Below are positions 1 to 64,000 of a stretch of 64,000 nucleotides of DNA, piece by piece. The notes beneath the pieces were generated by a model. It did not search any database. It was not told the DNA's origin and saw only the letters and a program-made list of their open reading frames with translations. Within the stretch, counting starts at the first letter, position 1. Every line of letters starts with the position of its first letter. The stretch spans positions 62,001 to 126,000 of the forward strand of contig FZLS01000001.1 in assembly GCA_900197625.1 (NCBI GenBank), given 5' to 3'. The DNA comes from Rhodobacteraceae bacterium Water-Bin34. Its GTDB lineage: Bacteria; Pseudomonadota; Alphaproteobacteria; Rhodobacterales; Rhodobacteraceae. A program made the position numbers and the translations under genes.

Positions 1-33
1 TTCATTATTGGACATTTCAGATGTAATTTTCAT
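1..33 (-). CDS. Possible 5' end of a leftward gene (truncated by window edge)
   Basis: An ATG on the minus strand at 33-31 opens a frame of 11 codons (MKITSEMSNNE) that runs off the left edge without a stop. No clear ribosome binding site is visible. Too little is present to name a product, and it may not be a gene. Confidence 0.2.
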   Translation of the reverse strand, partial: MKITSEMSNNE

Positions 34-102
34 ATTACGCCCACTATTTTGTTCATGTTTATTGTTATTTGTAGTGATTATAATATATTTTATCTCAATT
101 CA

Positions 103-132
103 CTTGAGATTTTCAATTAAATTCATCATATT
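103..132 (+). promoter_or_regulatory. Candidate heat-shock (RpoH-type) promoter of hsp20
   Basis: CTTGAGA at 103-109 is followed after 17 bases by CATATT at 127-132. This resembles the alphaproteobacterial sigma-32 pattern (CTTGAA, then a CYTAT-like -10 element). It lies about 55 bases upstream of a small heat-shock gene, where such a promoter is expected. The region is AT-rich, so chance matches are possible. Confidence 0.35.
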
Positions 133-136
133 AATA

Positions 137-186
137 TCAGGTTGCCAATAAGGGGCCTGACACAGTCGCTTCAAGAGGGCTTAAAT
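137..186 (+). promoter_or_regulatory. Structured hsp20 leader, possible ROSE-like RNA thermometer
   Basis: A hairpin at 137-160 (TCAGG/CCTGA extended by U-G and C-G pairs around an AATAA loop) is followed by TCGCT at about 166-170 and the AGAGGG ribosome binding site at about 174-179, just before the hsp20 ATG. ROSE thermometers of alphaproteobacterial small heat-shock genes have U-Y-GCU facing the Shine-Dalgarno sequence. The match is partial and pairing with the RBS was not computed. Confidence 0.3.
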
Positions 187-600
187 ATGACAAAAATATC
201 ATTTGCATCGCATCCATTTCTATTGGGTTTTGAACAATTAGATCGGTTAGTAGAGAGAACTGCTAAAACTGGAAATGAAGGATATCCTCCATACAACATT
301 GAACAAAGTTCTGATACTGCATATCGTATCACACTTGCAGTTGCAGGTTTTTCAGATGAAGATCTATCAATTACTTTGGAAGACAGCCAACTCGTAATTC
401 GTGGTCGCCAAGTAGATAACACTGAAGGCAGAGTTTTTCTACACCACGGTATAGCTGCACGCCAATTTCAGAGAAGTTTCGTTCTTGCAGATGGAGTTGA
501 AGTTGCAGGAGCTAATTTAGAAAATGGGCTGTTGCACGTAGACCTTCAAAGATCAGTGCCAAATGCAATAGTTCAAAATATAGAAATTAATAAGAAATAG
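187..600 (+). CDS. ibpA: Small heat-shock protein, Hsp20/alpha-crystallin family
   Basis: A 137-residue ATP-independent holdase that should bind unfolding proteins in the cytoplasm. The alpha-crystallin domain spans roughly residues 35-130: YNIEQSSDTAYRITLAVAGF, the L-V-I-RG strand, and the FQRSFVLADGVEV and L-ENGLLHVDL strands, with a short C-terminal tail. The ATG at 187 has AGAGGG upstream; the in-frame start at 142 would add 15 residues outside the family fold. A DUF1150 gene follows after 9 bases, a pairing common in alphaproteobacteria. A heat-shock-type promoter and structured leader lie upstream. Confidence 0.9.
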   Translation: MTKISFASHPFLLGFEQLDRLVERTAKTGNEGYPPYNIEQSSDTAYRITLAVAGFSDEDLSITLEDSQLVIRGRQVDNTEGRVFLHHGIAARQFQRSFVLADGVEVAGANLENGLLHVDLQRSVPNAIVQNIEINKK

Positions 601-609
601 GAGGCAAAT

Positions 610-834
610 ATGACACCTTTATATGAAAAAATGGGGCTACCAAGTAATATCGTATACATACGATCTGTCACGCATGAAGAGCTTCCATCAGAAATACTGG
701 AAAATATTGATCAAACAATACCTCTCTTCGCTGTATATGCCGAAGATGGTCAGCAAATAGCTTTAGTTGAAGATCAACAGGTTGCATTTCAGTTAGCACA
801 AGAACATAAATTTTCTTTACATTCGGTTCATTAA
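610..834 (+). CDS. DUF1150 family protein linked to hsp20
   Basis: A 74-residue acidic protein beginning MTPLYEKMGLPSNIVYIRSV. It has the DUF1150 pattern: a short N-terminal stretch followed by LFAVYAEDGQQIALVEDQQVAF. No signal peptide or membrane segment is seen. GGAGGC lies just upstream of the ATG, and it probably shares a transcript with hsp20. Family function is unknown; position suggests a stress or chaperone accessory role. It converges with the sulfate-activation gene, only 10 bases from that gene's stop. Confidence 0.8.
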   Translation: MTPLYEKMGLPSNIVYIRSVTHEELPSEILENIDQTIPLFAVYAEDGQQIALVEDQQVAFQLAQEHKFSLHSVH

Positions 835-844
835 GTAAAATTTA

Positions 845-2557
845 TTATGCTTTTATAAGTCCCATACTTTCCAATTTAAGAATAACTTGGTGTGCGCATT
901 TATCCACATCAATATCTTCAGTTTCGAGGCTTAATTCAGGACATTGTGGAACATCATAAGGATCAGAAATTCCAGTAAATTCTTTTATTTTACCTTCCCG
1001 TGCTAATTTATATAATCCTTTACGATCTCTACGCTCACATTCCTCGATTGATGTTGCTACATGTATTTCAATAAATGCTCCAAATTTTTCAATATCTTCT
1101 CTAATAGCATCGCGTGTCGAAGCATAAGGAGCAATAGGTGCGCAAATTGCTATACCACCATTTTTAGTTATCTCGGAGGCAACATATCCTATTCTTCTAA
1201 TATTCAAGTCACGGTGTTCTTTAGAAAATCCTAATTCAGAAGATAAATTTTTTCTTACTACATCACCATCCAGTAAAGTTACTGGTCTGCCACCCATCTC
1301 CATTAGTTTTATCAAAAGTGCGTTTGCAATTGTTGATTTGCCTGAGCCGGAGAAACCAGTAAATAATACTGTAAAACCTTGTTTTGATCTTGCTGGTTTA
1401 GTTTTACGTAATTCTTTTACTACTGAAGGAAACGAGAACCATTCTGGTATGTCTAAACCTTCATTTAGACGGCGTCGAAGCTCAGTTCCAGATATATTTA
1501 AAACTGTAATTTTATCTTTATCTTTTATTTCCTCAAAGGGTTCATACTGCGCACGTTCTTGAACATAAACCATATGTTTGAAATCAACCATTTCTATGCC
1601 CATTTCATCTTCATACTCTTTGAAAAGCTTTTGAGCATCGTATGGACCATAAAAACTATCCCCATTACTATCTTTACCTGGTCCAGCATGATCACGCCCT
1701 ATAATTAAATGAGTGCAACCATGGTTCTTTCGAATAAGACCATGCCAAATAGCTTCACGCGGACCTGCCATTCGCATTGCGAGATTTAGCAAAGACATTG
1801 ATGTTGTAGTTGCAGGATATTGGTTGATCACTGCTTCATAACATCGAACTCTTGTGAAGTGGTCAATGTCACCAGGCTTTCCCATGCCAACAACTGGATG
1901 TATTAATAAATTAGCTTGAGCCTCTTTTGCAGCTTTAAAGGTTAACTCTTGATGTGCTCTATGTAGAGGATTTCTTGTCTGAAACGCTACAATACGATCC
2001 CATCCAACCTTCTGGAAAAATGATCTTAATTCATTTGGTGTATCTCTTATGGCACGGAAATCATAGTGTACAACAGGCTGTATTCCAATTATTTTCCCGC
2101 CTAAGTATACATCACCTGCTTTGTTGTGAAGATAATTTACTGAGGGATGCGCAATGTCATTGGTTCCGAATACGAGCTCGGCTTCTTTTTCTTTGTTCGG
2201 GGTATAAATATCACTAATTTCTAGGATTGCTAAAATAACACCTTCTGGATCCCGCAGAGAAATTTTTTGGTTAATTTTAAGATCTTTTGCAAAAATTTTA
2301 GATACATCTAAATTTATCGGGATCGGCCATAAACTATTATCTGCCATCCTCATATTTTCTAATACGCTGAAATAATCTTTTTCATTCAAAAACCCATTTA
2401 AAGGATAGAACCCACCATTCATTAACAATTCTAAATCGCAACACTGTCTTTGTGTTAGGTCCCAGGATACTAAATTTGCTGCTTCTATCTTTAATTTTTT
2501 AAGATCTTTTGTAGGTGCAAAAAGCTCTGGTATTTGAAAATTTTTATATTTTTTCAT
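845..2557 (-). CDS. cysN/C (sat-cysC): Bifunctional sulfate adenylyltransferase/adenylylsulfate kinase
   Basis: A 570-residue fusion that activates sulfate in two steps: ATP sulfurylase makes APS, and APS kinase phosphorylates it to PAPS. The sulfurylase part (about 1-380) carries the nucleotide-binding QTRNPLHRAHQEL motif near residues 193-205 and GRDHAGPG near 288. The kinase part (about 395-570) has the P-loop GFSGSGKST near 401-409 and the FTGISDPYD substrate motif. Rhodobacterales typically use this single-chain form in place of CysDN plus CysC. It lies 20 bases downstream of the GlxA-type regulator on the same strand, so the two are probably co-transcribed. No sulfite reductase gene is in this window. 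Confidence 0.93.
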   Translation of the reverse strand: MKKYKNFQIPELFAPTKDLKKLKIEAANLVSWDLTQRQCCDLELLMNGGFYPLNGFLNEKDYFSVLENMRMADNSLWPIPINLDVSKIFAKDLKINQKISLRDPEGVILAILEISDIYTPNKEKEAELVFGTNDIAHPSVNYLHNKAGDVYLGGKIIGIQPVVHYDFRAIRDTPNELRSFFQKVGWDRIVAFQTRNPLHRAHQELTFKAAKEAQANLLIHPVVGMGKPGDIDHFTRVRCYEAVINQYPATTTSMSLLNLAMRMAGPREAIWHGLIRKNHGCTHLIIGRDHAGPGKDSNGDSFYGPYDAQKLFKEYEDEMGIEMVDFKHMVYVQERAQYEPFEEIKDKDKITVLNISGTELRRRLNEGLDIPEWFSFPSVVKELRKTKPARSKQGFTVLFTGFSGSGKSTIANALLIKLMEMGGRPVTLLDGDVVRKNLSSELGFSKEHRDLNIRRIGYVASEITKNGGIAICAPIAPYASTRDAIREDIEKFGAFIEIHVATSIEECERRDRKGLYKLAREGKIKEFTGISDPYDVPQCPELSLETEDIDVDKCAHQVILKLESMGLIKA

Positions 2558-2577
2558 ATTTTCGTGATCTCTAAAGT

Positions 2578-3549
2578 TTAAAGAATTTCACCGTTTTGAA
2601 TCCCTCGCTCCCGGTATGGAGTAGTGTCATATTGTGACCTGTAACATTTAGAAAAGTGTGAAGGTGATGTAAAGCCACATGCTAAAGCAACGTTAATAAC
2701 TGACATATCAGTTTGCATCAGAAGATTTCTAGCTTTCTGTAGTCTTAGTTCCATATAGTATCGTTTAGGTGATCTATCCAAATATCTACGAAACAATCTT
2801 TCAAGTTGCCTTGTAGACATACCAACTTCTTGTGCTAACAAAGATGGCGATATTGGTTCTTCGATATTCTCTTCCATCATTTTAATTACATTGGCTAACT
2901 TTGGGTGCCTAACTCCAATCCGAGTAGGTATTGACAAGCGCTGGCCATCTTTCTCTGTGCGTGCAGAATTGTAAATCATTTGATCAGCAACCCAATTTGC
3001 TGCGTCTTGGCTTATATCCTTTGATATGATTGAAAGCATAAGATCTATGGGTGAAACGCCTCCAGCTGCAGTAAATCTATTACCATCCATGGTAAATACA
3101 GTTTTTTGTAAATCAATATCTGGAAACTCTTCCTCAAAACTATCAAGATTTTCCCAATGAATAGTGCTTCGTTTGCCATCAAGTAAGCCAGCCCTGGCTA
3201 ATGTATAAGTTGCAGTACAAATACTACCAATTTGCGTTCCACGTCTTGCTTCTTTCCTAAGCCAATTAAGAACGGGTTGTGTGGTATGTTTATTAATATT
3301 TAACCCACCACAAACAACAATCACATCATTGCGTTTTGTATCTTCAAATCCAACATCAAGTTTGAATTCAATTCCATTTGAAGCAGTGGTAAATTGTCCA
3401 TTAGAGCCAGCTAGAATCCAATCGTAAGCAAAATATTCACAAAACCTATTGGCGTGACGGAGAGTTTCTACTGCGCATGAAAAGGGGAGTTGTGAGAATT
3501 CATCCAGAAGTAAAAACACAAACCTTTTCAATGGTGCTTGGTTGCTCAT
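2578..3549 (-). CDS. GlxA-family AraC-type transcriptional regulator
   Basis: A 323-residue regulator with an N-terminal DJ-1/PfpI amidotransferase-like domain (about 8-190; VVCGGLN and GSICTATYTLARAGLLDG resemble the nucleophile elbow of that fold) and a C-terminal AraC double helix-turn-helix (about 220-318; LAQEVGMSTRQLERLFRRYL and ALACGFTSPSHFSKCYRSQY). The architecture matches GbdR/CdhR-type regulators of quaternary-amine catabolism, but the effector cannot be read from sequence. AAGGG lies 7 bases upstream of the ATG. Lying immediately upstream of sat-cysC suggests a possible link to sulfur supply. Confidence 0.85.
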   Translation of the reverse strand: MSNQAPLKRFVFLLLDEFSQLPFSCAVETLRHANRFCEYFAYDWILAGSNGQFTTASNGIEFKLDVGFEDTKRNDVIVVCGGLNINKHTTQPVLNWLRKEARRGTQIGSICTATYTLARAGLLDGKRSTIHWENLDSFEEEFPDIDLQKTVFTMDGNRFTAAGGVSPIDLMLSIISKDISQDAANWVADQMIYNSARTEKDGQRLSIPTRIGVRHPKLANVIKMMEENIEEPISPSLLAQEVGMSTRQLERLFRRYLDRSPKRYYMELRLQKARNLLMQTDMSVINVALACGFTSPSHFSKCYRSQYDTTPYRERGIQNGEIL

Positions 3550-3786
3550 TAAATTGCCCTTTGGATTTTAAATAAACAGTCAATAAACTGTGTCTTAAAA
3601 ATAACCATTAAACTCACTTAATTATTTTACAATAAAAAAATTTCTCAACATGGTAATGATATTTTCTAATTACTTATAAAATATATGTTTTTTTAAAAAA
3701 AATCATATTTTATTTATATAAAAAAGGGTTGTTTTCGTTAGGTAAGCTGTTTTAAACAATATTCTAAACTTATTATGGAGACTGTA

Positions 3787-5157
3787 ATGACACTGGCATG
3801 GAATAAATCAGGATGGCGCAACAAAGAACGCATTCAAATGCCTGATTATATAGACGATCAGGCATTAAATGCTGTTGAAACTCGTTTATCATCTTATCCA
3901 CCGTTAGTTTTTGCAGGTGAGGCAAGATCACTTAAAACAAAGTTAGCAGCAGCATCAAGAGGTGAAGCATTCTTATTACAAGGTGGTGACTGTGCAGAGA
4001 GTTTTGATGAATTTAATGCAGATATGTTAAGAGATACATATAAAGTGATGCTACAAATGGCTGTAGTTTTAACATTTGGGGCAAAAGTTCCTGTTGTTAA
4101 AATTGGTCGTGTTGCAGGCCAGTTTGCAAAGCCAAGATCCGCTGCTACTGAAACTGTTAATGGAGTAGAGTTACCAAGCTATCGAGGCGATATAATTAAT
4201 AAATTAGATTTTACAGAAGAAGCAAGAGTCCCAAATCCTGAGAATATGCTGCGAGCATATACACAATCGGCTGCTTCACTAAATTTACTAAGAGCTTTTA
4301 GCCAAGGAGGATTTGCAGATATTCATCATGTGCAAGAATGGAATTTAGGTTTTGCAAATGCAGCTGGTTCAGCACAAAAATATAAAGATTTGGCAAAAAG
4401 AATTTCAGATGCTCTAGATTTCATGACTGCAGCTGGAATAAATTCAGATAGTACAGATAGTTTAAGGACTGTAAATTTTTATACATCACATGAAGCATTG
4501 CTTCTAGAATATGAAGAAGCGTTATGCAGAGTGGATAGTACTACAAATTTACCTGTTGCTGGATCAGGTCATATGATCTGGATTGGTGATAGAACAAGAC
4601 AACCAGATGGAGCTCATGTTGAATTTTGCAGAGGTGTACAAAACCCTATTGGATTAAAATGTGGACCAACAATATCAAATGATGATTTAATGCGATTGAT
4701 AGATAAATTAAATCCAGAAAATGAAGAAGGTCGTCTTACTTTAATAGCAAGATTTGGTGCTGGGAATGTAGGCGATCATTTGCCGCGTTTAGTCAATGCC
4801 GTTAAGGCCGAAGGTCGTAATGTGTTATGGACATGTGATGCAATGCATGGGAATACAATAAAATCTTCAACAGGCTATAAAACTCGTCCATTTGAAAGTG
4901 TTTTAAGAGAAGTGCAAGAATTCTTTGCTATACACAAAGCTGAAGGAACAGTCCCAGGGGGTGTTCATTTTGAAATGACGGGTAAAGATGTTACTGAGTG
5001 CACCGGTGGTGTAAGGGCAGTTACTGACGAAGATTTGTCTTCTCGATATCATACGGCTTGTGATCCAAGGTTGAATGCATCTCAGGCTCTTGAGTTAGCA
5101 TTTTTAGTATCAGAACTTCTAGAATCCCGTCATGCTCTTAAACAAAAAGCAGTGTAA
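3787..5157 (+). CDS. aroG: 3-deoxy-7-phosphoheptulonate synthase, class II
   Basis: A 456-residue class II (plant/actinobacterial-type) DAHP synthase that condenses phosphoenolpyruvate with erythrose 4-phosphate, the first step of aromatic amino-acid synthesis. Typical class II segments are visible: the N-terminal [40 protein letters not shown]-like [26 protein letters not shown] and [13 protein letters not shown] chose the ATG at 3787 because GGAG lies 6 bases upstream; the ATG at 3775 contains that GGAG. It is monocistronic, with a terminator hairpin directly after. Confidence 0.93.
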
Positions 5158-5174
5158 ATAATTAAATATTAAAT

Positions 5175-5217
5175 CAAAAAAAAGAAGTGAGTTATTAAAT
5201 AGCTCCTTCTTTTTTTA
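5175..5217 (+). terminator. Rho-independent terminator after aroG
   Basis: An imperfect inverted repeat (AAAGAAG-GAG left arm, CTC-CTTCTTT right arm around a TTATTAAATA loop region) ends in a run of seven T and lies 17 bases past the DAHP synthase stop codon. Confidence 0.7.
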
Positions 5218-5306
5218 ATTTAAAATAATAATATTTGACCATATTTATTAAAATTCAAATATATTATAACTTGAGACAAAATATATTATATAATTTGGAA
5301 GAGATC

Positions 5307-5951
5307 ATGGTGAAAATGCGACGTGGATTGTTAATTATATTATCTTCTCCATCTGGAGCAGGTAAATCTACACTTTCAAGAATGTTGCTGGACTGGGATC
5401 CAAGCTTGAGGTTTTCGGTTTCAGCTACAACTAGAGCACCTCGACCAGGAGAGAAAGATGGTAAAGAATATTTTTTCAAAACACGAAAAGAATTTGAAAA
5501 CCTGATTAATACAGATGGTATGTTAGAGCATGCAGAAGTATTTGATAATTTGTATGGATCTCCAAGTGAACCTGTAGATAATGCTGTTTCCAAAGGTATA
5601 GATGTTGTCTTTGACATTGATTGGCAAGGTGGTCAGCAAATTAGAAAATCAAAAATGAAATCAGACGTAGTATCAATTTTCATTTTGCCTCCATCAATTA
5701 ATGAACTTGAACGGAGATTAAATGCAAGAGGACAAGATAGTGCAGATGTAGTTGCTAACAGGATGTCGAAATCAAAAGATGAAATTAGTCATTGGAAAGA
5801 GTATGAATATATAATCGTAAATAATGATTTGCAGCAATCTTTTGAAGCAATTAAATCAATATTGATTGCAGAACGTACAAAGCAATCTAGAAGGCATGAT
5901 CTCGAAGATTTAGTAAATAAACTTAATAATGAATTTAGCGAGTTGTCATGA
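5307..5951 (+). CDS. gmk: Guanylate kinase
   Basis: A 214-residue enzyme that phosphorylates GMP to GDP with ATP. It shows the P-loop SSPSGAGKST (about 12-21), the GMP-binding SVSATTRAPRPGEKDGKEYFF, EHAEVFDNLYGSP, and DVVFDIDWQGGQQI. The ATG at 5307 is preceded by GAAGAG; an upstream in-frame start at 5235 would add 24 residues rich in Tyr, Asn and Ile that are not part of the family. The stop codon overlaps the next gene by 4 bases (ATGA). Confidence 0.94.
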   Translation: MVKMRRGLLIILSSPSGAGKSTLSRMLLDWDPSLRFSVSATTRAPRPGEKDGKEYFFKTRKEFENLINTDGMLEHAEVFDNLYGSPSEPVDNAVSKGIDVVFDIDWQGGQQIRKSKMKSDVVSIFILPPSINELERRLNARGQDSADVVANRMSKSKDEISHWKEYEYIIVNNDLQQSFEAIKSILIAERTKQSRRHDLEDLVNKLNNEFSELS

Positions 5952-6475
5952 GTATTTATAGTTATGATGGTAAGTTGCCAGAATTACCAATGAATGATGA
6001 CTATTGGATTGCACCAAATGCACAAGTAATGGGTAGTGTTCGAATTTCTTCGAAATGTAGCATTTGGTTTGGTGCAGTTCTAAGAGGTGATAACGAATTG
6101 ATATGCATTGGTAATGGAACAAATATTCAGGAAAATACTGTTTTACATACAGATATAGGATACCCACTTGAAATAGGTGTTAATTGTACAATTGGGCATT
6201 CATCAATTCTTCATGGATGTAAAATTGGAAATAATTCACTTATTGGAATGGGAGCGATAATCTTAAACGGAGCAAAAATAGGCCAAAATTGCCTAATAGG
6301 TGCTGGTGCTTTGGTGAAGGAGGGTGCTGAAATTCCAGATAATTCGTTAGTAGTGGGTGCGCCGGGAAAAATTATTCGCCAAATGGATATCGATGGGATT
6401 AAAAAGTTAAAGAATTCAGCAATTGAATATCAAGTAAAGATGAAGAAATTTAAAGAAACATTGAACAAAATATAA
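5948..6475 (+). CDS. Gamma-carbonic anhydrase family protein (YrdA type)
   Basis: A 175-residue left-handed beta-helix protein built from hexapeptide repeats (APNAQVMGSVRI through SLIGMGAIILNGAKIGQNCLIGAGALV). The three zinc-ligand histidines are present in VLHTD and GHSSILHG. Proteins of this clade bind zinc, but carbonic anhydrase activity is not established for many. It is translationally coupled to gmk by a 4-base overlap. A maltose/acetyltransferase-like role cannot be excluded. Confidence 0.85.
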   Translation: MSIYSYDGKLPELPMNDDYWIAPNAQVMGSVRISSKCSIWFGAVLRGDNELICIGNGTNIQENTVLHTDIGYPLEIGVNCTIGHSSILHGCKIGNNSLIGMGAIILNGAKIGQNCLIGAGALVKEGAEIPDNSLVVGAPGKIIRQMDIDGIKKLKNSAIEYQVKMKKFKETLNKI

Positions 6476-6492
6476 TAAATGGAGTTAATGTT

Positions 6493-6660
6493 TTGAATGA
6501 TTTTTTAACGCCTGGGCAATTTGTAACAAATCCTAAAGAACCTGAATGGGGGATTGGACAAGTTCAGTCTGTAATTGATGGTAAAATAACCGTAAACTTT
6601 GAACAGCAAGGAAAAGTTGTAATTAACGGATCAGTTGTTGAATTGATTTTGGTAAATTAG
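6493..6660 (+). CDS. DUF3553 small protein
   Basis: A 55-residue protein with a TTG start at 6493, supported by GGAG at 6481-6484. The sequence FLTPGQFVTNPKEPEWGIGQ followed by VNFEQQGKVVINGSVVEL is the DUF3553 pattern, a small beta-barrel like the Tudor-like C-terminal domain of PcrA/UvrD helicases. The out-of-frame ATGs nearby hit stops at once, so TTG is the only plausible start. It follows the gamma-carbonic anhydrase gene by 17 bases and probably shares its transcript. Function is unknown. Confidence 0.75.
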   Translation: MNDFLTPGQFVTNPKEPEWGIGQVQSVIDGKITVNFEQQGKVVINGSVVELILVN

Positions 6661-6721
6661 ATTTAATATTGTGATTATAAATTTGAATTTAACAAATAAA
6701 AAATATGTGAAAACTATATAG

Positions 6722-7495
6722 ATGAAATTAGACACAGAACGTTTCATAATAAAGATTGCAGAAACATCTGATGAACTTCACGCTGCTCAGCGCTTGCGAT
6801 ACAAAGTATTTGTAGAAGAAATGGGAGCAAATGTTGCAGATGATTGCCATTTCGCTCAGTTAGAATATGATAATTTTGACCAAGATTTTGATCACCTAAT
6901 ACTTATTGATAAATTGAAAAAAAACTCCACAGAAAATGTAATTGGTGTTTATAGGTTACTGTTGAATACTTCTGTACATAAAAGTAGAGGATTTTACAGT
7001 GGATCAGAGTATGATTTAGATTGTTTAATAAGAACTGAACGTAAACTTTTAGAGTTAGGGCGATCTTGTATCGATATTGAGCACCGTGGTGGTGTTGCTC
7101 TTCACATGATGTGGAATGGATTAGCACAATATGTTATAGATAATAATGTTGAGCTGCTTTTTGGTGTGGCATCTTTCCATGGTACTGACACAAATCAAAT
7201 TAGTCATGCTCTTTCATTTTTGCATTATAATTATCTAGCGCCGCTCAAACTCAGACCGATAGCTATCGGTAAAAATAAAATTGATATGGATATTTTAGAT
7301 AGACCTGATGTAGAAAAAATAACTGCTTTAAAACAACTACCTCCATTAATAAAAGCTTATATTCGTTTAGGCGGTTATGTTGGCCATGGTGCAAGTATTG
7401 ATGCTGATTTCAATTCAATTGATGTGTGTTTAATTATGGATACGAAAAATATGTCAGAAAAATATAAAAAATTATATTCCCAAGGTGTAAATTAA
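6722..7495 (+). CDS. olsB: L-ornithine N-acyltransferase OlsB (GNAT family)
   Basis: A 257-residue enzyme that transfers a 3-hydroxyacyl group from ACP to the alpha-amino group of ornithine, giving lyso-ornithine lipid. The N-terminal part (AAQRLRYKVFVEEMGA) and the central ELGRSCIDIEHRGGVALHMMW segment match the OlsB/hemolysin-like acyltransferase family. The stop codon overlaps olsA by 1 base, the usual order. Ornithine lipids replace phospholipids in phosphate-poor water, but no Pho box was identified. Confidence 0.9.
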   Translation: MKLDTERFIIKIAETSDELHAAQRLRYKVFVEEMGANVADDCHFAQLEYDNFDQDFDHLILIDKLKKNSTENVIGVYRLLLNTSVHKSRGFYSGSEYDLDCLIRTERKLLELGRSCIDIEHRGGVALHMMWNGLAQYVIDNNVELLFGVASFHGTDTNQISHALSFLHYNYLAPLKLRPIAIGKNKIDMDILDRPDVEKITALKQLPPLIKAYIRLGGYVGHGASIDADFNSIDVCLIMDTKNMSEKYKKLYSQGVN

Positions 7496-8295
7496 TGCAT
7501 GCTTGGAATGGTGTACCCGCAGCACAATTAGAAAGGCCAAAAGGTATTGGCTGGTGGCTTCTTTTCATTAAAGTAAATCTGATTATTTTTTATGTCACAA
7601 TATTATTCATGGTTCATATCTTGCTTTCTTTTTTTGGTATGAAAAATATTTGTCAACTTATTGTTAGATACGCTTGTGTCGGGTCTTTAAAAATAATTGG
7701 CTTAAAATTAAAAAAAATTGGAGAGCCAATGAAGAATGCGGGAGCAGTTGTTGCAAATCATTCCTCATGGCTTGATATATTTGTTTTAAATGCATCACAA
7801 AATGTATATTTTGTATCAAAATCAGAAGTAAAAAAGTGGCCTTTGATAGGTAAGATAGCTGATCATGTTGGAACAGTTTTCATTCGTCGGTCGCGTATCG
7901 ACGCAGTAAAGCAAAAAAAGATTTTCTTAAAAAGAATAATATTAGGCGACAAATTGTTATTTTTTCCAGAAGGTACAAGCACGGATGGAAGGCGTATATT
8001 GCCTTTCAAATCAACTTTATTTGCTGCTTTTTTTGAGAAAGGCTTGCCTGAGATTTCATGGATCCAACCTGTAACCTTAAATTATAAAGCACCTGAAACT
8101 AAACGTGCTGATTGGTATGGTTGGTGGGCAGATATGGGTTTTTTCTCTTCAGTTATGATGGTTCTATCACATTTTAAACAAGGCGAAGTAGAATTAGTTT
8201 TTCATGAGCCTCTTCATGTTAAAGAGTTTAGCAGTAGAAAAGAATTGGCTTTTAAATCTGAGCAATCAATCCGAAATGGATTGTTCATGAGTTAA
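7495..8295 (+). CDS. olsA: Lyso-ornithine lipid O-acyltransferase OlsA (PlsC family)
   Basis: A 266-residue membrane-associated acyltransferase that adds the second acyl chain to complete ornithine lipid. A hydrophobic helix lies at about 20-45 (LLFIKVNLIIFYVTILFMVH). The PlsC catalytic HX4D motif is in VANHSSWLDIFVL, and the acceptor motif is FFPEGTSTDG. It is translationally coupled to olsB. It converges with thiE, overlapping it by 11 bases at their ends. Confidence 0.9.
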   Translation: MHAWNGVPAAQLERPKGIGWWLLFIKVNLIIFYVTILFMVHILLSFFGMKNICQLIVRYACVGSLKIIGLKLKKIGEPMKNAGAVVANHSSWLDIFVLNASQNVYFVSKSEVKKWPLIGKIADHVGTVFIRRSRIDAVKQKKIFLKRIILGDKLLFFPEGTSTDGRRILPFKSTLFAAFFEKGLPEISWIQPVTLNYKAPETKRADWYGWWADMGFFSSVMMVLSHFKQGEVELVFHEPLHVKEFSSRKELAFKSEQSIRNGLFMS

Positions 8296-8908
8296 TTCTT
8301 AGAAGGTATTCATTTAATTCTATTTTAGGGTTATCATTTTTCCAAATTTCTTGCCCTAATGCTAAAAAGTCTATTACGGGTGCAAGTTTTGATGCCAAAT
8401 CATGATTTATGTTACCTTCGGCTACAACAGGGATTTCCACCATTTCTGACCACCAATCAAATGTTTCAAACTCTGCAATATTGTCATCAGTCAATGCACT
8501 ATGATCAACTGGCCCGAATGATATGTAGTCCGCACCTGCTTCTCCAGCATTTAATCCTATATGTTTTGAATTTCCGCAAAATGTGCCAATAATAGCTTCT
8601 GCCCCTAATTCTTCACGAACTTCTCGGATTGTTTTAGCACCATCAAATCTATGTACACCATCAAGGCCTAAAGAATTAACTAATCTATAATGATTGGTAA
8701 TTACTGCACTTATATCTCTTGCATGCGCTACGTCACGTAATTGGTCTGCATGCCGGCTAATTATACTCTCATCATCGGAAGAAACTCCTAGGCGGATACA
8801 AGCAACGGGGCAAATGTCTATAATTGGAGCTAATATTTCAGTGTAAAAGGATAAATCTGCATTTGTTGGGGTAATTAAATAAATCTGTGGTATTTCTTTA
8901 TCTGACAT
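8285..8908 (-). CDS. thiE: Thiamine phosphate synthase family protein
   Basis: A TIM-barrel protein of about 207 residues that would couple HMP-pyrophosphate to thiazole phosphate. Family features include QIYLITP at the N terminus, ITNHYRLVNSLGLDGVH, IIGTFCGNSKH, ADYISFGPV and PVVAEGNI. I chose the ATG at 8908, which has AAAGGA upstream, over an in-frame TTG at 8941. No other thi gene is nearby, so this could be TenI-like or a second copy rather than the main ThiE. Its 3' end overlaps olsA. Confidence 0.75.
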   Translation of the reverse strand: MSDKEIPQIYLITPTNADLSFYTEILAPIIDICPVACIRLGVSSDDESIISRHADQLRDVAHARDISAVITNHYRLVNSLGLDGVHRFDGAKTIREVREELGAEAIIGTFCGNSKHIGLNAGEAGADYISFGPVDHSALTDDNIAEFETFDWWSEMVEIPVVAEGNINHDLASKLAPVIDFLALGQEIWKNDNPKIELNEYLLRINS

Positions 8909-8993
8909 TTCTATCATCCTTTGTTTGTGAAGGTTTACCAATGCTGTAGTTTCACGTCAAAGGGCATTTAATTATTTATTTTTAGACATGTGA

Positions 8994-9013
8994 AAACAAG
9001 TACATACTTGTTT
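8994..9013. promoter_or_regulatory. Perfect 20-bp palindrome upstream of thiE
   Basis: AAACAAGTA and TACTTGTTT form perfect 9-base arms around CA. Outer ACAT/ATGT sequences could extend the pairing. It lies about 90 bases upstream of thiE in the eno-thiE gap. It is a candidate operator or RNA hairpin. I see no TPP-riboswitch core. Confidence 0.4.
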
Positions 9014-9102
9014 ATGTAACTTTTCCCTAGAATAAAAAATATAAACTTAAATGTGACAAACAATTATACGAGAAATATATGAGATATATTGGTTCTAATC
9101 GG

Positions 9103-9133
9103 AAAGGAGCAATCCAAATCAGATTACTCCTTT
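9103..9133 (-). terminator. Terminator-like hairpin after eno
   Basis: AAAGGAG-AATC and GATT-CTCCTTT pair around a short loop, 9 bases past the eno stop codon. The T tract on the minus strand is weak, so termination is probable rather than certain. Confidence 0.5.
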
Positions 9134-9142
9134 TAAATTAAA

Positions 9143-10432
<1,290 letters not shown>

Positions 10433-10550
10433 TTATTTATCAATCTAAATTTACGTACCCTTAAACCAGTGCTTAGAGGGATGCAAAAGGTTTCAAGTCA
10501 ATAAATTATTCATAGATAAGTTTTTATGTAATGCTTTTAATAATCAGACA

Positions 10551-10961
10551 TTAAGTCTTTGTTTTAGGAACGCCATACAATTCAAGTCGATGGCCCCTTA
10601 GTTCATAGCCTAATCTTTCTGCAATTCGTTCTTGCAGCTTTTCAATTTCTGGATCTACAAACTCTATTACATTGCCTGATTGTATATCTATAAGATGATC
10701 ATGATGTTCTCTTTTTGCATCTTCATAACGAGCTCGACCATCACCAAAATCTACCCTATCTATTATCCCGGCTTCTTCAAATTGTTTTACTGTTCTGTAA
10801 ACAGTTGCAATAGATATCGAGTCATCAATTTTAGATACACGAGAATAAATGATATCAACATCTGGATGATCTTTGGATACATCTAAAACTTTGGCAATGA
10901 CTCGACGTTGCTCAGTCATCCTTAGTCCAGATGACTCGCATCTATTAGTTATTGAAGTCAT
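10551..10961 (-). CDS. fur: Fur-family transcriptional regulator (Fur/Mur type)
   Basis: A 136-residue metal-sensing repressor. A winged helix (about 5-85; SISIATVYRTVKQFEEAGII is the recognition region) is followed by the dimerisation domain with REHHDHLIDIQSGNVIEF. The two CxxC pairs of enterobacterial Fur are absent, as in alphaproteobacterial Fur/Mur, which often senses manganese. It lies downstream of the iron-binding protein gene on the same strand, separated by a terminator. Whether it acts as Fur or Mur here cannot be told from sequence. Confidence 0.85.
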   Translation of the reverse strand: MTSITNRCESSGLRMTEQRRVIAKVLDVSKDHPDVDIIYSRVSKIDDSISIATVYRTVKQFEEAGIIDRVDFGDGRARYEDAKREHHDHLIDIQSGNVIEFVDPEIEKLQERIAERLGYELRGHRLELYGVPKTKT

Positions 10962-11065
10962 TTAAACAGGCTCATCTCGTTAATTAAATTTACAAATATA
11001 ATAATTATTACCTTAATTGTAATTTGAATAATTATCTAGCCACCTGAGTATATTTAATATGTAAA

Positions 11066-11094
11066 ACACCCAAGCTCCACGGAAGCTTAGGTGT
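11066..11094 (-). terminator. Rho-independent terminator after fbpA
   Basis: ACACC-AAGCT and AGCTT-GGTGT pair around a CCACGG loop, with a T-rich tract (TGTTTT) on the minus strand, 26 bases past the fbpA stop codon. Confidence 0.7.
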
Positions 11095-11120
11095 ATCTAT
11101 ATTCTTAATAATCGTGTTTA

Positions 11121-12131
11121 TTATTCGTCAAAAGCAACAATTTCTGTTAACTTCAAAGATGCTGGACGTAGTTTTGCTATTTTTACTAATGGAGTATCAT
11201 CTGGTGTGAATGTTCCCCAGCTTGCAACAAGTTCTGATGGAGTTAGGTTTGGATTTACTGGATATTCTCCATTAGCTTCTGCATATATTTCTTGTGCAGT
11301 GTCACCTGACAACCATTCTATTAATTTTAGTGCGTTATCTTTATTAGGTGAAGCTTTTGTCATTGCTACCCCTGATACATTCATGTGAGTTCCCCCATCT
11401 TGGAATTTTGGAAAAACTATTCGTACACTATTAGCCCATTCAACTTGTTCTGGATTTGATAGCATTTTTGCCATATAGTAAGTATTTCCAATTGATATAT
11501 CGCACTCACCTGCATAAATCGCTTTTACTTGTGCGCGATCATTCCCTTGTGGTTTTCTTGCTAAGTTCGACTTTACTCCTAATAGCCAATTCTTTGCGAT
11601 ATCTTCTCCATGTATTGCAATTACAGCAGATGTTAGTGCTAAATTATAAGCATTCGTACCAGAGCGGGTACATATGCGATTTTTCCATTTTGGATCTGCA
11701 AAATCTTCATAAGTAGTAACTTCACCATCTAACACACGCTCTCTTGAGGCATATGCAACTCGTGCACGTGTTGTAAGTGCAAACCATTGATTTTCTGGAT
11801 CTCTAAATTCAGCTGGTATATTATTATTTAATACTTCTGATACAATTGGTTGCGTTACACCAGCCTCTACAACAGAATTTAATCTAGAAATATCTACTGT
11901 TAAAATAACATCAGCAGGTGATCGATTTCCTTCAGCCACTAATTTTTCAACTAATCCCTTTTTAAGGAATTGAACGTTAACTTTTATGCCAGATTGCTCA
12001 GTAAATGCGTCAAATAATGGCTTTACCAATTCAGGTTGGCGGTATGAATAAACATTAACATCATTAGCAATTACTGGGGCGGCGAAAGATGTCAGGGCTG
12101 CTGCGAATACGGTTGAGCGTGAAAAAAACAT
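11121..12131 (-). CDS. fbpA: Iron(III) ABC transporter substrate-binding protein
   Basis: A 336-residue periplasmic protein of the FbpA/AfuA/IdiA class that binds ferric iron for import. The signal peptide (MFFSRSTVFAAALTSFAAPVIA) is cleaved before NDVNVYSYR. The conserved tyrosine-pair iron site is in IGNTYYMAKML, with NVYSYRQP and SGVAMTKASPNKDNA also typical. AGGA lies 6 bases upstream of the ATG. No permease or ATPase gene is adjacent, so the membrane components must lie elsewhere. Two palindromes resembling iron-rhodo-boxes lie upstream. Confidence 0.92.
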   Translation of the reverse strand: MFFSRSTVFAAALTSFAAPVIANDVNVYSYRQPELVKPLFDAFTEQSGIKVNVQFLKKGLVEKLVAEGNRSPADVILTVDISRLNSVVEAGVTQPIVSEVLNNNIPAEFRDPENQWFALTTRARVAYASRERVLDGEVTTYEDFADPKWKNRICTRSGTNAYNLALTSAVIAIHGEDIAKNWLLGVKSNLARKPQGNDRAQVKAIYAGECDISIGNTYYMAKMLSNPEQVEWANSVRIVFPKFQDGGTHMNVSGVAMTKASPNKDNALKLIEWLSGDTAQEIYAEANGEYPVNPNLTPSELVASWGTFTPDDTPLVKIAKLRPASLKLTEIVAFDE

Positions 12132-12168
12132 GTCGAATCCTATAAATTGTTTGTAAGGTTCTTTAACC

Positions 12169-12183
12169 CGACTATTTTAGTCG
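12169..12183. promoter_or_regulatory. Distal iron-regulatory palindrome upstream of fbpA
   Basis: CGACT-ATTTT-AGTCG is an inverted repeat sharing the GACTATTTTAGTC core with the box at 12194-12214. It lies 38 bases upstream of the fbpA ATG and overlaps the likely promoter zone. It differs from TGA-N9-TCA only at the outer base of each arm. Confidence 0.5.
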
Positions 12184-12193
12184 GTCAATATAT

Positions 12194-12214
12194 TTCTGAC
12201 TATTTTAGTCAGAA
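12194..12214. promoter_or_regulatory. Iron-rhodo-box-like palindrome upstream of fbpA
   Basis: TTCTGACT and AGTCAGAA flank ATTTT. The core TGA-CTATTTTAG-TCA fits the TGA-N9-TCA iron-rhodo-box pattern assigned to RirA/IscR-type regulators in Rhizobiales and Rhodobacterales. Its centre is 28 bases from the neighbouring palindrome. A stem-loop after mazG is the alternative reading. Confidence 0.55.
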
Positions 12215-12222
12215 ATGAGTAT

Positions 12223-13065
12223 TTATCTATTATTTTCTCTTTTTTTAACTTTATTCCATAAAATATCCATCTCAGTTAAACTGGACTGAATTGGAGTTTT
12301 GCCATTTAGAGCCAGTTCCTTTTCTACCTCTTCGAATCTTAATCTGAACTTTCTGTTTGCGGCTCGAAGTGCTTTTTCAGGATCAATGTTAAGATGTCGC
12401 GCGAAATTAACCATTACAAACATCAAATCACCATATTCTTCTTCTTGGGCATCAAGTGATAATTCATCACGTGCTTCATTTAATTCATCTATTTCTTCAG
12501 AAATTTTATCTGTAACTCCTGATATATCTGGCCAATCAAAACCAACTCGGGCAGCACGTTTTTGAAGTTTAGTAGCATAAGTTAAAGCTGGGAGGTTTTT
12601 TGCTATTCCATCTAGTGTCTTTGATGGTGTGTTTTTTGAGCGCTCTTGCTCCTTAATTTTTTCCCAATCTGTAATTTGTTGAATTGATGATTTATACTGT
12701 TTCTTGTCTCCAAATACGTGTGGATGCCTTCTTACCATTTTATCTGAAACATTTTTTACAACACTTTCAAATGAGAAGTGTCCATCCTCGTTACCGATTT
12801 GAGTGAAATAAATAACCTGTAAAAGAAGATCCCCAAGTTCACCCTCAAGCTCTTGCCAATTACCTTGATCAATTGCATCAGATACCTCGTAAGCCTCTTC
12901 AATGGTATATGGCGCAATGGTCTCATATGTTTGTTCAATGTCCCATGGACATCCATCTTTTGGATCACGTAATCTTTTCATGATCTCCAAAAGACGCGAA
13001 ATTTCACCACTACCACTTAAGCAAATGCGTTGACTTTCATTTTTTTCTTTTGTCATATTCACCAT
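12223..13065 (-). CDS. mazG: Nucleoside triphosphate pyrophosphohydrolase MazG
   Basis: A 280-residue housecleaning enzyme that hydrolyses NTPs to NMP and pyrophosphate. It has two MazG helical domains. The first shows RLRDPKDGCPWDIEQTYETI and the metal-binding EEAYEV...ELGDLLLQV. The second has EIDELNEARDE and EEYGDLMFVMVNFARHL. The N terminus (about 1-25) precedes the conserved core; starts at 13065 or 13056 are possible and neither has a clear RBS. It lies nearly back to back with the divergent M20 gene. Confidence 0.9.
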   Translation of the reverse strand: MVNMTKEKNESQRICLSGSGEISRLLEIMKRLRDPKDGCPWDIEQTYETIAPYTIEEAYEVSDAIDQGNWQELEGELGDLLLQVIYFTQIGNEDGHFSFESVVKNVSDKMVRRHPHVFGDKKQYKSSIQQITDWEKIKEQERSKNTPSKTLDGIAKNLPALTYATKLQKRAARVGFDWPDISGVTDKISEEIDELNEARDELSLDAQEEEYGDLMFVMVNFARHLNIDPEKALRAANRKFRLRFEEVEKELALNGKTPIQSSLTEMDILWNKVKKRENNR

Positions 13066-13102
13066 TCTGTATATCAGTAACTATTTGGAGAATAGCAAAG
13101 CC

Positions 13103-14269
13103 ATGGCCGTGATCAACCGTATAGCTGAATTTTATGAAGAAATGAAAACTTGGCGCCGCCACATTCATTCTAATCCAGAAGTAGGATTTGAATGCTTTCA
13201 AACAGCAGATTTTATTAAAAAACAGTTATTAGAATTTGGGGTTGATGAGATTCATGAAGGATGGGCCAAAACGGGCGTTGTTGCCATTATTAATGGAAAG
13301 GGTGAAGGAGGCAGTATTGCTTTGCGTGCAGATATGGATGCTTTACCAATGGATGAGAAAACCAATTTAGATTATGCCTCTACCAATGCTGGTGCGATGC
13401 ATGCTTGTGGTCATGACGGGCATACTACAATGCTATTAGGTGCTGCCAAATATTTATCGGAGACACGCAATTTCTCAGGCCGAGTTATTTTGATTTTTCA
13501 ACCAGCAGAAGAGGCAGGTGGTGGAGCTGGTGTAATGGTTGAAGAGGGCTTGATTGAAAATTTTAATATTGAGCATGCATTTGCTCTCCATAATTTACCT
13601 AATTTAGAAATAGGAAAATTTGAAACAACTGCAGGACCACTTCTAGCTTCAGTTGATGACTTTGAAATTACAATTCACGGAAGAGGTGGTCACGCTGCAC
13701 ATCCAGATCATACTGTCGATCCAATTTTGGTTTCTGTGAATATTGTTCAAGCATTACAATCAATCATAAGCCGTAATGTGGATCCATTAGAAAGTGGTGT
13801 ATTATCTATAACAAAGATGAATATTGGCACTGCCAATAATGTAATTTCAAATAGTGGAGAAATAGTAGGCACAATTCGTGCCTTTCAACCAGCTGTACGA
13901 TCAATGATGATAAGCCGTTTGCGAGAAATTGTTGAAAATATTGCTATAGGTTTTGGTGCAACTGCAGAAGTACGATTCTTAGATGGTTATCCATCAACAA
14001 TTAATCACCCTGAAAGTGTTGAATTCGCTACAGATATAGCAAGAAAGGTAGTTGGTAATATCAATGTTAATGAAAACGCAACGCCCACAATGGGAGCAGA
14101 GGATTTTGCGTTCATTTTACAAAAATGTAAGGGGGCATATTTATATATCGGAAATGGTGAGAGTGAAAAATTACATAATGAAGGATTTGATTTTAACGAC
14201 GAAATTAGCCCTATAGGCGCAAGTTATTTCGTAGGGCTTGTAGAAGCTTCACAACCTCTTAAAAGCTAA
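13103..14269 (+). CDS. M20 family metallo-amidohydrolase (hippurate hydrolase type)
   Basis: A 388-residue zinc-dependent enzyme that cleaves N-acyl amino acids. Metal-binding segments include MHACGHDGHTTMLLG and QPAEEAGGGAGVMVEEG, with the dimerisation domain (HGRGGHAAHPDHTVDP) and the C-terminal TMGAEDFAFILQ. Substrates of this clade include hippurate, N-acetyl amino acids and indole-acetyl conjugates, and cannot be told apart here. I chose the ATG at 13103 over a TTG at 13085; GGAG lies 12 bases upstream, a longish spacing. Confidence 0.88.
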   Translation: MAVINRIAEFYEEMKTWRRHIHSNPEVGFECFQTADFIKKQLLEFGVDEIHEGWAKTGVVAIINGKGEGGSIALRADMDALPMDEKTNLDYASTNAGAMHACGHDGHTTMLLGAAKYLSETRNFSGRVILIFQPAEEAGGGAGVMVEEGLIENFNIEHAFALHNLPNLEIGKFETTAGPLLASVDDFEITIHGRGGHAAHPDHTVDPILVSVNIVQALQSIISRNVDPLESGVLSITKMNIGTANNVISNSGEIVGTIRAFQPAVRSMMISRLREIVENIAIGFGATAEVRFLDGYPSTINHPESVEFATDIARKVVGNINVNENATPTMGAEDFAFILQKCKGAYLYIGNGESEKLHNEGFDFNDEISPIGASYFVGLVEASQPLKS

Positions 14270-14292
14270 GTTGAAGCTCTGATTTTATTATA

Positions 14293-15447
14293 TTAAGTAT
14301 TTGCACGCTCCAGTGCTTGTTCCAAATCGTCTATTAAATCATTAACGTCTTCAATCCCAATTGAAAGCCTTAAAAGGTTAGGATGTACTGGAAAGTCTTC
14401 TCCTGAAACAGTAGCACGATGCTCTATTAAGCTTTCCACTCCTCCCAAAGAAGTAGCCGGGTAAAACACATTACAATATCGAGCAACATCTATTGCAGTT
14501 TGTTTGGTTCCCGTTGTTATTAGAGACATCATTCCTCCGAATAATCGGCCTGTTTGTGCGGCTTGTATTGCATGACCTGGATGGCTTGCTAGGCCTGGAT
14601 AAAGTACTTTTTCAATAAACTTGTGATGTTCAAAATGATGAGCAATGCGAGTTGCATTTTCTGTAGCTTTTTCAAAACGTAAGAAAAGTGTTCTCATACC
14701 TCTTATTAATAAAAATGCATCAAATGATTGTAAAACTGACCCTTGTAACTTTCTATTCAGTGCTATCCCTTCCCAAAATTCATCTGGTGATTTTACAGAT
14801 AATGAGCCTGATGTAATGTCTGAATGGCCATTTAGATATTTAGTTGCAGAATGCATTGAAATATCTGCACCAAAATTTAATGCTTTAGTTGCACAAGGTG
14901 GAGTTGCAGTGCAATCAGTGAGAAGCTTTGCGCCTCTTGAATGTGCAATGTCTGCTGCTTTTGAAATGTCAGTAACAGCCCAGTCTGGATTATTTGGCGT
15001 CTCAACCCAAACTAGAGCAGTATTATCTCGTATTGCATTGGAAAGTTCTTCTAAATTTCCTGCTGTATAATATGATATTTCTAAACGTTTTTTTGACTCA
15101 TATGTTTGAAATTGGTTTAAAACACCATGATACATCGCTTTTGGAATAACTACATGAGCATTTGGATTAAGTGTGTCAATTACTGAAGTTGCAGCTGACA
15201 TACCTGATGCAAATAATAAGGTTTCTTCAGCATCTTCAAGCTCTGCAATCATCTTTTCAGCATGTGAAGTCGTCTCATTACCATCTCTTCTATACCAATA
15301 TGGTTTTTTAATTTCATAATTTGCATCACGAGAGTATGTTGCCGCTGATTGAATCGGTGGTACGATTGCACCAGTTTCTTCATCAAGAAATCTTAAAGCT
15401 TGAGCCATTTTTGTTTCCGATGAGAGTGTATGGTTTTTTTTAGTCAT
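14293..15447 (-). CDS. metC: Cys/Met metabolism PLP-dependent enzyme (cystathionine beta-lyase type)
   Basis: A protein of about 384 residues of the transsulfuration PLP family, likely releasing homocysteine, pyruvate and ammonia from cystathionine. It shows PYWYRRDGNETTSHAEKMIA (substrate/PLP phosphate region), FASGMSAAT, and HSATKYLNGHSD containing the PLP-binding lysine. The ATG at 15447 has AGGA upstream. Related O-acylhomoserine sulfhydrylases and gamma-synthases share these motifs, so substrate choice is inferred. It converges with the M20 gene. Confidence 0.8.
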   Translation of the reverse strand: MTKKNHTLSSETKMAQALRFLDEETGAIVPPIQSAATYSRDANYEIKKPYWYRRDGNETTSHAEKMIAELEDAEETLLFASGMSAATSVIDTLNPNAHVVIPKAMYHGVLNQFQTYESKKRLEISYYTAGNLEELSNAIRDNTALVWVETPNNPDWAVTDISKAADIAHSRGAKLLTDCTATPPCATKALNFGADISMHSATKYLNGHSDITSGSLSVKSPDEFWEGIALNRKLQGSVLQSFDAFLLIRGMRTLFLRFEKATENATRIAHHFEHHKFIEKVLYPGLASHPGHAIQAAQTGRLFGGMMSLITTGTKQTAIDVARYCNVFYPATSLGGVESLIEHRATVSGEDFPVHPNLLRLSIGIEDVNDLIDDLEQALERANT

Positions 15448-15502
15448 AATTATCCTAAACACATTCTACATTTTTACACAGACACATTATTAAAACTTAT
15501 GA

Positions 15503-16918
15503 TTATAATCCCAGAGCTCTATAACTGTCCGCAACTTTAGTTAATGCCAATACATATGCAGCTGTTCTTAAACTATCGATGTTTTTATTCGAACGCCATG
15601 TATCATGCATTTGTTGGTATGCAGTACACATTGTATCTTCTAAACCTGATCTTACTAGTTCTAATTCTCCAGCACCTTTAAAAAATTTATTCTTAAAGTC
15701 CTCTGATACGGGTTTTCCTATCAATCTTTCCATTTCTGCAACTAAAAGATGATTTGATGAAGCTTGTTGGCGTCTTTGCATGCGACCAAATCTTATGTGC
15801 GATAAATTCTTAACCCATTCAAAATATGAGACTGTTACACCTCCAGCATTTGCATACATATCTGGAATTATTATTATACCTGCTGCATTTAAGATTTCAT
15901 CTGCACCTGCTGTAACTGGACCGTTTGCAGCTTCAATAATTACATTTGCTTTAATTCTTTTGGCATTCGATAGATTGATTACGCCTTCCATTGCAGCAGG
16001 AATAAGAATATCACATTCTTTTTCTAATACTTCAGATCCATTGCTAACATAATTTGCACCACTAAAACCTTTAACACCCTTATTTTTTTCTAAATAATCT
16101 TGTAGCTGATCTATATCAATTCCATCATCGTTTATTACTGCTCCATCGCGCTCAATGACTGCTGTTATTTTACAACCGTCTTCTGTTGATAAGAAGTGAG
16201 CAGCATGATATCCAACATTCCCTAATCCTTGGACTATAATACTTTTGCCTGCCAACGATCCTGATAAGCCTGATGTTTCTACATCATCTTTGTGCCGAAA
16301 AAACTCTTGTAAAGCATATTGAACTCCGCGCCCTGTTGCTTCTATACGACCAATTATTCCACCTTTATTTAATGGTTTTCCTGTTACACAGGCATCCGAA
16401 TTTATTTCAGAAGTATTCATTCTTCGAAATTGATCAGCTATCCATGCCATCTCTCTTTCGCCGGTACCCATATCAGGCGCTGGAACATTTTGTGATGGGT
16501 GTATCAGATCTCTTTTTATGAGTTCATATGCAAATCGACGTGTAATTTTTTCGATTTCATCGGGTTCCCATTTTGTTGGATCAATATGCAGTCCGCCTTT
16601 TGACCCACCAAATGGAGCCTCAACAAGAGCACATTTATATGTCATAAGAGCTGCCAATGCTTCAACTTCGTCTTGGTTTACCGAAGTTGCAAATCTTATA
16701 CCACCTTTTACAGGTTCTTTATGTTCTGAATGTACCGAACGATAACCAGTAAATGTATGGATATCACCGCGAAGTTTTACACCAAATCTTACTGTGTAAG
16801 TTGAATTGCAAACTTTAATTTTTTGAGCAAGACCAGGTGATATATCCATTAAGCTGACTGCTTTATCAAACATCATGTTTACTGATTGACGAAAGGTAGG
16901 CTCTGTACGTGTAGTCAT
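15503..16918 (-). CDS. gdhA: Glutamate dehydrogenase
   Basis: A 471-residue Glu/Leu/Phe/Val dehydrogenase that interconverts glutamate with 2-oxoglutarate and ammonia. Visible features are the substrate loop PVKGGIRFATSVNQDEVEALA, the catalytic lysine region KCALVEAPFGGSKGG, PAPDMGTGEREM, the Rossmann motif VQGLGNVGYHAA, and IIEAANGPVT with YANAGGVTVSYFEW. AAGGAA lies just upstream of the ATG. It appears monocistronic, with gpt 28 bases upstream on the same strand. Confidence 0.93.
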   Translation of the reverse strand: MTTRTEPTFRQSVNMMFDKAVSLMDISPGLAQKIKVCNSTYTVRFGVKLRGDIHTFTGYRSVHSEHKEPVKGGIRFATSVNQDEVEALAALMTYKCALVEAPFGGSKGGLHIDPTKWEPDEIEKITRRFAYELIKRDLIHPSQNVPAPDMGTGEREMAWIADQFRRMNTSEINSDACVTGKPLNKGGIIGRIEATGRGVQYALQEFFRHKDDVETSGLSGSLAGKSIIVQGLGNVGYHAAHFLSTEDGCKITAVIERDGAVINDDGIDIDQLQDYLEKNKGVKGFSGANYVSNGSEVLEKECDILIPAAMEGVINLSNAKRIKANVIIEAANGPVTAGADEILNAAGIIIIPDMYANAGGVTVSYFEWVKNLSHIRFGRMQRRQQASSNHLLVAEMERLIGKPVSEDFKNKFFKGAGELELVRSGLEDTMCTAYQQMHDTWRSNKNIDSLRTAAYVLALTKVADSYRALGL

Positions 16919-16946
16919 AAGACTTCCTTAATCATTTTGATTAAAA

Positions 16947-17447
16947 TTAGTTACCACGAAAAGGTTCAACATATTGCAATGCCATATCCCAAGGAAAGAA
17001 AATCCATGTATCTTGGCTAACTTCAGTAATGAAAGTATCTACCATTGGATGGCCTTTTGGTTTTGCGTAGACTGTTGCAAAATGTGCTTTTGGGTACATT
17101 TTTCTTACAATTTCTAATGTTCTGCCGGAATCAACTAGATCATCTATAATTAATATTCCTGTACCGTCTCCAATCAAATCAGAGTCTGGTGATTTTAGAA
17201 CTATAGCATCTGATTGAGCTTGGTGGTCGTATGATTTAACAGATATTGTATCAACTACGCGTATATCAAGTTCTCTAGCTACAATCATTGCTGGTGCCAT
17301 ACCACCACGAGTTATTCCTATAACTGCTTTCCAATTGCCTTTATTGGGGCCTTTACCATCTAATCTCCATGCTAAAGCTCTACTGTCTCGGTGCAATTGG
17401 TCCCAACTGACATGGAAACCTTTTTCGTGGGGTAGTTGATTTGTCAT
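16947..17447 (-). CDS. gpt: Xanthine(-guanine) phosphoribosyltransferase
   Basis: A 166-residue purine-salvage enzyme that makes XMP or GMP from xanthine or guanine and PRPP. It shows [19 protein letters not shown] and the PRPP-binding [15 protein letters not shown], with the C-terminal TWIFFPWD typical of Gpt. It overlaps fabI by 4 bases (ATGA), and fabI's last codons supply the GGAAG ribosome site. This arrangement implies translational coupling. Confidence 0.88.
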
Positions 17448-18259
17448 TCTTTTCTTCCTGTGACCACATCAATATCTGGCGCATCAACTGCTTTCATTCC
17501 AACAACATGATATCCAGCATCAACATGTAAATTTTCACCTGTTACACCTGAAGAGAGATCAGATAACAAATACATGGCTGATTTTCCAACATCATCAATA
17601 TTTATATTGCGTCTGAGGGGAGAATTAAGCTCATTCCATTTTAAGATATATCGAAAATCTCCAATACCCGAAGCAGCTAAAGTTTTAACTGGGCCCGCTG
17701 AGATTGCATTCACGCGAATTCCATCTTTGCCTAGATCTTCAGCTAAATATTTTATTGAAGCTTCTAAAGCTGCTTTTGCAACACCCATTACATTATAATG
17801 TGGCATTACTTGCTCAGCACCATAGTATGTAAGTGTTAACATGGAACCACCTTCATTCATTATCTTTTCTGCTCTTTGAGCTACTGCAGTAAAAGAATAT
17901 ACAGATATATCCATTGTCATTCTGAAATTTTCGGCTGTTGTATCAACATACCTTCCACGAAGTTCATTTTTATCTGAAAACCCAATTGCGTGTACTACAA
18001 AATCTATTTTACCCCATTTTTTTTCTAAGTCAGAAAATAATTTATCCATTGATTCTTCATTAGTAACATCACACTCTAATATAGTATCGCAACCAATACT
18101 TTCCGCTAATGGGCCAACTCGTTTTTTTAAAGCGTCGCCTTGGTATGAAAAGGCCATTTCAGCACCTTGCTCAGAGCAAGCTTGTGCAATACCCCATGCC
18201 ATTGACTGTTTGTTGGCAACACCCATAATCAATCCGCGTTTTCCGTCCATAATGCCCAT
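17444..18259 (-). CDS. fabI: Enoyl-ACP reductase (NADH), FabI
   Basis: A 271-residue short-chain dehydrogenase that performs the last reduction in each round of fatty-acid elongation. It shows the FabI-type nucleotide motif [13 protein letters not shown], and the catalytic [12 protein letters not shown] (Tyr-X6-Lys) following [12 protein letters not shown], with [14 protein letters not shown] downstream. AGGAG lies 7 bases upstream of the ATG. It is the first gene of the fabI-gpt unit and is divergent from pdxH. Confidence 0.93.
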
Positions 18260-18399
18260 GATAAATCTCCTATGGATAAATGTATTTTATAATGAATAGA
18301 TCAAGGGCGCCCGACCTTCAAGAAAAAGGGTTAAATTATATTCAATTACTTGTCTTCGGCCGTATTAAAGTTATTTTGTAACAAAACAGGGAAAGTACA

Positions 18400-19002
18400 A
18401 TGGATAGATCTGGGAAATTTGCGGGTGAAAACCCTTTTGAAATTGCTAAAGATTGGATGGATCAGGCAAAAGAACTTGAATTGAATGATGCAAATGCCAT
18501 TGCACTAGCAACAGTTGATGATACCGGCCTGCCTAATGTCAGAATGGTTTTGTTAAAAGAAATTGAAGATAATGCATTTGTTTTCTATACCAATTATGAG
18601 AGTAAAAAGGGACGTGAGTTAATTGCATCAGGTCAAGTAGCTTTTGTAATTCACTGGAAGTCACTAAGACGGCAAATAAGAGTTCGTGGGTCTGTTGAAA
18701 AAGCACAAGGAAAACAGGCTGACTCCTATTTTGATAGTAGGTCACCGCAGAGTAGAGTAGGGGCGATTGCTTCTCGTCAATCTCAGATAATAAAAGATAG
18801 ATCAGTGTTAGAGAATTGGTATGAGCAAGCACTAAAAGAGAACGGTGCTACCCCTAGCCGACCAAGTTTTTGGGGTGGATTTAGAATTAATCCAGTTGAA
18901 ATTGAATTTTGGGCTGATGGAGAAGCTAGATTACATGATAGATTTCGTTGGACTCGAGCCCAAAATGGAAGCGAGTGGTCAATAGATAGGTTGAGCCCAT
19001 AG
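18400..19002 (+). CDS. pdxH: Pyridoxamine 5'-phosphate oxidase
   Basis: A 200-residue FMN enzyme that oxidises pyridoxamine or pyridoxine phosphate to PLP. It shows [21 protein letters not shown], the FMN-binding [11 protein letters not shown] and [13 protein letters not shown], and the C-terminal [18 protein letters not shown] with LHDRFRW. GGGAAAG lies upstream of the ATG. The next frame (DUF192) begins directly at its TAG stop, which suggests a shared transcript. Confidence 0.93.
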
Positions 19003-19010
19003 TATTTTTA

Positions 19011-19466
19011 ATAAAAGTTTTCGTTTTTGTCATAAGTGCTTCCTTTGGTACCTCTGCATTTTCATGTTCTGGTAAATTTGTTGATATTAGGTGGTCCGGT
19101 GGAGCTGTAAAGTTTAATGTAGAACTTGCTCAGAGCGAACAGCAAAGAGCAAAAGGTTTGATGTTTAGAAAATCTCTAGACCGTTTTTCTGGAATGTTAT
19201 TCGTCTATGATGGAGAACAAAAAGTAAATTTTTGGATGAGAAATACTTTTATACCACTTGATTTATTATTTTTTGACTCAAAGGGCATTTTAAGAAAAAT
19301 TCACCACAACGCAAAACCATTAGATTTGACCAATATATTTGGTGGTGATTCCATTCAATACGTACTTGAGATAAATGCAGGTCTATCAGCTGCACTTGGA
19401 ATTAAAGTTAAATCTGAAATGAGATATCCGCTAATTCATAACGATATTGCTAAATGGAAATGTTGA
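19011..19466 (+). CDS. DUF192 family exported protein with non-standard start
   Basis: About 151 residues: a signal peptide (KVFVFVISASFGTSAFS before CSGKF) and a complete DUF192 domain (EQQRAKGLMFRKSLDRFSGM, NFWMRNTFIPLDLLFFD, YVLEINAGLSAALGIK). The frame is open from 18990 but has no ATG, GTG or TTG before the domain; the first ordinary start (TTG 19158) would delete its N-terminal third and the signal peptide. ATA at 19011, just before an AAA lysine codon, is the best-placed start; GTA overlapping the pdxH TAG is another option. Function of DUF192 is unknown; members are small periplasmic beta proteins. A sequencing error cannot be excluded. Confidence 0.75.
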   Translation: MKVFVFVISASFGTSAFSCSGKFVDIRWSGGAVKFNVELAQSEQQRAKGLMFRKSLDRFSGMLFVYDGEQKVNFWMRNTFIPLDLLFFDSKGILRKIHHNAKPLDLTNIFGGDSIQYVLEINAGLSAALGIKVKSEMRYPLIHNDIAKWKC

Positions 19467-19541
19467 ATTTGTAAATTTCCTCTTTCTGATGCATTTTAGG
19501 GCTTTTCATTACCCTACTAGTTTTGTAAACCGCAGATCAGT

Positions 19542-19618
19542 CGGGGCGTGGCGCAGTCTGGTAGCGCACTTGTTTTGGGTACAAGGGGTCGTTGGTTCGA
19601 ATCCAGCCGTCCCGACCA
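19542..19618 (+). tRNA. tRNA-Pro (TGG)
   Basis: A complete cloverleaf: acceptor CGGGGCG pairs with CGTCCCG (one G-U), the anticodon stem CTTGT/ACAAG encloses TTTGGGT with anticodon TGG, and the T arm GTTGG-TTCGAAT-CCAGC is regular. The CCA end is encoded. Confidence 0.95.
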
Positions 19619-19639
19619 ACTAATAAAAAATAAAAATTT

Positions 19640-19665
19640 AATCGCTTTTTTGCGATTTTTTTTTT
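19640..19665 (+). terminator. Rho-independent terminator after tRNA-Pro
   Basis: AATCGC and GCGATT pair perfectly around six T, followed by a run of T to 19665. It lies 22 bases past the tRNA. Confidence 0.75.
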
Positions 19666-19773
19666 ATGATGAATTTATATATTCATTTATATGATTTTAT
19701 ACTTTTAAAATTGCTATCTATTTAGAAATATTAATTTTTTTTTTAGTATATACTTAAGTGTAGTTATTTTGAC

Positions 19774-19782
19774 TTATCCACA
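19774..19782 (+). promoter_or_regulatory. Perfect DnaA box upstream of nrdJ
   Basis: TTATCCACA is an exact match to the high-affinity DnaA consensus (TTATNCACA), about 220 bases upstream of the nrdJ start. DnaA control of ribonucleotide reductase is known for E. coli nrdAB. A single 9-mer in AT-rich DNA could be chance. Confidence 0.45.
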
Positions 19783-19886
19783 GGCTGCTTTGAATAGCAC
19801 GTCAACAAAAAAAAGTATAAAAAATCAAAATAAAGTCGTTGACCGTGGCGTCAGTATGATACAGTTTGTGCTATAGTTCCCGTGGT

Positions 19887-19899
19887 CTACTATATGTAG
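19887..19899. promoter_or_regulatory. NrdR-box-like palindrome upstream of nrdJ
   Basis: CTAC-TATAT-GTAG is a perfect inverted repeat about 105 bases upstream of nrdJ. NrdR boxes are 16-bp palindromes with an AT-rich centre (roughly ACAC-W-ATATAT-W-GTGT). The central TATAT fits, the outer bases only partly. I did not find a second box at the usual helical spacing. Confidence 0.35.
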
Positions 19900-20004
19900 T
19901 AGTTGATAATATTTGTTACAATTTTATCAATTAATAAAAAGAAGTATAAATTTAGACCTAATGAGGAATAAACGAGGCAGTTATTAAAATAAAATGAGGC
20001 AGAA

Positions 20005-23000
20005 ATGAAAATAGAACGACGATTTACGAAAGCTAACCAAGACGCATATGCGGGAATCGCATTTCACAAAACAACTTCTGAAATACGTAATCCAAATGGG
20101 TCTATAGTATTCTCTTTAGATGATGTTGAGGTTCCAGAATCATGGAGCCAAGTTGCTTCTGATGTAATAGCTCAAAAATATTTTCGTAAGGCCGGCGTTT
20201 CTAATGACCTTGTTCGCATAAAAGAAGATGATGTCCCTGAATTTTTGTGGCGATCAGCGCCAAGAGATGGAATGCAAGTAAAGCCAAATGGAGAATATTT
20301 AGGTGAAACATCATCAAAGCAAGTATTCAACAGATTAGCAGGAGCTTGGGCTTATTGGGGTTGGAAAGGTGGAATGTTTGATACTGAAGCCGACGCACAA
20401 TCTTATTATGATGAAATGCGATTTATGTTAGCAGCTCAAATGACTGCACCAAACAGCCCTCAATGGTTCAACACAGGATTGCATTGGGCGTATGGTATCG
20501 ATGGGCCTTCACAAGGGCATCACTATGTAGATTTCAAAACAGGAGTAATGGTGCAATCCAACAGCTCTTACGAGCATCCACAACCGCACGCATGCTTTAT
20601 ACAGTCAGTAAAAGATGATTTAGTAAATGAAGGTGGAATAATGGACTTATGGGTCCGAGAAGCTCGTTTGTTTAAATATGGATCAGGTACAGGTACCAAC
20701 TTTTCTTCATTAAGGGGTTCAGACGAGTCCTTAGGTGGGGGCGGTAAATCATCAGGCCTTATGTCGTTTCTAAAAATTGGCGATCGTGCTGCTGGTGCAA
20801 TTAAATCAGGCGGTACAACGCGCCGCGCGGCCAAGATGGTTATATGTGATATGGATCATCCTGACGTAGAAGAGTTTATTAGTTGGAAAGTAAAAGAAGA
20901 ACAAAAAGTAGCCTCGCTAGTTGCAGGTTCTAAGTTGCATGAATTAAAGCTAAACGAAATATTTGCTGCCATTCGATCTTGGGATGGTTCAGAGGATGAT
21001 GCTTTTGATCCTAAAGTAAATACAGGGCTAAAGTCCGCTGTTAAATCTGCAAAGAAAGTTATGATCCCAGAAACATATGTAAACAGAGTTTTACAATATG
21101 CCCGGCAGGGTTATAGCAGTATCGAGTTTCCTAGTTATGATGTTGATTGGGATTCAGAGGCATACAACACTGTTGCAGGTCAAAATTCAAATAACTCGGT
21201 ACGTGTGACTGATGCATTTTTGAAAGCTGTACAAAATGATGAAGACTGGGAATTAATTCGAAGAACAGATGGCAAAGTTTCAAAGACTGTAAAAGCAAAA
21301 GAATTATGGGAAGATGTTGGGCATGCTGCGTGGGCATGTGCTGACCCTGGAGTTCAGTATCACGACACAATTAATTCTTGGCATACATGCCCTGAGGATG
21401 GTCAAATACGTGGATCCAATCCGTGTTCTGAATATATGTTCTTAGATGATACAGCGTGTAACTTAGCCTCAATGAATCTTTTGAAATTTTTTAAAGACGG
21501 TTCATTTGATGCAGAAGCATACATTCACGCAACGCGATTGTGGACAATAACTTTGGAAACGTCCGTGTTAATGGCACAGTTTCCATCAGAAGCTATTGCT
21601 CGCGGTTCATATGATTTTAGAACACTAGGTTTAGGATATGCAAATATTGGTGGCCTATTGATGAATATGGGACTGTCTTATGACAGCGATGAAGGACGTT
21701 CCATGTGTGCTGCACTAACAGCGTTAATGACCGGTATATCATACAAAACATCAGCAGAGATGGCCAAGGAGTTGGGTCCGTTCCCTGGATATGCAAAAAA
21801 TTCACAACACATGTTGCGAGTTATGCGAAATCATAAACGTGCAGCATTTGGTAAAAAAGCTGGATATGAAGGGCTAGAGGTAAAACCAGTACCACTAGAT
21901 GCAAAAAATTGCCCTGATCGTAATTTAATTGATTTAGCTAAAACATCATGGGAAGAAGCCGTTCAACTTGGAGAAGCGCATGGCTATAGAAATGCACAAG
22001 TATCAGTAATTGCGCCAACAGGAACTATTGGTCTTGTGATGGATTGTGATACAACGGGTATCGAACCTGATTTTGCACTTGTAAAGTTCAAAAAATTAGC
22101 AGGTGGTGGGTATTTTAAAATCATTAATCAATCTGTTCCAGCAGCTCTAGAAAGCATGGGATATGGATCAGCAGAATCAGAAGAAATTATTTCTTATGCA
22201 GTTGGCCATGGCACAATGGGGAATGCGCCAGGAATTAATCATACTGCACTGATTGGTCATGGTTTTAGCCAGGTTGAAATTGATAAAGTTGAGGCGGCAT
22301 TACCATCGGCTTTTGATATTAGATTTGTTTTTAATCAATGGACACTTGGTGAAGAATTCTGCAAAGGAACTTTAGGAATTCCTGATGAACTTTTAAATAA
22401 CCCAACATTTGATCTTCTATCGCATCTAGGATTTTCAAAGAAGCAAATAGAATACGCTAATAATCATGTTTGTGGTACCATGACATTAGAAGGGGCTCCA
22501 CATTTAAAAGAAGAACATTATGGTGTATTTGATTGTGCAAATGTGTGTGGCCGTATTGGTACAAGATATTTATCAGTTGAAAGTCATATAACTATGATGG
22601 CTGCCGCGCAGTCTTTTATATCTGGTGCTATATCAAAAACAATTAATATGCCTAATGACGCTACAATAGAAGATTGCCAAGCGGCATATGAATTGTCCTG
22701 GTCATTAGGTGTAAAAGCGAATGCTTTATATAGGGATGGCTCTAAACTTTCTCAGCCTCTTTCATCTGCTCTCATTGATGATGAAGATGATTTAGAAGAA
22801 ACTCTAATGGAAGCACCTGCTGGTGATCGTCCGCAAATCTTAGCTGAAAAGATAGTAGAAAAAGTTATAATTAAAGAAGTAAACAGGCAAGCGCGTGAAC
22901 GTTTACCTGAGCGCCGAAAAGGATATACCCAAAAAGCGAATGTTGGAGGTCACAAAGTCTATCTGCGTACAGGTGAGTATGAAGATGGTAAAATTGGTGA

Positions 23001-23652
23001 AATTTTCATCGATATGCACAAAGAGGGTGCTGGTTTCCGTGCCATGATGAATAACTTTGCTATCGCTGTATCAGTTGGTCTTCAATATGGGGTTCCATTA
23101 GAAGAGTTTGTTGATGCATTTACATTTACACGGTTTGACCCAGCTGGAATGGTTCAAGGCAATGATAGTATCAAATCTGCAACATCAATCCTCGACTATA
23201 TATTTAGAGAATTAGCTATATCCTATTTAGACCGAACTGATTTAGCTCATGTTCAGCCTGAAGGAGAAAGCTTTGATACTCTTGGAAAAGGTGAAGATGA
23301 AGGTGTTTCAAAAAGCCAACAAACAAATGAGGAAAATCTTGCAATGATTAAACAAGTATCTTCAACAGGCTATCTTCGAAAAAGATTACCTCAAGAATTG
23401 ATGGTTCTACAGGGAGGTCAAGCTAACTTGTTTGAAGACAACACTCCAATTCAAGAAGCCACTGGAACAGATAGTGCAGTTTCTATGAATGTTCAAAAAG
23501 CGGCAAGTTTACCTCAATTAGATGAACGAGCAAAAGCTAAAATGCAAGGATATGAGGGTGACGCTTGTGGTGATTGTGGAAACTATACTCTAGTAAGAAA
23601 TGGGACATGCATGAAGTGTAATACTTGTGGTGCAACCAGTGGATGTAGCTAG
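20005..23652 (+). CDS. nrdJ: Adenosylcobalamin-dependent ribonucleoside-diphosphate reductase (class II)
   Basis: A 1215-residue single-chain class II reductase that makes deoxyribonucleotides using adenosylcobalamin as radical source. It shows [15 protein letters not shown], the substrate/thiyl region around [48 protein letters not shown], and a C-terminal zinc-ribbon cysteine cluster (ACGDCGNY and [14 protein letters not shown]) that re-reduces the active site. GAGGCAG precedes the ATG. No nrdAB is in the window. Its B12 need fits the cobS, cobT and cobQ genes further right. I see no cobalamin riboswitch in its leader. Confidence 0.95.
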
Positions 23653-23676
23653 AAAGATTTAAATCACAACATATTG

Positions 23677-23704
23677 ATAATGGGGAGTTTATTCTTCCCA
23701 TTAT
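23677..23704. terminator. Bidirectional terminator between nrdJ and the MFS gene
   Basis: ATAATGGG and CCCATTAT pair perfectly around a 12-base loop in the 77-base gap between the convergent genes. Flanking sequence is AT-rich on both sides. Confidence 0.6.
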
Positions 23705-23729
23705 TTATATCTATGAGATAATTATTGTT

Positions 23730-24932
23730 TTACTCTCGGAAACTTTGTGATTTTAATAAAATATACGATAAACAAATTGAAGAACAAATAATCAAGCTTG
23801 TTCCAGCAAAAAAAAGTCCAAATTTATCAGCAATAAGGCCTAAAAGTAATGAGCCTAATGACATGGAGCCTAGAGTAATCATTCCCCATAAACTCATTAC
23901 CCTTCCACGTATGTTATCATGCAAATCAGCTTGTATTTCAGCTTGAAAGCTAACGCCTAAATAAGTGGCGGCGAAACCCATACAAGCAGCAGAAATTAAA
24001 GCGAGTGACCATTGTTGAGTTATTGTGAGTATCCATGCTGAAACCATACCAAATACAGTAACAAATATGATTGAAACCTTAAATGCAGGTACTCGATCAG
24101 AGGTTCCTAAAGCCTTATAAAGTGCGGCACAAAGTGAGCCCGCGCCAACAGTAGCAGCTAAGTGGCCTAGGCCGCTTGCGCCGTTTGAAAAAGTGCCATC
24201 AGCAATTACTGGAAGAATTTCTGCGACAGATCTTATTGATATTGTATAAACAGCTGAAATTAAGAAAATGAGGCGTAAGTATTTAGAAGCCCATACGAAA
24301 AGAAATCCTTCTTTTATAGCTGCGCTTATACTTTGGTGTTCACCTGAGACTTTTAGTCTTCTTGGGTGGAGCGTTGTATAAATAATGATGTTGGGTAAAT
24401 ATAATAATATTGCGATTAAAAGTGCGGTAAGTGTTCCAAAATATTCAATTAATAAACCTCCAATAAATGGACTAATTACCCGGGCAGTATTAAAATTTAA
24501 TGCTGCCAAAGCTGATACTGAACTTATTTGTTCTTTTTGGACTAATCTTGGTCCAATAGATAATCTCATTGGATGATGTGCAGCTGTTATTACTCCTATA
24601 TATATAGCTAATATTATTAGAAAAAATGTAGACATTAAATTTAGTAATAATAAAATAATAGCTATAAGTGCTGCTAAAATCATTCCAAAATTAGTAGCAT
24701 AGGCAGCTTTTATGATATTTGAACGGTCCATTATAGCACCAAAAAATGGACCTATTATCATTGTAGGTAACATTGTTAGTGCCGCGATCAGCCCCACAAA
24801 AGTCGCAGATAATGAGTTCTCCCAAGCCAGCCATGTAATTACTACTCGTAATATCCATAATCCGTTTACGGCTGCAGCTGATCCAATGAAATAACGCCTA
24901 TAACTTGGTGATCTTAAAGCAGTGAGGTTCAT
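23730..24932 (-). CDS. MFS transporter
   Basis: A 400-residue membrane protein with about twelve hydrophobic segments starting near residue 15. It carries the MFS loop motif in a degenerate form (FFGAIMDRSN after helix 2) and resembles the enterobactin-exporter-like MFS_3 group. GGAG lies 5 bases upstream of the ATG. It is divergent from bioM and convergent with nrdJ. Substrate and direction cannot be read from sequence; roles in drug or metabolite export are typical for the group. Confidence 0.8.
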   Translation of the reverse strand: MNLTALRSPSYRRYFIGSAAAVNGLWILRVVITWLAWENSLSATFVGLIAALTMLPTMIIGPFFGAIMDRSNIIKAAYATNFGMILAALIAIILLLLNLMSTFFLIILAIYIGVITAAHHPMRLSIGPRLVQKEQISSVSALAALNFNTARVISPFIGGLLIEYFGTLTALLIAILLYLPNIIIYTTLHPRRLKVSGEHQSISAAIKEGFLFVWASKYLRLIFLISAVYTISIRSVAEILPVIADGTFSNGASGLGHLAATVGAGSLCAALYKALGTSDRVPAFKVSIIFVTVFGMVSAWILTITQQWSLALISAACMGFAATYLGVSFQAEIQADLHDNIRGRVMSLWGMITLGSMSLGSLLLGLIADKFGLFFAGTSLIICSSICLSYILLKSQSFRE

Positions 24933-24977
24933 TAAACTCCAATTGGGGTAAACCCTACGATGTTTCTTGAAGCCCAG

Positions 24978-24992
24978 TTACATTCGATGTAA
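24978..24992. promoter_or_regulatory. Palindrome between the MFS gene and bioM
   Basis: TTACAT-TCG-ATGTAA lies 29 bases upstream of bioM in the divergent gap. It does not match the BioR site (TTATAGATAA type) well. It is a candidate operator for one or both genes. Confidence 0.3.
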
Positions 24993-25020
24993 TTGAGAAG
25001 CAAGGTGATGGTAGGTAAAA

Positions 25021-25719
25021 ATGGTAATAAATTTAAAAGATGTAAGCTTTGAATTTGAAACACATCGCGTACTAGATCAAATTAACTTAAATATTTCTGA
25101 ACACCGAATAGGAATAATTGGTGTCAATGGATCTGGAAAATCAACTTTAGCTAGATTGATATCTGGATTAATTGCTCCAACTTCAGGTTCTATTAGATTG
25201 AATAAAATAGATGTGTTTAAAGATCGGAAGGCTGCATTAAAGACTGTTGGAATTATTTTTCAAAACCCAGATCATCAGATAATTTTCCCCACGTGTGTTG
25301 AAGAAATTAGTTTTGGTTTGATCCAACAAGGCATGACACGAATTGAAGCAGAAAAAAAATCTAAACAACTGTTATTGAAGTTTGATAAGTCAAATTGGAG
25401 TGACGAGCTAGCACATAATCTATCTCAAGGGCAGAGGCATTTTTTATGTTTGATTTCTATTTTAGCAATGGAACCTGATGTTATTATATTAGATGAGCCA
25501 TATGCTGGGCTAGATTTACCAACATCAATAAAACTAAAAAATACAATTAAAAAATTAAATCAACAGATTGTAATGATTACTCATGATAGAGAAATTCTAG
25601 AAGATTTTGAAAGAATATTATGGATAGACAATGGGAAAATAGTTAGGGATGGTTCTTTTGAAAGCGTAATGCCAGATTTTGAAAAAGAAATGAGAAAGCG
25701 AGCCAATGTTAGCGATTAG
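25021..25719 (+). CDS. bioM: Biotin ECF transporter ATPase BioM
   Basis: A 232-residue ABC ATPase of the CbiO/EcfA type that drives biotin uptake with BioN and BioY. It has Walker A GVNGSGKSTLA (about 36-46), the Q loop in IIFQNPDHQIIFPT, the signature NLSQGQRHFLCL, and Walker B DVIILDEPYAGLD. The ABC signature is LSQGQ, normal for ECF ATPases. It overlaps bioN by 14 bases. Confidence 0.9.
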   Translation: MVINLKDVSFEFETHRVLDQINLNISEHRIGIIGVNGSGKSTLARLISGLIAPTSGSIRLNKIDVFKDRKAALKTVGIIFQNPDHQIIFPTCVEEISFGLIQQGMTRIEAEKKSKQLLLKFDKSNWSDELAHNLSQGQRHFLCLISILAMEPDVIILDEPYAGLDLPTSIKLKNTIKKLNQQIVMITHDREILEDFERILWIDNGKIVRDGSFESVMPDFEKEMRKRANVSD

Positions 25720-26302
25720 TATTGCTGGTATTTCTTGGGCCCACAAACTAAGAGTTGGTTATAAATTAGCCACTTTAAGTATTCTTTCCATTTTTATTTT
25801 TTATGTAAATAGTTTATTTTTACTCCTCCTAATTTTGTTTGGAATATTGTTATTATACTATTCAGTTTCAATTGCTGTTTTGAGGAAAGGAATTCTTCTA
25901 CTTCGTCCTTTAATTCTGGTAATAGGCTTAATATGGATTTTTCATATAATCCGCGAAGAATTTTTGTCTGGAACAGTTATATGCCTCAGATTGATTATTT
26001 TATTTGCACTAGCAAATTTTGTAACTTTATCATCAAGACTTTCTGATATGATTGAATTATTTTTATGGATTTTGCACCCATTAAAGCTGATTGGAGTGAG
26101 AACGTCACCAATTGGGCTTGCACTTGGTATGGTAATTCGATTTACCCCTGTATTGATAGCGCGCTCCAAACAATTACTAGAAAGCTGGCGCGCAAGAGGT
26201 TTGAAACATATAAATTGGCGTATTATTCTGCCAATTTTTATTACTGTTATTGATGATGCAGATAGAGTCGCAGAGGCGATACGTGCACGGGGTGGAATTT
26301 AA
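25706..26302 (+). CDS. bioN: Biotin ECF transporter transmembrane protein BioN
   Basis: A 198-residue EcfT-family protein with four to five membrane helices in the first 140 residues. The cytoplasmic coupling motif appears as SWRARGLKHINW and, near the C terminus, EAIRARGGI; these Ala-Arg-Gly motifs dock onto the ATPase. The start lies inside the end of bioM, so translation is coupled. bioY follows directly. Confidence 0.9.
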   Translation: MLAISIAGISWAHKLRVGYKLATLSILSIFIFYVNSLFLLLLILFGILLLYYSVSIAVLRKGILLLRPLILVIGLIWIFHIIREEFLSGTVICLRLIILFALANFVTLSSRLSDMIELFLWILHPLKLIGVRTSPIGLALGMVIRFTPVLIARSKQLLESWRARGLKHINWRIILPIFITVIDDADRVAEAIRARGGI

Positions 26303-26305
26303 TTG

Positions 26306-26860
26306 ATGGAAAAAAATATAGTTTATGTTGCATTGTTTGCTGGATTAATAGCTGCGTTAGGTCTACTTCCAAAACTCACATTGGTAAGTGGGATACCAAT
26401 AACAGCCCAAAGTCTTGGTGTAATGTTATGCGGTGTAATATTGGGCTCTAAAAGAGGGGCCTTAGCAGTTTTACTATTTTTATCTTTAGTTGCTCTTGGG
26501 TTGCCACTTTTAGCAGGTGGGCGTGGTGGATTGGGTGTATTTACTACCCCTTGGGCTGGTTTTTTGTTTGGTTTCCCCATCGCAGCATTTACTACTGGAT
26601 ATTTAATGGAAAAGTTCAGAAACATGCCTATTAATTATGTAGCAAGTATTTCTTCAATTTTTGGAAGTATTATAGTTTTATATACAATCGCAATTCCATA
26701 TTACATGATTGCTGCAAAAATGGATTTTATCTCATCATTAGTAATTATGTCCCCATTTATACCTGGTGATATAATTAAATGTATTTTGGCAGGTTTTATT
26801 GCAAATGGTATCTATAAATCTAGGCCAAATTCAATATTATCTTGGGCGCAAACTAGATAA
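26306..26860 (+). CDS. bioY: Biotin-binding S component BioY
   Basis: A 184-residue integral membrane protein with about six helices that binds biotin. Family segments include SGIPITAQSLGVMLCGVILGSKRGALAVLLFLSLVALGLP read in pieces, the GRGGLGVFTTPWAGFLFGFP motif, and FIPGDIIKCILAGFIANGI. GGTGGA lies 9 bases upstream of the ATG at 26306. Its 3' end overlaps the convergent thiolase gene by 24 bases. Confidence 0.92.
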   Translation: MEKNIVYVALFAGLIAALGLLPKLTLVSGIPITAQSLGVMLCGVILGSKRGALAVLLFLSLVALGLPLLAGGRGGLGVFTTPWAGFLFGFPIAAFTTGYLMEKFRNMPINYVASISSIFGSIIVLYTIAIPYYMIAAKMDFISSLVIMSPFIPGDIIKCILAGFIANGIYKSRPNSILSWAQTR

Positions 26861-27949
26861 TATAAGTGCGCTTCCAAGTCCGCCAGCAGCAGCTATAGTT
26901 GCTAATCCGTTTCCACCGGCTTTTTGTAACTCATGAAACAATCTAACAGCTAGAATTGCACCTGATGCTCCTATCGCATGTCCACGTGCTAATGCACCGC
27001 CACCTATGTTTATAAACTCTCTATTAAACTTAAATTCATTAGCTGCTATTATTGCTTGAGCTGAATAAGCTTCCATTATTTCAATAGCAGTCAATGAATC
27101 GATTCTAATTTTTGTCATCTTCAAAATTTTTCTGACAGCATCTATTGTAGCTAAAGCTGGAGCATCAGGAGTGCCTGCTGATGAAATACCATATACTATT
27201 TTAACTGCATTTGGATATTTTTTTGCAATTTTTTCGCTTACTATTAAGCAGAAGGCAGCAGCATCCGAATCAACAGCTGTTGTCGCCGTTGTAATATTAC
27301 CTTTTAATATTGGTGCTCTTTCACATATGTTTTTGTTAAGTTTTCGAGTAAAGGTATCTTTTAGCTGATTGTTCAGATTAATAATTTCATTATTAAAATC
27401 TGCGTGTAAAGCTTTTTTATGGCTATTAATTGCCCAAGCTTCTTGGTCTTCTTTTGAAATATTCAGTTCACATGATATTTCAGCAATAGAGTCCAACATA
27501 TTAGGGTCTCTATTTTCAATGCCTGTAAAGATTGGTCGATCATAAGCTATTGATTTTCCTGTATTATGATCAATTGCCATTCTTATTGGTCTACACGATG
27601 CGCTTTCTGAACCTCCAGCAATGATAATGTCATGTGTTCCTGACTGTATCATTTGAGCAGCTAGCCAAACTGCATCAAGGCCTCCAGTGCATTGTCTATC
27701 TATGGTATAACCACCAATATGTTTTGGAAGATTTGAAGCTATAGATGTTGGCCTTGCTGGGTTACCACCACCTCCTACTGCATTAGATAGAATTAATTCA
27801 TCTACATAATCTTTTGAAATTTTACTTTCTCTTAAAAGATCACCAATAACTGGTGCCGCTAATTCATGTATTCTTGTTTTTCTAAACGCTCCACCCTTTG
27901 GTATAACGGCTGTTCGTTTAGCAGCTATGATATAGGCATTATTTTTCAT
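26837..27949 (-). CDS. Thiolase-fold protein lacking part of the catalytic set
   Basis: A 370-residue thiolase-superfamily protein. The nucleophilic cysteine is kept (DRQCTGGLDA, Cys87), and the GGGALARGHAIGASGA histidine is present. The NEAF asparagine is replaced (IEIMEAYSAQ) and the C-terminal general-base cysteine is alanine (ATIAAAGGLGSA, where C-I/V-GGG is usual). Normal Claisen or thiolytic chemistry is therefore doubtful. It overlaps the upstream AMP-ligase gene by 11 bases, so the two proteins probably act together. Position against bioMNY hints at a biotin- or pimelate-linked acyl-CoA role, which is inference. Confidence 0.75.
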   Translation of the reverse strand: MKNNAYIIAAKRTAVIPKGGAFRKTRIHELAAPVIGDLLRESKISKDYVDELILSNAVGGGGNPARPTSIASNLPKHIGGYTIDRQCTGGLDAVWLAAQMIQSGTHDIIIAGGSESASCRPIRMAIDHNTGKSIAYDRPIFTGIENRDPNMLDSIAEISCELNISKEDQEAWAINSHKKALHADFNNEIINLNNQLKDTFTRKLNKNICERAPILKGNITTATTAVDSDAAAFCLIVSEKIAKKYPNAVKIVYGISSAGTPDAPALATIDAVRKILKMTKIRIDSLTAIEIMEAYSAQAIIAANEFKFNREFINIGGGALARGHAIGASGAILAVRLFHELQKAGGNGLATIAAAGGLGSALILSSLRPR

Positions 27950-29102
27950 AAAAAGCTTCTTTTATTGATGCAGTCACTTTTATATAATCAGTTTTTCCGG
28001 ATAAAAGTAATGGCCATTCTTTTAAGTTGATTATTCCAGATATTTTTGGGTGTGATGCAATTCCTCCATATACCGCAGCAAAAGCTTTTTGCCCTCGTTT
28101 TGCATCTGGGATTGTAATTACTGCTGCATATTCTATTCCAGAAAGTGACATGAGATCATTTTCTAATGTATCTAAATATACGATTTTATCTGAAATATTT
28201 ACCGCTCTATCTAATCTACCTTCTAAAAAAAGAAATCCATTATTATCTATATGACCTATCTCTCCAGTCGAAAAAGGAGTATCAACATTCATTGAAATTT
28301 GTTCATCTAGATAACTTTCAGCAATCATTGGGGTGGTAACGAAAACTCCACCATTTATGGTTTCTAGTTTTACACCTTCATATGCTTGCCCAACTGAATT
28401 TGGAGGAGTTTTACTATCTGATATTGTAATAAAACTTGTTTCTGCTGTCCCATAAAAGACTTTAATTTCTGCATTAGGAAAGCGTTGCTGGCAAAAATCT
28501 CTATCTAAATCATTAAAAGTTCCACCACCTATGAAAATCTTACGAACTTTAGGGTAAATAATATTATTTTTATAAACTAATTTTAATAAAGTAGGGGTGG
28601 CATAAATAATTGTAGGTTCGCCAAGAGGTCGTAATCCAGTAAAAATTAAGTTTGCACCTATATGCATTGCTTCCGTAGCTGCATAAAGTGTTAATGAATG
28701 AGATAAATGTCCTAATGCGGCAACTGTATCACTTTTTAAAACTCCATTCTTATTAAAGCTATATATCCAACTTTTGTGACTTCGCAAAATAGCTTTGGGT
28801 TTTTTAGTAGAGCCGCTTGTGAAGGTAACAAAATTGTTTGTTTTACTGATGTTAATTGGTAAATTTGAAGGATTTTTCTTTTTTCTTAGTACTGTGTATC
28901 TTTTATCAAGAATTTTTATCATGTCAGATGAGACTACACAGACTTTTTTACCAGTTTCAGCAATGCCAAAGAATGCCGCCATTTCATGTTCGGGGTCATT
29001 TAAACAAATTGCAATTATTTGTTTATCGTCCTTTTTAGACGCCCAAATTCCATAAGCATTTTGAAGTTTTTTGTTTTTATTCGATTTGAAGCGTTCTGAC
29101 AT
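27939..29102 (-). CDS. Short AMP-forming acyl-CoA synthetase-like ligase
   Basis: A 387-residue member of the acyl-adenylate family, about 100 or more residues shorter than usual. It keeps the A3 motif TSGSTKKPK, A5 as YGTAE, the GEIGH...LEGRLDRAVNI hinge region, and an SGKTDY segment near the C terminus carrying the probable catalytic lysine. The N-terminal subdomain is reduced. It is the first gene of a two-gene leftward unit with the thiolase-like gene. The acid it activates is unknown. Confidence 0.75.
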   Translation of the reverse strand: MSERFKSNKNKKLQNAYGIWASKKDDKQIIAICLNDPEHEMAAFFGIAETGKKVCVVSSDMIKILDKRYTVLRKKKNPSNLPINISKTNNFVTFTSGSTKKPKAILRSHKSWIYSFNKNGVLKSDTVAALGHLSHSLTLYAATEAMHIGANLIFTGLRPLGEPTIIYATPTLLKLVYKNNIIYPKVRKIFIGGGTFNDLDRDFCQQRFPNAEIKVFYGTAETSFITISDSKTPPNSVGQAYEGVKLETINGGVFVTTPMIAESYLDEQISMNVDTPFSTGEIGHIDNNGFLFLEGRLDRAVNISDKIVYLDTLENDLMSLSGIEYAAVITIPDAKRGQKAFAAVYGGIASHPKISGIINLKEWPLLLSGKTDYIKVTASIKEAFYEK

Positions 29103-29200
29103 GAAATTCTTATATATTTATTATCTTTTTCTCGCAATTGTGAGACTTGGCTTGGCGGACGAATCTAGATAAAGATTAGAAAATTTAAAAAGGCTTTGAT

Positions 29201-29905
29201 ATGACTTTTCCGAATACTTTTGCAACAAAAGAACAAATGGCAAACTTAGCTGCTAAAATGTTTTTAGAGATTGAAGCAGTAAAATTTCGTCCCAATGACC
29301 CATATACATTTGCTTCAGGACTTGCATCACCAGTATATATAGATTGTCGAAAGCTCATTAGTCATCCTAGAATTCGTTCTGCATTAATGGACTTTGCAGT
29401 TGCAACTCTATACCGTGAAGTTGGTTTTGAGAAATTTGATAGTGCTGCAGGAGGAGAAACTGCTGGTATTCCTTTTGCAGCATGGATTGCAGATAAAATG
29501 TCACTACCAATGCAATATGTTCGGAAAAAACCAAAAGGTTATGGCCGTGATGCACAAATTGAGGGAGATATTTATCCAAATCAACGTGTGCTTTTAGTTG
29601 AAGACTTAACCACTGATGGTGGCTCAAAGCTTATGTTTGCAGATGCAATTCGACGTGCTGAAGCTATTTGTGAACATATTTTAGTTGTTTTTTATTATGA
29701 TATTTTTGAGAATACACATGAGATGCTTGCTGAAAATGGTCTTAAACTTCATTACCTTTTGACGTGGTGGGATATACTTGGGGCAGCACGAGATGGTGGT
29801 AATTTTGACGCTAAATCACTTGATCAAGTTGAGGCTTTTTTAAAGAATCCTTTGGAATGGTCTGCCGCAAATGGTGGCATATCAAAATTAAGTGTTTCAA
29901 AATAG
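29201..29905 (+). CDS. pyrE: Orotate phosphoribosyltransferase
   Basis: A 234-residue enzyme that forms OMP from orotate and PRPP in pyrimidine synthesis. It shows [53 protein letters not shown] and the PRPP loop [14 protein letters not shown]. An AAAAGG sequence lies upstream of the ATG. The length is that of the long alphaproteobacterial form. It is divergent from the AMP-ligase gene, with a 98-base gap. Confidence 0.92.
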
Positions 29906-29972
29906 TGAATGAACTACAATTTAAGCCCATCTGAATATTAGGCTTTCTAAAAAGCGTGATTAAGGAACAAAA

Positions 29973-30677
29973 ATGACAACATCAAATATTGATAATGATG
30001 TATTCAAGCAAATAGATATTAATTCTTTGATTGACAAAAATATATCTTCACATCCTGTAAGAATATTAATTTTATATGGATCTTTAAGAGAAAAATCTTA
30101 TAGCAGACTAGCAGCAGAGGAGGCTAGTAGAATACTTATAAAGTTTGGTGCAGATGTAAAATTTTATAATCCTGCTGGCTTGCCACTTGTAGATGAGGAA
30201 AACACATCACATCCAAAAGTTCTGGAATTACATGAATTAGTGAAATGGTCTGAGGGTATGGTTTGGTCGTCTCCAGAACGTCATGGAGCAATGACAGGAG
30301 TCATGAAGACTCAAATTGATTGGGTTCCATTATCTGACGGTGCAATGAGGCCAACCCAAGGAAAAACATTGGCTTTGATGCAAGTAAATGGTGGGTCACA
30401 AAGCTTTAATACAGTTAATCAATTACGTATTTTAGGACGCTGGATGCGCATGCTCACAATACCAAATCAATCATCAACTCCTAAGGCATGGAAGGAGTTC
30501 GATGAAAATGGTCGAATGAAACCTTCTGGTAATTATAACCGAATAGTCGATGTCATGGAAGAACTCATGAAATTTACACTTATTACTCGGGATATAAAAA
30601 CCAACCTAGTCGACCGGTATTCTGAACGCATTGAAACTGCTGAAGAACTTATGGAGAGGGTAAAAAAAAGCAAGTAA
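29973..30677 (+). CDS. arsH: ArsH NADPH-dependent FMN reductase/organoarsenical oxidase
   Basis: A 234-residue flavoprotein matching ArsH across its length: [20 protein letters not shown] (FMN-binding), [51 protein letters not shown] and [14 protein letters not shown]. ArsH proteins oxidise trivalent methylarsenicals. No arsR, arsB, arsC or arsM is next to it, so it stands alone. AAGGAA lies upstream of the ATG. Its stop abuts the end of the convergent FAH gene with no gap. Confidence 0.9.
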
Positions 30678-31517
30678 TTATATAGTTTGCATTTTTTGAG
30701 CTCCTAGGCCCTCAACTTCAACCTCAACAATATCTCCTACTCGTAAAAACCTTGGTTTGGGTTTTATACCTGCGCCAACTCCTTCTGGGGTGCCGGTTAC
30801 TATTACATCACCAGTCCGCAATGACATATATTCTGACAATTTTGATATTATTTTTTTTAAATTAAATATCATGTCATCCGTATTTGATTTTTGCATGATT
30901 TTACCATTTATAGTTGTTTTTAATGATAAATTTTGTGGGTTATCAACTTCATCTGCAGTTACTAAATATGGCCCTATAGGCGCAAATGTTGGTGATGATT
31001 TTCCTTTAATCCATTGGCCAGATCGGTGTTTTTGATATGTGCGTTCAGATACATCATTAGCAGTAAAATAACCTGAAACATAACTTAGAGCATCATTTTC
31101 TGAAACTTGATAGCAGGGTTTTCCAATGACTAATCCAAGCTCAACTTCCCAATCTGTGTGTATAGATCCTCTAGGAATTTTCAGACTGTCATAGGGTCCA
31201 CTAATAGCTGATGTGGCTTTGTTAAATACTAATGGCTCATCTGGTAATTTACTTCCAGTTTCTGCAGCGTGTTTCGCATAATTCAAACCAATGCAAAAGA
31301 AGTTAGGTGCATCTGCTAAACATGATCCAATTCTATCTCCACTTGGACATATAGGTAATTTTTTTAGATCTAGTGATTTAATTTTATTTAAATTCTCTAA
31401 TGATACTGCTTCACCCGATAAATTCTCTATATATTTCGAAAGATCTCGAATATTACCCTCAACATCAAGAATACAAGTTTTTTCTTGTCCTAAAGCGCCA
31501 TATCTCAGAAGTTTCAT
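30678..31517 (-). CDS. Fumarylacetoacetate hydrolase-family protein
   Basis: A 279-residue FAH-superfamily enzyme acting on C-C bonds of beta-keto acids, or as a decarboxylase or lyase. It shows FFCIGLNYAKHAAETG, the metal-binding IHTDWEVELGLVIGK, GYFTANDVSERTYQ and GDVIVTGTPEGVG. The clade includes ureidoglycolate lyase-like and hydroxyheptadienedioate isomerase-like proteins, and substrate is not resolved. The ATG at 31517 has AGGA upstream; the TTG 6 bases earlier is less likely. Confidence 0.82.
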   Translation of the reverse strand: MKLLRYGALGQEKTCILDVEGNIRDLSKYIENLSGEAVSLENLNKIKSLDLKKLPICPSGDRIGSCLADAPNFFCIGLNYAKHAAETGSKLPDEPLVFNKATSAISGPYDSLKIPRGSIHTDWEVELGLVIGKPCYQVSENDALSYVSGYFTANDVSERTYQKHRSGQWIKGKSSPTFAPIGPYLVTADEVDNPQNLSLKTTINGKIMQKSNTDDMIFNLKKIISKLSEYMSLRTGDVIVTGTPEGVGAGIKPKPRFLRVGDIVEVEVEGLGAQKMQTI

Positions 31518-31639
31518 TATCAATCCTATGTATTTTAAAAATTTAAAGATTAATTAATAAAAAATTTTGGTAAAGGGTAATCAGCTAAAATCCTTAAATT
31601 GACTACATTTTATAATTAATTTTTGGATAATGAAAACAA

Positions 31640-31661
31640 AAGGTCACCAGTTGGTGACCTT
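31640..31661 (-). terminator. Terminator after tRNA-Gly
   Basis: AAGGTCACC and GGTGACCTT form perfect arms around AGTT, and the minus strand continues with TTGTTTTC. It lies 22 bases past the tRNA 3' end. Confidence 0.65.
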
Positions 31662-31683
31662 GTTAATGCCATTTAATGGCAGT

Positions 31684-31758
31684 TGGAGCGGGCGAAGCGA
31701 TTCGAACGCTCGACCCTAACCTTGGCAAGGTTATGCTCTACCCCTGAGCTACGCCCGC
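31684..31758 (-). tRNA. tRNA-Gly (GCC)
   Basis: On the minus strand the acceptor GCGGGCG pairs with CGCCCGC, the anticodon loop TTGCCAA lies between TAACC and GGTTA, and the T loop contains TTCGAAT. CCA is encoded. The anticodon is GCC. Confidence 0.95.
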
Positions 31759-31840
31759 TTCCTTTAAAGAGAATGTTTGTTCTCTTGGGTAAGGGCGTTA
31801 TACGCAACTTTTTCCCTGCCGCAAGAGCTTTTTTCTCTTT

Positions 31841-32668
31841 TTACAATTTATCTGGCATTGCATCTTCATTAGAGGCATCTGCTAGTAAAGCTATTTGGTA
31901 ATCTTCTGTATGAGCTATGATACTTTGATCATCAAATAAAACGATGCCATATGCTGCAGGTTCCGCTACTGAAAGGCTGGATCCAACTGAAAGTAAATCC
32001 ATAGGCATCTGGTGGCATGTACTTTTAAATATAGTGAAGCCAATATTATTAGTAGTTCCAGAGATTGATCTATGAATGTGTCCTGAGAAAATATGCTTTA
32101 TGTTTTGGTATTTTTTTATAATGTTAAATAAATCAGCACTATTGCTAAGTTTAATCTTATCCATTCCGGGAAAGCCGATATTATGTGGAGGGTGATGTGT
32201 AAAAATTGATACCCGTTTATTTTTGACTTGGATCAATTCTTGCTCCAACCATTTAAGTCTTTTTTCACATAATTTACCTTCATGTTCCCTTTCAGAGTGT
32301 GGATCTGAATTTAGAGTATCCAAACAAAATAATACATCGTTACCTAAAACTATTTTTTTTTGTAGATGTCCTTCTGAAGTTAAAGATACATCAGGAAACA
32401 CTTTTGTAAAATTACTTCGGTTATCATGATTTCCAAACATAAACGTTATAGGGATTTTATATGAATTTGTTGCTTCTTTTAATAACTCATATTCGCTGAT
32501 ATGCCCTGAATGTGTCATATCACCTATTAATATCATATGCTCTGCATCTGGATGCTTTTTCAATCCATGTGAAAGAGCCTCTAAGAATTGTTTTAGTGGA
32601 TCTAAGCCAATAATATTTCTTTTGTTCGAACGTAGATGTATATCAGATATTACTAATACTTTACGCAA
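31841..32668 (-). CDS. Metallophosphoesterase (class III cyclic-nucleotide phosphodiesterase type)
   Basis: A 275-residue calcineurin-like phosphoesterase. All metal-binding motifs are present: ISDIHL near the N terminus, LIGDMTHSG, FMFGNHDNR, IFTHHPPH and FSGHIHRS. The arrangement matches the CpdA/GpdQ group, which hydrolyses cAMP or glycerophosphodiesters. It lies 2 bases downstream of the 2-hydroxyacid oxidase gene, so they are probably co-transcribed. Confidence 0.85.
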   Translation of the reverse strand: MRKVLVISDIHLRSNKRNIIGLDPLKQFLEALSHGLKKHPDAEHMILIGDMTHSGHISEYELLKEATNSYKIPITFMFGNHDNRSNFTKVFPDVSLTSEGHLQKKIVLGNDVLFCLDTLNSDPHSEREHEGKLCEKRLKWLEQELIQVKNKRVSIFTHHPPHNIGFPGMDKIKLSNSADLFNIIKKYQNIKHIFSGHIHRSISGTTNNIGFTIFKSTCHQMPMDLLSVGSSLSVAEPAAYGIVLFDDQSIIAHTEDYQIALLADASNEDAMPDKL

Positions 32669-32670
32669 AT

Positions 32671-33816
32671 TTAATCTCGCTTAATTAACCTATCGGAAGA
32701 TTGTGACAGTTCTTTTATTCCCATTTGGTACATATTTGTATTTATATCATCAGATAAAATAAATGCCATTTGTTCAAAACCTTTTTTTCCTAATGCAGCT
32801 AATGCATAATGAAAAGCACGGCCTAACATAACAAAATTTGCTCCAAGCGCTATAGCGCGCAAGATATCTAAACCACCCTCTATGCCGCTATCAAAAATTA
32901 GTGGGAAATCATTTCCAACAGCTTTACGGATTTCAGGCAAAGTTTCTATGCTGCTTTGTCCACCATCAAATTGTCTACCAGAATGATTTGATACCCAAAC
33001 TGCATCAGCACCTGCATCTTTTAATCTTGATGCATCATGAGAAGATGTGACACCTTTAACAATAATATGTCCATCCCATTCATTTCTAAGTTCAGAAAGA
33101 TAATTCCAGTCTGGTTTACCTCGAATTATGTATCCTGGATGTGCGGTTGATGATGTATTACCTTTAGCCTTTACATAACCCTCTGCAAATCTAAGTCTAG
33201 GTTGTCCATGCAGTGCAGTTCCAAATGCCCAAGATGGATGTGTTGCTGTTTCCCATAACATTTTTGGTGTAATTTTTGGTGGTATCGTAAGTTGTGCTCT
33301 TCTTTGTCGTTCCCTTCGACTTGGTGCAGGAACATCTACAGTCAAAACAAGAGTATGAAAACCTGCATCTTTGGCACGCCTAAGCATATCCCGCCTTACA
33401 TTTGGGTCAGTAGGTGGATAGAGTTGCATCCAACCCATGTCTCCAATACTAGATGACACCATCTCTGGTGTCACAGTAGCTACTGCTGATAAGCAGTAAG
33501 GAATTTTTGTTGATGCACATCCTTTGGCTAATATATACTCAGCTCCTGGCCATATCATACCTGACATGCCAACTGGTGCCACACCAAAAGGATGAGTATA
33601 AGTTTTTCCCAAAAAAGTAGTTTCTTGATTGGGTGTGTATTCACCTTTTAAGATACGGGTTTCAAACAGAATTTTATCTAATTCTACTCGATTTCTATTT
33701 TTTTGGTCTTCTACTCCAGTCGCACTATCTAAGTACTCCCATGCAAAATATGGAAGACGGCGCTTTGCGCGTTTTTTTAGATCATTTAGGCTTGGATATA
33801 TATCATCAATATTCAT
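32671..33816 (-). CDS. lldD: FMN-dependent alpha-hydroxy-acid oxidase/dehydrogenase
   Basis: A 381-residue flavoenzyme of the lactate dehydrogenase/glycolate oxidase family. It shows the FMN-contacting APVGMSGMIWPGAE, the YPPTDPNVRR region, TVDVPAPSRRERQRR, IVKGVTSS, and the catalytic histidine in WVSNHSGRQFDGG with FDSGIEGGLDILRAIALGA. The ATG at 33816 begins MNIDDIYPS, the normal family start; the frame is open 36 residues further upstream but that part is unlike the family. L-lactate is the likeliest substrate, though related 2-hydroxyacids are possible. Confidence 0.85.
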   Translation of the reverse strand: MNIDDIYPSLNDLKKRAKRRLPYFAWEYLDSATGVEDQKNRNRVELDKILFETRILKGEYTPNQETTFLGKTYTHPFGVAPVGMSGMIWPGAEYILAKGCASTKIPYCLSAVATVTPEMVSSSIGDMGWMQLYPPTDPNVRRDMLRRAKDAGFHTLVLTVDVPAPSRRERQRRAQLTIPPKITPKMLWETATHPSWAFGTALHGQPRLRFAEGYVKAKGNTSSTAHPGYIIRGKPDWNYLSELRNEWDGHIIVKGVTSSHDASRLKDAGADAVWVSNHSGRQFDGGQSSIETLPEIRKAVGNDFPLIFDSGIEGGLDILRAIALGANFVMLGRAFHYALAALGKKGFEQMAFILSDDINTNMYQMGIKELSQSSDRLIKRD

Positions 33817-33972
33817 AAGGTTACCAATAGAGTGCAAGAGATATTCATGCAAGAGATTGTCAATAAGTTCCAAATAATCGAAATCTTGTTTGAGGGATTT
33901 GGATTGATTAAAATAAAAGAACAATGATAGAACATGATTTTACATTATTAATGAATTTGTTATGATTGAAAA

Positions 33973-36375
33973 ATGAAAGTTCAAGACAAAAACCTGACTA
34001 ATAAAACAACAATCAGTCCATCTTTATCCCAAAGAGCTATGGGAGGTAGGTCTACATCATATTTAAATGATTTGAATCCGTCTCAAAGATCAGCAGTTGA
34101 AACTCTGAATGGGCCGGTGCTTATGTTAGCCGGAGCAGGCACTGGTAAGACTAAAGCGTTAACTGCCAGAATCGTTCATTTAATGAATATGAGTCAAGCA
34201 AGAGCTAATGAAATTCTTGCTGTAACATTTACAAATAAAGCTGCTCGTGAGATGAAGAATCGTGTTGGGGTAATGCTCGGTAATGTAGGTGATGGACTAC
34301 CTTGGCTTGGAACTTTTCATTCTTTATGTGTTAAAATACTACGCAGACATTCAGAGTTGGTTGGATTAAAGTCAAATTTCACAATTCTCGATACTGATGA
34401 CCAGTTAAGGTTGTTGAAGCAATTATTAAAAGCAGAAAATATTGATGAAAAACGATGGCCACCACGATTATTATTAGGCCTCATTGATACTTGGAAGAAT
34501 CGTGCTTGGAATCCAGATCATGTGCCATCGGGTGAAGATGGCTTTAATGGCAGAGGTGCTGAGTTTTATTCGCAATATCAAAATCGCTTAAAAACTCTAA
34601 ATGCAGCTGATTTTGGAGATCTTTTGTTACACGTTGTGAATATTTTTCAGAACAATCCTGACATTTTAGAGAAATATCAAAATTGGTTTAAGTACATATT
34701 GGTTGACGAATATCAAGATACTAATATCGCTCAATATATGTGGTTACGTCTTATAGCCGCAAAACATAAAAATATATGTTGTGTAGGTGATGATGATCAA
34801 TCAATTTATGGTTGGCGCGGTGCAGAGGTTGGAAATATTTTACGTTTTGAACGAGACTTTGATGGTGCTAAAGTTGTTCGTTTAGAACAAAATTATAGAT
34901 CTACTCCAGATATTCTAGCTGCTGCTTCAGTTATTATAGCAGGCAATAAAGACCGGTTGGGAAAAACTTTATGGACTGATCGTAAGGATGGGGAAAAAGT
35001 GCGCTTGATTGGCCATTGGGATGGTGAAGAAGAAGCGCGTTGGATAGGAGAGGAACTCGAGAGCTATCAAAGAGGTAGCAGGGGGCATGCACCCTTTGGA
35101 TTGGATAGTATGGCGATTTTAGTAAGAGCATCTCATCAAATGCGCGCATTTGAAGATAGATTCTTAAGTATTGGATTGCCATATAGAGTTATAGGTGGCC
35201 CAAGATTTTATGAACGAATGGAAATCCGTGATGCAATGGCTTATTTCAGGGTAGCAGTAAGCCCTGATGATAGTCTTGCTTTTGAACGTATAGTTAACAC
35301 TCCTAAACGTGGTATCGGAGAAAAAGCATTACTGTTAATCAATGCTACTGCGCGTAACCACGGCGTATCTATGCTAGAAGCTTCGCGCATTTTGTGCACT
35401 GATGGTGGATTTTCTTCAAAAGCACGTAATTCTTTAAAGAAATTAATAGATGGATTTGATCGATGGAATAATTTGATTTCTATTTCCCAAAATTCTTTTG
35501 ATCCTGAAAATGACATTATAGAAACTATGAATGATGTTCCAGGTAAGCTTAATCATGTTGAAATTGCTCAAGCCATATTAGAAGAAAGTGGTTACACAGA
35601 TTTTTGGCAAAATGATAAAACACCAGAAGCGGCTGGTAGGTTAGAAAACTTGAAAGAACTTGTGAAGGCTTTGGAAGGATTTCAAAATATTCAAGGTTTT
35701 CTTGAACATGTAAGTTTAATAATGGAAAATGATGTTTCAGACTCAACTGAAAAAGTGTCAATCATGACACTTCACGGGGCTAAAGGTCTTGAATTTCCAA
35801 TAGTTTTTTTGCCAGGCTGGGAGGATGGATTATTCCCGTCACAAAGATCAATGGATGAGTCTGGTCAAAAAGGCTTAGAAGAAGAACGTCGTTTAGCATA
35901 TGTAGGAATTACTCGCTCAGAAGCGATCTGTACTATTTCATTCGCAGCTAATCGTCGAGTATACGGTCAATGGCAGTCGTCAATGCCATCGAGGTTTATT
36001 GATGAATTACCTGCGGATAATATAGAGGTCCTAACTCCACCTGGTCTGTATGGTGGAGGTTCCTCAAGACAAGACATCGAATTTGAAAGTGATTTACCTG
36101 AGCGTGCTGCAAAGGCTGATGCATATAATTCCCCTGGTTGGAAACGGATGCAAATTAGAACATCGCAACGCTTTTTAGATAACTCAGAAACCCCTCAAAC
36201 TGTAATTATAGACGCTAAAGTTACAGAAAAGTATTCAATTTCTGATAGAGTAATGCATGCAAAGCTTGGTGAGGGCACTGTTATTGGTATTGAAGGAAAT
36301 AAGCTCTCTATAGTATTTGACTCCGGTGGAGCAAAAAAAGTAATTGCAAGTTTTGTGTCTCATTTAAATAATTGA
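33973..36375 (+). CDS. uvrD: ATP-dependent DNA helicase UvrD/PcrA
   Basis: An 800-residue SF1A 3'-5' helicase for excision and mismatch repair. Motif I is LAGAGTGKTKALTARI, Ia is VTFTNKAAREM, II is ILVDEYQDTN, III is GDDDQSIYGWRGAE, IV is LEQNYRS, V is IMTLHGAKGLEFP and VI is EERRLAYVGITRSE. The C-terminal end (DRVMHAKLGEGTVIGIEGNKLSIVFDSGG) is the Tudor-like domain, as in PcrA. The N-terminal 30 residues precede the conserved core and may be disordered. It converges with the small RNA and tup genes. Confidence 0.95.
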   Translation: MKVQDKNLTNKTTISPSLSQRAMGGRSTSYLNDLNPSQRSAVETLNGPVLMLAGAGTGKTKALTARIVHLMNMSQARANEILAVTFTNKAAREMKNRVGVMLGNVGDGLPWLGTFHSLCVKILRRHSELVGLKSNFTILDTDDQLRLLKQLLKAENIDEKRWPPRLLLGLIDTWKNRAWNPDHVPSGEDGFNGRGAEFYSQYQNRLKTLNAADFGDLLLHVVNIFQNNPDILEKYQNWFKYILVDEYQDTNIAQYMWLRLIAAKHKNICCVGDDDQSIYGWRGAEVGNILRFERDFDGAKVVRLEQNYRSTPDILAAASVIIAGNKDRLGKTLWTDRKDGEKVRLIGHWDGEEEARWIGEELESYQRGSRGHAPFGLDSMAILVRASHQMRAFEDRFLSIGLPYRVIGGPRFYERMEIRDAMAYFRVAVSPDDSLAFERIVNTPKRGIGEKALLLINATARNHGVSMLEASRILCTDGGFSSKARNSLKKLIDGFDRWNNLISISQNSFDPENDIIETMNDVPGKLNHVEIAQAILEESGYTDFWQNDKTPEAAGRLENLKELVKALEGFQNIQGFLEHVSLIMENDVSDSTEKVSIMTLHGAKGLEFPIVFLPGWEDGLFPSQRSMDESGQKGLEEERRLAYVGITRSEAICTISFAANRRVYGQWQSSMPSRFIDELPADNIEVLTPPGLYGGGSSRQDIEFESDLPERAAKADAYNSPGWKRMQIRTSQRFLDNSETPQTVIIDAKVTEKYSISDRVMHAKLGEGTVIGIEGNKLSIVFDSGGAKKVIASFVSHLNN

Positions 36376-36402
36376 AAATAAACAAAATTTTTAGCTATAA
36401 GC

Positions 36403-36456
36403 AAAAAAAAACGATAACATGCTGGGAGGAGGTTGCATATTATCGTTCTTTTTTTT
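36403..36456. terminator. Bidirectional terminator shared by uvrD and the small RNA
   Basis: A 13-base stem (36410-36422 with 36435-36447, one mismatch) has an A run before it (36403-36411) and a T run after it (36449-36456), so it can stop transcription from both directions. Its loop holds GGGAGGAGG (CCTCCTCCC on the minus strand). Confidence 0.75.
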
Positions 36457-36535
36457 CGCGGCTTCTTTTTGGGAGAATATGAAGCCGTATAAATTTTTCG
36501 GTCGGGAGGAGGTGACCGAAGAGTTTTTCATCTCA
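36403..36535 (-). ncRNA. Candidate anti-Shine-Dalgarno small RNA (CcsR/cuckoo/ar14-like)
   Basis: On the minus strand three hairpins follow in order: TTCGGTC-loop-GACCGAA (36520-36497) with CCTCCTCCC in its loop, CGGCTTC-loop-GAAGCCG (36487-36459) with TTCTCCC in its loop, and a 13-base terminator stem (36447-36410) with CCTCCTCCC in its loop followed by a T run. Loops of this exact motif define the conserved alphaproteobacterial CcsR (Rhodobacter) and ar14 (rhizobia) RNAs, which can pair with ribosome binding sites. No reading frame covers the region. The 5' end is uncertain; TATTTT at 36548-36543 could be a -10 element. Confidence 0.7.
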
Positions 36536-36589
36536 TAGGTTTAAAATAGCAAATGTTTGAATCTTTAAAAGTGTTTATACTGCAAAGCC

Positions 36590-36610
36590 GATATGCATCT
36601 GATGCATATC
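36590..36610. promoter_or_regulatory. 21-bp palindrome between tupA and the small RNA
   Basis: GATATGCATC and GATGCATATC are perfect 10-base arms around one base, starting 14 bases past the tupA stop codon. No T run follows on the minus strand, so it is more like an operator than a terminator. It lies about 55 bases upstream of the presumed small-RNA start. Confidence 0.4.
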
Positions 36611-36623
36611 CCTAGATATGTAA

Positions 36624-37451
36624 TTAATTCGCAGGACATACTAATAAACTATTGATATTTGTTTTGTCTGCGTTTGGGCAGAATAGTTGTTTTCCATCAA
36701 CTTTGTATTCTCCAATCGCTTTTTGGCCTTTTGATGATACCATCCAATTTGCAAACTGTTCAGCAAATTTTGATTTTATATGTGGGAATTTATTAGGATT
36801 TACTAAAATTAATCCGTAGGGATTTTGCATTATAGTGTCACCAGCCCATTTGATTTCTAAATTGCCTTTGTTGTTAAAAGATAACCAAGTGCCCCGATCA
36901 CTTAATGTGAATGAATTTGTTGCAGATGCCATGTTTAAAGCAGCACCCATTCCAGAACCTATTTCAATGTACCATTTTCCATTTGGCTTATCATTAGTAA
37001 AAAAATTCCATAATTCTAATTCTTTTTTGTGAGTTCCACTATCATCTCCCCTTGAAATAAATGGAAATAAACTTGTTGATTTAGCTTTAACAAAGAAATC
37101 TGAGAGTTTTTCAAACTTTGTCTTATCACTTTTTGGGCCAATTAGTACAAAGTCATTATACATTACATCAAAACGCACTATGCCAAAGCCATTTTTCATA
37201 AAAAGATCTTCAGAGGGACGGTGGTGAACTAATAATGCATCTGCATCACCGTTTTGTGCTATTCTAATTGCTTGGCCTGTACCAACAGCTACAACTTTAA
37301 CCACAACACCTGTATCTTTTGTAAACATTGGAAGGATATAATCATAAAGCCCTGAATTTTGTGTTGATGTTGTTGATGATAAGATAATTTCTCGATTTTC
37401 CGCATTAACAGAACTTGCAAGAATAAAAAGCAATATTGCAATAATTTTCAT
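36624..37451 (-). CDS. tupA: Tungstate ABC transporter substrate-binding protein TupA
   Basis: A 275-residue periplasmic oxyanion-binding protein. A signal peptide (MKIIAILLFILASSVNA) precedes ENREIILSSTTSTQNSGLYDY; the TTSTQNSGL motif binds tungstate in TupA. ALLVHHRPSE, FISRGDDSGTHKKELELW and NPYGLILVNP are further family segments. Its start overlaps tupC by 1 base. TupA proteins prefer tungstate over molybdate, though this clade was not tested. Confidence 0.9.
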   Translation of the reverse strand: MKIIAILLFILASSVNAENREIILSSTTSTQNSGLYDYILPMFTKDTGVVVKVVAVGTGQAIRIAQNGDADALLVHHRPSEDLFMKNGFGIVRFDVMYNDFVLIGPKSDKTKFEKLSDFFVKAKSTSLFPFISRGDDSGTHKKELELWNFFTNDKPNGKWYIEIGSGMGAALNMASATNSFTLSDRGTWLSFNNKGNLEIKWAGDTIMQNPYGLILVNPNKFPHIKSKFAEQFANWMVSSKGQKAIGEYKVDGKQLFCPNADKTNINSLLVCPAN

Positions 37452-38146
37452 TACAAACCTTTTATATAGTTATTAGCTTTGGTTGATGACGGATTATTAA
37501 AAAACTTTTTTGCTTCGCTAATTTCAGAAACTTTACCGTCAGCTATGAAAATTATATCATCAGCAAAGCGTTTTGCTTGCGTTATGTTATGTGTTGCCCA
37601 TAAAAATTTTATTCCAGAATTTGCATTTTGTGAAATTAATTTTTCAAATTCAGTAGTAGCGCTTGGATCTAAACTAGATGTGGGTTCATCCATAATTACC
37701 ATTTTGGGGTATGTAGCAAGCGCTCTAACCAAAGCCATACGTTGAACTTCACCACCAGAAAGCGTTGATGCTGGTTCCTCACTTTTTGACTGGAGGCCTG
37801 CCATATTTAGTAGTTCTTCAAGACGGTCTTCTATTAATTTATTATTCCATCCTGCAGTCTGCATTGGGAGGGCTATATTTTTTTTCACTGATCTATATAA
37901 AGTTACTCTGTGTTGAAAAATGAATCCTCTCGAGTATTTTGTATCCTCTGCCAGATTACCGTTCCAATGCACACATCCCAAAGTTGGGTTAATCATAGCG
38001 TGACACATTTCTAAGAATAATGATTTTCCAGCACCATTATATCCAAGAACATTTGTAATTCCCCTAATTTTCGATTCGAAATCAATTGGACCAAGCAAGG
38101 TATCGCCATTTTGACAAAAGGAAACAGAATTAAATTTCAGCTGCAT
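37451..38146 (-). CDS. tupC: Tungstate ABC transporter ATPase TupC
   Basis: A 231-residue ABC ATPase with Walker A GYNGAGKSLF (about 35-44), Q loop FIFQHRVTLYRS, signature STLSGGEVQRMALVRAL, Walker B MVIMDEPTSSLD and the ATHN switch histidine. It lies between tupB and tupA with 1-base overlaps on both sides, a tightly coupled operon. Confidence 0.9.
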   Translation of the reverse strand: MQLKFNSVSFCQNGDTLLGPIDFESKIRGITNVLGYNGAGKSLFLEMCHAMINPTLGCVHWNGNLAEDTKYSRGFIFQHRVTLYRSVKKNIALPMQTAGWNNKLIEDRLEELLNMAGLQSKSEEPASTLSGGEVQRMALVRALATYPKMVIMDEPTSSLDPSATTEFEKLISQNANSGIKFLWATHNITQAKRFADDIIFIADGKVSEISEAKKFFNNPSSTKANNYIKGL

Positions 38147-38847
38147 TACCGTAATGCCCTATGATATTTTTGGCCTAAAGATTTAAAAATATGCATGACA
38201 GAATTTACTCCAACTGCCAGCATTACAAGAATTATTCCAAGTGCTAATGCAAGTTCTAAATTTCCTTTTGATGTCTCTAAAGCTATAGTGGTCGTCATCA
38301 CACGAGTGGAGCCTGCTATATTTCCTCCAACAATAATAACTGCGCCTACTTCTGCTATTGCTCGACCAAACCCTGCTAAAACTGCAGTAAAAATTGAAAA
38401 CCTTGCATCCATAATCAAGATTTTTAGACGAAACCATCTTGATGCATCAACGCTGTTAAGTAAACGTCTGTAATGTTTTTCAAGCGGACTTACCGACTCA
38501 GTTGTTAACGCTAAAATAATCGGAAAAATTAGAACTGATTGAGCAATAATCATTGCAGTTGGAGTAAATAGCAATCCGTATTCACCAAGTGGGCCTGATC
38601 TGGATAAAAGTAAATATATAGCCAGTCCTACTACAACGGGTGGTAACGCCATTAAAGAAGATGAAAACATAATTATTACTTTACGCCCTGTAAATCTTCC
38701 CATTGCTAATGAAGTTCCAATTGGGATTGCAAAAAAAGCTGCTATTAAAGTTGCAGATAATGAAATTCGTAAAGATAAGAAGACAATACTCCATAAAGTA
38801 GCATCACCAGACGAAATTAAATTAAATGTTGCATTTAAAATATTCAA
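38146..38847 (-). CDS. tupB: Tungstate ABC transporter permease TupB
   Basis: A 233-residue inner-membrane permease with about five to six helices. The coupling loop facing the ATPase carries EAA-like residues in the IAEVGAVIIVGGNIAGSTRVMTT region. It uses a TTG start at 38847 because no ATG or GTG fits nearby. Gene order is tupB-tupC-tupA, unlike the more usual A-B-C order. It is divergent from mrp. Confidence 0.88.
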   Translation of the reverse strand: MNILNATFNLISSGDATLWSIVFLSLRISLSATLIAAFFAIPIGTSLAMGRFTGRKVIIMFSSSLMALPPVVVGLAIYLLLSRSGPLGEYGLLFTPTAMIIAQSVLIFPIILALTTESVSPLEKHYRRLLNSVDASRWFRLKILIMDARFSIFTAVLAGFGRAIAEVGAVIIVGGNIAGSTRVMTTTIALETSKGNLELALALGIILVMLAVGVNSVMHIFKSLGQKYHRALR

Positions 38848-38932
38848 AAAAGTATCTTTCTCGCTGCTTGGGTCTTGCTCTTGGCGTTAAATTACGAAAG
38901 TTAGTTACATCAAATAGAAGGATACATCCAAT

Positions 38933-39994
38933 ATGTCTATCACAGTAGAAGCAATTATCGAAGAGTTGAAGAGAGTTCAATTGCCAGATGGAAGTAATAT
39001 CGTTGACGCTGATATGGTGCGCGCTGTGACTATTAATGATGGTAAAGTAAATTTTGTTTTAGAAGTTCCAGGTGATATTGGCGAGCGTATGGAACCAGTG
39101 AGGTCTGGCGCTGAAGCATTAATATTAAGAATGGATGGTGTTGATCAGTGTAATGTTATGATGACAGCCCACAGTGCACCAAAACAGCCACCAAATTTAA
39201 AAATTGGAGGTCATGCAAAACCTCAAGACGATAAACAGCCAATTGATGGGGTTAAAAGAATTATAGCAATTGGTTCAGGAAAAGGTGGAGTTGGCAAATC
39301 AACAGTTTCCAGTAATTTAGCCGTAGCATTATCAAAGCTTGGTTTGAAAGTTGGTCTACTTGATGCAGATATTCATGGTCCGTCACAGCCAAGGATGATG
39401 GGTGTATCAAAACGACCAGCCAGTCCAGATGGCAAAACAATTATTCCGTTGCAAGCACACGGTGTAACAATGATGTCCCTTGGATTAATGCTGAAAGAAG
39501 ATGAGGCAGTGATTTGGCGAGGGCCAATGTTAATGGGCGCATTGCAACAAATGTTAAATCAAGTTCAGTGGGGTCAACTAGATGTATTATTAATAGATCT
39601 ACCGCCAGGTACTGGTGATGTGCAGCTCACTTTGTCTCAGAAAACGGAAGTTTCTGGAGCCATTATAGTGTCTACACCACAAGATGTAGCATTATTAGAC
39701 GCAAGAAAAGCGATAAATATGTTCGAGCGAATGGAAGTTCCAATAATTGGAATGATTGAAAATATGTCTAGCTACCACTGTCCAAAATGTGGTCATGAGG
39801 AATATATTTTTGGGCATGGAGGGGCGCAAGAAGATGCTAAAAAATTTAATTTACCATTTTTAGGCGAAATTCCATTAGAATTAGAAATTCGTAAAGCAGG
39901 AGATGGAGGTACTCCAGTTGTTGCTACTAACAGCAAGCATTCTAATGCTTATCTTAATTTGGCCCAAAAACTTATAGATGGTGGCATATTATGA
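38933..39994 (+). CDS. apbC: Iron-sulfur cluster carrier Mrp/ApbC
   Basis: A 353-residue P-loop ATPase that delivers Fe-S clusters. An N-terminal DUF59/MIP18 domain (about 1-90) is followed by the deviant Walker [18 protein letters not shown] (about 113-129), [29 protein letters not shown], and the cluster-binding CPKCG in [22 protein letters not shown] precedes the ATG. It overlaps the following thioesterase gene by 4 bases. Confidence 0.92.
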
Positions 39995-40446
39995 TATGGG
40001 ATAAAAATAAAATCTTAGCTTCAGGAATTAAGGGTGATTGGGTTTTGGGTCTTCACGATTTTGTCAGATATAGCGATCTTGATACATATGATCATGTAAA
40101 TAATAAAATTTATCATACTTGGTTTGAAAATTTACGGATTATTTATTTAATAAAATCTGGTTTTGATTTTACAAATAAAAAAAATGCAATGCCAGTAGTA
40201 AGGACATCTAGTATTGAATATAATTCAGCTATGTTTCTGGATGAAGAATATACAACCGTAATAAGATGTTCTAAAGTTGGAAAAACTAGCTTTGACTTAG
40301 ATTATGAAGTGCATAGTGCGTTAGAGGTGAAAGCAAAAGGCCAGACAAAAATTGTAATGGCAGATTTAGTCGCTGGTAAATCAGTTGCATTAGATAACAG
40401 TTTTAGAGAGCTTTTTATAACTCGAGATCTAGCATTAAATAAATAA
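39991..40446 (+). CDS. Acyl-CoA thioesterase, 4HBT/YbgC-like
   Basis: A 151-residue hotdog-fold protein. The segment [26 protein letters not shown] is the 4-hydroxybenzoyl-CoA thioesterase motif, with the catalytic Asp of the [12 protein letters not shown] stretch. [24 protein letters not shown] forms the following strands. It is translationally coupled to apbC, a combination with no obvious shared pathway. Substrate is unknown. Confidence 0.75.
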
Positions 40447-40567
40447 AATGCCTCTAATTGCAAAAAAAATTAGCTTTATAGTTTTTGACACTTGACTCAG
40501 AGCTTCATCCCGCTAAAACGCAATTTCAAGTTTAATCGGAATATTCCGACCCGTATGGAGAAGTCTT

Positions 40568-40735
40568 ATGGCGAAGCCAACCACAATAAAAATCCGTTTA
40601 AATTCAACAGCGGACACAGGTCATTTCTATGTGACTAAAAAAAATGCACGTACAATGACTGAAAAAATGGTTGTAAAAAAATATGATCCGGTTGTTCGTA
40701 AGCATGTTGAGTACAAAGAAGGTAAGATCAAATAA
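40568..40735 (+). CDS. rpmG: 50S ribosomal protein L33
   Basis: A 55-residue basic ribosomal protein ([20 protein letters not shown], then [20 protein letters not shown] and [12 protein letters not shown]). It has no zinc-binding cysteines, so it is the C-minus form. GGAGAAG lies 8-10 bases before the ATG. TTGACA at 40485-40490 and TTGACT at 40493-40498 upstream could be -35 elements, but the -10 is unclear. A strong terminator follows. Confidence 0.93.
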
Positions 40736-40761
40736 ATTGATCTAATTTTCAGCTTAAAACG

Positions 40762-40788
40762 ACCGCACTCCAGTGCGGTTTTTTTTTG
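40762..40788 (+). terminator. Rho-independent terminator after rpmG
   Basis: ACCGCAC and GTGCGGT pair perfectly around TCCA, followed by eight or more T. It is 27 bases past the rpmG stop. Confidence 0.85.
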
Positions 40789-40804
40789 ATTTAAAAAGAC
40801 ACAA

Positions 40805-40832
40805 AAAAGCCAGGGACAATGCCCTGGCTTTT
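40805..40832 (-). terminator. Rho-independent terminator after the BI-1 gene
   Basis: AAAAGCCAGGG and CCCTGGCTTTT pair perfectly around a six-base loop, and the minus strand continues with a T run. It is 23 bases past the stop of the BI-1 gene and almost adjacent to the rpmG terminator. Confidence 0.85.
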
Positions 40833-40855
40833 GATCTTTAATTTTTTTGTTTAAT

Positions 40856-41572
40856 TTATTCTCGACCACCCATGAAGTGTAACAGGAACATGAACATATT
40901 CAAAAAATCTAGATAAAGGCTTAGGGCACCCATGATTGCTGCCTTTCCTAGCCAATCTGTTTGGCCGTTTGAAGCCATAGTAATATATGTATTTTTAATT
41001 TTTTGTGTATCGTATGCGGTTAGGCCAGCAAATATTAAAAGCCCGATAACTGAGATTGCAAATGTCATTGCAGACGAAGCCATCCAGATGTTTAAAATAG
41101 AAGCAACAATTAGGCCAATTACGCCCATTATTAAAAAACTTCCCCAACCAGAAATATCACGTTTGGTTGTATATCCATATAACGAAAGCCCACCAAATGC
41201 GATTGCAGTTGTGAAAAACGTCTGTGTTATTGATATTCCTGTATATACAGCAAATATCCATGATATTGATAAGCCCATTAATGCTGAGAAAATAATAAAT
41301 GATAATCTAGCAGCAGTTTGAGATAAGCGATTGATCATGCTTCCTAGGAAGAAAACCATTATTAGTGGAGCAAACATTACAGCCCAACGAAGTCCACCAG
41401 TAAATAGTGTTGCTAAAAGAGCATCGTTTTGTCCTGTGAGATAAGCAACTACACCGGTAGTTGCCATTCCAACACTCATTATTCCATAAACACTACTCAT
41501 ATGAGCACGTAGCCCCTCATCAATGCTAACAGCATTAATACCTGCACGATTTATTGTTTGATAATCTGCCAT
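40856..41572 (-). CDS. Bax inhibitor-1/YccA family membrane protein
   Basis: A 238-residue protein with seven hydrophobic segments between about residues 28 and 235. It shows the YGIMSVGMATTGVVAY start and the C-terminal GALSLYLDFLNMFMFLLHFMGGR typical of UPF0005/BI-1. Bacterial homologues act as pH-dependent calcium leak channels or interact with FtsH (YccA). AGGAG precedes the ATG. It is divergent from typA. Confidence 0.9.
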   Translation of the reverse strand: MADYQTINRAGINAVSIDEGLRAHMSSVYGIMSVGMATTGVVAYLTGQNDALLATLFTGGLRWAVMFAPLIMVFFLGSMINRLSQTAARLSFIIFSALMGLSISWIFAVYTGISITQTFFTTAIAFGGLSLYGYTTKRDISGWGSFLIMGVIGLIVASILNIWMASSAMTFAISVIGLLIFAGLTAYDTQKIKNTYITMASNGQTDWLGKAAIMGALSLYLDFLNMFMFLLHFMGGRE

Positions 41573-41850
41573 TTTATACTCCTATGTCATTGTCAGCGTA
41601 AATTAACGCGTTCATGTGCACATAATGACCTTAATGTGAGAAATTTCAAGATAAATCGAAATATTTCTTCACAATTTTCTTTAAAATTGTAAAGAAAGTT
41701 TAGATAAATCAAGTCTCTAAGAAGTATTTATTGAAAAGTAAAAACTTCTTGGGTCTTAGGTTGGATTTTTATCAATTTTTTATGCTGGTATTTGAGAGCT
41801 TCCTAGTCTAAAGCGCGCATTAATTCTTTTCCCCAAAGAGGCCATCTATC

Positions 41851-43674
41851 ATGGATATGAGAAATATTGCTATCATTGCACACGTTGACCACGGTAAGAC
41901 TACGCTAGTTGACGAACTTCTAAAACAATCTGGTATTTACCGCGATAATGAAACAACTACTGAACGCGCTATGGATAGTAATGATCTAGAGCGTGAGCGT
42001 GGTATAACTATTTTTGCAAAACCAACATCTGTTGAATGGAAGGGTACGCGAATAAATATTGTTGATACTCCGGGGCACGCAGATTTTGGAGGCGAAGTTG
42101 AACGTATTCTTTCAATGGTTGATGGTGTTATATTACTTGTAGATGCTGCAGAAGGCCCTATGCCACAAACAAAATTTGTTACATCAAAAGCATTAGCTTT
42201 AGGTTTAAGGCCAATTGTTGTTGTGAATAAGGTTGATAAACCAGATGGAGAACCTGATCGTGCTCTAGACGAATGCTTTGATTTGTTTGCTAATCTTGAG
42301 GCCTCAGATGAACAATTGGATTTCCCATCAATGTATGCCTCTGGCCGATCTGGATGGGCTGATATGGACCTTGATGGGCCAAGAAAAGATCTCTCTGCCA
42401 TGTTTGATTTAATTTTACATCACGTTCCGCCTCCTGCACAAGTTGATCGAAGAGATGAAAAGTTCTCAATGTTGGCAACAACATTGGGTGGAGATCCATT
42501 TTTAGGTCGATTATTAACTGGAAGAGTAGAGACTGGCCGTTTGAAAGCTGGCGAAACTATAAAATCAATGACCAGAGATGGTGAACTGATTGAAAGTTTC
42601 CGGGTAACTAAAATTATGGCATTTCGTGGCTTATCACAAAGTGCGATAGATGAAGCAGAAGCTGGTGATATTGTTTCTATTGCTGGAATGAGTAAAGCTA
42701 CTGTGGCTGATACTTTATCTGATCTTTCAATTGATAAAGCTATTCCTGCTCAACCAATCGATCCACCAACTATAACAGTAACTTTTGGTATCAATGATAG
42801 CCCTCTTGCAGGTAGAGATGGTAAAAAAGTTCAATCACGAGTTATTCGTGATCGTCTTTTGAAAGAAGCTGAATCAAATGTAGCAATTAAGGTTAGTGAT
42901 ACCCCTGGTGGTGAAGCATTTGAGGTAGCAGGTCGTGGCGAATTGCAAATGGGTGTTTTGATTGAAAACATGCGACGTGAAGGCTTTGAATTGTCAATAT
43001 CTAGACCACAAGTTTTATTTAAAGAAGTTAATGGTCAACGAATGGAGCCAATTGAAGAGGCTACAATTGATGTTGATGATGAATATTCAGGAAAAGTTAT
43101 TGAAAAATTAACTGGCGCAAGAAAAGGTGAGTTAATTGAAATGAAGCAGGTAGGTGCAGGTAAAACCAGAATTGTCGCGCATGTTCCAGCTAGAGGATTA
43201 ATAGGATATCATGGTGAATTTTTGACTGATACTCGTGGTACTGGTGTTTTAAATAGAGTTTTCCATGATTGGGCTCCGTATAAAGGTGTTATGCCAGGGC
43301 GTCGATCTGGTGTATTAATATCGATGGAAAATGGACAATCCGTTTCATATGCTATTTTTAATTTAGAAGATCGGGGACGTTTCTTTATTGGTGCGCAGGA
43401 AGATGTATATCAAGGAATGATTTTAGCTGAGCATAATCGTGAAAACGATTTAGAGGTTAATCCTCTGAAAGGAAAGCAATTAACAAATGTACGTGCGTCA
43501 GGAACTGATGAAGCTGTTCGCCTTACAACTCCAATTAAGTTTTCTTTAGAAGAGGCAATTGCTTACATCGATGATGATGAGTTGGTTGAAGTAACTCCCA
43601 ATGCTATTAGAATGAGAAAGAGATTTTTAGATCCACATGAAAGAAAACGCCAAGCAAAATCTGCAAAAGCTTAA
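41851..43674 (+). CDS. typA: Translational GTPase TypA/BipA
   Basis: A 607-residue ribosome-associated GTPase used in stress and cold adaptation and 50S assembly. G1 is AHVDHGKTTL, G2 region ERGITIFAK, G3 DTPGHADFGGE, G4 VVNKVDKPD. Elongation-factor domains II to V follow, with HVPARGLIGYHGEFLTDTRG and the C-terminal domain ending RMRKRFLDPHERKR. A 278-base leader/divergent gap upstream contains inverted repeats at 41671-41690 (ACAATTTT/AAAATTGT) and 41719-41750 (AAGAAGT/ACTTCTT). Confidence 0.95.
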   Translation: MDMRNIAIIAHVDHGKTTLVDELLKQSGIYRDNETTTERAMDSNDLERERGITIFAKPTSVEWKGTRINIVDTPGHADFGGEVERILSMVDGVILLVDAAEGPMPQTKFVTSKALALGLRPIVVVNKVDKPDGEPDRALDECFDLFANLEASDEQLDFPSMYASGRSGWADMDLDGPRKDLSAMFDLILHHVPPPAQVDRRDEKFSMLATTLGGDPFLGRLLTGRVETGRLKAGETIKSMTRDGELIESFRVTKIMAFRGLSQSAIDEAEAGDIVSIAGMSKATVADTLSDLSIDKAIPAQPIDPPTITVTFGINDSPLAGRDGKKVQSRVIRDRLLKEAESNVAIKVSDTPGGEAFEVAGRGELQMGVLIENMRREGFELSISRPQVLFKEVNGQRMEPIEEATIDVDDEYSGKVIEKLTGARKGELIEMKQVGAGKTRIVAHVPARGLIGYHGEFLTDTRGTGVLNRVFHDWAPYKGVMPGRRSGVLISMENGQSVSYAIFNLEDRGRFFIGAQEDVYQGMILAEHNRENDLEVNPLKGKQLTNVRASGTDEAVRLTTPIKFSLEEAIAYIDDDELVEVTPNAIRMRKRFLDPHERKRQAKSAKA

Positions 43675-43704
43675 ATTCGTATCAAAAAAATCTATTAATA
43701 AATT

Positions 43705-43724
43705 TTGGCGATTTTTATCGCCAA
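43705..43724 (+). terminator. Hairpin after typA
   Basis: TTGGCGAT and ATCGCCAA pair perfectly around TTTT, 30 bases after the typA stop. No T run follows, so it may be a weak terminator or mRNA-stabilising stem. Confidence 0.45.
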
Positions 43725-43850
43725 GAGAATTTCACTATATTTAATACAAATATTAAATATATACATGTATTTTAACTTAGATTATTCTAAGATTATCCTT
43801 GTAACCTGAAATAATTGCTGTGAAAAGTTTTAAACTGTTAGGAGAGCTCA

Positions 43851-44648
43851 ATGGATTTGAGTGATGTTGTGAAACAAAGTATAATAGACACAGCAACTTG
43901 CATGGCTGATGCTGCAAGGCCTATTGCTTTATCGTATTTTAGGACAGAATCTCAAGCAATTGAAAATAAGTTAATAAATGGTTTCGACCCAGTCACAATC
44001 GCGGATAAGGAAATAGAGCTTATATTTCGAAAGGTTTTATCTGAGCAACGCCCCGATGATGGAGTAATTGGGGAAGAATTTCCAAAAGTGCCAAGCCGCT
44101 CAGGCCTCACATGGATCCTTGATCCAATAGATGGAACCAGAGCTTTTATATCTGGTGCCCCAACATGGGGAATGTTAATTGGTGTCCATGATGGATCAAA
44201 AGCTGTATTTGGTGTTATAGATCAACCTTATACTGGCGAAAGATTTATTGGTGGATTTGGTCAATCTGAATTACAATCGCAAGGCAAAAAAACTAACATT
44301 AATGTTAGAGCATGTTCTAAGTTAAAAGATGCAACTTTATTTTCCACAATGCCACAGGTTGGTGATATTTCTGAAACTGAATTATTCAACCGAGTTGCGA
44401 GAGAATGTAAATTAACAAGATTTGGTTTAGACTGTTATGCTTATGCTTTATTGGCATTAGGGCAAATCGATTTGGTAATTGAAGCAGGTTTGAACATATA
44501 TGATATTCAAGGACCATTGGCAGTTGTTGAAGCTGCTGGTGGCATTGTAACAAACTGGCAGGGTGAAACTGTAAACGAGGGTGGGCAAGTCATAGCTGCT
44601 GGTGATCCGGAAGTTCATGCAGCAGCTATAAAATTACTTAATAATTGA
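43851..44648 (+). CDS. hisN: Histidinol-phosphatase, inositol monophosphatase type
   Basis: A 265-residue magnesium-dependent phosphatase. It shows the metal-binding GEEFP, the DPIDGTRAFISG signature, and GLDCYAYALLALGQIDLVIEAGLNIYDIQGP with the third-ligand aspartate. The TRAFISG version is typical of HisN, which dephosphorylates histidinol phosphate. Inositol or other monophosphatase activity is the alternative. AGGAG lies before the ATG. It converges with the SCP2 gene. Confidence 0.85.
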   Translation: MDLSDVVKQSIIDTATCMADAARPIALSYFRTESQAIENKLINGFDPVTIADKEIELIFRKVLSEQRPDDGVIGEEFPKVPSRSGLTWILDPIDGTRAFISGAPTWGMLIGVHDGSKAVFGVIDQPYTGERFIGGFGQSELQSQGKKTNINVRACSKLKDATLFSTMPQVGDISETELFNRVARECKLTRFGLDCYAYALLALGQIDLVIEAGLNIYDIQGPLAVVEAAGGIVTNWQGETVNEGGQVIAAGDPEVHAAAIKLLNN

Positions 44649-44649
44649 A

Positions 44650-44946
44650 CTACTGAGAATTTAATTTTTTTGCAAAGTTGATAGCTGTTGAAATATCGCC
44701 TTCGATTTTTAGTTTTCCAGACATAAATGCTCCTGAAGCTTTGATAGATCCAGCCAGGATTCCTTCAAAAGTTTTCAAATCGGAAGTCATTGTACAATTT
44801 ACATCAAAAGGTTCTGAAAATGCACCGTCTTGAGTGACGACAATAAAGCCTTCTTCAAGAATTTCAATTTTCAAAGCGTCTTCAAAAATATTATCTCTCA
44901 GTTTTTTGTTTATTTTTATCAAAGCATTTTCGATAACTTTACTCAT
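44650..44946 (-). CDS. SCP2 sterol-binding domain protein
   Basis: A 98-residue protein consisting of one SCP2-type lipid-binding domain: LRDNIFEDALKIEILEEGFIVV, the CTMTSDLKTFEGILAGSIKASGAFMSGKLKIEGD core, then an amphipathic C-terminal helix. The ATG at 44946 has AGGA upstream; the frame is open to 44967, where it would overlap the divergent TPR frame. Role is unknown; bacterial members may carry fatty acyl groups. Confidence 0.8.
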   Translation of the reverse strand: MSKVIENALIKINKKLRDNIFEDALKIEILEEGFIVVTQDGAFSEPFDVNCTMTSDLKTFEGILAGSIKASGAFMSGKLKIEGDISTAINFAKKLNSQ

Positions 44947-45008
44947 TATAAATCCTTTGTTGTACATTGAGACTTTATTTTAAAAGATTTTGCGCTAATT
45001 ATTTTCTT

Positions 45009-45587
45009 ATGTTAAAATTTCATTTATTGCGAATATTATTTCGCCTATTAATTATATGCATCCTTTCTACATTTAGCCAGTTTGGTTTCAGTAGCAATGC
45101 ATTTGCACAAAATACAAAAATTGATAATTTATTTATGAAATTACAAGATATAGAAAACAAAAATTATCAAGATATTGAAAAGGAAATATGGTCAGAGTGG
45201 CGCAAGTCAGGTTCACCTAAAAGTGACTTACTTTTAAAACGTGGAATGGACGCTATGTCCAAAGGAGACTATAATGCATCTATTGAGCATTTAACTGCTG
45301 CCATTGATTACACGCCTGAGTTTGCTGAGGCTTGGAATATGAGAGCTACTGTGTTTTTTCTAATGGATAATTACAACCAGTCTGTTTCTGACATTCAACA
45401 AACTTTAAAGCTGAATCCACGTCATTTTGGTGCATTAAGTGGATTGGGAATGATTTTTGAAAGATCTGGGCAGCCGAAACAAGCCCTAGAGGTTTACAAA
45501 AAGCTTCTAGAAGTGCATCCAAGGTCCATTAATGCAATCATGTCAGTCGATAGATTAATTAAATATCTTGAGGGCACTTCTCTTTAA
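45009..45587 (+). CDS. Exported TPR-repeat protein
   Basis: A 192-residue protein with an N-terminal signal sequence (hydrophobic stretch about 8-25, then SSNAFAQ before NTKID) and about three tetratricopeptide repeats (LLKRGMDAMSKGDYNASIEH, FAEAWNMRATVFFLMDNYNQ, FGALSGLGMIFERSGQPKQA). It is probably periplasmic and a protein-interaction scaffold. I chose the ATG at 45009; the upstream frame from 44967 would put basic residues far ahead of the hydrophobic core. It ends 8 bases before the helicase gene. Confidence 0.75.
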   Translation: MLKFHLLRILFRLLIICILSTFSQFGFSSNAFAQNTKIDNLFMKLQDIENKNYQDIEKEIWSEWRKSGSPKSDLLLKRGMDAMSKGDYNASIEHLTAAIDYTPEFAEAWNMRATVFFLMDNYNQSVSDIQQTLKLNPRHFGALSGLGMIFERSGQPKQALEVYKKLLEVHPRSINAIMSVDRLIKYLEGTSL

Positions 45588-45595
45588 GGCAAATT

Positions 45596-48241
45596 ATGTC
45601 TCAAAACCAATCTCGTTTAGCGGCTATTCTGGGCCCAACAAATACGGGCAAAACATATTATGCCATTGAACGAATGTTGGCACGAAATTCAGGTGTTATT
45701 GGGTTACCACTACGTCTGTTGGCTAGAGAAGTTTATGATAAGGTAGTCGCTTTACGTGGATTAAACTCAGTTGCTTTAATTACAGGTGAAGAACGCATAG
45801 TGCCCAATAAGGCACGATATTGGGTTTGTACAGTTGAAGCTATGCCACAAGATATTGGAGCTGAATTTGTAGCAATTGATGAAATACAACTTTGTGGTGA
45901 CCCTGAGCGGGGGCATGTATTTACGGATAGACTACTTAATATGCGTGGATCTGTGGAAACACTTTTTTTGGGTGCTGACACAATGCGTAAAGTTATTGGT
46001 CAGTTAATACCAAATGTTGAATTTATATTTCGATCAAGATTCTCAGATTTAGAGTATACAGGACCAAAGAAAACAAGCCGAATGCCTTCTAGGAGTGCAA
46101 TTGTTGGATTTTCTGTTGATAATGTGTATGCAATTGCTGAATTGCTTCGCAGGCAAAAAGGTGGAGCGGCAGTAGTTATGGGAGCCTTGTCGCCGAGAAC
46201 TCGCAATTCTCAGGTTGAGTTATATCAAAATGGTGATGTTGATTATTTAGTTGCAACTGATGCTATTGGAATGGGTCTAAATTTAGACATAAACCATGTT
46301 GCATTTTCTAGCCTCACTAAATTTGATGGTAGACGCATGAGATACCTAATGCCAAATGAGCTTGCACAAATTGCAGGTCGAGCTGGCAGGCACCTTAATT
46401 CTGGTACATTTGGTGTAACAGGAGACGCTCCTCAGCTTGATCAAGAAGTGGTTGATGCAATTGAAAATCATAAGTTTACACCCCTTAAAAAACTTCAATG
46501 GCGGAATTCACGTCTGGAATTTGGAACTACAAATTCATTAATTAATTCCTTAGATAAAATTTCTGAAAATAACCTGTTGATAAAAGCGCAACCCGCAGAA
46601 GATTTTCGCACATTGACTGCATTAGTTGATGACGCAGAAGTATCAGCTCGAGCTAGTGATGGGGCATCTGTGAAATTATTATGGGATACATGCGGTATCC
46701 CTGACTTCCGTGGGGTAAGTTTTACAGATCATACAAGTTTAGTATCAAGAATATTTAATTTTTTGCATGAAAATGGTGAAGTAAGTGAAAATTGGCTTGC
46801 ACAAAAGATAGCAAATATTGATAAAACTGGTGGAGATATAGATACTATATCAAAAAGATTGGCTTTTATTCGGACCTGGACATACATTTGTCAAAGAAAA
46901 GGATGGGTTCAGAATGAAAGCTATTGGCGTGAAGAGACACGTGCAGTAGAAGACCGCTTATCTGATGCGCTTCATAACGCATTAACACAACGATTTATTG
47001 ACCGGCGCACCTCATTGTTAATGCGCCGCTTGAAGCAAAAGGAGAGCCTTGTGGCTGAGGTTGATACAAAAGGTGAAGTAACCATCGAAGGTGAATTCGT
47101 TGGTAAGTTAAATGGATTTCGATTCCAAATGGATAAAGATGCAACTGCTGAAGAAAGTAAGACATTACGAGCAGCATCTATTCAGGCCCTTCAGCCAGAG
47201 TTTAATTTACGAGCAGATCGAATGTACAATGCCCCAGATACTGAATTTGAGTTTACCGAACAGGGTGGCCTTATGTGGGGAGAATATGGTGTGGGTAAGC
47301 TTATCAAAGGTGATGATATATTATCTCCTCGCATTGAAGTGTTTGTGGATGATGAGGCTGGAAATGAAGTCATAACTAAAGTGCAAAAACGACTTCGACA
47401 CTTTATGGATCGAAAAATTAATTCAGCATTTGAGCCGTTGTTAGCTATGAGGGATGATGAGCTTGTTAATGGTATGGCCCGTGGATTGGCCTTTCGATTA
47501 GTTGAAAGCCTTGGAGTTATTCCAAGATCTGTTGTAGCTAAAGATGTTAAAGAATTAGACCAAGATGGGCGTGGACTATTACGCAAGCACGGTGTTCGTT
47601 TTGGGCAATATACATTATTTCAACAATTAATGTTAAAGCCTGCACCAACAAGATTAAGGCTTGTATTATGGTCTTTATTTGAAGAATTTGATGAATTTCC
47701 AGAAGCACCTCCAGCGGGATTGGTTACAATTCCAGAAACTAAAGGATCTCCAAAAGGATATTATCCTAGAGCGGGTTATCGTCTTGCAGGCGAAAGAGCA
47801 ATTAGAATAGATATGCTGGAAAGACTTGCTGATTTAACAAGGACACAGAATGTAAAAGATGGTTTTGAAGCTAATTCTGACATGCTCTCAATTTCAGGTA
47901 CAACCTTAGATCAATTTTCAAATATGATGGAAGGTCTGGGTTTCCTTGTTGAAAAAGGTCAGCGTGATAAAATAAAACCAGAACCGCAAGAAGGTGTCGA
48001 ACTAAAAACTCCTGAAACGGATGAAGACAGTGTTGAAACATTTTATATTTTTAAATGGGTTCCAAAATCTCGTCCAACGCGCAAAGAATTTATTCAAAAA
48101 GATAATAGTAAATCAAAGAAAAATAAAAAATCACAAGGTAATAAATTCAAAAAGCAATCATCCAAACCTATGAAAACTGAGAAATCATTAGATCCAGATA
48201 ACCCATTTGCAGCACTAATGGCATTGAAAGGTAAATCCTAA
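45596..48241 (+). CDS. Suv3-like superfamily 2 RNA helicase
   Basis: An 881-residue helicase related to mitochondrial SUV3. Walker A is LGPTNTGKTYYAIERML, motif II is AIDEIQLC (the DEIQ form), and the second RecA domain carries YLVATDAIGMGLNLDINHVAF and ELAQIAGRAGRHL. A long C-terminal region includes KHGVRFGQYTLFQQLMLKP and a basic Lys/Ser-rich tail. Known SUV3 homologues unwind RNA for degradation; the alphaproteobacterial copies are little studied. It overlaps the S4 gene by one base. Confidence 0.88.
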   Translation: MSQNQSRLAAILGPTNTGKTYYAIERMLARNSGVIGLPLRLLAREVYDKVVALRGLNSVALITGEERIVPNKARYWVCTVEAMPQDIGAEFVAIDEIQLCGDPERGHVFTDRLLNMRGSVETLFLGADTMRKVIGQLIPNVEFIFRSRFSDLEYTGPKKTSRMPSRSAIVGFSVDNVYAIAELLRRQKGGAAVVMGALSPRTRNSQVELYQNGDVDYLVATDAIGMGLNLDINHVAFSSLTKFDGRRMRYLMPNELAQIAGRAGRHLNSGTFGVTGDAPQLDQEVVDAIENHKFTPLKKLQWRNSRLEFGTTNSLINSLDKISENNLLIKAQPAEDFRTLTALVDDAEVSARASDGASVKLLWDTCGIPDFRGVSFTDHTSLVSRIFNFLHENGEVSENWLAQKIANIDKTGGDIDTISKRLAFIRTWTYICQRKGWVQNESYWREETRAVEDRLSDALHNALTQRFIDRRTSLLMRRLKQKESLVAEVDTKGEVTIEGEFVGKLNGFRFQMDKDATAEESKTLRAASIQALQPEFNLRADRMYNAPDTEFEFTEQGGLMWGEYGVGKLIKGDDILSPRIEVFVDDEAGNEVITKVQKRLRHFMDRKINSAFEPLLAMRDDELVNGMARGLAFRLVESLGVIPRSVVAKDVKELDQDGRGLLRKHGVRFGQYTLFQQLMLKPAPTRLRLVLWSLFEEFDEFPEAPPAGLVTIPETKGSPKGYYPRAGYRLAGERAIRIDMLERLADLTRTQNVKDGFEANSDMLSISGTTLDQFSNMMEGLGFLVEKGQRDKIKPEPQEGVELKTPETDEDSVETFYIFKWVPKSRPTRKEFIQKDNSKSKKNKKSQGNKFKKQSSKPMKTEKSLDPDNPFAALMALKGKS

Positions 48242-48609
48242 TTTCTGAAAGAATAGATAAATGGCTTTGGCAGGCTAGATTTATAAAATCTAGAAGCTTA
48301 AGTGCAAAATTAGTGCGAGACGGTAAGGTTCGATTAAATGGATCAAAAATTACAAAACCGTCAAGCAAAGTGGAAATAGGAGACAATTTAGTTTTTTCTA
48401 CATCAGATTGGGTGCGAATAATTGAAGTTGTAAAAATGGGTGTACGTCGAGGACCAGCTTCTGAAGCGCAAGAATTGTATTTAGATCATTCAGGACCCCG
48501 TCCCGTAAAGGAAAAAATACCTCAAAACCCAAAATATGAGGGAAAAGGGCGCCCAACTGGCAAATGGCGGCGAGCATTACATTCTTTTTCAAATAGCGGT
48601 CTTGATTGA
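48241..48609 (+). CDS. S4-domain RNA-binding protein with apparent ATT start
   Basis: A 122-residue RNA-binding protein of the Hsp15/heat-shock S4 family. The S4 domain spans about 3-50 (SERIDKWLWQARF, AKLVRDGKVRLNGSKITKP, VEIGDNL), followed by a basic tail. The frame is open only from 48235, and ATT at 48241 gives the expected start, sharing one base with the helicase TAA. No ATG, GTG or TTG occurs before 48313, and starting at that GTG would remove half of the S4 fold. The TAATT junction looks like TAATG with the last base changed. Hsp15 rescues stalled 50S-peptidyl-tRNA in E. coli. Confidence 0.8.
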   Translation: MSERIDKWLWQARFIKSRSLSAKLVRDGKVRLNGSKITKPSSKVEIGDNLVFSTSDWVRIIEVVKMGVRRGPASEAQELYLDHSGPRPVKEKIPQNPKYEGKGRPTGKWRRALHSFSNSGLD

Positions 48610-48660
48610 TTGGCCAACACCTCTTAATAGGCTGGTGATTATAATTTTTGGACATAATAA

Positions 48661-48999
48661 ATGACATATATCGTCAATGATGCTTGTATTGCATGTAAAT
48701 ATACTGATTGTGTAGAAGTCTGCCCTGTAGATTGTTTCTATGAGGGTGAAAATATGTTGGTGATACACCCAGATGAATGTATTGATTGTGGTGTATGCGA
48801 ACCTGAGTGCCCAGCAGACGCTATCTTGCCTGATACGGAACCTGATACTGAAAAATGGGTTGAGTTTAATCGAAAATATTCAGAAATATGGCCGGTTATC
48901 ATTAGTCAAAAAACTCCACTACCAGATGCTGAAGCCCGTGATGGTGAAGAAGGTAAACTTGAAAAGTATTTCTCTGAAAAACCTGGAGAAGGTGGTTAA
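48661..48999 (+). CDS. fdxA: 7Fe ferredoxin FdxA
   Basis: A 112-residue ferredoxin with one [3Fe-4S] and one [4Fe-4S] cluster. Cysteines are arranged as [19 protein letters not shown] and [18 protein letters not shown]-terminal extension ([15 protein letters not shown]) is typical of FdxA. No strong RBS is visible. The order helicase-S4-fdxA-carD is widespread in alphaproteobacteria. Confidence 0.93.
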
Positions 49000-49259
49000 A
49001 AGAATCTAATTTTATTGTATTTAGAAATAATAATTAAGAAATATTATTCCAAATACATCTATAAACAATTGCTTTTTGCCTTCTAGTATTAGGGTGAAAT
49101 TTATGTTAAACTAAAAAAGAATTAAGGAGCTTTTTGGATTAATATTTGCTTAAAATTTATAATTTTAATTCAGTATTCCCCCACATATTTAGGTTAACTT
49201 TATAAAAATTAAGTGATTATTAATATGTTCATGCTCTGTAGATAAAAGGATAGCTTATA

Positions 49260-49772
49260 ATGGCTAAAGGAAAAAAATTTGGTGAATTTAGGTTAAATGA
49301 TTTCGTTGTTTATCCGGCTCACGGTGTAGGCAAAATCATGACAGTTGAAACACAAGAAATTGCTGGAACACAAATGGAACTATTTGTGATTGCTTTTGAT
49401 AAAGACAAGATGACGTTAAGGGTTCCAACCGCCAAAGCTACTGCTGTTGGCATGAGAAATTTGGCAAGCACAGAACTTGTTGAAAAAGCAATGAAAACAC
49501 TTAAAGGTCGTGCGCGTGTTAAACGTGCTATGTGGTCTCGACGTGCGCAAGAGTATGAACAAAAAATAAACTCTGGGGATTTGATGTCTATTGCTGAAGT
49601 CGTTCGTGATTTACATAGAAATGATGAGGAAAGAGAGCAGTCATATTCTGAAAGACAATTGTATGAAGCAGCACTTGAGCGTTTAACACGCGAAGTTGCA
49701 GCCGTAGATGGAACTGATGAAGGTGTAGCCGGGGAAAAAGTTACAGACATACTCGTGGCGCGTGCATCTTAA
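49260..49772 (+). CDS. carD: CarD-family transcriptional regulator
   Basis: A 170-residue RNA-polymerase-binding regulator. The N-terminal RNAP-interaction domain contains FRLNDFVVYPAHGVGKIMTVE and the C-terminal helical part has RAMWSRRAQEYEQKINSGD and VVRDLHRNDEEREQSYSERQLYEAALERL. CarD stabilises open complexes, often at rRNA promoters. AAAGGA precedes the ATG. The 260 bases upstream are AT-rich with no readable gene or clear element. Confidence 0.92.
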   Translation: MAKGKKFGEFRLNDFVVYPAHGVGKIMTVETQEIAGTQMELFVIAFDKDKMTLRVPTAKATAVGMRNLASTELVEKAMKTLKGRARVKRAMWSRRAQEYEQKINSGDLMSIAEVVRDLHRNDEEREQSYSERQLYEAALERLTREVAAVDGTDEGVAGEKVTDILVARAS

Positions 49773-49813
49773 TATATAAAATATAAAGCTTTACTGTTTT
49801 TTGATGGTAGAGC

Positions 49814-50578
49814 TTATAAGGCTAAAGCTGCTGCTAATGTGGCCATTTCTGCAAATTTTTGAGAAGCACCTAATACATCTCCTGTTTGACCTCCAATTTT
49901 TGCTTTTGCTACCACAAAAACTGGAAGTGCAAAAAGCAAACCAATTAAAATTATAAGAAAACCAGATATTCCAAAGCATATTAATGCAATAATAAATGTT
50001 GTAATAATAGCTATATGAATAGAAATTAACTGTGGTTTTCCAACAGTTGCTGACAAGCCATTGTTTCTTGCATTGGGTACAAACCTCATTGCTATAACCA
50101 TAGGCAATCTGCTAATTGCCCCAATGCCAGCAAGTGTCCAAATTGGGTTTTGTGAAATCAATAATTCGAATAATGACCATTGTGCTATTAAGAATAAAAT
50201 CAACGTGCATGCTCCATAAACGCCAATAGAACTGTCTTTCATAATTTCCAATCGGCGAACTGAGTTTTGACCACCCCAAAAGCCATCAGCACAATCAGCC
50301 AAACCGTCTTCGTGCATCCCTCCAGTAATAGCAATTAGTAGCAAAAGTGTTATAGCTGCACAGAAACCAGGAGAAAGACCCAATGAGTTGAGCGAAAGAA
50401 AGATAATACCAGACAGAGCTCCAATCAATGCTCCAACTATTGGATAAGCCCATGTTGCATTCTTAGCTCTAATGCCTGCTCGAGAATGGTCTACAGGAAC
50501 ACTAATACGAGTTAATAAACTAATAGCAGCCCACAAATCGTGAGCTTCAATTAATGTATCTTTTTGATTGTCGTTCAT
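49814..50578 (-). CDS. cobS: Adenosylcobinamide-GDP ribazoletransferase CobS
   Basis: A 254-residue integral membrane enzyme that joins adenosylcobinamide-GDP to alpha-ribazole phosphate, the last assembly step of cobalamin. It shows the GGMHEDGLADCADGFWGGQN aspartate motif and RRLEIMKDSSIGVYG, with about five membrane helices. It is divergent from cobT (84-base gap) and convergent with carD. No cobalamin riboswitch is apparent. Confidence 0.93.
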   Translation of the reverse strand: MNDNQKDTLIEAHDLWAAISLLTRISVPVDHSRAGIRAKNATWAYPIVGALIGALSGIIFLSLNSLGLSPGFCAAITLLLLIAITGGMHEDGLADCADGFWGGQNSVRRLEIMKDSSIGVYGACTLILFLIAQWSLFELLISQNPIWTLAGIGAISRLPMVIAMRFVPNARNNGLSATVGKPQLISIHIAIITTFIIALICFGISGFLIILIGLLFALPVFVVAKAKIGGQTGDVLGASQKFAEMATLAAALAL

Positions 50579-50662
50579 TTGATAAATACTTCGTTAATAG
50601 GATTTTAACTTTTGTAAGATGGCGCTAAAAGGTACAAAAAATCAACAAAGAAATATATAACC

Positions 50663-51682
50663 ATGAATGAAGCAAAATTTACGAACCTAAATGAATTCAA
50701 AGAAATATTACAATCTCAACCTATTGCGAATTCTGACATAAAAGATCGTGCATTTGAAAGAAACAGTCAACTGACTAAGCCTCCTGGTGCATTGGGGCGT
50801 TTAGAGGAACTTTCAATATGGTTTTCAAGTTGGCATGGAAATGAAGTTCCAACAATTACCTCGCCTCAAGTAGCTGTTTTTGCTGGAAATCATGGTGTTA
50901 CCACTCAAGGAGTGTCTGCGTTCCCACAAGAAGTAACTGCACAAATGGTGTTGAATTTTGAATATGGGGGTGCAGCTATAAACCAAATGTGTAAAACATT
51001 TGACGCTAAGCTGGATGTTGTAGCTCTTGATCTTGATAGTCCAACAAATGATTTTACTTGTGAGGCAGCAATGTCTGAAGTTGAATGTATTGATGCCTTG
51101 AAAACAGGTTGGAATGCAGTTGATGAAAATACCGATTTATTTGTTGCGGGTGAAATGGGTATTGGGAATACTACTTCAGCAGCAGCGATTGCAAATGCTT
51201 TGTATGGTGGAGATGCGTCAGACTGGGTTGGTCGTGGCACTGGTATAGATAACGAAGGGTTAAAAAACAAATCTCTTGTTGTTGCAGCAGGTCTAGAAAA
51301 AAATGCTTCTGCAATAGGTAATGGTCTTGAAGCATTGAGATGTTTAGGTGGAAGAGAATTAGCTGCCATTGCTGGATCAATTGCAAGTGCAAGATCAAAA
51401 TCTATACCGGTAATTTTAGATGGTTTTATTTGTACTGCTGCAGCCGCTTGTTTAGAAGCAACAATCTCAGGGTCTTTAGATCATTGTGTTGCTGGTCATG
51501 AATCAAATGAGCAAGCTCATAAAGAGCTTTTGAAGCGTCTAAATAAGAAACCTTTACTTTCCCTTGGAATGAGGCTTGGTGAGGGTTCTGGAGCAACCAT
51601 GGCAATTGGAGTCCTTAAAGCTGCAATTGCATGCCATTCAGGAATGGCTACTTTTGCTGAAGCAGGCGTTTCAGAAGATTAA
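50663..51682 (+). CDS. cobT: Nicotinate-nucleotide-dimethylbenzimidazole phosphoribosyltransferase CobT
   Basis: A 339-residue enzyme that makes alpha-ribazole 5'-phosphate from DMB and nicotinate mononucleotide. It shows LTKPPGALGRLEELS, VFAGNHGVTTQGVSAFP, GEMGIGNTTSAAAIA, VGRGTGIDNEG and LGMRLGEGSGATMA. The active-site glutamate of the EGSG region is present. With CobS it builds the lower-ligand part of cobalamin needed by NrdJ. Confidence 0.94.
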   Translation: MNEAKFTNLNEFKEILQSQPIANSDIKDRAFERNSQLTKPPGALGRLEELSIWFSSWHGNEVPTITSPQVAVFAGNHGVTTQGVSAFPQEVTAQMVLNFEYGGAAINQMCKTFDAKLDVVALDLDSPTNDFTCEAAMSEVECIDALKTGWNAVDENTDLFVAGEMGIGNTTSAAAIANALYGGDASDWVGRGTGIDNEGLKNKSLVVAAGLEKNASAIGNGLEALRCLGGRELAAIAGSIASARSKSIPVILDGFICTAAAACLEATISGSLDHCVAGHESNEQAHKELLKRLNKKPLLSLGMRLGEGSGATMAIGVLKAAIACHSGMATFAEAGVSED

Positions 51683-51760
51683 TCTCATGTCTTTATAATA
51701 GATAAACTAGTTTATTCATTAATTAGCACTAGTTATCTAACAATGATTAGGAGAGATGAT

Positions 51761-52114
51761 ATGGCTGACTTAGAAGTTTTATATAATTCGGAATGCCCAA
51801 TATGTAACAGAGAAATTAACCATTATAAAAAGATATCAAAAAATAATATTAATTTTATACCAATTTCTACTGAAACATTAAAATCATGGTCTTTGAGTGA
51901 AGATCAAGCTGCAAAAAAACTTCATGCTAGATTAAATGGAAAACAAATAGATGGAGTGGACGCTTTCCTAGTTATTTGGGATAAGTTGCCATACTATCGG
52001 CTTCTCAGTAAAATTATAGCGATATGGCCAGTGAAAAATATTTCAAATTTATTATATTCAAAAATTTTGGCGCCTTTGCTTTTCAAATTGCATAAATACA
52101 GAAATAAAATTTAG
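51761..52114 (+). CDS. DCC-family thiol-disulfide oxidoreductase-like protein (DUF393)
   Basis: A 117-residue thioredoxin-like protein with the redox motif CPIC in EVLYNSECPICNREINHY and the GVDAFLVIWDKLPYYRLLSKII segment of the family. The ATG at 51761 has GGAG 7 bases upstream. Role unknown. It converges with the acyl-CoA ligase gene. Confidence 0.8.
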   Translation: MADLEVLYNSECPICNREINHYKKISKNNINFIPISTETLKSWSLSEDQAAKKLHARLNGKQIDGVDAFLVIWDKLPYYRLLSKIIAIWPVKNISNLLYSKILAPLLFKLHKYRNKI

Positions 52115-52137
52115 ACAAGTTCAGAATGTTTTATTAC

Positions 52138-53766
52138 TTATTCTAAATTTTTAGCTTCGTCTCTCAGTAGGAATTTTTGTATTTTACCTGTCGATGTTCT
52201 GGGAATACTTTTAATGACGAACTTTTTGGGAATTTTGTATGATGCAAGAAATTTTTTACACCAAGTCATTAATTCATTTTCATTAATTTTATGACCATCA
52301 ATTATTTGCACAAATGCACAGGGTGTTTCTCCCCACTTTTCATCAGGCATGGCTACAACGGCTGCAATTTCTACTGAGCTATGGCTATATAAAACTTCTT
52401 CTATTTCAATGGATGAGATGTTTTCACCACCTGATATAATTATATCTTTTGATCGATCCTTTAGTTGTAAGTATCCATCCGCATGCATAACTCCCAGATC
52501 ACCTGAATGAAACCAGCCACCATTAAATGCTTCTTTGGTTGCTTGAGGGTTTTTGAAATATCCTTTCATCACGACATTTCCTCTAAACATAACTTCTCCA
52601 AGAGACTTTCCATCTCTTGGAACTGGTTTCATAGTCTTGGGATCTAATACATCTAGCCCTTCTAATGGGAGGTATCGGACACCTTGACGAGATTTTAATT
52701 TTGCTTGATCTTCTACTGAAAGTTTAGACCAATTTTCTTGCCAATCATTTACAACAGCAGGGCCATAAGTTTCCGTTAATCCGTATAAATGTGTAACATT
52801 AAAACCAGATAAATTCATTTCAGTTAATATTTTTTCAGGCGGTGGAGCTGCAGCAGTTAAAAACTGTACAACATGGTCTAATTTACGTTTTTCAGATTGA
52901 AGAGCGTTAACAATAACTGACATTACTATAGGTGCGCCACAAAGGTGGGAAACCTTATGATCTGAAATTAAATGCCAGATTTTATCTGCTCGTACTTGTC
53001 TTAAGCATACATGGGTTCCAGAGATTGCCGACATTGTCCATGGAAAGCACCAACCGTTACAATGAAACATTGGTAAAGTCCAAAGATATACTGAATGTTT
53101 GGGCATCGACATAGTTAATGCATTTCCTTGGGCTAGCAAATAAGCCCCACGATGATGCGTGACGACACCTTTAGGGTCCCCGGTTGTTCCAGATGTGTAA
53201 TTAATTGAAATAGCATCCCATTCGTTTTCAGGCATCATCCATTGGAATGCATCATCACCTTGTGAAATAAATTCTTCATAATTTATAGATTCAGTTTTTT
53301 CTTTTTTGCCTAAATATTCGATGTCATTATATTCAATTATTATTGGATTAATATCTATATTTTTAAGGGCTCCTTGAGCCAAAGCCATATATTCACTATC
53401 AACAATAAACACTTTAGTTTCAGCGTGATTTAGTTGAAACGAAATAGTGTTTGCATCAAGTCTTGTGTTTATTGAATGCAAGATTGCTCCAGACATTGGA
53501 ACGCCATAATGCGCTTCAAGCATTGCTGGAGTATTTGGAAGTAGTACTGAAACAGTATCGCCACGCTTCACGCCAAGTTTATTTAGAGATGAGGCTAATT
53601 TGATAGAGCGTTGGTAAAGCTCTGAATAATTTTGACGTAAGTTCCCATGAATAATAGCGATTTGATCAGGAAAAACATTAGCAGCGCGTTCTAAAAAAGT
53701 CAGGGGCGTGAGCGGTTGGTAATTAGCTGGGTTTTGGTCAAGGTCTTTATTATATGGATTAGTCAT
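52138..53766 (-). CDS. AMP-forming acyl-CoA ligase in the demethylase operon
   Basis: A 542-residue ligase that activates a carboxylate to its CoA thioester. It carries the A3 motif YTSGTTGDPKGVVTH, A5 YGLTETYGP, A7 SGDLGV, A8 KDRSKDIIISGGENISSIE, and the catalytic lysine in PRTSTGKIQKF. It belongs to the medium-chain/plant-AAE-like group rather than the DmdB proteins I can recall, but could fill the DmdB role (3-methylmercaptopropionate to its CoA ester). It ends a four-gene leftward unit, 5 bases after the crotonase gene. Confidence 0.83.
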   Translation of the reverse strand: MTNPYNKDLDQNPANYQPLTPLTFLERAANVFPDQIAIIHGNLRQNYSELYQRSIKLASSLNKLGVKRGDTVSVLLPNTPAMLEAHYGVPMSGAILHSINTRLDANTISFQLNHAETKVFIVDSEYMALAQGALKNIDINPIIIEYNDIEYLGKKEKTESINYEEFISQGDDAFQWMMPENEWDAISINYTSGTTGDPKGVVTHHRGAYLLAQGNALTMSMPKHSVYLWTLPMFHCNGWCFPWTMSAISGTHVCLRQVRADKIWHLISDHKVSHLCGAPIVMSVIVNALQSEKRKLDHVVQFLTAAAPPPEKILTEMNLSGFNVTHLYGLTETYGPAVVNDWQENWSKLSVEDQAKLKSRQGVRYLPLEGLDVLDPKTMKPVPRDGKSLGEVMFRGNVVMKGYFKNPQATKEAFNGGWFHSGDLGVMHADGYLQLKDRSKDIIISGGENISSIEIEEVLYSHSSVEIAAVVAMPDEKWGETPCAFVQIIDGHKINENELMTWCKKFLASYKIPKKFVIKSIPRTSTGKIQKFLLRDEAKNLE

Positions 53767-53771
53767 TTTAT

Positions 53772-54584
53772 TTAGTTATCTTTCCAAGCTGGAGCTCGTT
53801 TTTCTATGAATGCATTAATCCCTTCTTTTGCATCAATAGCTAACATATTTTCCACCATAATCTTGGATGCATATTGATATGCTTGTGGAAGACTCATGTC
53901 ACATTGTGTGTAAAAAGCTTCTTTTCCTGTAGCTAAAGTTATACTTGATTTTGATGCAATTTTTTCAGCAAGTTTAGTCACTGTATCTTCAAGCATTATA
54001 TTCTTTACCGATTGATTAATTAATCCAATGTCTACAGCATGATCAGCTGATATCATCTCCCCAGTTAAAAGCATCTTCATCGCATGCTTTTTTGAAACGT
54101 TTCTTGATAATGCAACCATAGGAGTTGAACAGAAAAGTCCAATGTTTACTCCGGGAGTGCTAAATTTAGCATTATTATCTGCAATTGCTAAATCGCAACT
54201 TGCGACCAGTTGACATCCTGCAGCTGTAGCAACGCCTTCTACCTCTGCTATCACTGGTTTTGAACAGCTTGTTATATTCTGCATTAATGTGGAGCACATA
54301 TTCATTATATAGGAAAAGAACTCTTCACCTTTATCTGAGTTTGATCTAGCTGATGTTAACTCTTTTAGGTCATGTCCAGCTGAAAAAGCTGGTCCATTTG
54401 AACTTAGGATAATAACTCTAATTGAAGCATCATTGCTTGCTTCAGAGAAGATTTTGTTAAGTGCTAAAAGCATTTTTTCAGATAATGCATTTCGCCTTTT
54501 TTGATCATCAAGTGTAATTCTTAGAATCCCATTTTCCTTAAGTTCAACTATAATAAAATCATATTCACCAGTTGCCCAAAACAT
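53772..54584 (-). CDS. Crotonase-fold protein lacking hydratase glutamates (ECHDC3-like)
   Basis: A 270-residue member of the enoyl-CoA hydratase superfamily. The oxyanion-hole region is kept (PAFSAGHDLKEL and ATAAGCQLVASCDLAIA). The two catalytic glutamates of enoyl-CoA hydratase are replaced by Gln125 (AGCQLV) and Gly145 (TPGVNIG), the pattern of ECHDC3-type proteins. Standard hydration is therefore unlikely, and it should not be called DmdD. AAAGGA precedes the ATG. It follows osmC by 23 bases. Confidence 0.85.
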   Translation of the reverse strand: MFWATGEYDFIIVELKENGILRITLDDQKRRNALSEKMLLALNKIFSEASNDASIRVIILSSNGPAFSAGHDLKELTSARSNSDKGEEFFSYIMNMCSTLMQNITSCSKPVIAEVEGVATAAGCQLVASCDLAIADNNAKFSTPGVNIGLFCSTPMVALSRNVSKKHAMKMLLTGEMISADHAVDIGLINQSVKNIMLEDTVTKLAEKIASKSSITLATGKEAFYTQCDMSLPQAYQYASKIMVENMLAIDAKEGINAFIEKRAPAWKDN

Positions 54585-54607
54585 AGCATTATTCCTTTAA
54601 TTAAGAG

Positions 54608-55060
54608 TTAGCTGTTGATATTAATTGTAACACTATCAGCTAATGTGTTTGCAATAAAACAATAATTATGAGCTCGTTCGTGCATTTTCTTTAAATTTTC
54701 CTCATCTACAGAAAATCCCTCATCAAAAGTTACATCAGGGTGAAGATCAATTTGTGTTACTGACATTTGCCCTTTTGAGCTTTTTCCTAGGTGGGCAATA
54801 GCATGGTCACTGAAGCTTAAAACTGGCCATTTAGCCTTCGCTGAAAGAGCTAAGAATGTCATCATATGACAACTAGATAAAGCTGCGGCAAGTGCCTGCT
54901 CAGGATTCGTGTGCTCGATACTTCCCCCCCAATCTGGTGCTGCATCTACTATTACTTTATTTTGGTCATTATACATTATGCTATGAGAATTTGTATATTT
55001 TCCTGGAGCTAATTCGGCTTCTGATCTTTGCCAATATAACTTTATTGATAATTCATTCAT
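54608..55060 (-). CDS. OsmC/Ohr-family peroxidase-like protein
   Basis: A 150-residue OsmC-fold protein. Two redox cysteines are visible: SSCHMMTFLALSA (peroxidatic) and HNYCFIANTL (resolving). OsmC/Ohr enzymes reduce organic hydroperoxides with dihydrolipoyl or other thiols. Its start lies 9 bases past the DmdA-like stop, and AGGA precedes the ATG. Methanethiol-derived or other reactive sulfur species are a plausible target here, as inference. Confidence 0.85.
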   Translation of the reverse strand: MNELSIKLYWQRSEAELAPGKYTNSHSIMYNDQNKVIVDAAPDWGGSIEHTNPEQALAAALSSCHMMTFLALSAKAKWPVLSFSDHAIAHLGKSSKGQMSVTQIDLHPDVTFDEGFSVDEENLKKMHERAHNYCFIANTLADSVTININS

Positions 55061-55069
55061 ATTTTTTTC

Positions 55070-56230
55070 CTAGACTGTACTCGAAGCAGTGATTTTTTTC
55101 TTTGGGTCATAAAAAGGTTTGTTAACTATTGTTGCTTCTTTAATGCCAGAGGGTGTTTCAATTTGAATCTTTGTATCAATTCCAGAATTTTCAATTGATA
55201 TCATGGCTAATGCGATATTTTTTTCTAATCGAGGTGAATAAACTGCTGAAGTGACTTTACCAATAACTTTGTTGTTTTTAATGATTTTCCAGAAAGTAGT
55301 GTTTGGCCCTTTAAGGGGTTCACAATCTATCATGAGGCCAACTTGCTTTCTTGTTACTCCATTGGCCTTTATTTTACTTAAAGCTTTGTGACCAATAAAT
55401 TTCCTACCACTGTCTAGGTCAACCAATCTATCCAAGCCAAGTTCATAGGGGTTTGTTAAAATATCCATATCAGCATGATAAGAAAGCATACCACCTTCAA
55501 TGCGCCTGATTGATGATGTATGGCCAGGGCTGAGATTAAACTCTTTACCTGCTGACATTATTGTATTCCAAAGCTCAGTTCCACGCGAACCATCTTGCAA
55601 GTAAATTTCATATCCTAACTCACTAGACCAGCCAGTTCTTGAAACTACTAAATCAATTCCATTTAAAGTTAGGTGTTCTAACCAATAGTATTTTAGATCT
55701 TTAATGCCATCCCCAAAAAGTTTTTGCATTATTTTTCCAGATTTGGGGCCTTGCAATTGTAATGGGGAAACATCTGGTTCGTGTATTGTAACATCTAAGC
55801 CGGAATTTATAGCTACACCCTGTGCCCAAAATAGAATGTCGCTGTCAGCTAAAGAAATCCAAAACTTGTTTTCTTCAAGACGCAATAAAACTGGATCATT
55901 TAATATACCACCTTCAGCGTTTGTAATGATAATATATTTGCACTGACCAACAGCTAATTTAGATAAATCACGAGGTGTAAGGAGCTGAACAAATTCCGCA
56001 GCATCAGGCCCGTTTATTTCAACCTGCCTTTCTACAGCAACATCACATAAAATTGCATCATTCACTAAATTCCAAAAATTTTGTTCTGGATCTCCAAAGT
56101 CACGTGGTATGTACATGTGATTGTAAACTGAAAAATCTTTAGCACCCCAACTAACTGTTGCGTCAAAGTAAGGCGATTTTCGTATTTGTGTTCCAAACCC
56201 AAAGTTTTTTTTGTTTTCTGAAGATTGCAT
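55070..56230 (-). CDS. dmdA: DmdA-like tetrahydrofolate-dependent demethylase (GcvT fold)
   Basis: A 386-residue GcvT-fold protein. Residues 33-140 match dimethylsulfoniopropionate demethylase closely in pattern (FSVYNHMYIPRDF, CDVAVERQVEINGPDA, TPRDLSKLAVGQCKYI, GGILNDPVLLRL, WISLADSDILFWAQGV). DmdA moves a methyl from DMSP to tetrahydrofolate, leaving 3-methylmercaptopropionate. Two DmdA landmarks differ: GWSSELGYEIYL (usually GYSKQGGFEIYV) near 200-211 and GHTSSIRRIEGG (usually CPNLIERVEGG) near 236-247. It may be a divergent DmdA or act on another methylated compound. It leads the operon and is preceded by an Lrp-type regulator. Confidence 0.62.
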   Translation of the reverse strand: MQSSENKKNFGFGTQIRKSPYFDATVSWGAKDFSVYNHMYIPRDFGDPEQNFWNLVNDAILCDVAVERQVEINGPDAAEFVQLLTPRDLSKLAVGQCKYIIITNAEGGILNDPVLLRLEENKFWISLADSDILFWAQGVAINSGLDVTIHEPDVSPLQLQGPKSGKIMQKLFGDGIKDLKYYWLEHLTLNGIDLVVSRTGWSSELGYEIYLQDGSRGTELWNTIMSAGKEFNLSPGHTSSIRRIEGGMLSYHADMDILTNPYELGLDRLVDLDSGRKFIGHKALSKIKANGVTRKQVGLMIDCEPLKGPNTTFWKIIKNNKVIGKVTSAVYSPRLEKNIALAMISIENSGIDTKIQIETPSGIKEATIVNKPFYDPKKKITASSTV

Positions 56231-56348
56231 TTATTTACTCACGAATTGTTGTATTGAGAGTAAAGTTATATTTGATAATCATTAAAAGGTTGTACTAAAT
56301 TATTTTTAAAAATAGTCCAATCAGACTAAATATTTAACTTTTTAATAA

Positions 56349-56849
56349 TTATTTATTTATTGGTATCAATTTTGATAAATTAGGATGAGATGATTTGATC
56401 TCTTTTGTAACTATATAGGTCATATATTTGTCTATTTTTAAATCATTTGAAATCATTTCATTCATTAATTCTTGAAAACTTTTTAAATCTGGTGTTATCA
56501 CTTTTATTATATAATCAGTCCCACCTCCAGTCGATATGCACTCTGTTATTTCATCTAAATCTTTTATATATTTTTCAAAGTTGTCGAAGTCAGTTTTCCT
56601 ATGATTTGATAAAGATATAGTAACAATTACATTTGTTACATCGACAAAATTCTTTAATGAAATGTTTGCTGAGTAACTATCAATGAAGCCTGATTTTTTT
56701 AATTTGCCTAAACGAATCCAGCAAGGTGTGGCGGACAGATTCACAACTTCAGCTAATTTGGTTTTACTAAGATTACCATGATGCTGTAATGCACTTAGAA
56801 TTCTAATATCTGTTGCATCTAATGGAATATTTTTCATATTGGAGCTCAT
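56349..56849 (-). CDS. Lrp/AsnC-family transcriptional regulator
   Basis: A 166-residue regulator with an N-terminal helix-turn-helix (IRILSALQHHGNLSKTKLAEVV, LSATPCWIRLGKLKKSGFI) and a C-terminal RAM ligand-binding domain (CISTGGGTDYIIKVITPDLKSFQELMNE). It lies 118 bases upstream of the DmdA-like gene on the same strand and is divergent from ltnD, so it may control either or both. Effector unknown. Confidence 0.85.
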   Translation of the reverse strand: MSSNMKNIPLDATDIRILSALQHHGNLSKTKLAEVVNLSATPCWIRLGKLKKSGFIDSYSANISLKNFVDVTNVIVTISLSNHRKTDFDNFEKYIKDLDEITECISTGGGTDYIIKVITPDLKSFQELMNEMISNDLKIDKYMTYIVTKEIKSSHPNLSKLIPINK

Positions 56850-56990
56850 AAGGTAATGATTTTAGAAATTTAAAAAACTTTAAGTATAAAATATAAATAT
56901 GCAAATTATTTTATAATTCTTCCCTTAAATATAACTATACCTAGAAAGAATAGATGTTATAAAAACAAAAATGCGAAAGTAGTAAAATAT

Positions 56991-57887
56991 ATGAAGAATA
57001 ATATTGCGGTTATTGGTCTTGGATCAATGGGGTATGGAATTGCTAGTTCTTGTTTGCGAAGTGGCCATTTAGTATGGGGATTGGATACTAATATTGATCA
57101 AGTGACTAAGTTTTGCAAATTAGGTGGACAAAATAGTAGCTTAAATACAGTAATAAATGATATTGATGTAGTTTTAGTGGTGGTGCTTAATTCCACTCAG
57201 ACAGAAACTGTACTTTTTGGTGAAGAAGGTGTTGTAAAAAAATTACGATCAGGATCAGTTGTAATTTCATGTGCAACAGTTGCACCAAATTTTGCAAAAG
57301 ATATGGAAAAAAGGTGCAAAGAGTTTGGGGTTCTTTACCTAGATGCACCAATTTCTGGAGGATCAGTAAAAGCTGCAAATGGTCAATTATCAATTATGGC
57401 ATCTGGTACGAAAGAGGCATTCGAAGCTGCTTCTGCTGCTTTAAAAAGTATATCTGAAACTGTTTTTGAATTGGGTGATGAGGCCGGTGCAGGAAGTTCA
57501 ATGAAAGCTGTTAATCAGTTATTGGCTGGAGTCCATATTGCTGTAATGGCCGAAGCATTAACTTTTGGAATTTCTCAGGGAATATCTCCTGAAAAATTTA
57601 TTGAAACTATAAGTAAATGTGCTGGAACAAGCTGGATGTTAGAAAATCGTGCGCCACATATTGCTGATGGTGATTATGAGCCCCGTAGCTCAATTAACAT
57701 TTGGCCAAAAGATTTAGGAATTGTTCTTGATGTAGCTAAAGATGCCAAGTTTAATGCTCCAATAACAAAAGTAGCATTAGATCAATTCTCAGCAGCTGTA
57801 GATATGGGATTAGGTTTTGAGGATGATGCCGCAGTTGCAAAAGTTTACGCAAAATCAGCAAAAATATCATTGCCCCAAAAAACATGA
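56991..57887 (+). CDS. ltnD: L-threonate dehydrogenase LtnD
   Basis: A 298-residue beta-hydroxyacid dehydrogenase that oxidises L-threonate (or a related tetronate) to 2-oxo-tetronate with NAD. It shows the Rossmann motif IGLGSMGYGIA, YLDAPISGGSVKAANGQL (substrate loop), the catalytic lysine in GSSMKAVNQLL, and INIWPKDLGIVLD. It heads the four-gene otn operon. The clade fits LtnD by context with otnKCI. Confidence 0.88.
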   Translation: MKNNIAVIGLGSMGYGIASSCLRSGHLVWGLDTNIDQVTKFCKLGGQNSSLNTVINDIDVVLVVVLNSTQTETVLFGEEGVVKKLRSGSVVISCATVAPNFAKDMEKRCKEFGVLYLDAPISGGSVKAANGQLSIMASGTKEAFEAASAALKSISETVFELGDEAGAGSSMKAVNQLLAGVHIAVMAEALTFGISQGISPEKFIETISKCAGTSWMLENRAPHIADGDYEPRSSINIWPKDLGIVLDVAKDAKFNAPITKVALDQFSAAVDMGLGFEDDAAVAKVYAKSAKISLPQKT

Positions 57888-57924
57888 TATTTATATTCTT
57901 TAGTTACATGGGATCTGATTATTT

Positions 57925-59196
57925 ATGACAACATTTTTAGGATGTATTGCTGATGACTTTACTGGTGCAACAGATTTAGCAAGTATGCTGGCTAGATCAG
58001 GCGTAAATGTTTCTCTTCGAATAGGTGTACCACTATCAACACCTGAGAACACTGCTGAAATTGAAGTCATAGCACTGAAAACAAGATCGATTTCAGCTTC
58101 TAAAGCTATTGAGGAGTCATTATCTGCACTTAAATGGTTAAAGGAGGCTGGTGCTAAAAAGTACTTTTTTAAATATTGTTCAACATTTGACAGTACAGCA
58201 GAAGGCAATATTGGGCCTGTTTCTGAAGCTTTGATGAATGAATTGAAAGTTGATCAAACAATCTATTGCCCTGCATTTCCTGAGAATGGAAGATCAATTT
58301 ATATGGGAAATCTTTTCGTTGGCCAAAAACTTTTATCTGAGAGTTCTATGAAAGATCATCCATTAACGCCCATGAATGATAGTAATCTGATGCGACTTTT
58401 ATCAGCTCAGGTTTCCAGACGAGTTGGTCTGGCTGATCGAATAGTTGTTAATAGTGGTGTAAATTCTCTAAAAGAAAAATTAATTTCACTCAAAGAAAAT
58501 GATGTGCCTCATGTTATAGTTGATGCAGTTGCTGACACTGATTTGGATACAATTGCAAGTGCGTGTCAGGATATGGACTTTATTACTGGTGGTTCTGCAT
58601 TGGCAATGCCATTGGCAGAATTTTATAAGGCATCAGGAAAAATATCTGCAAATGATAATTCATTTATGAATAAAAAATTAAATACTGGAAGTATAATTCT
58701 ATCAGGAAGTTGTTCAGAGATGACAATTATTCAGGTGAAAAATTTCATCCAGCGTGGTGCAGCTGCATTTCAATTAGATCCAATTGATTTGGCGGAAAAT
58801 GGAGTAAAAAAAGTATTAGATTGGTTGAGTTCACAAGATTTTACAAAAAATATAATAATATATGCTACTTCTGATCCTGATACCGTAAAGAAAGTTCAAG
58901 CCGAACTCGGTGTAGATATGGCAGGAAAGATTGTTGAGCAGGGACTATCAGAATGTGCGATTGCAGCTAGAGAATTAGGGATAAAGAATTTTATTATTGC
59001 AGGGGGTGAAACTTCAGGCGCAATTACAAAAGCTTTAAATGTCAGGCAACTTGATATAGGAATTGAAATTGCACCAGGCGTGCCGTGGACTTTTTCTGGG
59101 AAAAGAAATAACCAAATAGCCTTATCTCTAAAGTCTGGTAATTTTGGTAGTGAAGAATTTTTTACTGAGGCCTTAAATAAATTGGAAAATTTATGA
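57925..59196 (+). CDS. otnK: 3-oxo-tetronate 4-phosphate kinase OtnK (DUF1537)
   Basis: A 423-residue kinase of the four-carbon acid sugar family. The N-terminal substrate domain starts with CIADDFTGATDLASMLARSG and contains YFFKYCSTFDSTAEGNIG. The C-terminal nucleotide-binding domain holds IAGGETSGAITKALNVRQLDIGIEI and PGVPW. It phosphorylates 3-oxo-tetronate. It overlaps otnC by 4 bases. Confidence 0.92.
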   Translation: MTTFLGCIADDFTGATDLASMLARSGVNVSLRIGVPLSTPENTAEIEVIALKTRSISASKAIEESLSALKWLKEAGAKKYFFKYCSTFDSTAEGNIGPVSEALMNELKVDQTIYCPAFPENGRSIYMGNLFVGQKLLSESSMKDHPLTPMNDSNLMRLLSAQVSRRVGLADRIVVNSGVNSLKEKLISLKENDVPHVIVDAVADTDLDTIASACQDMDFITGGSALAMPLAEFYKASGKISANDNSFMNKKLNTGSIILSGSCSEMTIIQVKNFIQRGAAAFQLDPIDLAENGVKKVLDWLSSQDFTKNIIIYATSDPDTVKKVQAELGVDMAGKIVEQGLSECAIAARELGIKNFIIAGGETSGAITKALNVRQLDIGIEIAPGVPWTFSGKRNNQIALSLKSGNFGSEEFFTEALNKLENL

Positions 59197-59843
59197 ACGA
59201 TGAAAATATACTACGTGAGAAGATTTGTTTGTTGGCCAAGTCAATGTATGACCGTGGGCTTACTGGAGGAAGCACAGGGAATATTTCTTCACGAACCTCA
59301 GATGGTGGACTTCTATTAAGCCCAACGGGAACAAGTTTTGGTCGTTTAGATCCAGGACGCCTTAGTAGATTTGATGTTAATGGGAACTTTATGTCAGGAG
59401 ATTTACCCACTAAAGAAATGCCACTTCATATGGCATTTTATGAAACAAGAAGTAGTGCGGGTGCTGTCGTCCACCTTCACTCATGCCATTCGGTTGCATT
59501 GTCTCTTATGCCTGATGTCGATGAAAATGATTTTTTACCACATTTAACGCCATATTCTATTATGAAACTTGGGCGTGTTAAGTTGTTGCCATTCTATTTG
59601 CCAGGTGATCCTGAAATGGGCAATGCAGTTAGGGGTTTGTCAGGAAAACGTTCTGCAGTGATGCTTGCAAATCATGGTCCTGTTGTCGCAGCAAAAGATA
59701 TTGAAGCCGCATGTAATGCTATTGAAGAGTTGGAAGATACGGCCAGGCTAGCAATGATTACTAGAGGAATGAATGCAAAACATTTAACTTCTTCACAGGT
59801 AAAATCGATAGTAAAAAAATTTGATGTGGAGTGGAAATCATAA
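59193..59843 (+). CDS. otnC: 3-oxo-tetronate 4-phosphate decarboxylase OtnC
   Basis: A 216-residue class II aldolase-family enzyme that decarboxylates 3-oxo-tetronate 4-phosphate to dihydroxyacetone phosphate. It shows GGSTGNISSRT, the zinc-ligand VVHLHSCHSVALS, and MLANHGPVVAAKD. It is coupled to otnK upstream and overlaps otnI by 13 bases. Confidence 0.9.
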   Translation: MNDENILREKICLLAKSMYDRGLTGGSTGNISSRTSDGGLLLSPTGTSFGRLDPGRLSRFDVNGNFMSGDLPTKEMPLHMAFYETRSSAGAVVHLHSCHSVALSLMPDVDENDFLPHLTPYSIMKLGRVKLLPFYLPGDPEMGNAVRGLSGKRSAVMLANHGPVVAAKDIEAACNAIEELEDTARLAMITRGMNAKHLTSSQVKSIVKKFDVEWKS

Positions 59844-60592
59844 AATTTTCAGCGAATCTTGGGTTCCTATGGGCCGAATTAGAATTACCTGATGCTATTT
59901 TAGCTGCCAAAGCTGCTGGTTTTGATGCTGTTGAATGCCACTGGCCATACGATACAGATCCAAAAGCTGTTTATGAAGCACTTCAAAAAACAAACTTAAC
60001 TATGATTGGCTTAAATACTCAAAGAGGCAATACAGAACTTGGTGAAAATGGTATAAGTGCTTTACCTGGCAGGGAAGATGAAGCTAGAGCTGCCATAGAT
60101 GAAGCAATTTCATATGCTACAAAAATTAAAGCAAAAAACATTCATGTAATGGCTGGAATTTCAGCTGGTGAGGAAGCGGAAAAAGTATTTCTAAAAAATT
60201 TGAATTATGCTTGTAGCAAAGCAATCAGTTATGACATTACAATTTTAATTGAACCCTTAAATAAATATGATGCACCTGGATATTTTTTGAATACAACGCA
60301 CCAAGCATTAGAAATAATTAAAAAAATTGATTATCCCAACCTGAAACTTATGTTTGATTGTTATCATGTGCAATTAATGGAAGGGAATATTGTTAATAAG
60401 CTCAATAGTATGATGCCATTTATTGGGCACATCCAATTTGCTTCTGTTCCGGATCGAGGGGAACCAGAAAGTGGTGAGTTGTCATATGATTTTATTTTTA
60501 AAACAATCCAACAATTGAATTATAAGGGCCCGATTGGTGCTGAATATAAACCAATGGGTGATACTAACTTATCTTTAGGCTGGATGAAATAG
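59831..60592 (+). CDS. otnI: 2-oxo-tetronate isomerase OtnI
   Basis: A 253-residue TIM-barrel isomerase of the hydroxypyruvate isomerase family that converts 2-oxo- to 3-oxo-tetronate. It shows SANLGFLWAELELPDAI, LNTQRGNTELGENG, ILIEPLNKYDAPGYFL, FDCYHVQLMEGN and IGAEYKP. A GTG start at 59831 lies inside the end of otnC. It completes the pathway with LtnD, OtnK and OtnC. Confidence 0.9.
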   Translation: MEIIKFSANLGFLWAELELPDAILAAKAAGFDAVECHWPYDTDPKAVYEALQKTNLTMIGLNTQRGNTELGENGISALPGREDEARAAIDEAISYATKIKAKNIHVMAGISAGEEAEKVFLKNLNYACSKAISYDITILIEPLNKYDAPGYFLNTTHQALEIIKKIDYPNLKLMFDCYHVQLMEGNIVNKLNSMMPFIGHIQFASVPDRGEPESGELSYDFIFKTIQQLNYKGPIGAEYKPMGDTNLSLGWMK

Positions 60593-60793
60593 TCGTACTA
60601 TATCTCAATATGATAATACTAATGTTTGCATAATAAAAGAATAATAGATCTCAACATAAACTAAACATGTATTAGTTATATCATATTTTACATGTAATAT
60701 ACACTTTCTATTATATTCTAAATTTCATATATATTGGACAAATAAATAATTTTGAAATATAAAGTCTTAAGAAGAGATCAATATGAGTAGTTT

Positions 60794-61084
60794 ATGAAAT
60801 CAAATTTTGTTAAAAAAATAATACTACTGAAGCAAATGCTAGATGACATGGAGCAAGATGTTGGCCTAACATCTTTGTCAGGTGTAGAAAAAAATGTCTA
60901 TTTGGCTGCACAAGATATGAAGTCAAATAATGGATTAGTAGAAACAAAACAAATCCTTGATCACAGGTTTACTCAAAAAATGTCCCGGCCTACATTTTTT
61001 AGAGCCTTAAAGTCGATTGAAAGCAAAGGATTGCTTGCTCATTCAAATGGCAAGAAAGTTGGTTTATTTTTAGTGGTAAAATAA
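60794..61084 (+). CDS. Small helix-turn-helix protein
   Basis: A 96-residue protein with a predicted winged-helix region (LSGVEKNVYLAAQDM, MSRPTFFRALKSIESKGLL) and a basic N terminus. No ligand domain is present, so it may be a stand-alone DNA-binding protein. The ATG at 60794 is preceded by AAGAAGAG further upstream. The 200 bases before it are AT-rich and non-coding. I do not recognise a specific family. Confidence 0.6.
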   Translation: MKSNFVKKIILLKQMLDDMEQDVGLTSLSGVEKNVYLAAQDMKSNNGLVETKQILDHRFTQKMSRPTFFRALKSIESKGLLAHSNGKKVGLFLVVK

Positions 61085-61328
61085 TAATGATTTAAGATTT
61101 CTTGTCGTTTTCTGCAAAATTTTTAATTATCAACTATACCGTTTATATAATCTCAAATTTTTAATTGCTTTGTAAAAGTAGTAGAATATTTATCATAATC
61201 GATATGTTTATACATTTAAATTCATTGTAATTCTTCTGCTCATCTTTAATAATTTATTTAGAAGTTATATTACAATTTCAAAGTTCTAACTTTTATTAGC
61301 ATAAAAACATTAATAGATTTGAGTAAAT

Positions 61329-62258
61329 ATGTCAGAATTTATATTGCACCATTACTGGCCCTCACCTTTTGCACATAAAATACGACTTGCATTTGGACTT
61401 GCGGAAGTTGAATGGAATTCAGTAGAAATCCCTAGAATTCCACCAAAACCTAATCTCATACCATTAACTGCAGGATACAGACGAACCCCTGTTTTACAGA
61501 TTGGTGCAGATGTTTATTGTGATACGCAAAATATTGTATGTGCAATTGGAAATAAAGGTTATGGTGAAAAGTTATTTCCAGAAAATTGTATGACTAAAGC
61601 ATTAGTGTTTTCCTCATGGATAGATGAAACCGTCTTTGAACTTGCCGCTCGGATTGTTATTACAAATTCAATAATAACTGCTCCAAAAGAATTTATTCAG
61701 GACCGAGGTGACTTATATTTTGGAAAAAGTTGGAGCCAAGAAAAGCTCTACACTGACCTTCCAAGTGTAATATTACAATTTGAGTCTAAATTAAAATTGA
61801 TCGACGATATCTTAAAAGATAGTAAAAACATAATATCTAATGGGCTCTCTTATGCCGATATTTCTGTTGGTTATTTATTATGGTTTATAAGAGGTAGATG
61901 GAAAAATGGACCAAATATACTGAGTAAATACAAAAATTTATTAAGATTGGAGGCTGATATTAATCGTTTAAATGATAAACACGTTTACAAAGATATGAGT
62001 GATGTTGAAGCATTAAAATTTGCATATGAGAGTACTCCAACGTCACGTGTTGGTATAAATAGTAATATAAGTACAGATTTAAAAGTTAATCATAATGTAA
62101 AAATTAAACCTGCCGGGGAATCATCAGATCCAACAGTTTCAGGAAATTTGAGATATTTGGACAGTTCGTCTATTGCTATTGATCACCATTCAGATGAAAC
62201 TGGAAATATAGCTATTCATTTTCCTGTATCTGGCTATGAAATATTAAAAAGTGGATAA
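61329..62258 (+). CDS. Glutathione S-transferase-like protein with C-terminal extension
   Basis: A 309-residue protein. An N-terminal thioredoxin-like GST domain (about 1-80; LHHYWPSPFAHKIRLAFGLAEVEW, RTPVLQIGADVYCDT) is followed by a helical GST-C domain and an additional C-terminal beta-like region (about 230-309; DPTVSGNLRYLDSSSIAIDHH). The extension is not part of a typical GST. Catalytic capacity is unknown. The 244 bases upstream hold nothing I can identify. Confidence 0.7.
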   Translation: MSEFILHHYWPSPFAHKIRLAFGLAEVEWNSVEIPRIPPKPNLIPLTAGYRRTPVLQIGADVYCDTQNIVCAIGNKGYGEKLFPENCMTKALVFSSWIDETVFELAARIVITNSIITAPKEFIQDRGDLYFGKSWSQEKLYTDLPSVILQFESKLKLIDDILKDSKNIISNGLSYADISVGYLLWFIRGRWKNGPNILSKYKNLLRLEADINRLNDKHVYKDMSDVEALKFAYESTPTSRVGINSNISTDLKVNHNVKIKPAGESSDPTVSGNLRYLDSSSIAIDHHSDETGNIAIHFPVSGYEILKSG

Positions 62259-62307
62259 GATCTAAAAAAATTATTTATACTTAAACACACTTCTAAAGGA
62301 TTAAGAA

Positions 62308-62487
62308 ATGTCTATGTCCGGAGCTCCAAAAGAGAAAACTGATCAAGCTTTAATTGATGAATTTTTAAAAAAAGGTGGCAAAATAACAAAAGGTAAGACC
62401 AAGCCTATGAAGCATGAATTGGGCTTAAGTAATAATGTATGGAATAATCCACTAACAAAAGATGAAAAAAAATCTTTAAAAAAGTAG
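62308..62487 (+). CDS. Small conserved-type basic protein
   Basis: A 59-residue lysine-rich protein (MSMSGAPKEKTDQALIDEFL, then KKGGKITKGKTKP). AAGGA lies 7 bases before the ATG at 62308. The ID-FLKKGGKITKGKTKP stretch looks like a short marine-alphaproteobacterial family, but I do not know a function. It follows the GST-like gene by 49 bases. Confidence 0.5.
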   Translation: MSMSGAPKEKTDQALIDEFLKKGGKITKGKTKPMKHELGLSNNVWNNPLTKDEKKSLKK

Positions 62488-62547
62488 AATTTTGACAATT
62501 TCATAAGTTTCTTGATTTATAAAATAAGTTCTTCATAATGAATACAA

Positions 62548-62703
62548 CGTGTCTACTTGTTATTCGTAAAGAGTTATATCCATGCTCATAGTAGGCACGT
62601 TTTCGCTTTAAATCGGGACAAGTAATGCATTTATTTTACAAAGTTAAATTATATAAGCATATTTAATTCAACGCACTTAAGTCACTCCACTGCTTGAGTG
62701 CGT
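62548..62703. other. Structured intergenic region before tRNA-Cys
   Basis: This stretch of the roughly 300-base gap has two long inverted repeats. One pairs CGTGTCTACT (62548-62557) with AGTAGGCACG (62590-62599), one U-G pair. The other pairs ACGCACT-AAG (62671-62681) with CTT-AGTGCGT (62693-62703). Neither has a clear T run, and no reading frame is supported. An unidentified RNA element is possible. Confidence 0.35.
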
Positions 62704-62786
62704 CAGGTATCAAATTTATATCTCTGATTTTATCTCATTATTTCTAATGTATTTCAGTACTAATGTACTGCCATTAATTATTAGTC

Positions 62787-62860
62787 TGGAGGCGAGTACC
62801 GGAATCGAACCGGTGTACACGGATTTGCAATCCGCTGCGTCACCACTCCGCCAACTCGCC
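62787..62860 (-). tRNA. tRNA-Cys (GCA)
   Basis: On the minus strand, acceptor GGCGAGT pairs with ACTCGCC, the anticodon loop carries GCA within CGGATTGCAAATCCG, and the T loop contains TTCGATT. CCA is encoded. Confidence 0.95.
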
Positions 62861-63019
62861 GCCTGATGTGGTATAAAGCGCTATACCAACGAGAGATATG
62901 TGGTGCAAGATGAAACGTAGAGTTTTGTTAAGCTTTTAATATCTAAAAGATGAATTTTCTGGTTAACTGCAATCTTATTATCATATAAGCATATTAGATT
63001 GCAAAAATGAGAAACAAAG

Positions 63020-64000
63020 ATGGTAAAATCTATAATGATACAAGGTGCTGGCTCTAACGTTGGCAAATCAATGATTGTTGCAGGCCTATGTAGAGCTTTT
63101 ACAAATAGAGGTCTGAAAGTTTTACCATTCAAACCACAAAATATGTCAAACAATGCTTCTGTAACCACAGATGGTGGAGAAATAGGAAGAGCTCAAGCCA
63201 TGCAAGCAATGGCATGTGGTGTGAGTCCAGTAATTGATATGAACCCTGTATTACTAAAACCTGAATCGGATATTGGTTCACAAGTCATAGTTCAAGGCCA
63301 AAGACTAACTACTGTCAAAGCAAGAGATTATGCACAGTTAAAATCGACATTAATGCCACGCGTTATGGAAAGCTTTAACAAATTATCTGAAAAAGCCGAT
63401 TTGATTATAGTTGAAGGAGCAGGCAGCCCTGCAGAAACAAATCTGCGAGCTGGTGATATTGCTAATATGGGATTTGCACAAGCTGCAAACATTCCGGTTT
63501 TATTGGTTGGTGATATCGATAGAGGAGGTGTCATTGCACAATTGGTTGGAACACATTCAATTCTAGACGCTGATGATTTATCAAGAATAAAAGGCTTTAT
63601 GATTAATAAGTTCAGAGGTGATGTAACATTGTTTGATGGAGGATTAACGGAGATAATAAAACATACTAAGTGGACATCTTTGGGGGTTTTGCCATGGTTT
63701 ACAGGTGCATCATATTTACCTGCTGAAGATGCATCAGACATAAAACCAAAATCTCTGGGATCTGGATTTAAAATTGTAGTACCAAAATTTTCGCGAATAG
63801 CAAATTTTGATGATTTAGATCCCCTTTCGGCTGATCCTAATATATCTGTAGAGATAATTTCTGCAGGTCAACCATTACCACTTGATGCAGATCTTGTTCT
63901 TTTACCAGGAACTAAATCAACAATTGGTGATTTGAAATTTTTCAGGAATCAGGGTTGGGATATTGATTTGGCAGCTCACGTAAGGGCTGGTGGTCAGGTT
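63020..64000 (+). CDS. cobQ: Cobyric acid synthase CobQ (5' part, truncated by window end)
   Basis: The first 327 residues of an amidotransferase that amidates four carboxyls of adenosylcobyrinic acid diamide. It shows the ATP-binding [18 protein letters not shown] (about 6-23), [26 protein letters not shown] and [18 protein letters not shown]. The C-terminal glutaminase-like part has begun ([15 protein letters not shown]). The frame is open to the window edge. It is divergent from tRNA-Cys. With cobS and cobT it indicates cobalamin synthesis. Confidence 0.93.

Follow-up and report, generated by a model that had tools for sequence, protein, structure and literature searches.

Genomic context of the RNA gene

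The window, by which the whole analysed stretch of 64,000 nucleotides is meant, contains a gap of 248 bases between the convergent genes uvrD (ending at 36375) and tupA (ending at 36624), and a small RNA gene is predicted in this gap on the minus strand (Table 1). The initial annotation had placed here minus-strand hairpins that carry an anti-Shine-Dalgarno (anti-SD) motif in two loops, a degenerate middle loop, and a terminator stem with a T run; the size of the gap was confirmed, as were the hairpins, base by base. A T run is present on the plus strand too, so the stem of hairpin 3 may also terminate uvrD. The terminator at 36403-36411 is absent from the output of a consensus terminator scan, the loop limit of which is 8. 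The tup-like proteins (36624-38847) score below the curated cut-offs of the tungstate families, and their substrate is therefore uncertain.

Table 1. Features of the uvrD-mrp interval, with positions in the window
Feature	Position	Strand	Basis and remarks
uvrD	33973..36375	+	Convergent neighbour; Pfam UvrD-helicase
Small RNA gene	36403..36536	-	ar14 match, R1 match, fold z, covariation; 5' end putative
Terminator T run, nine T	36403..36411	-	Direct sequence reading
Hairpin 3, terminator stem, loop ACCUCCUCCC	36410..36447	-	Motif CCTCCTCCC at 36424-36432; 7/18 pairs with double changes
Hairpin 2, loop ATTCTCCCAA (RNA: AUUCUCCCAA)	36459..36487	-	Loop at 36469-36478; 4/6 consensus pairs with double changes
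Hairpin 1, loop ACCUCCUCCC	36497..36520	-	Motif CCTCCTCCC at 36504-36512; 4/7 pairs with double changes
5' mini-hairpin GAG...CTC, three pairs	36521..36534	-	Consensus structure of 7 genomes; 90.5% of cells paired
Likely -10 box TATTTT, after TGC	36543..36548	-	Similar boxes at the aligned position of genus copies; putative
Possible -35 region CACTTTTAAA	36564..36573	-	CACTTYTAAA in six genomes including the window; putative
LsrB-like operator ATGCATCAGATGCATATCGGCTTTGCA	36581..36607	-	TGCA-N6-GCAT at 36606-36593; similarity to known box
tupA-like gene	36624..37451	-	Upstream neighbour; NCBIfam tung_bind_TupA, 231.9 bits (cut-off 400)
tupC-like and tupB-like genes	37451..38847	-	Domain matches
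mrp-like gene, ATPase of Fe-S carrier type	38933..39994	+	Other border of the site; Pfam ParA/FeS_assembly_P

The motif CCTCCTCCC occurs in exact form only twice in the window, namely in loops 1 and 3, and four times in the whole genome (3.6 Mb), two of them in this RNA. Shuffled windows contained 0.11 exact copies on average, and a same-strand pair within 133 bases was present in none of 300. Copies with up to one mismatch are not rare (4 in the window versus 3.3 expected), and the weight thus falls on the exact pair and its hairpins. One further exact genome site (GGGAGGAGG/CCTCCTCCC) lies just before an ORF of 205 amino acids without a Pfam match (L003 149-781, G000:C154); the ribosome-binding site of this ORF is the perfect GGGAGGAGG complement of the loop, and its contig is small and possibly a contamination. 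Behind the other exact site, no ORF of at least 40 amino acids was found in the stretch read.

Conserved structure and variable loops

On the minus strand, the region folds with -42.6 kcal/mol (z -8.1), which was equalled by none of 200 shuffled sequences. A plus-strand RNA was rejected as the main product: its fold is weaker (z -3.9), and its loops would read GGGAGGAGG. Seven of 17 genus copies, including that of the window, were used to build an alignment, a consensus structure, a covariation test, and a covariance model, R1. From these seven genomes, RNAalifold recovered all three hairpins and the small stem at the 5' end unaided. In the alignment, 15 of 34 pairs show changes on both sides, and 94.4% of the cells are paired, versus 84.1% in shuffles (reached by 0 of 500) and 40-56% when the partners were slid. 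The case for the 5' mini-hairpin is weak because none of its pairs changed on both sides. At E <= 0.01, R1 matched 18 of the 61 genomes searched, 17 of which belong to the genus of the window. The RNA was the sole match at this threshold in the window's own genome (139 bits, the window sequence being a training sequence), where its copy number is one at the thresholds used. Clear matches outside the training set were obtained in G021 (2.5e-13), G014 (5.8e-12), and G020 (4.2e-9).

Loop motifs were tallied, and upstream regions compared in detail, in 17 of the 25 genus copies, the differently spaced copies of G031, G004, G016, G012, G010, G003, G027, and G019 being left aside. The full motif occupies loop 1 in eight copies, loop 2 in four, and loop 3 in 11. 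CTCCTCCC is present in all three loops of three copies and in at least one loop of 15, and loops without it are found at all three positions. The shorter CTCCC is kept in 50 of the 51 loops, and CUCCC stands in the middle loop of all 17 copies. The window shares its middle loop, ATTCTCCCAA, unchanged with G030 and G022, which stand closest to it on the tree, while the surrounding stem differs; the middle loop of G002, G007, and G023 is UCCUCCCUGUU (DNA: TTCCTCCCTGTT), close to CUCCCUGUU of the SorY model. Within the genus of the window, a short middle loop is nothing out of the ordinary. The initial annotation had considered a middle hairpin with a decayed motif unusual, a view that did not survive the comparison because the loop is common to the window and two relatives and loops lacking CTCCTCCC occur at every position. 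The reading of the middle loop as a single isolated decayed copy was rejected on the latter ground.

Relation to known anti-SD RNAs

At the gathering thresholds of Rfam, the whole window contains three tRNAs and nothing else. Below threshold, the RNA matches ar14 (RF02344) from end to end (36407-36532; 46.9 bits, E 8.5e-8), against a gathering score of 58.8. This is the only credible Rfam match, the other five sub-threshold matches having E values of 3 to 7.4. In the relatives, ar14 was matched at E <= 1 in 34 of the 61 genomes, and the gathering score was reached in one. The assignment of a minus-strand RNA to the ar14/CcsR (cuckoo) type is therefore supported both by the covariance-model search that the initial annotation had proposed and by conservation. 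In particular, comparison of the same gap in relatives revealed a conserved motif, structure, and site; hence, the absence of the loop motif from relatives, which had been named as a possible counter-argument, did not arise. Two other stretches (G031:C1:863263-863773 and G034:C10:28967-29561) each hold five tandem ar14 matches, overlapping or adjoining, and represent arrays of anti-SD hairpin units.

The ar14 RNAs are described as having three hairpins with CCUCCUCCC in every loop (PMC10746234), and SmelA075 (ar14) is likewise depicted with three hairpins and CCUCCUCCC in the loops (PMC3927594), whereas RSs0680a of Rhodobacter sphaeroides has two anti-SD hairpins (PMC3927594). The two hairpins that the initial annotation ascribed to described members are thus right for RSs0680a/CcsR and wrong for ar14; as three hairpins are the ar14 norm, the hairpin number is not unusual. 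The broad cuckoo class is defined by hairpin modules with anti-SD loops, the number of modules being variable (PMC3927594), and the present RNA has several such hairpins, in which the anti-SD loops are exposed and the stems vary.

The RNA resembles ar14/NfeR1 of Sinorhizobium meliloti in its length (approx. 123-134 nt), its three hairpins, the presence of CCUCCUCCC in loops, and the terminator within hairpin 3; moreover, as in NfeR1, TGCA-N6-GCAT lies upstream, and a promoter of its own is predicted. It differs from ar14 in that CCUCCUCCC is found in two of the three loops, the middle one reading AUUCUCCCAA, in its score of less than 58.8 bits, and in its placement at the uvrD-mrp site. One copy was found here, compared with the six loci described in S. 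meliloti (PMC7143759). CcsR1-4/RSs0680a, encoded with ccaF1 in R. sphaeroides, follow the same RNA principle; unlike them, the RNA has three rather than two anti-SD hairpins, no DUF1127 gene (ccaF1) upstream in the same operon or elsewhere at the site, and an LsrB-like box. In the ccaF1-CcsR operon, the CcsR RNAs are reported to follow ccaF1, to be expressed from an RpoHI/RpoHII promoter, and to be cut from a longer precursor (PMC10253847). SorY/SorX and AbcR (ar15) share the C-rich anti-SD seed but have another architecture and fewer seeds. Because of the sub-gathering score and the departing middle loop, the RNA was not filed as a strict ar14 member. It appears to belong to the anti-SD hairpin class as a variant and should work alike.

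The conserved site and the loss of a linked DUF1127 gene

In 24 of 25 genus loci, the tup genes directly precede the RNA on its strand; tupA adjoins the RNA in 20 of them and tupC in four. The usual order in many genus members is tupBCA, the RNA, a DUF1127 gene, further hairpins, and uvrD. The position behind a metal-transport operon, to which the initial annotation drew attention, is indeed conserved; however, operator- and promoter-like boxes intervene, and G010 has the RNA at the same site without tup. What the comparison shows for the tungstate-type operon is conserved adjacency rather than a partnership. A direct tungstate link was rejected, the start regions of the three tup genes giving -3.3 to -4.7 kcal/mol against loop 1 and the window median being -4.2. 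In other Rhodobacteraceae, tup-like genes are also encountered near uvrD (L073, L041, L089), on either strand and with no clear link to the RNA.

Among 80 Rhodobacteraceae loci, 59 contain at least two clustered anti-SD hairpins within 5 kb past uvrD on the strand opposite to uvrD; on the other strand, no such array was found (0/80). A DUF1127 gene accompanies the array on its strand in 55 of these 59 loci, and in 41 of them, with mrp within the locus, the array begins before the mrp gene. No array was detected by the same test in 21 loci, five of which span less than 2 kb past uvrD, and the short locus L056 is counted among the 21. Going by the relatives of its uvrD, the organism of the window falls within the Rhodobacteraceae close to Amylibacter; at the same place, Amylibacter ulvae (L036) has three hairpins of this kind. 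The arrays at the uvrD-mrp site of relatives are like ccaF1-CcsR in combining a DUF1127 gene with hairpins, a likeness that concerns the gene plan.

No DUF1127 gene was found in the 4.5-kb stretch that covers the uvrD-mrp interval of the window (L186). The window's genome contains seven DUF1127 matches, and the six listed all lie elsewhere. The gene is absent from the site in seven of 23 tree genomes (the window, G030, G022, G002, G007, G023, and G020). In a tree of the Mrp, TupB, and LysR proteins of these 23 genomes, labelled by locus inspection and with a root chosen by the analyst, six of the DUF1127-less genomes join with a support of 0.96, and the DUF1127-bearing G017 is their sister. 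G020 groups with the DUF1127-bearing G021 and G014 (support 1.0). From this topology, two losses of DUF1127 in the genus are the simplest reading, according to which the clade of the window would have lost the linked gene and kept the RNA. In G017, a block of mrp, tup, RNA, and DUF1127 lies far from uvrD (L180, G017:C2); there, the RNA thus stays with mrp and tup and not with uvrD. In G023, approx. 590 bases separate uvrD, in plus orientation, from the RNA, and they contain no DUF1127 hit (L161 313-901).

An LsrB-like operator and its wider set

If transcription starts at 36536, the putative 5' end, TGCA-N6-GCAT occupies positions -70 to -57. In S. meliloti, LsrB is reported to bind TGCA-N6-GCAT at about -72 to -57 (or -60) of NfeR1 and to activate this RNA (PMC10746234). 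The VtlR box is given as GCAT-N3-TG-N3-T (PMC7486931, PMC8844928), a form from which the window operator is one base off. An extended pattern, ATGC-N7-GCATA-N-C-N-G, precedes the RNA in 25 of 25 genus copies; the count covers 25 of 30 stretches, as the RNA was not placed at the site in L171, L181, L183, L184, and L185. The operator stands at a near-constant distance from both the -10-like box and the first loop (17 copies), and that of the window is the only site with no mismatch in its own genome. A sigma-70 consensus scan found no minus-strand promoter and did not list the -10 box at 36543..36548. The consensus terminator scan detected no terminator in the interval from tupA to the RNA, which leaves room for read-through from tup.

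A candidate for the cognate regulator is encoded in the same genome. The best PDB match of its LysR gene is Agrobacterium tumefaciens LsrB (9HH1, E 1.1e-75), the next reaching 8.5e-31. The LsrB-like LysR gene is followed by a SorY-like RNA with an LsrB-type box (L206 578-1654, G000:C148); this RNA scores 47.0 bits, against a gathering score of 111. A search of 28 same-genus genomes recovered the regulator in 26 at E <= 1e-70. Of these 26 loci, 23 have the SorY-type CTCCCTG motif after the regulator, and 20 have a box within two mismatches there, with 0.1 expected from shuffles. Neither element was seen by the regulator in three loci, two of them at contig ends and one being that of G017. In the window's genome, the regulator-side box, by the SorY-like RNA, has two mismatches.

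The box also precedes DUF1127 genes. Of 71 distinct DUF1127 ORFs, 48 have it upstream within two mismatches (approx. 1 expected from shuffles of the upstream sequence) and 32 within one (0.05 expected); before the other 23, no box lies within two mismatches. These ORFs come from loci L035-L126, which are related by descent, with the same-gene pairs L036/L123 and L061/L101 merged, and the shuffles behind the expected numbers, here and for the regulator loci, preserve base composition only. Boxes with one, one, two, and three mismatches lie near four of the seven DUF1127 genes of the window's own genome. The unlinked DUF1127 genes of this genome with a similar upstream operator, at one to three mismatches, are those at L202, L203, L207, and L219. 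At up to three mismatches, this genome contains 23 hits, compared with 10 for a reversed control pattern, so single sites with two or three mismatches mean little alone.

Such a set recalls the LsrB/VtlR regulon of the Rhizobiales, in which a LysR regulator, anti-SD RNAs, and DUF1127 genes with a related box are likewise combined; unlike that regulon, it lies in Rhodobacteraceae and is predicted only. VtlR of Brucella melitensis is reported to activate chiefly AbcR2 and three DUF1127 genes (PMC12595884), and AbcR1 is described as activated by LsrB/VtlR (PMC10746234, PMC7486931, PMC8844928). LsrB has been stated to appear unique to Rhizobiales (PMC11975290). The LsrB-like match in the window's genome, together with matches at 45-50% identity from other families of the class, may call this restriction into question.

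Proposed mechanism and alternative explanations

These observations suggest that the locus probably encodes a free-standing, trans-acting anti-SD hairpin (cuckoo) RNA, which has its own promoter past tupA, is controlled in the LsrB/VtlR manner, and is unlinked from DUF1127. The RNA would be transcribed from a promoter just past tupA, and its level would be raised by a LysR regulator of the LsrB/VtlR type that binds TGCA-N6-GCAT. The same regulator may also control the SorY-like RNA, along with several unlinked DUF1127 genes. On several mRNAs, the exposed C-rich loops would pair with GGGAGGAGG-like ribosome-binding sites, and such pairing would block translation and promote mRNA decay. The two full loops could provide redundancy, with the middle loop offering a shorter CUCCC seed. 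In NfeR1, three redundant loops are reported to silence mRNAs, and LsrB is described as ROS-responsive in Rhizobiales (PMC10746234). Since the linked DUF1127 gene was lost in the clade, any help from a DUF1127 protein must come from elsewhere. A target screen of 63 of the 79 ORFs of the window yielded nothing convincing.

Other readings of the locus concern the origin of the transcript or its switch. There is some chance, albeit a modest one, that the switch of the same RNA is not the LsrB homologue but a different LysR-type protein or an RpoH-type sigma factor: the box is assigned by similarity alone, it fits the VtlR form only with one change, and CcsR of R. sphaeroides is described as RpoH-driven (PMC10253847). 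However, the exact TGCA-N6-GCAT stands at the position reported for LsrB (PMC10746234), the same box precedes many DUF1127 genes, which are known VtlR targets in Brucella (PMC12595884), and it follows the regulator gene, ahead of the SorY-type motif, in most genus loci read. It is less probable still that the RNA is cut from the 3'UTR of the tup transcript and that its level tracks metal uptake. Such an origin would suit the nearly constant presence of tup directly upstream on the same strand, the absence of a detected terminator between tupA and the RNA, and the processing of CcsR RNAs from a longer precursor (PMC10253847); a conserved operator and a -10-like box nevertheless separate tupA from the RNA, their spacing being nearly constant, the RNA of G010 has no tup beside it, and 54 of the 59 family arrays have no tup hit past uvrD on the array strand.

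Two further explanations deny the RNA a present role. The missing DUF1127 gene and the shortened middle loop might mark a decaying relic that is on its way out, having lost its partner and one loop motif. This is very unlikely, given that the clade retains the structure, the operator, and at least one CTCCTCCC loop and that shortened loops also occur in genus copies with a DUF1127 gene alongside. The flanking of hairpin 3 by A and T runs, through which it could terminate both strands, might alternatively reduce the locus to a mere bidirectional terminator between convergent genes, with functionless C-rich loops. Such an account is barely tenable in view of three hairpins where one suffices, the retention of CTCCC in all loops but one while the stems change with compensation, the upstream operator in every genus copy counted, and the multi-hairpin arrays that occupy the site elsewhere on one strand only.

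Significance

It has about an even chance of being true that the LsrB/VtlR-type circuit, which consists of one LysR regulator, ar14-like and SorY-like anti-SD RNAs, and DUF1127 proteins, extends past the Rhizobiales to the Rhodobacteraceae, in many of which it controls the CcsR-like locus. Within the genus of the window, the RNA would then have been unlinked from DUF1127 at least twice and would work with DUF1127 proteins provided in trans via the same operator. A literature search found, among the matches listed and in their titles and abstract openings, no description of this operator at CcsR-like loci of Rhodobacteraceae. The locus links work on NfeR1/AbcR and LsrB/VtlR in Rhizobiales with work on CcsR/SorY and RpoH in Rhodobacter. 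The clade without a linked DUF1127 gene is a natural experiment on the dependence of cuckoo RNAs upon a DUF1127 protein. Should the box prove real, the level of RNAs that block ribosome sites would be set, in marine bacteria, by a LysR protein with a redox link in Rhizobiales.
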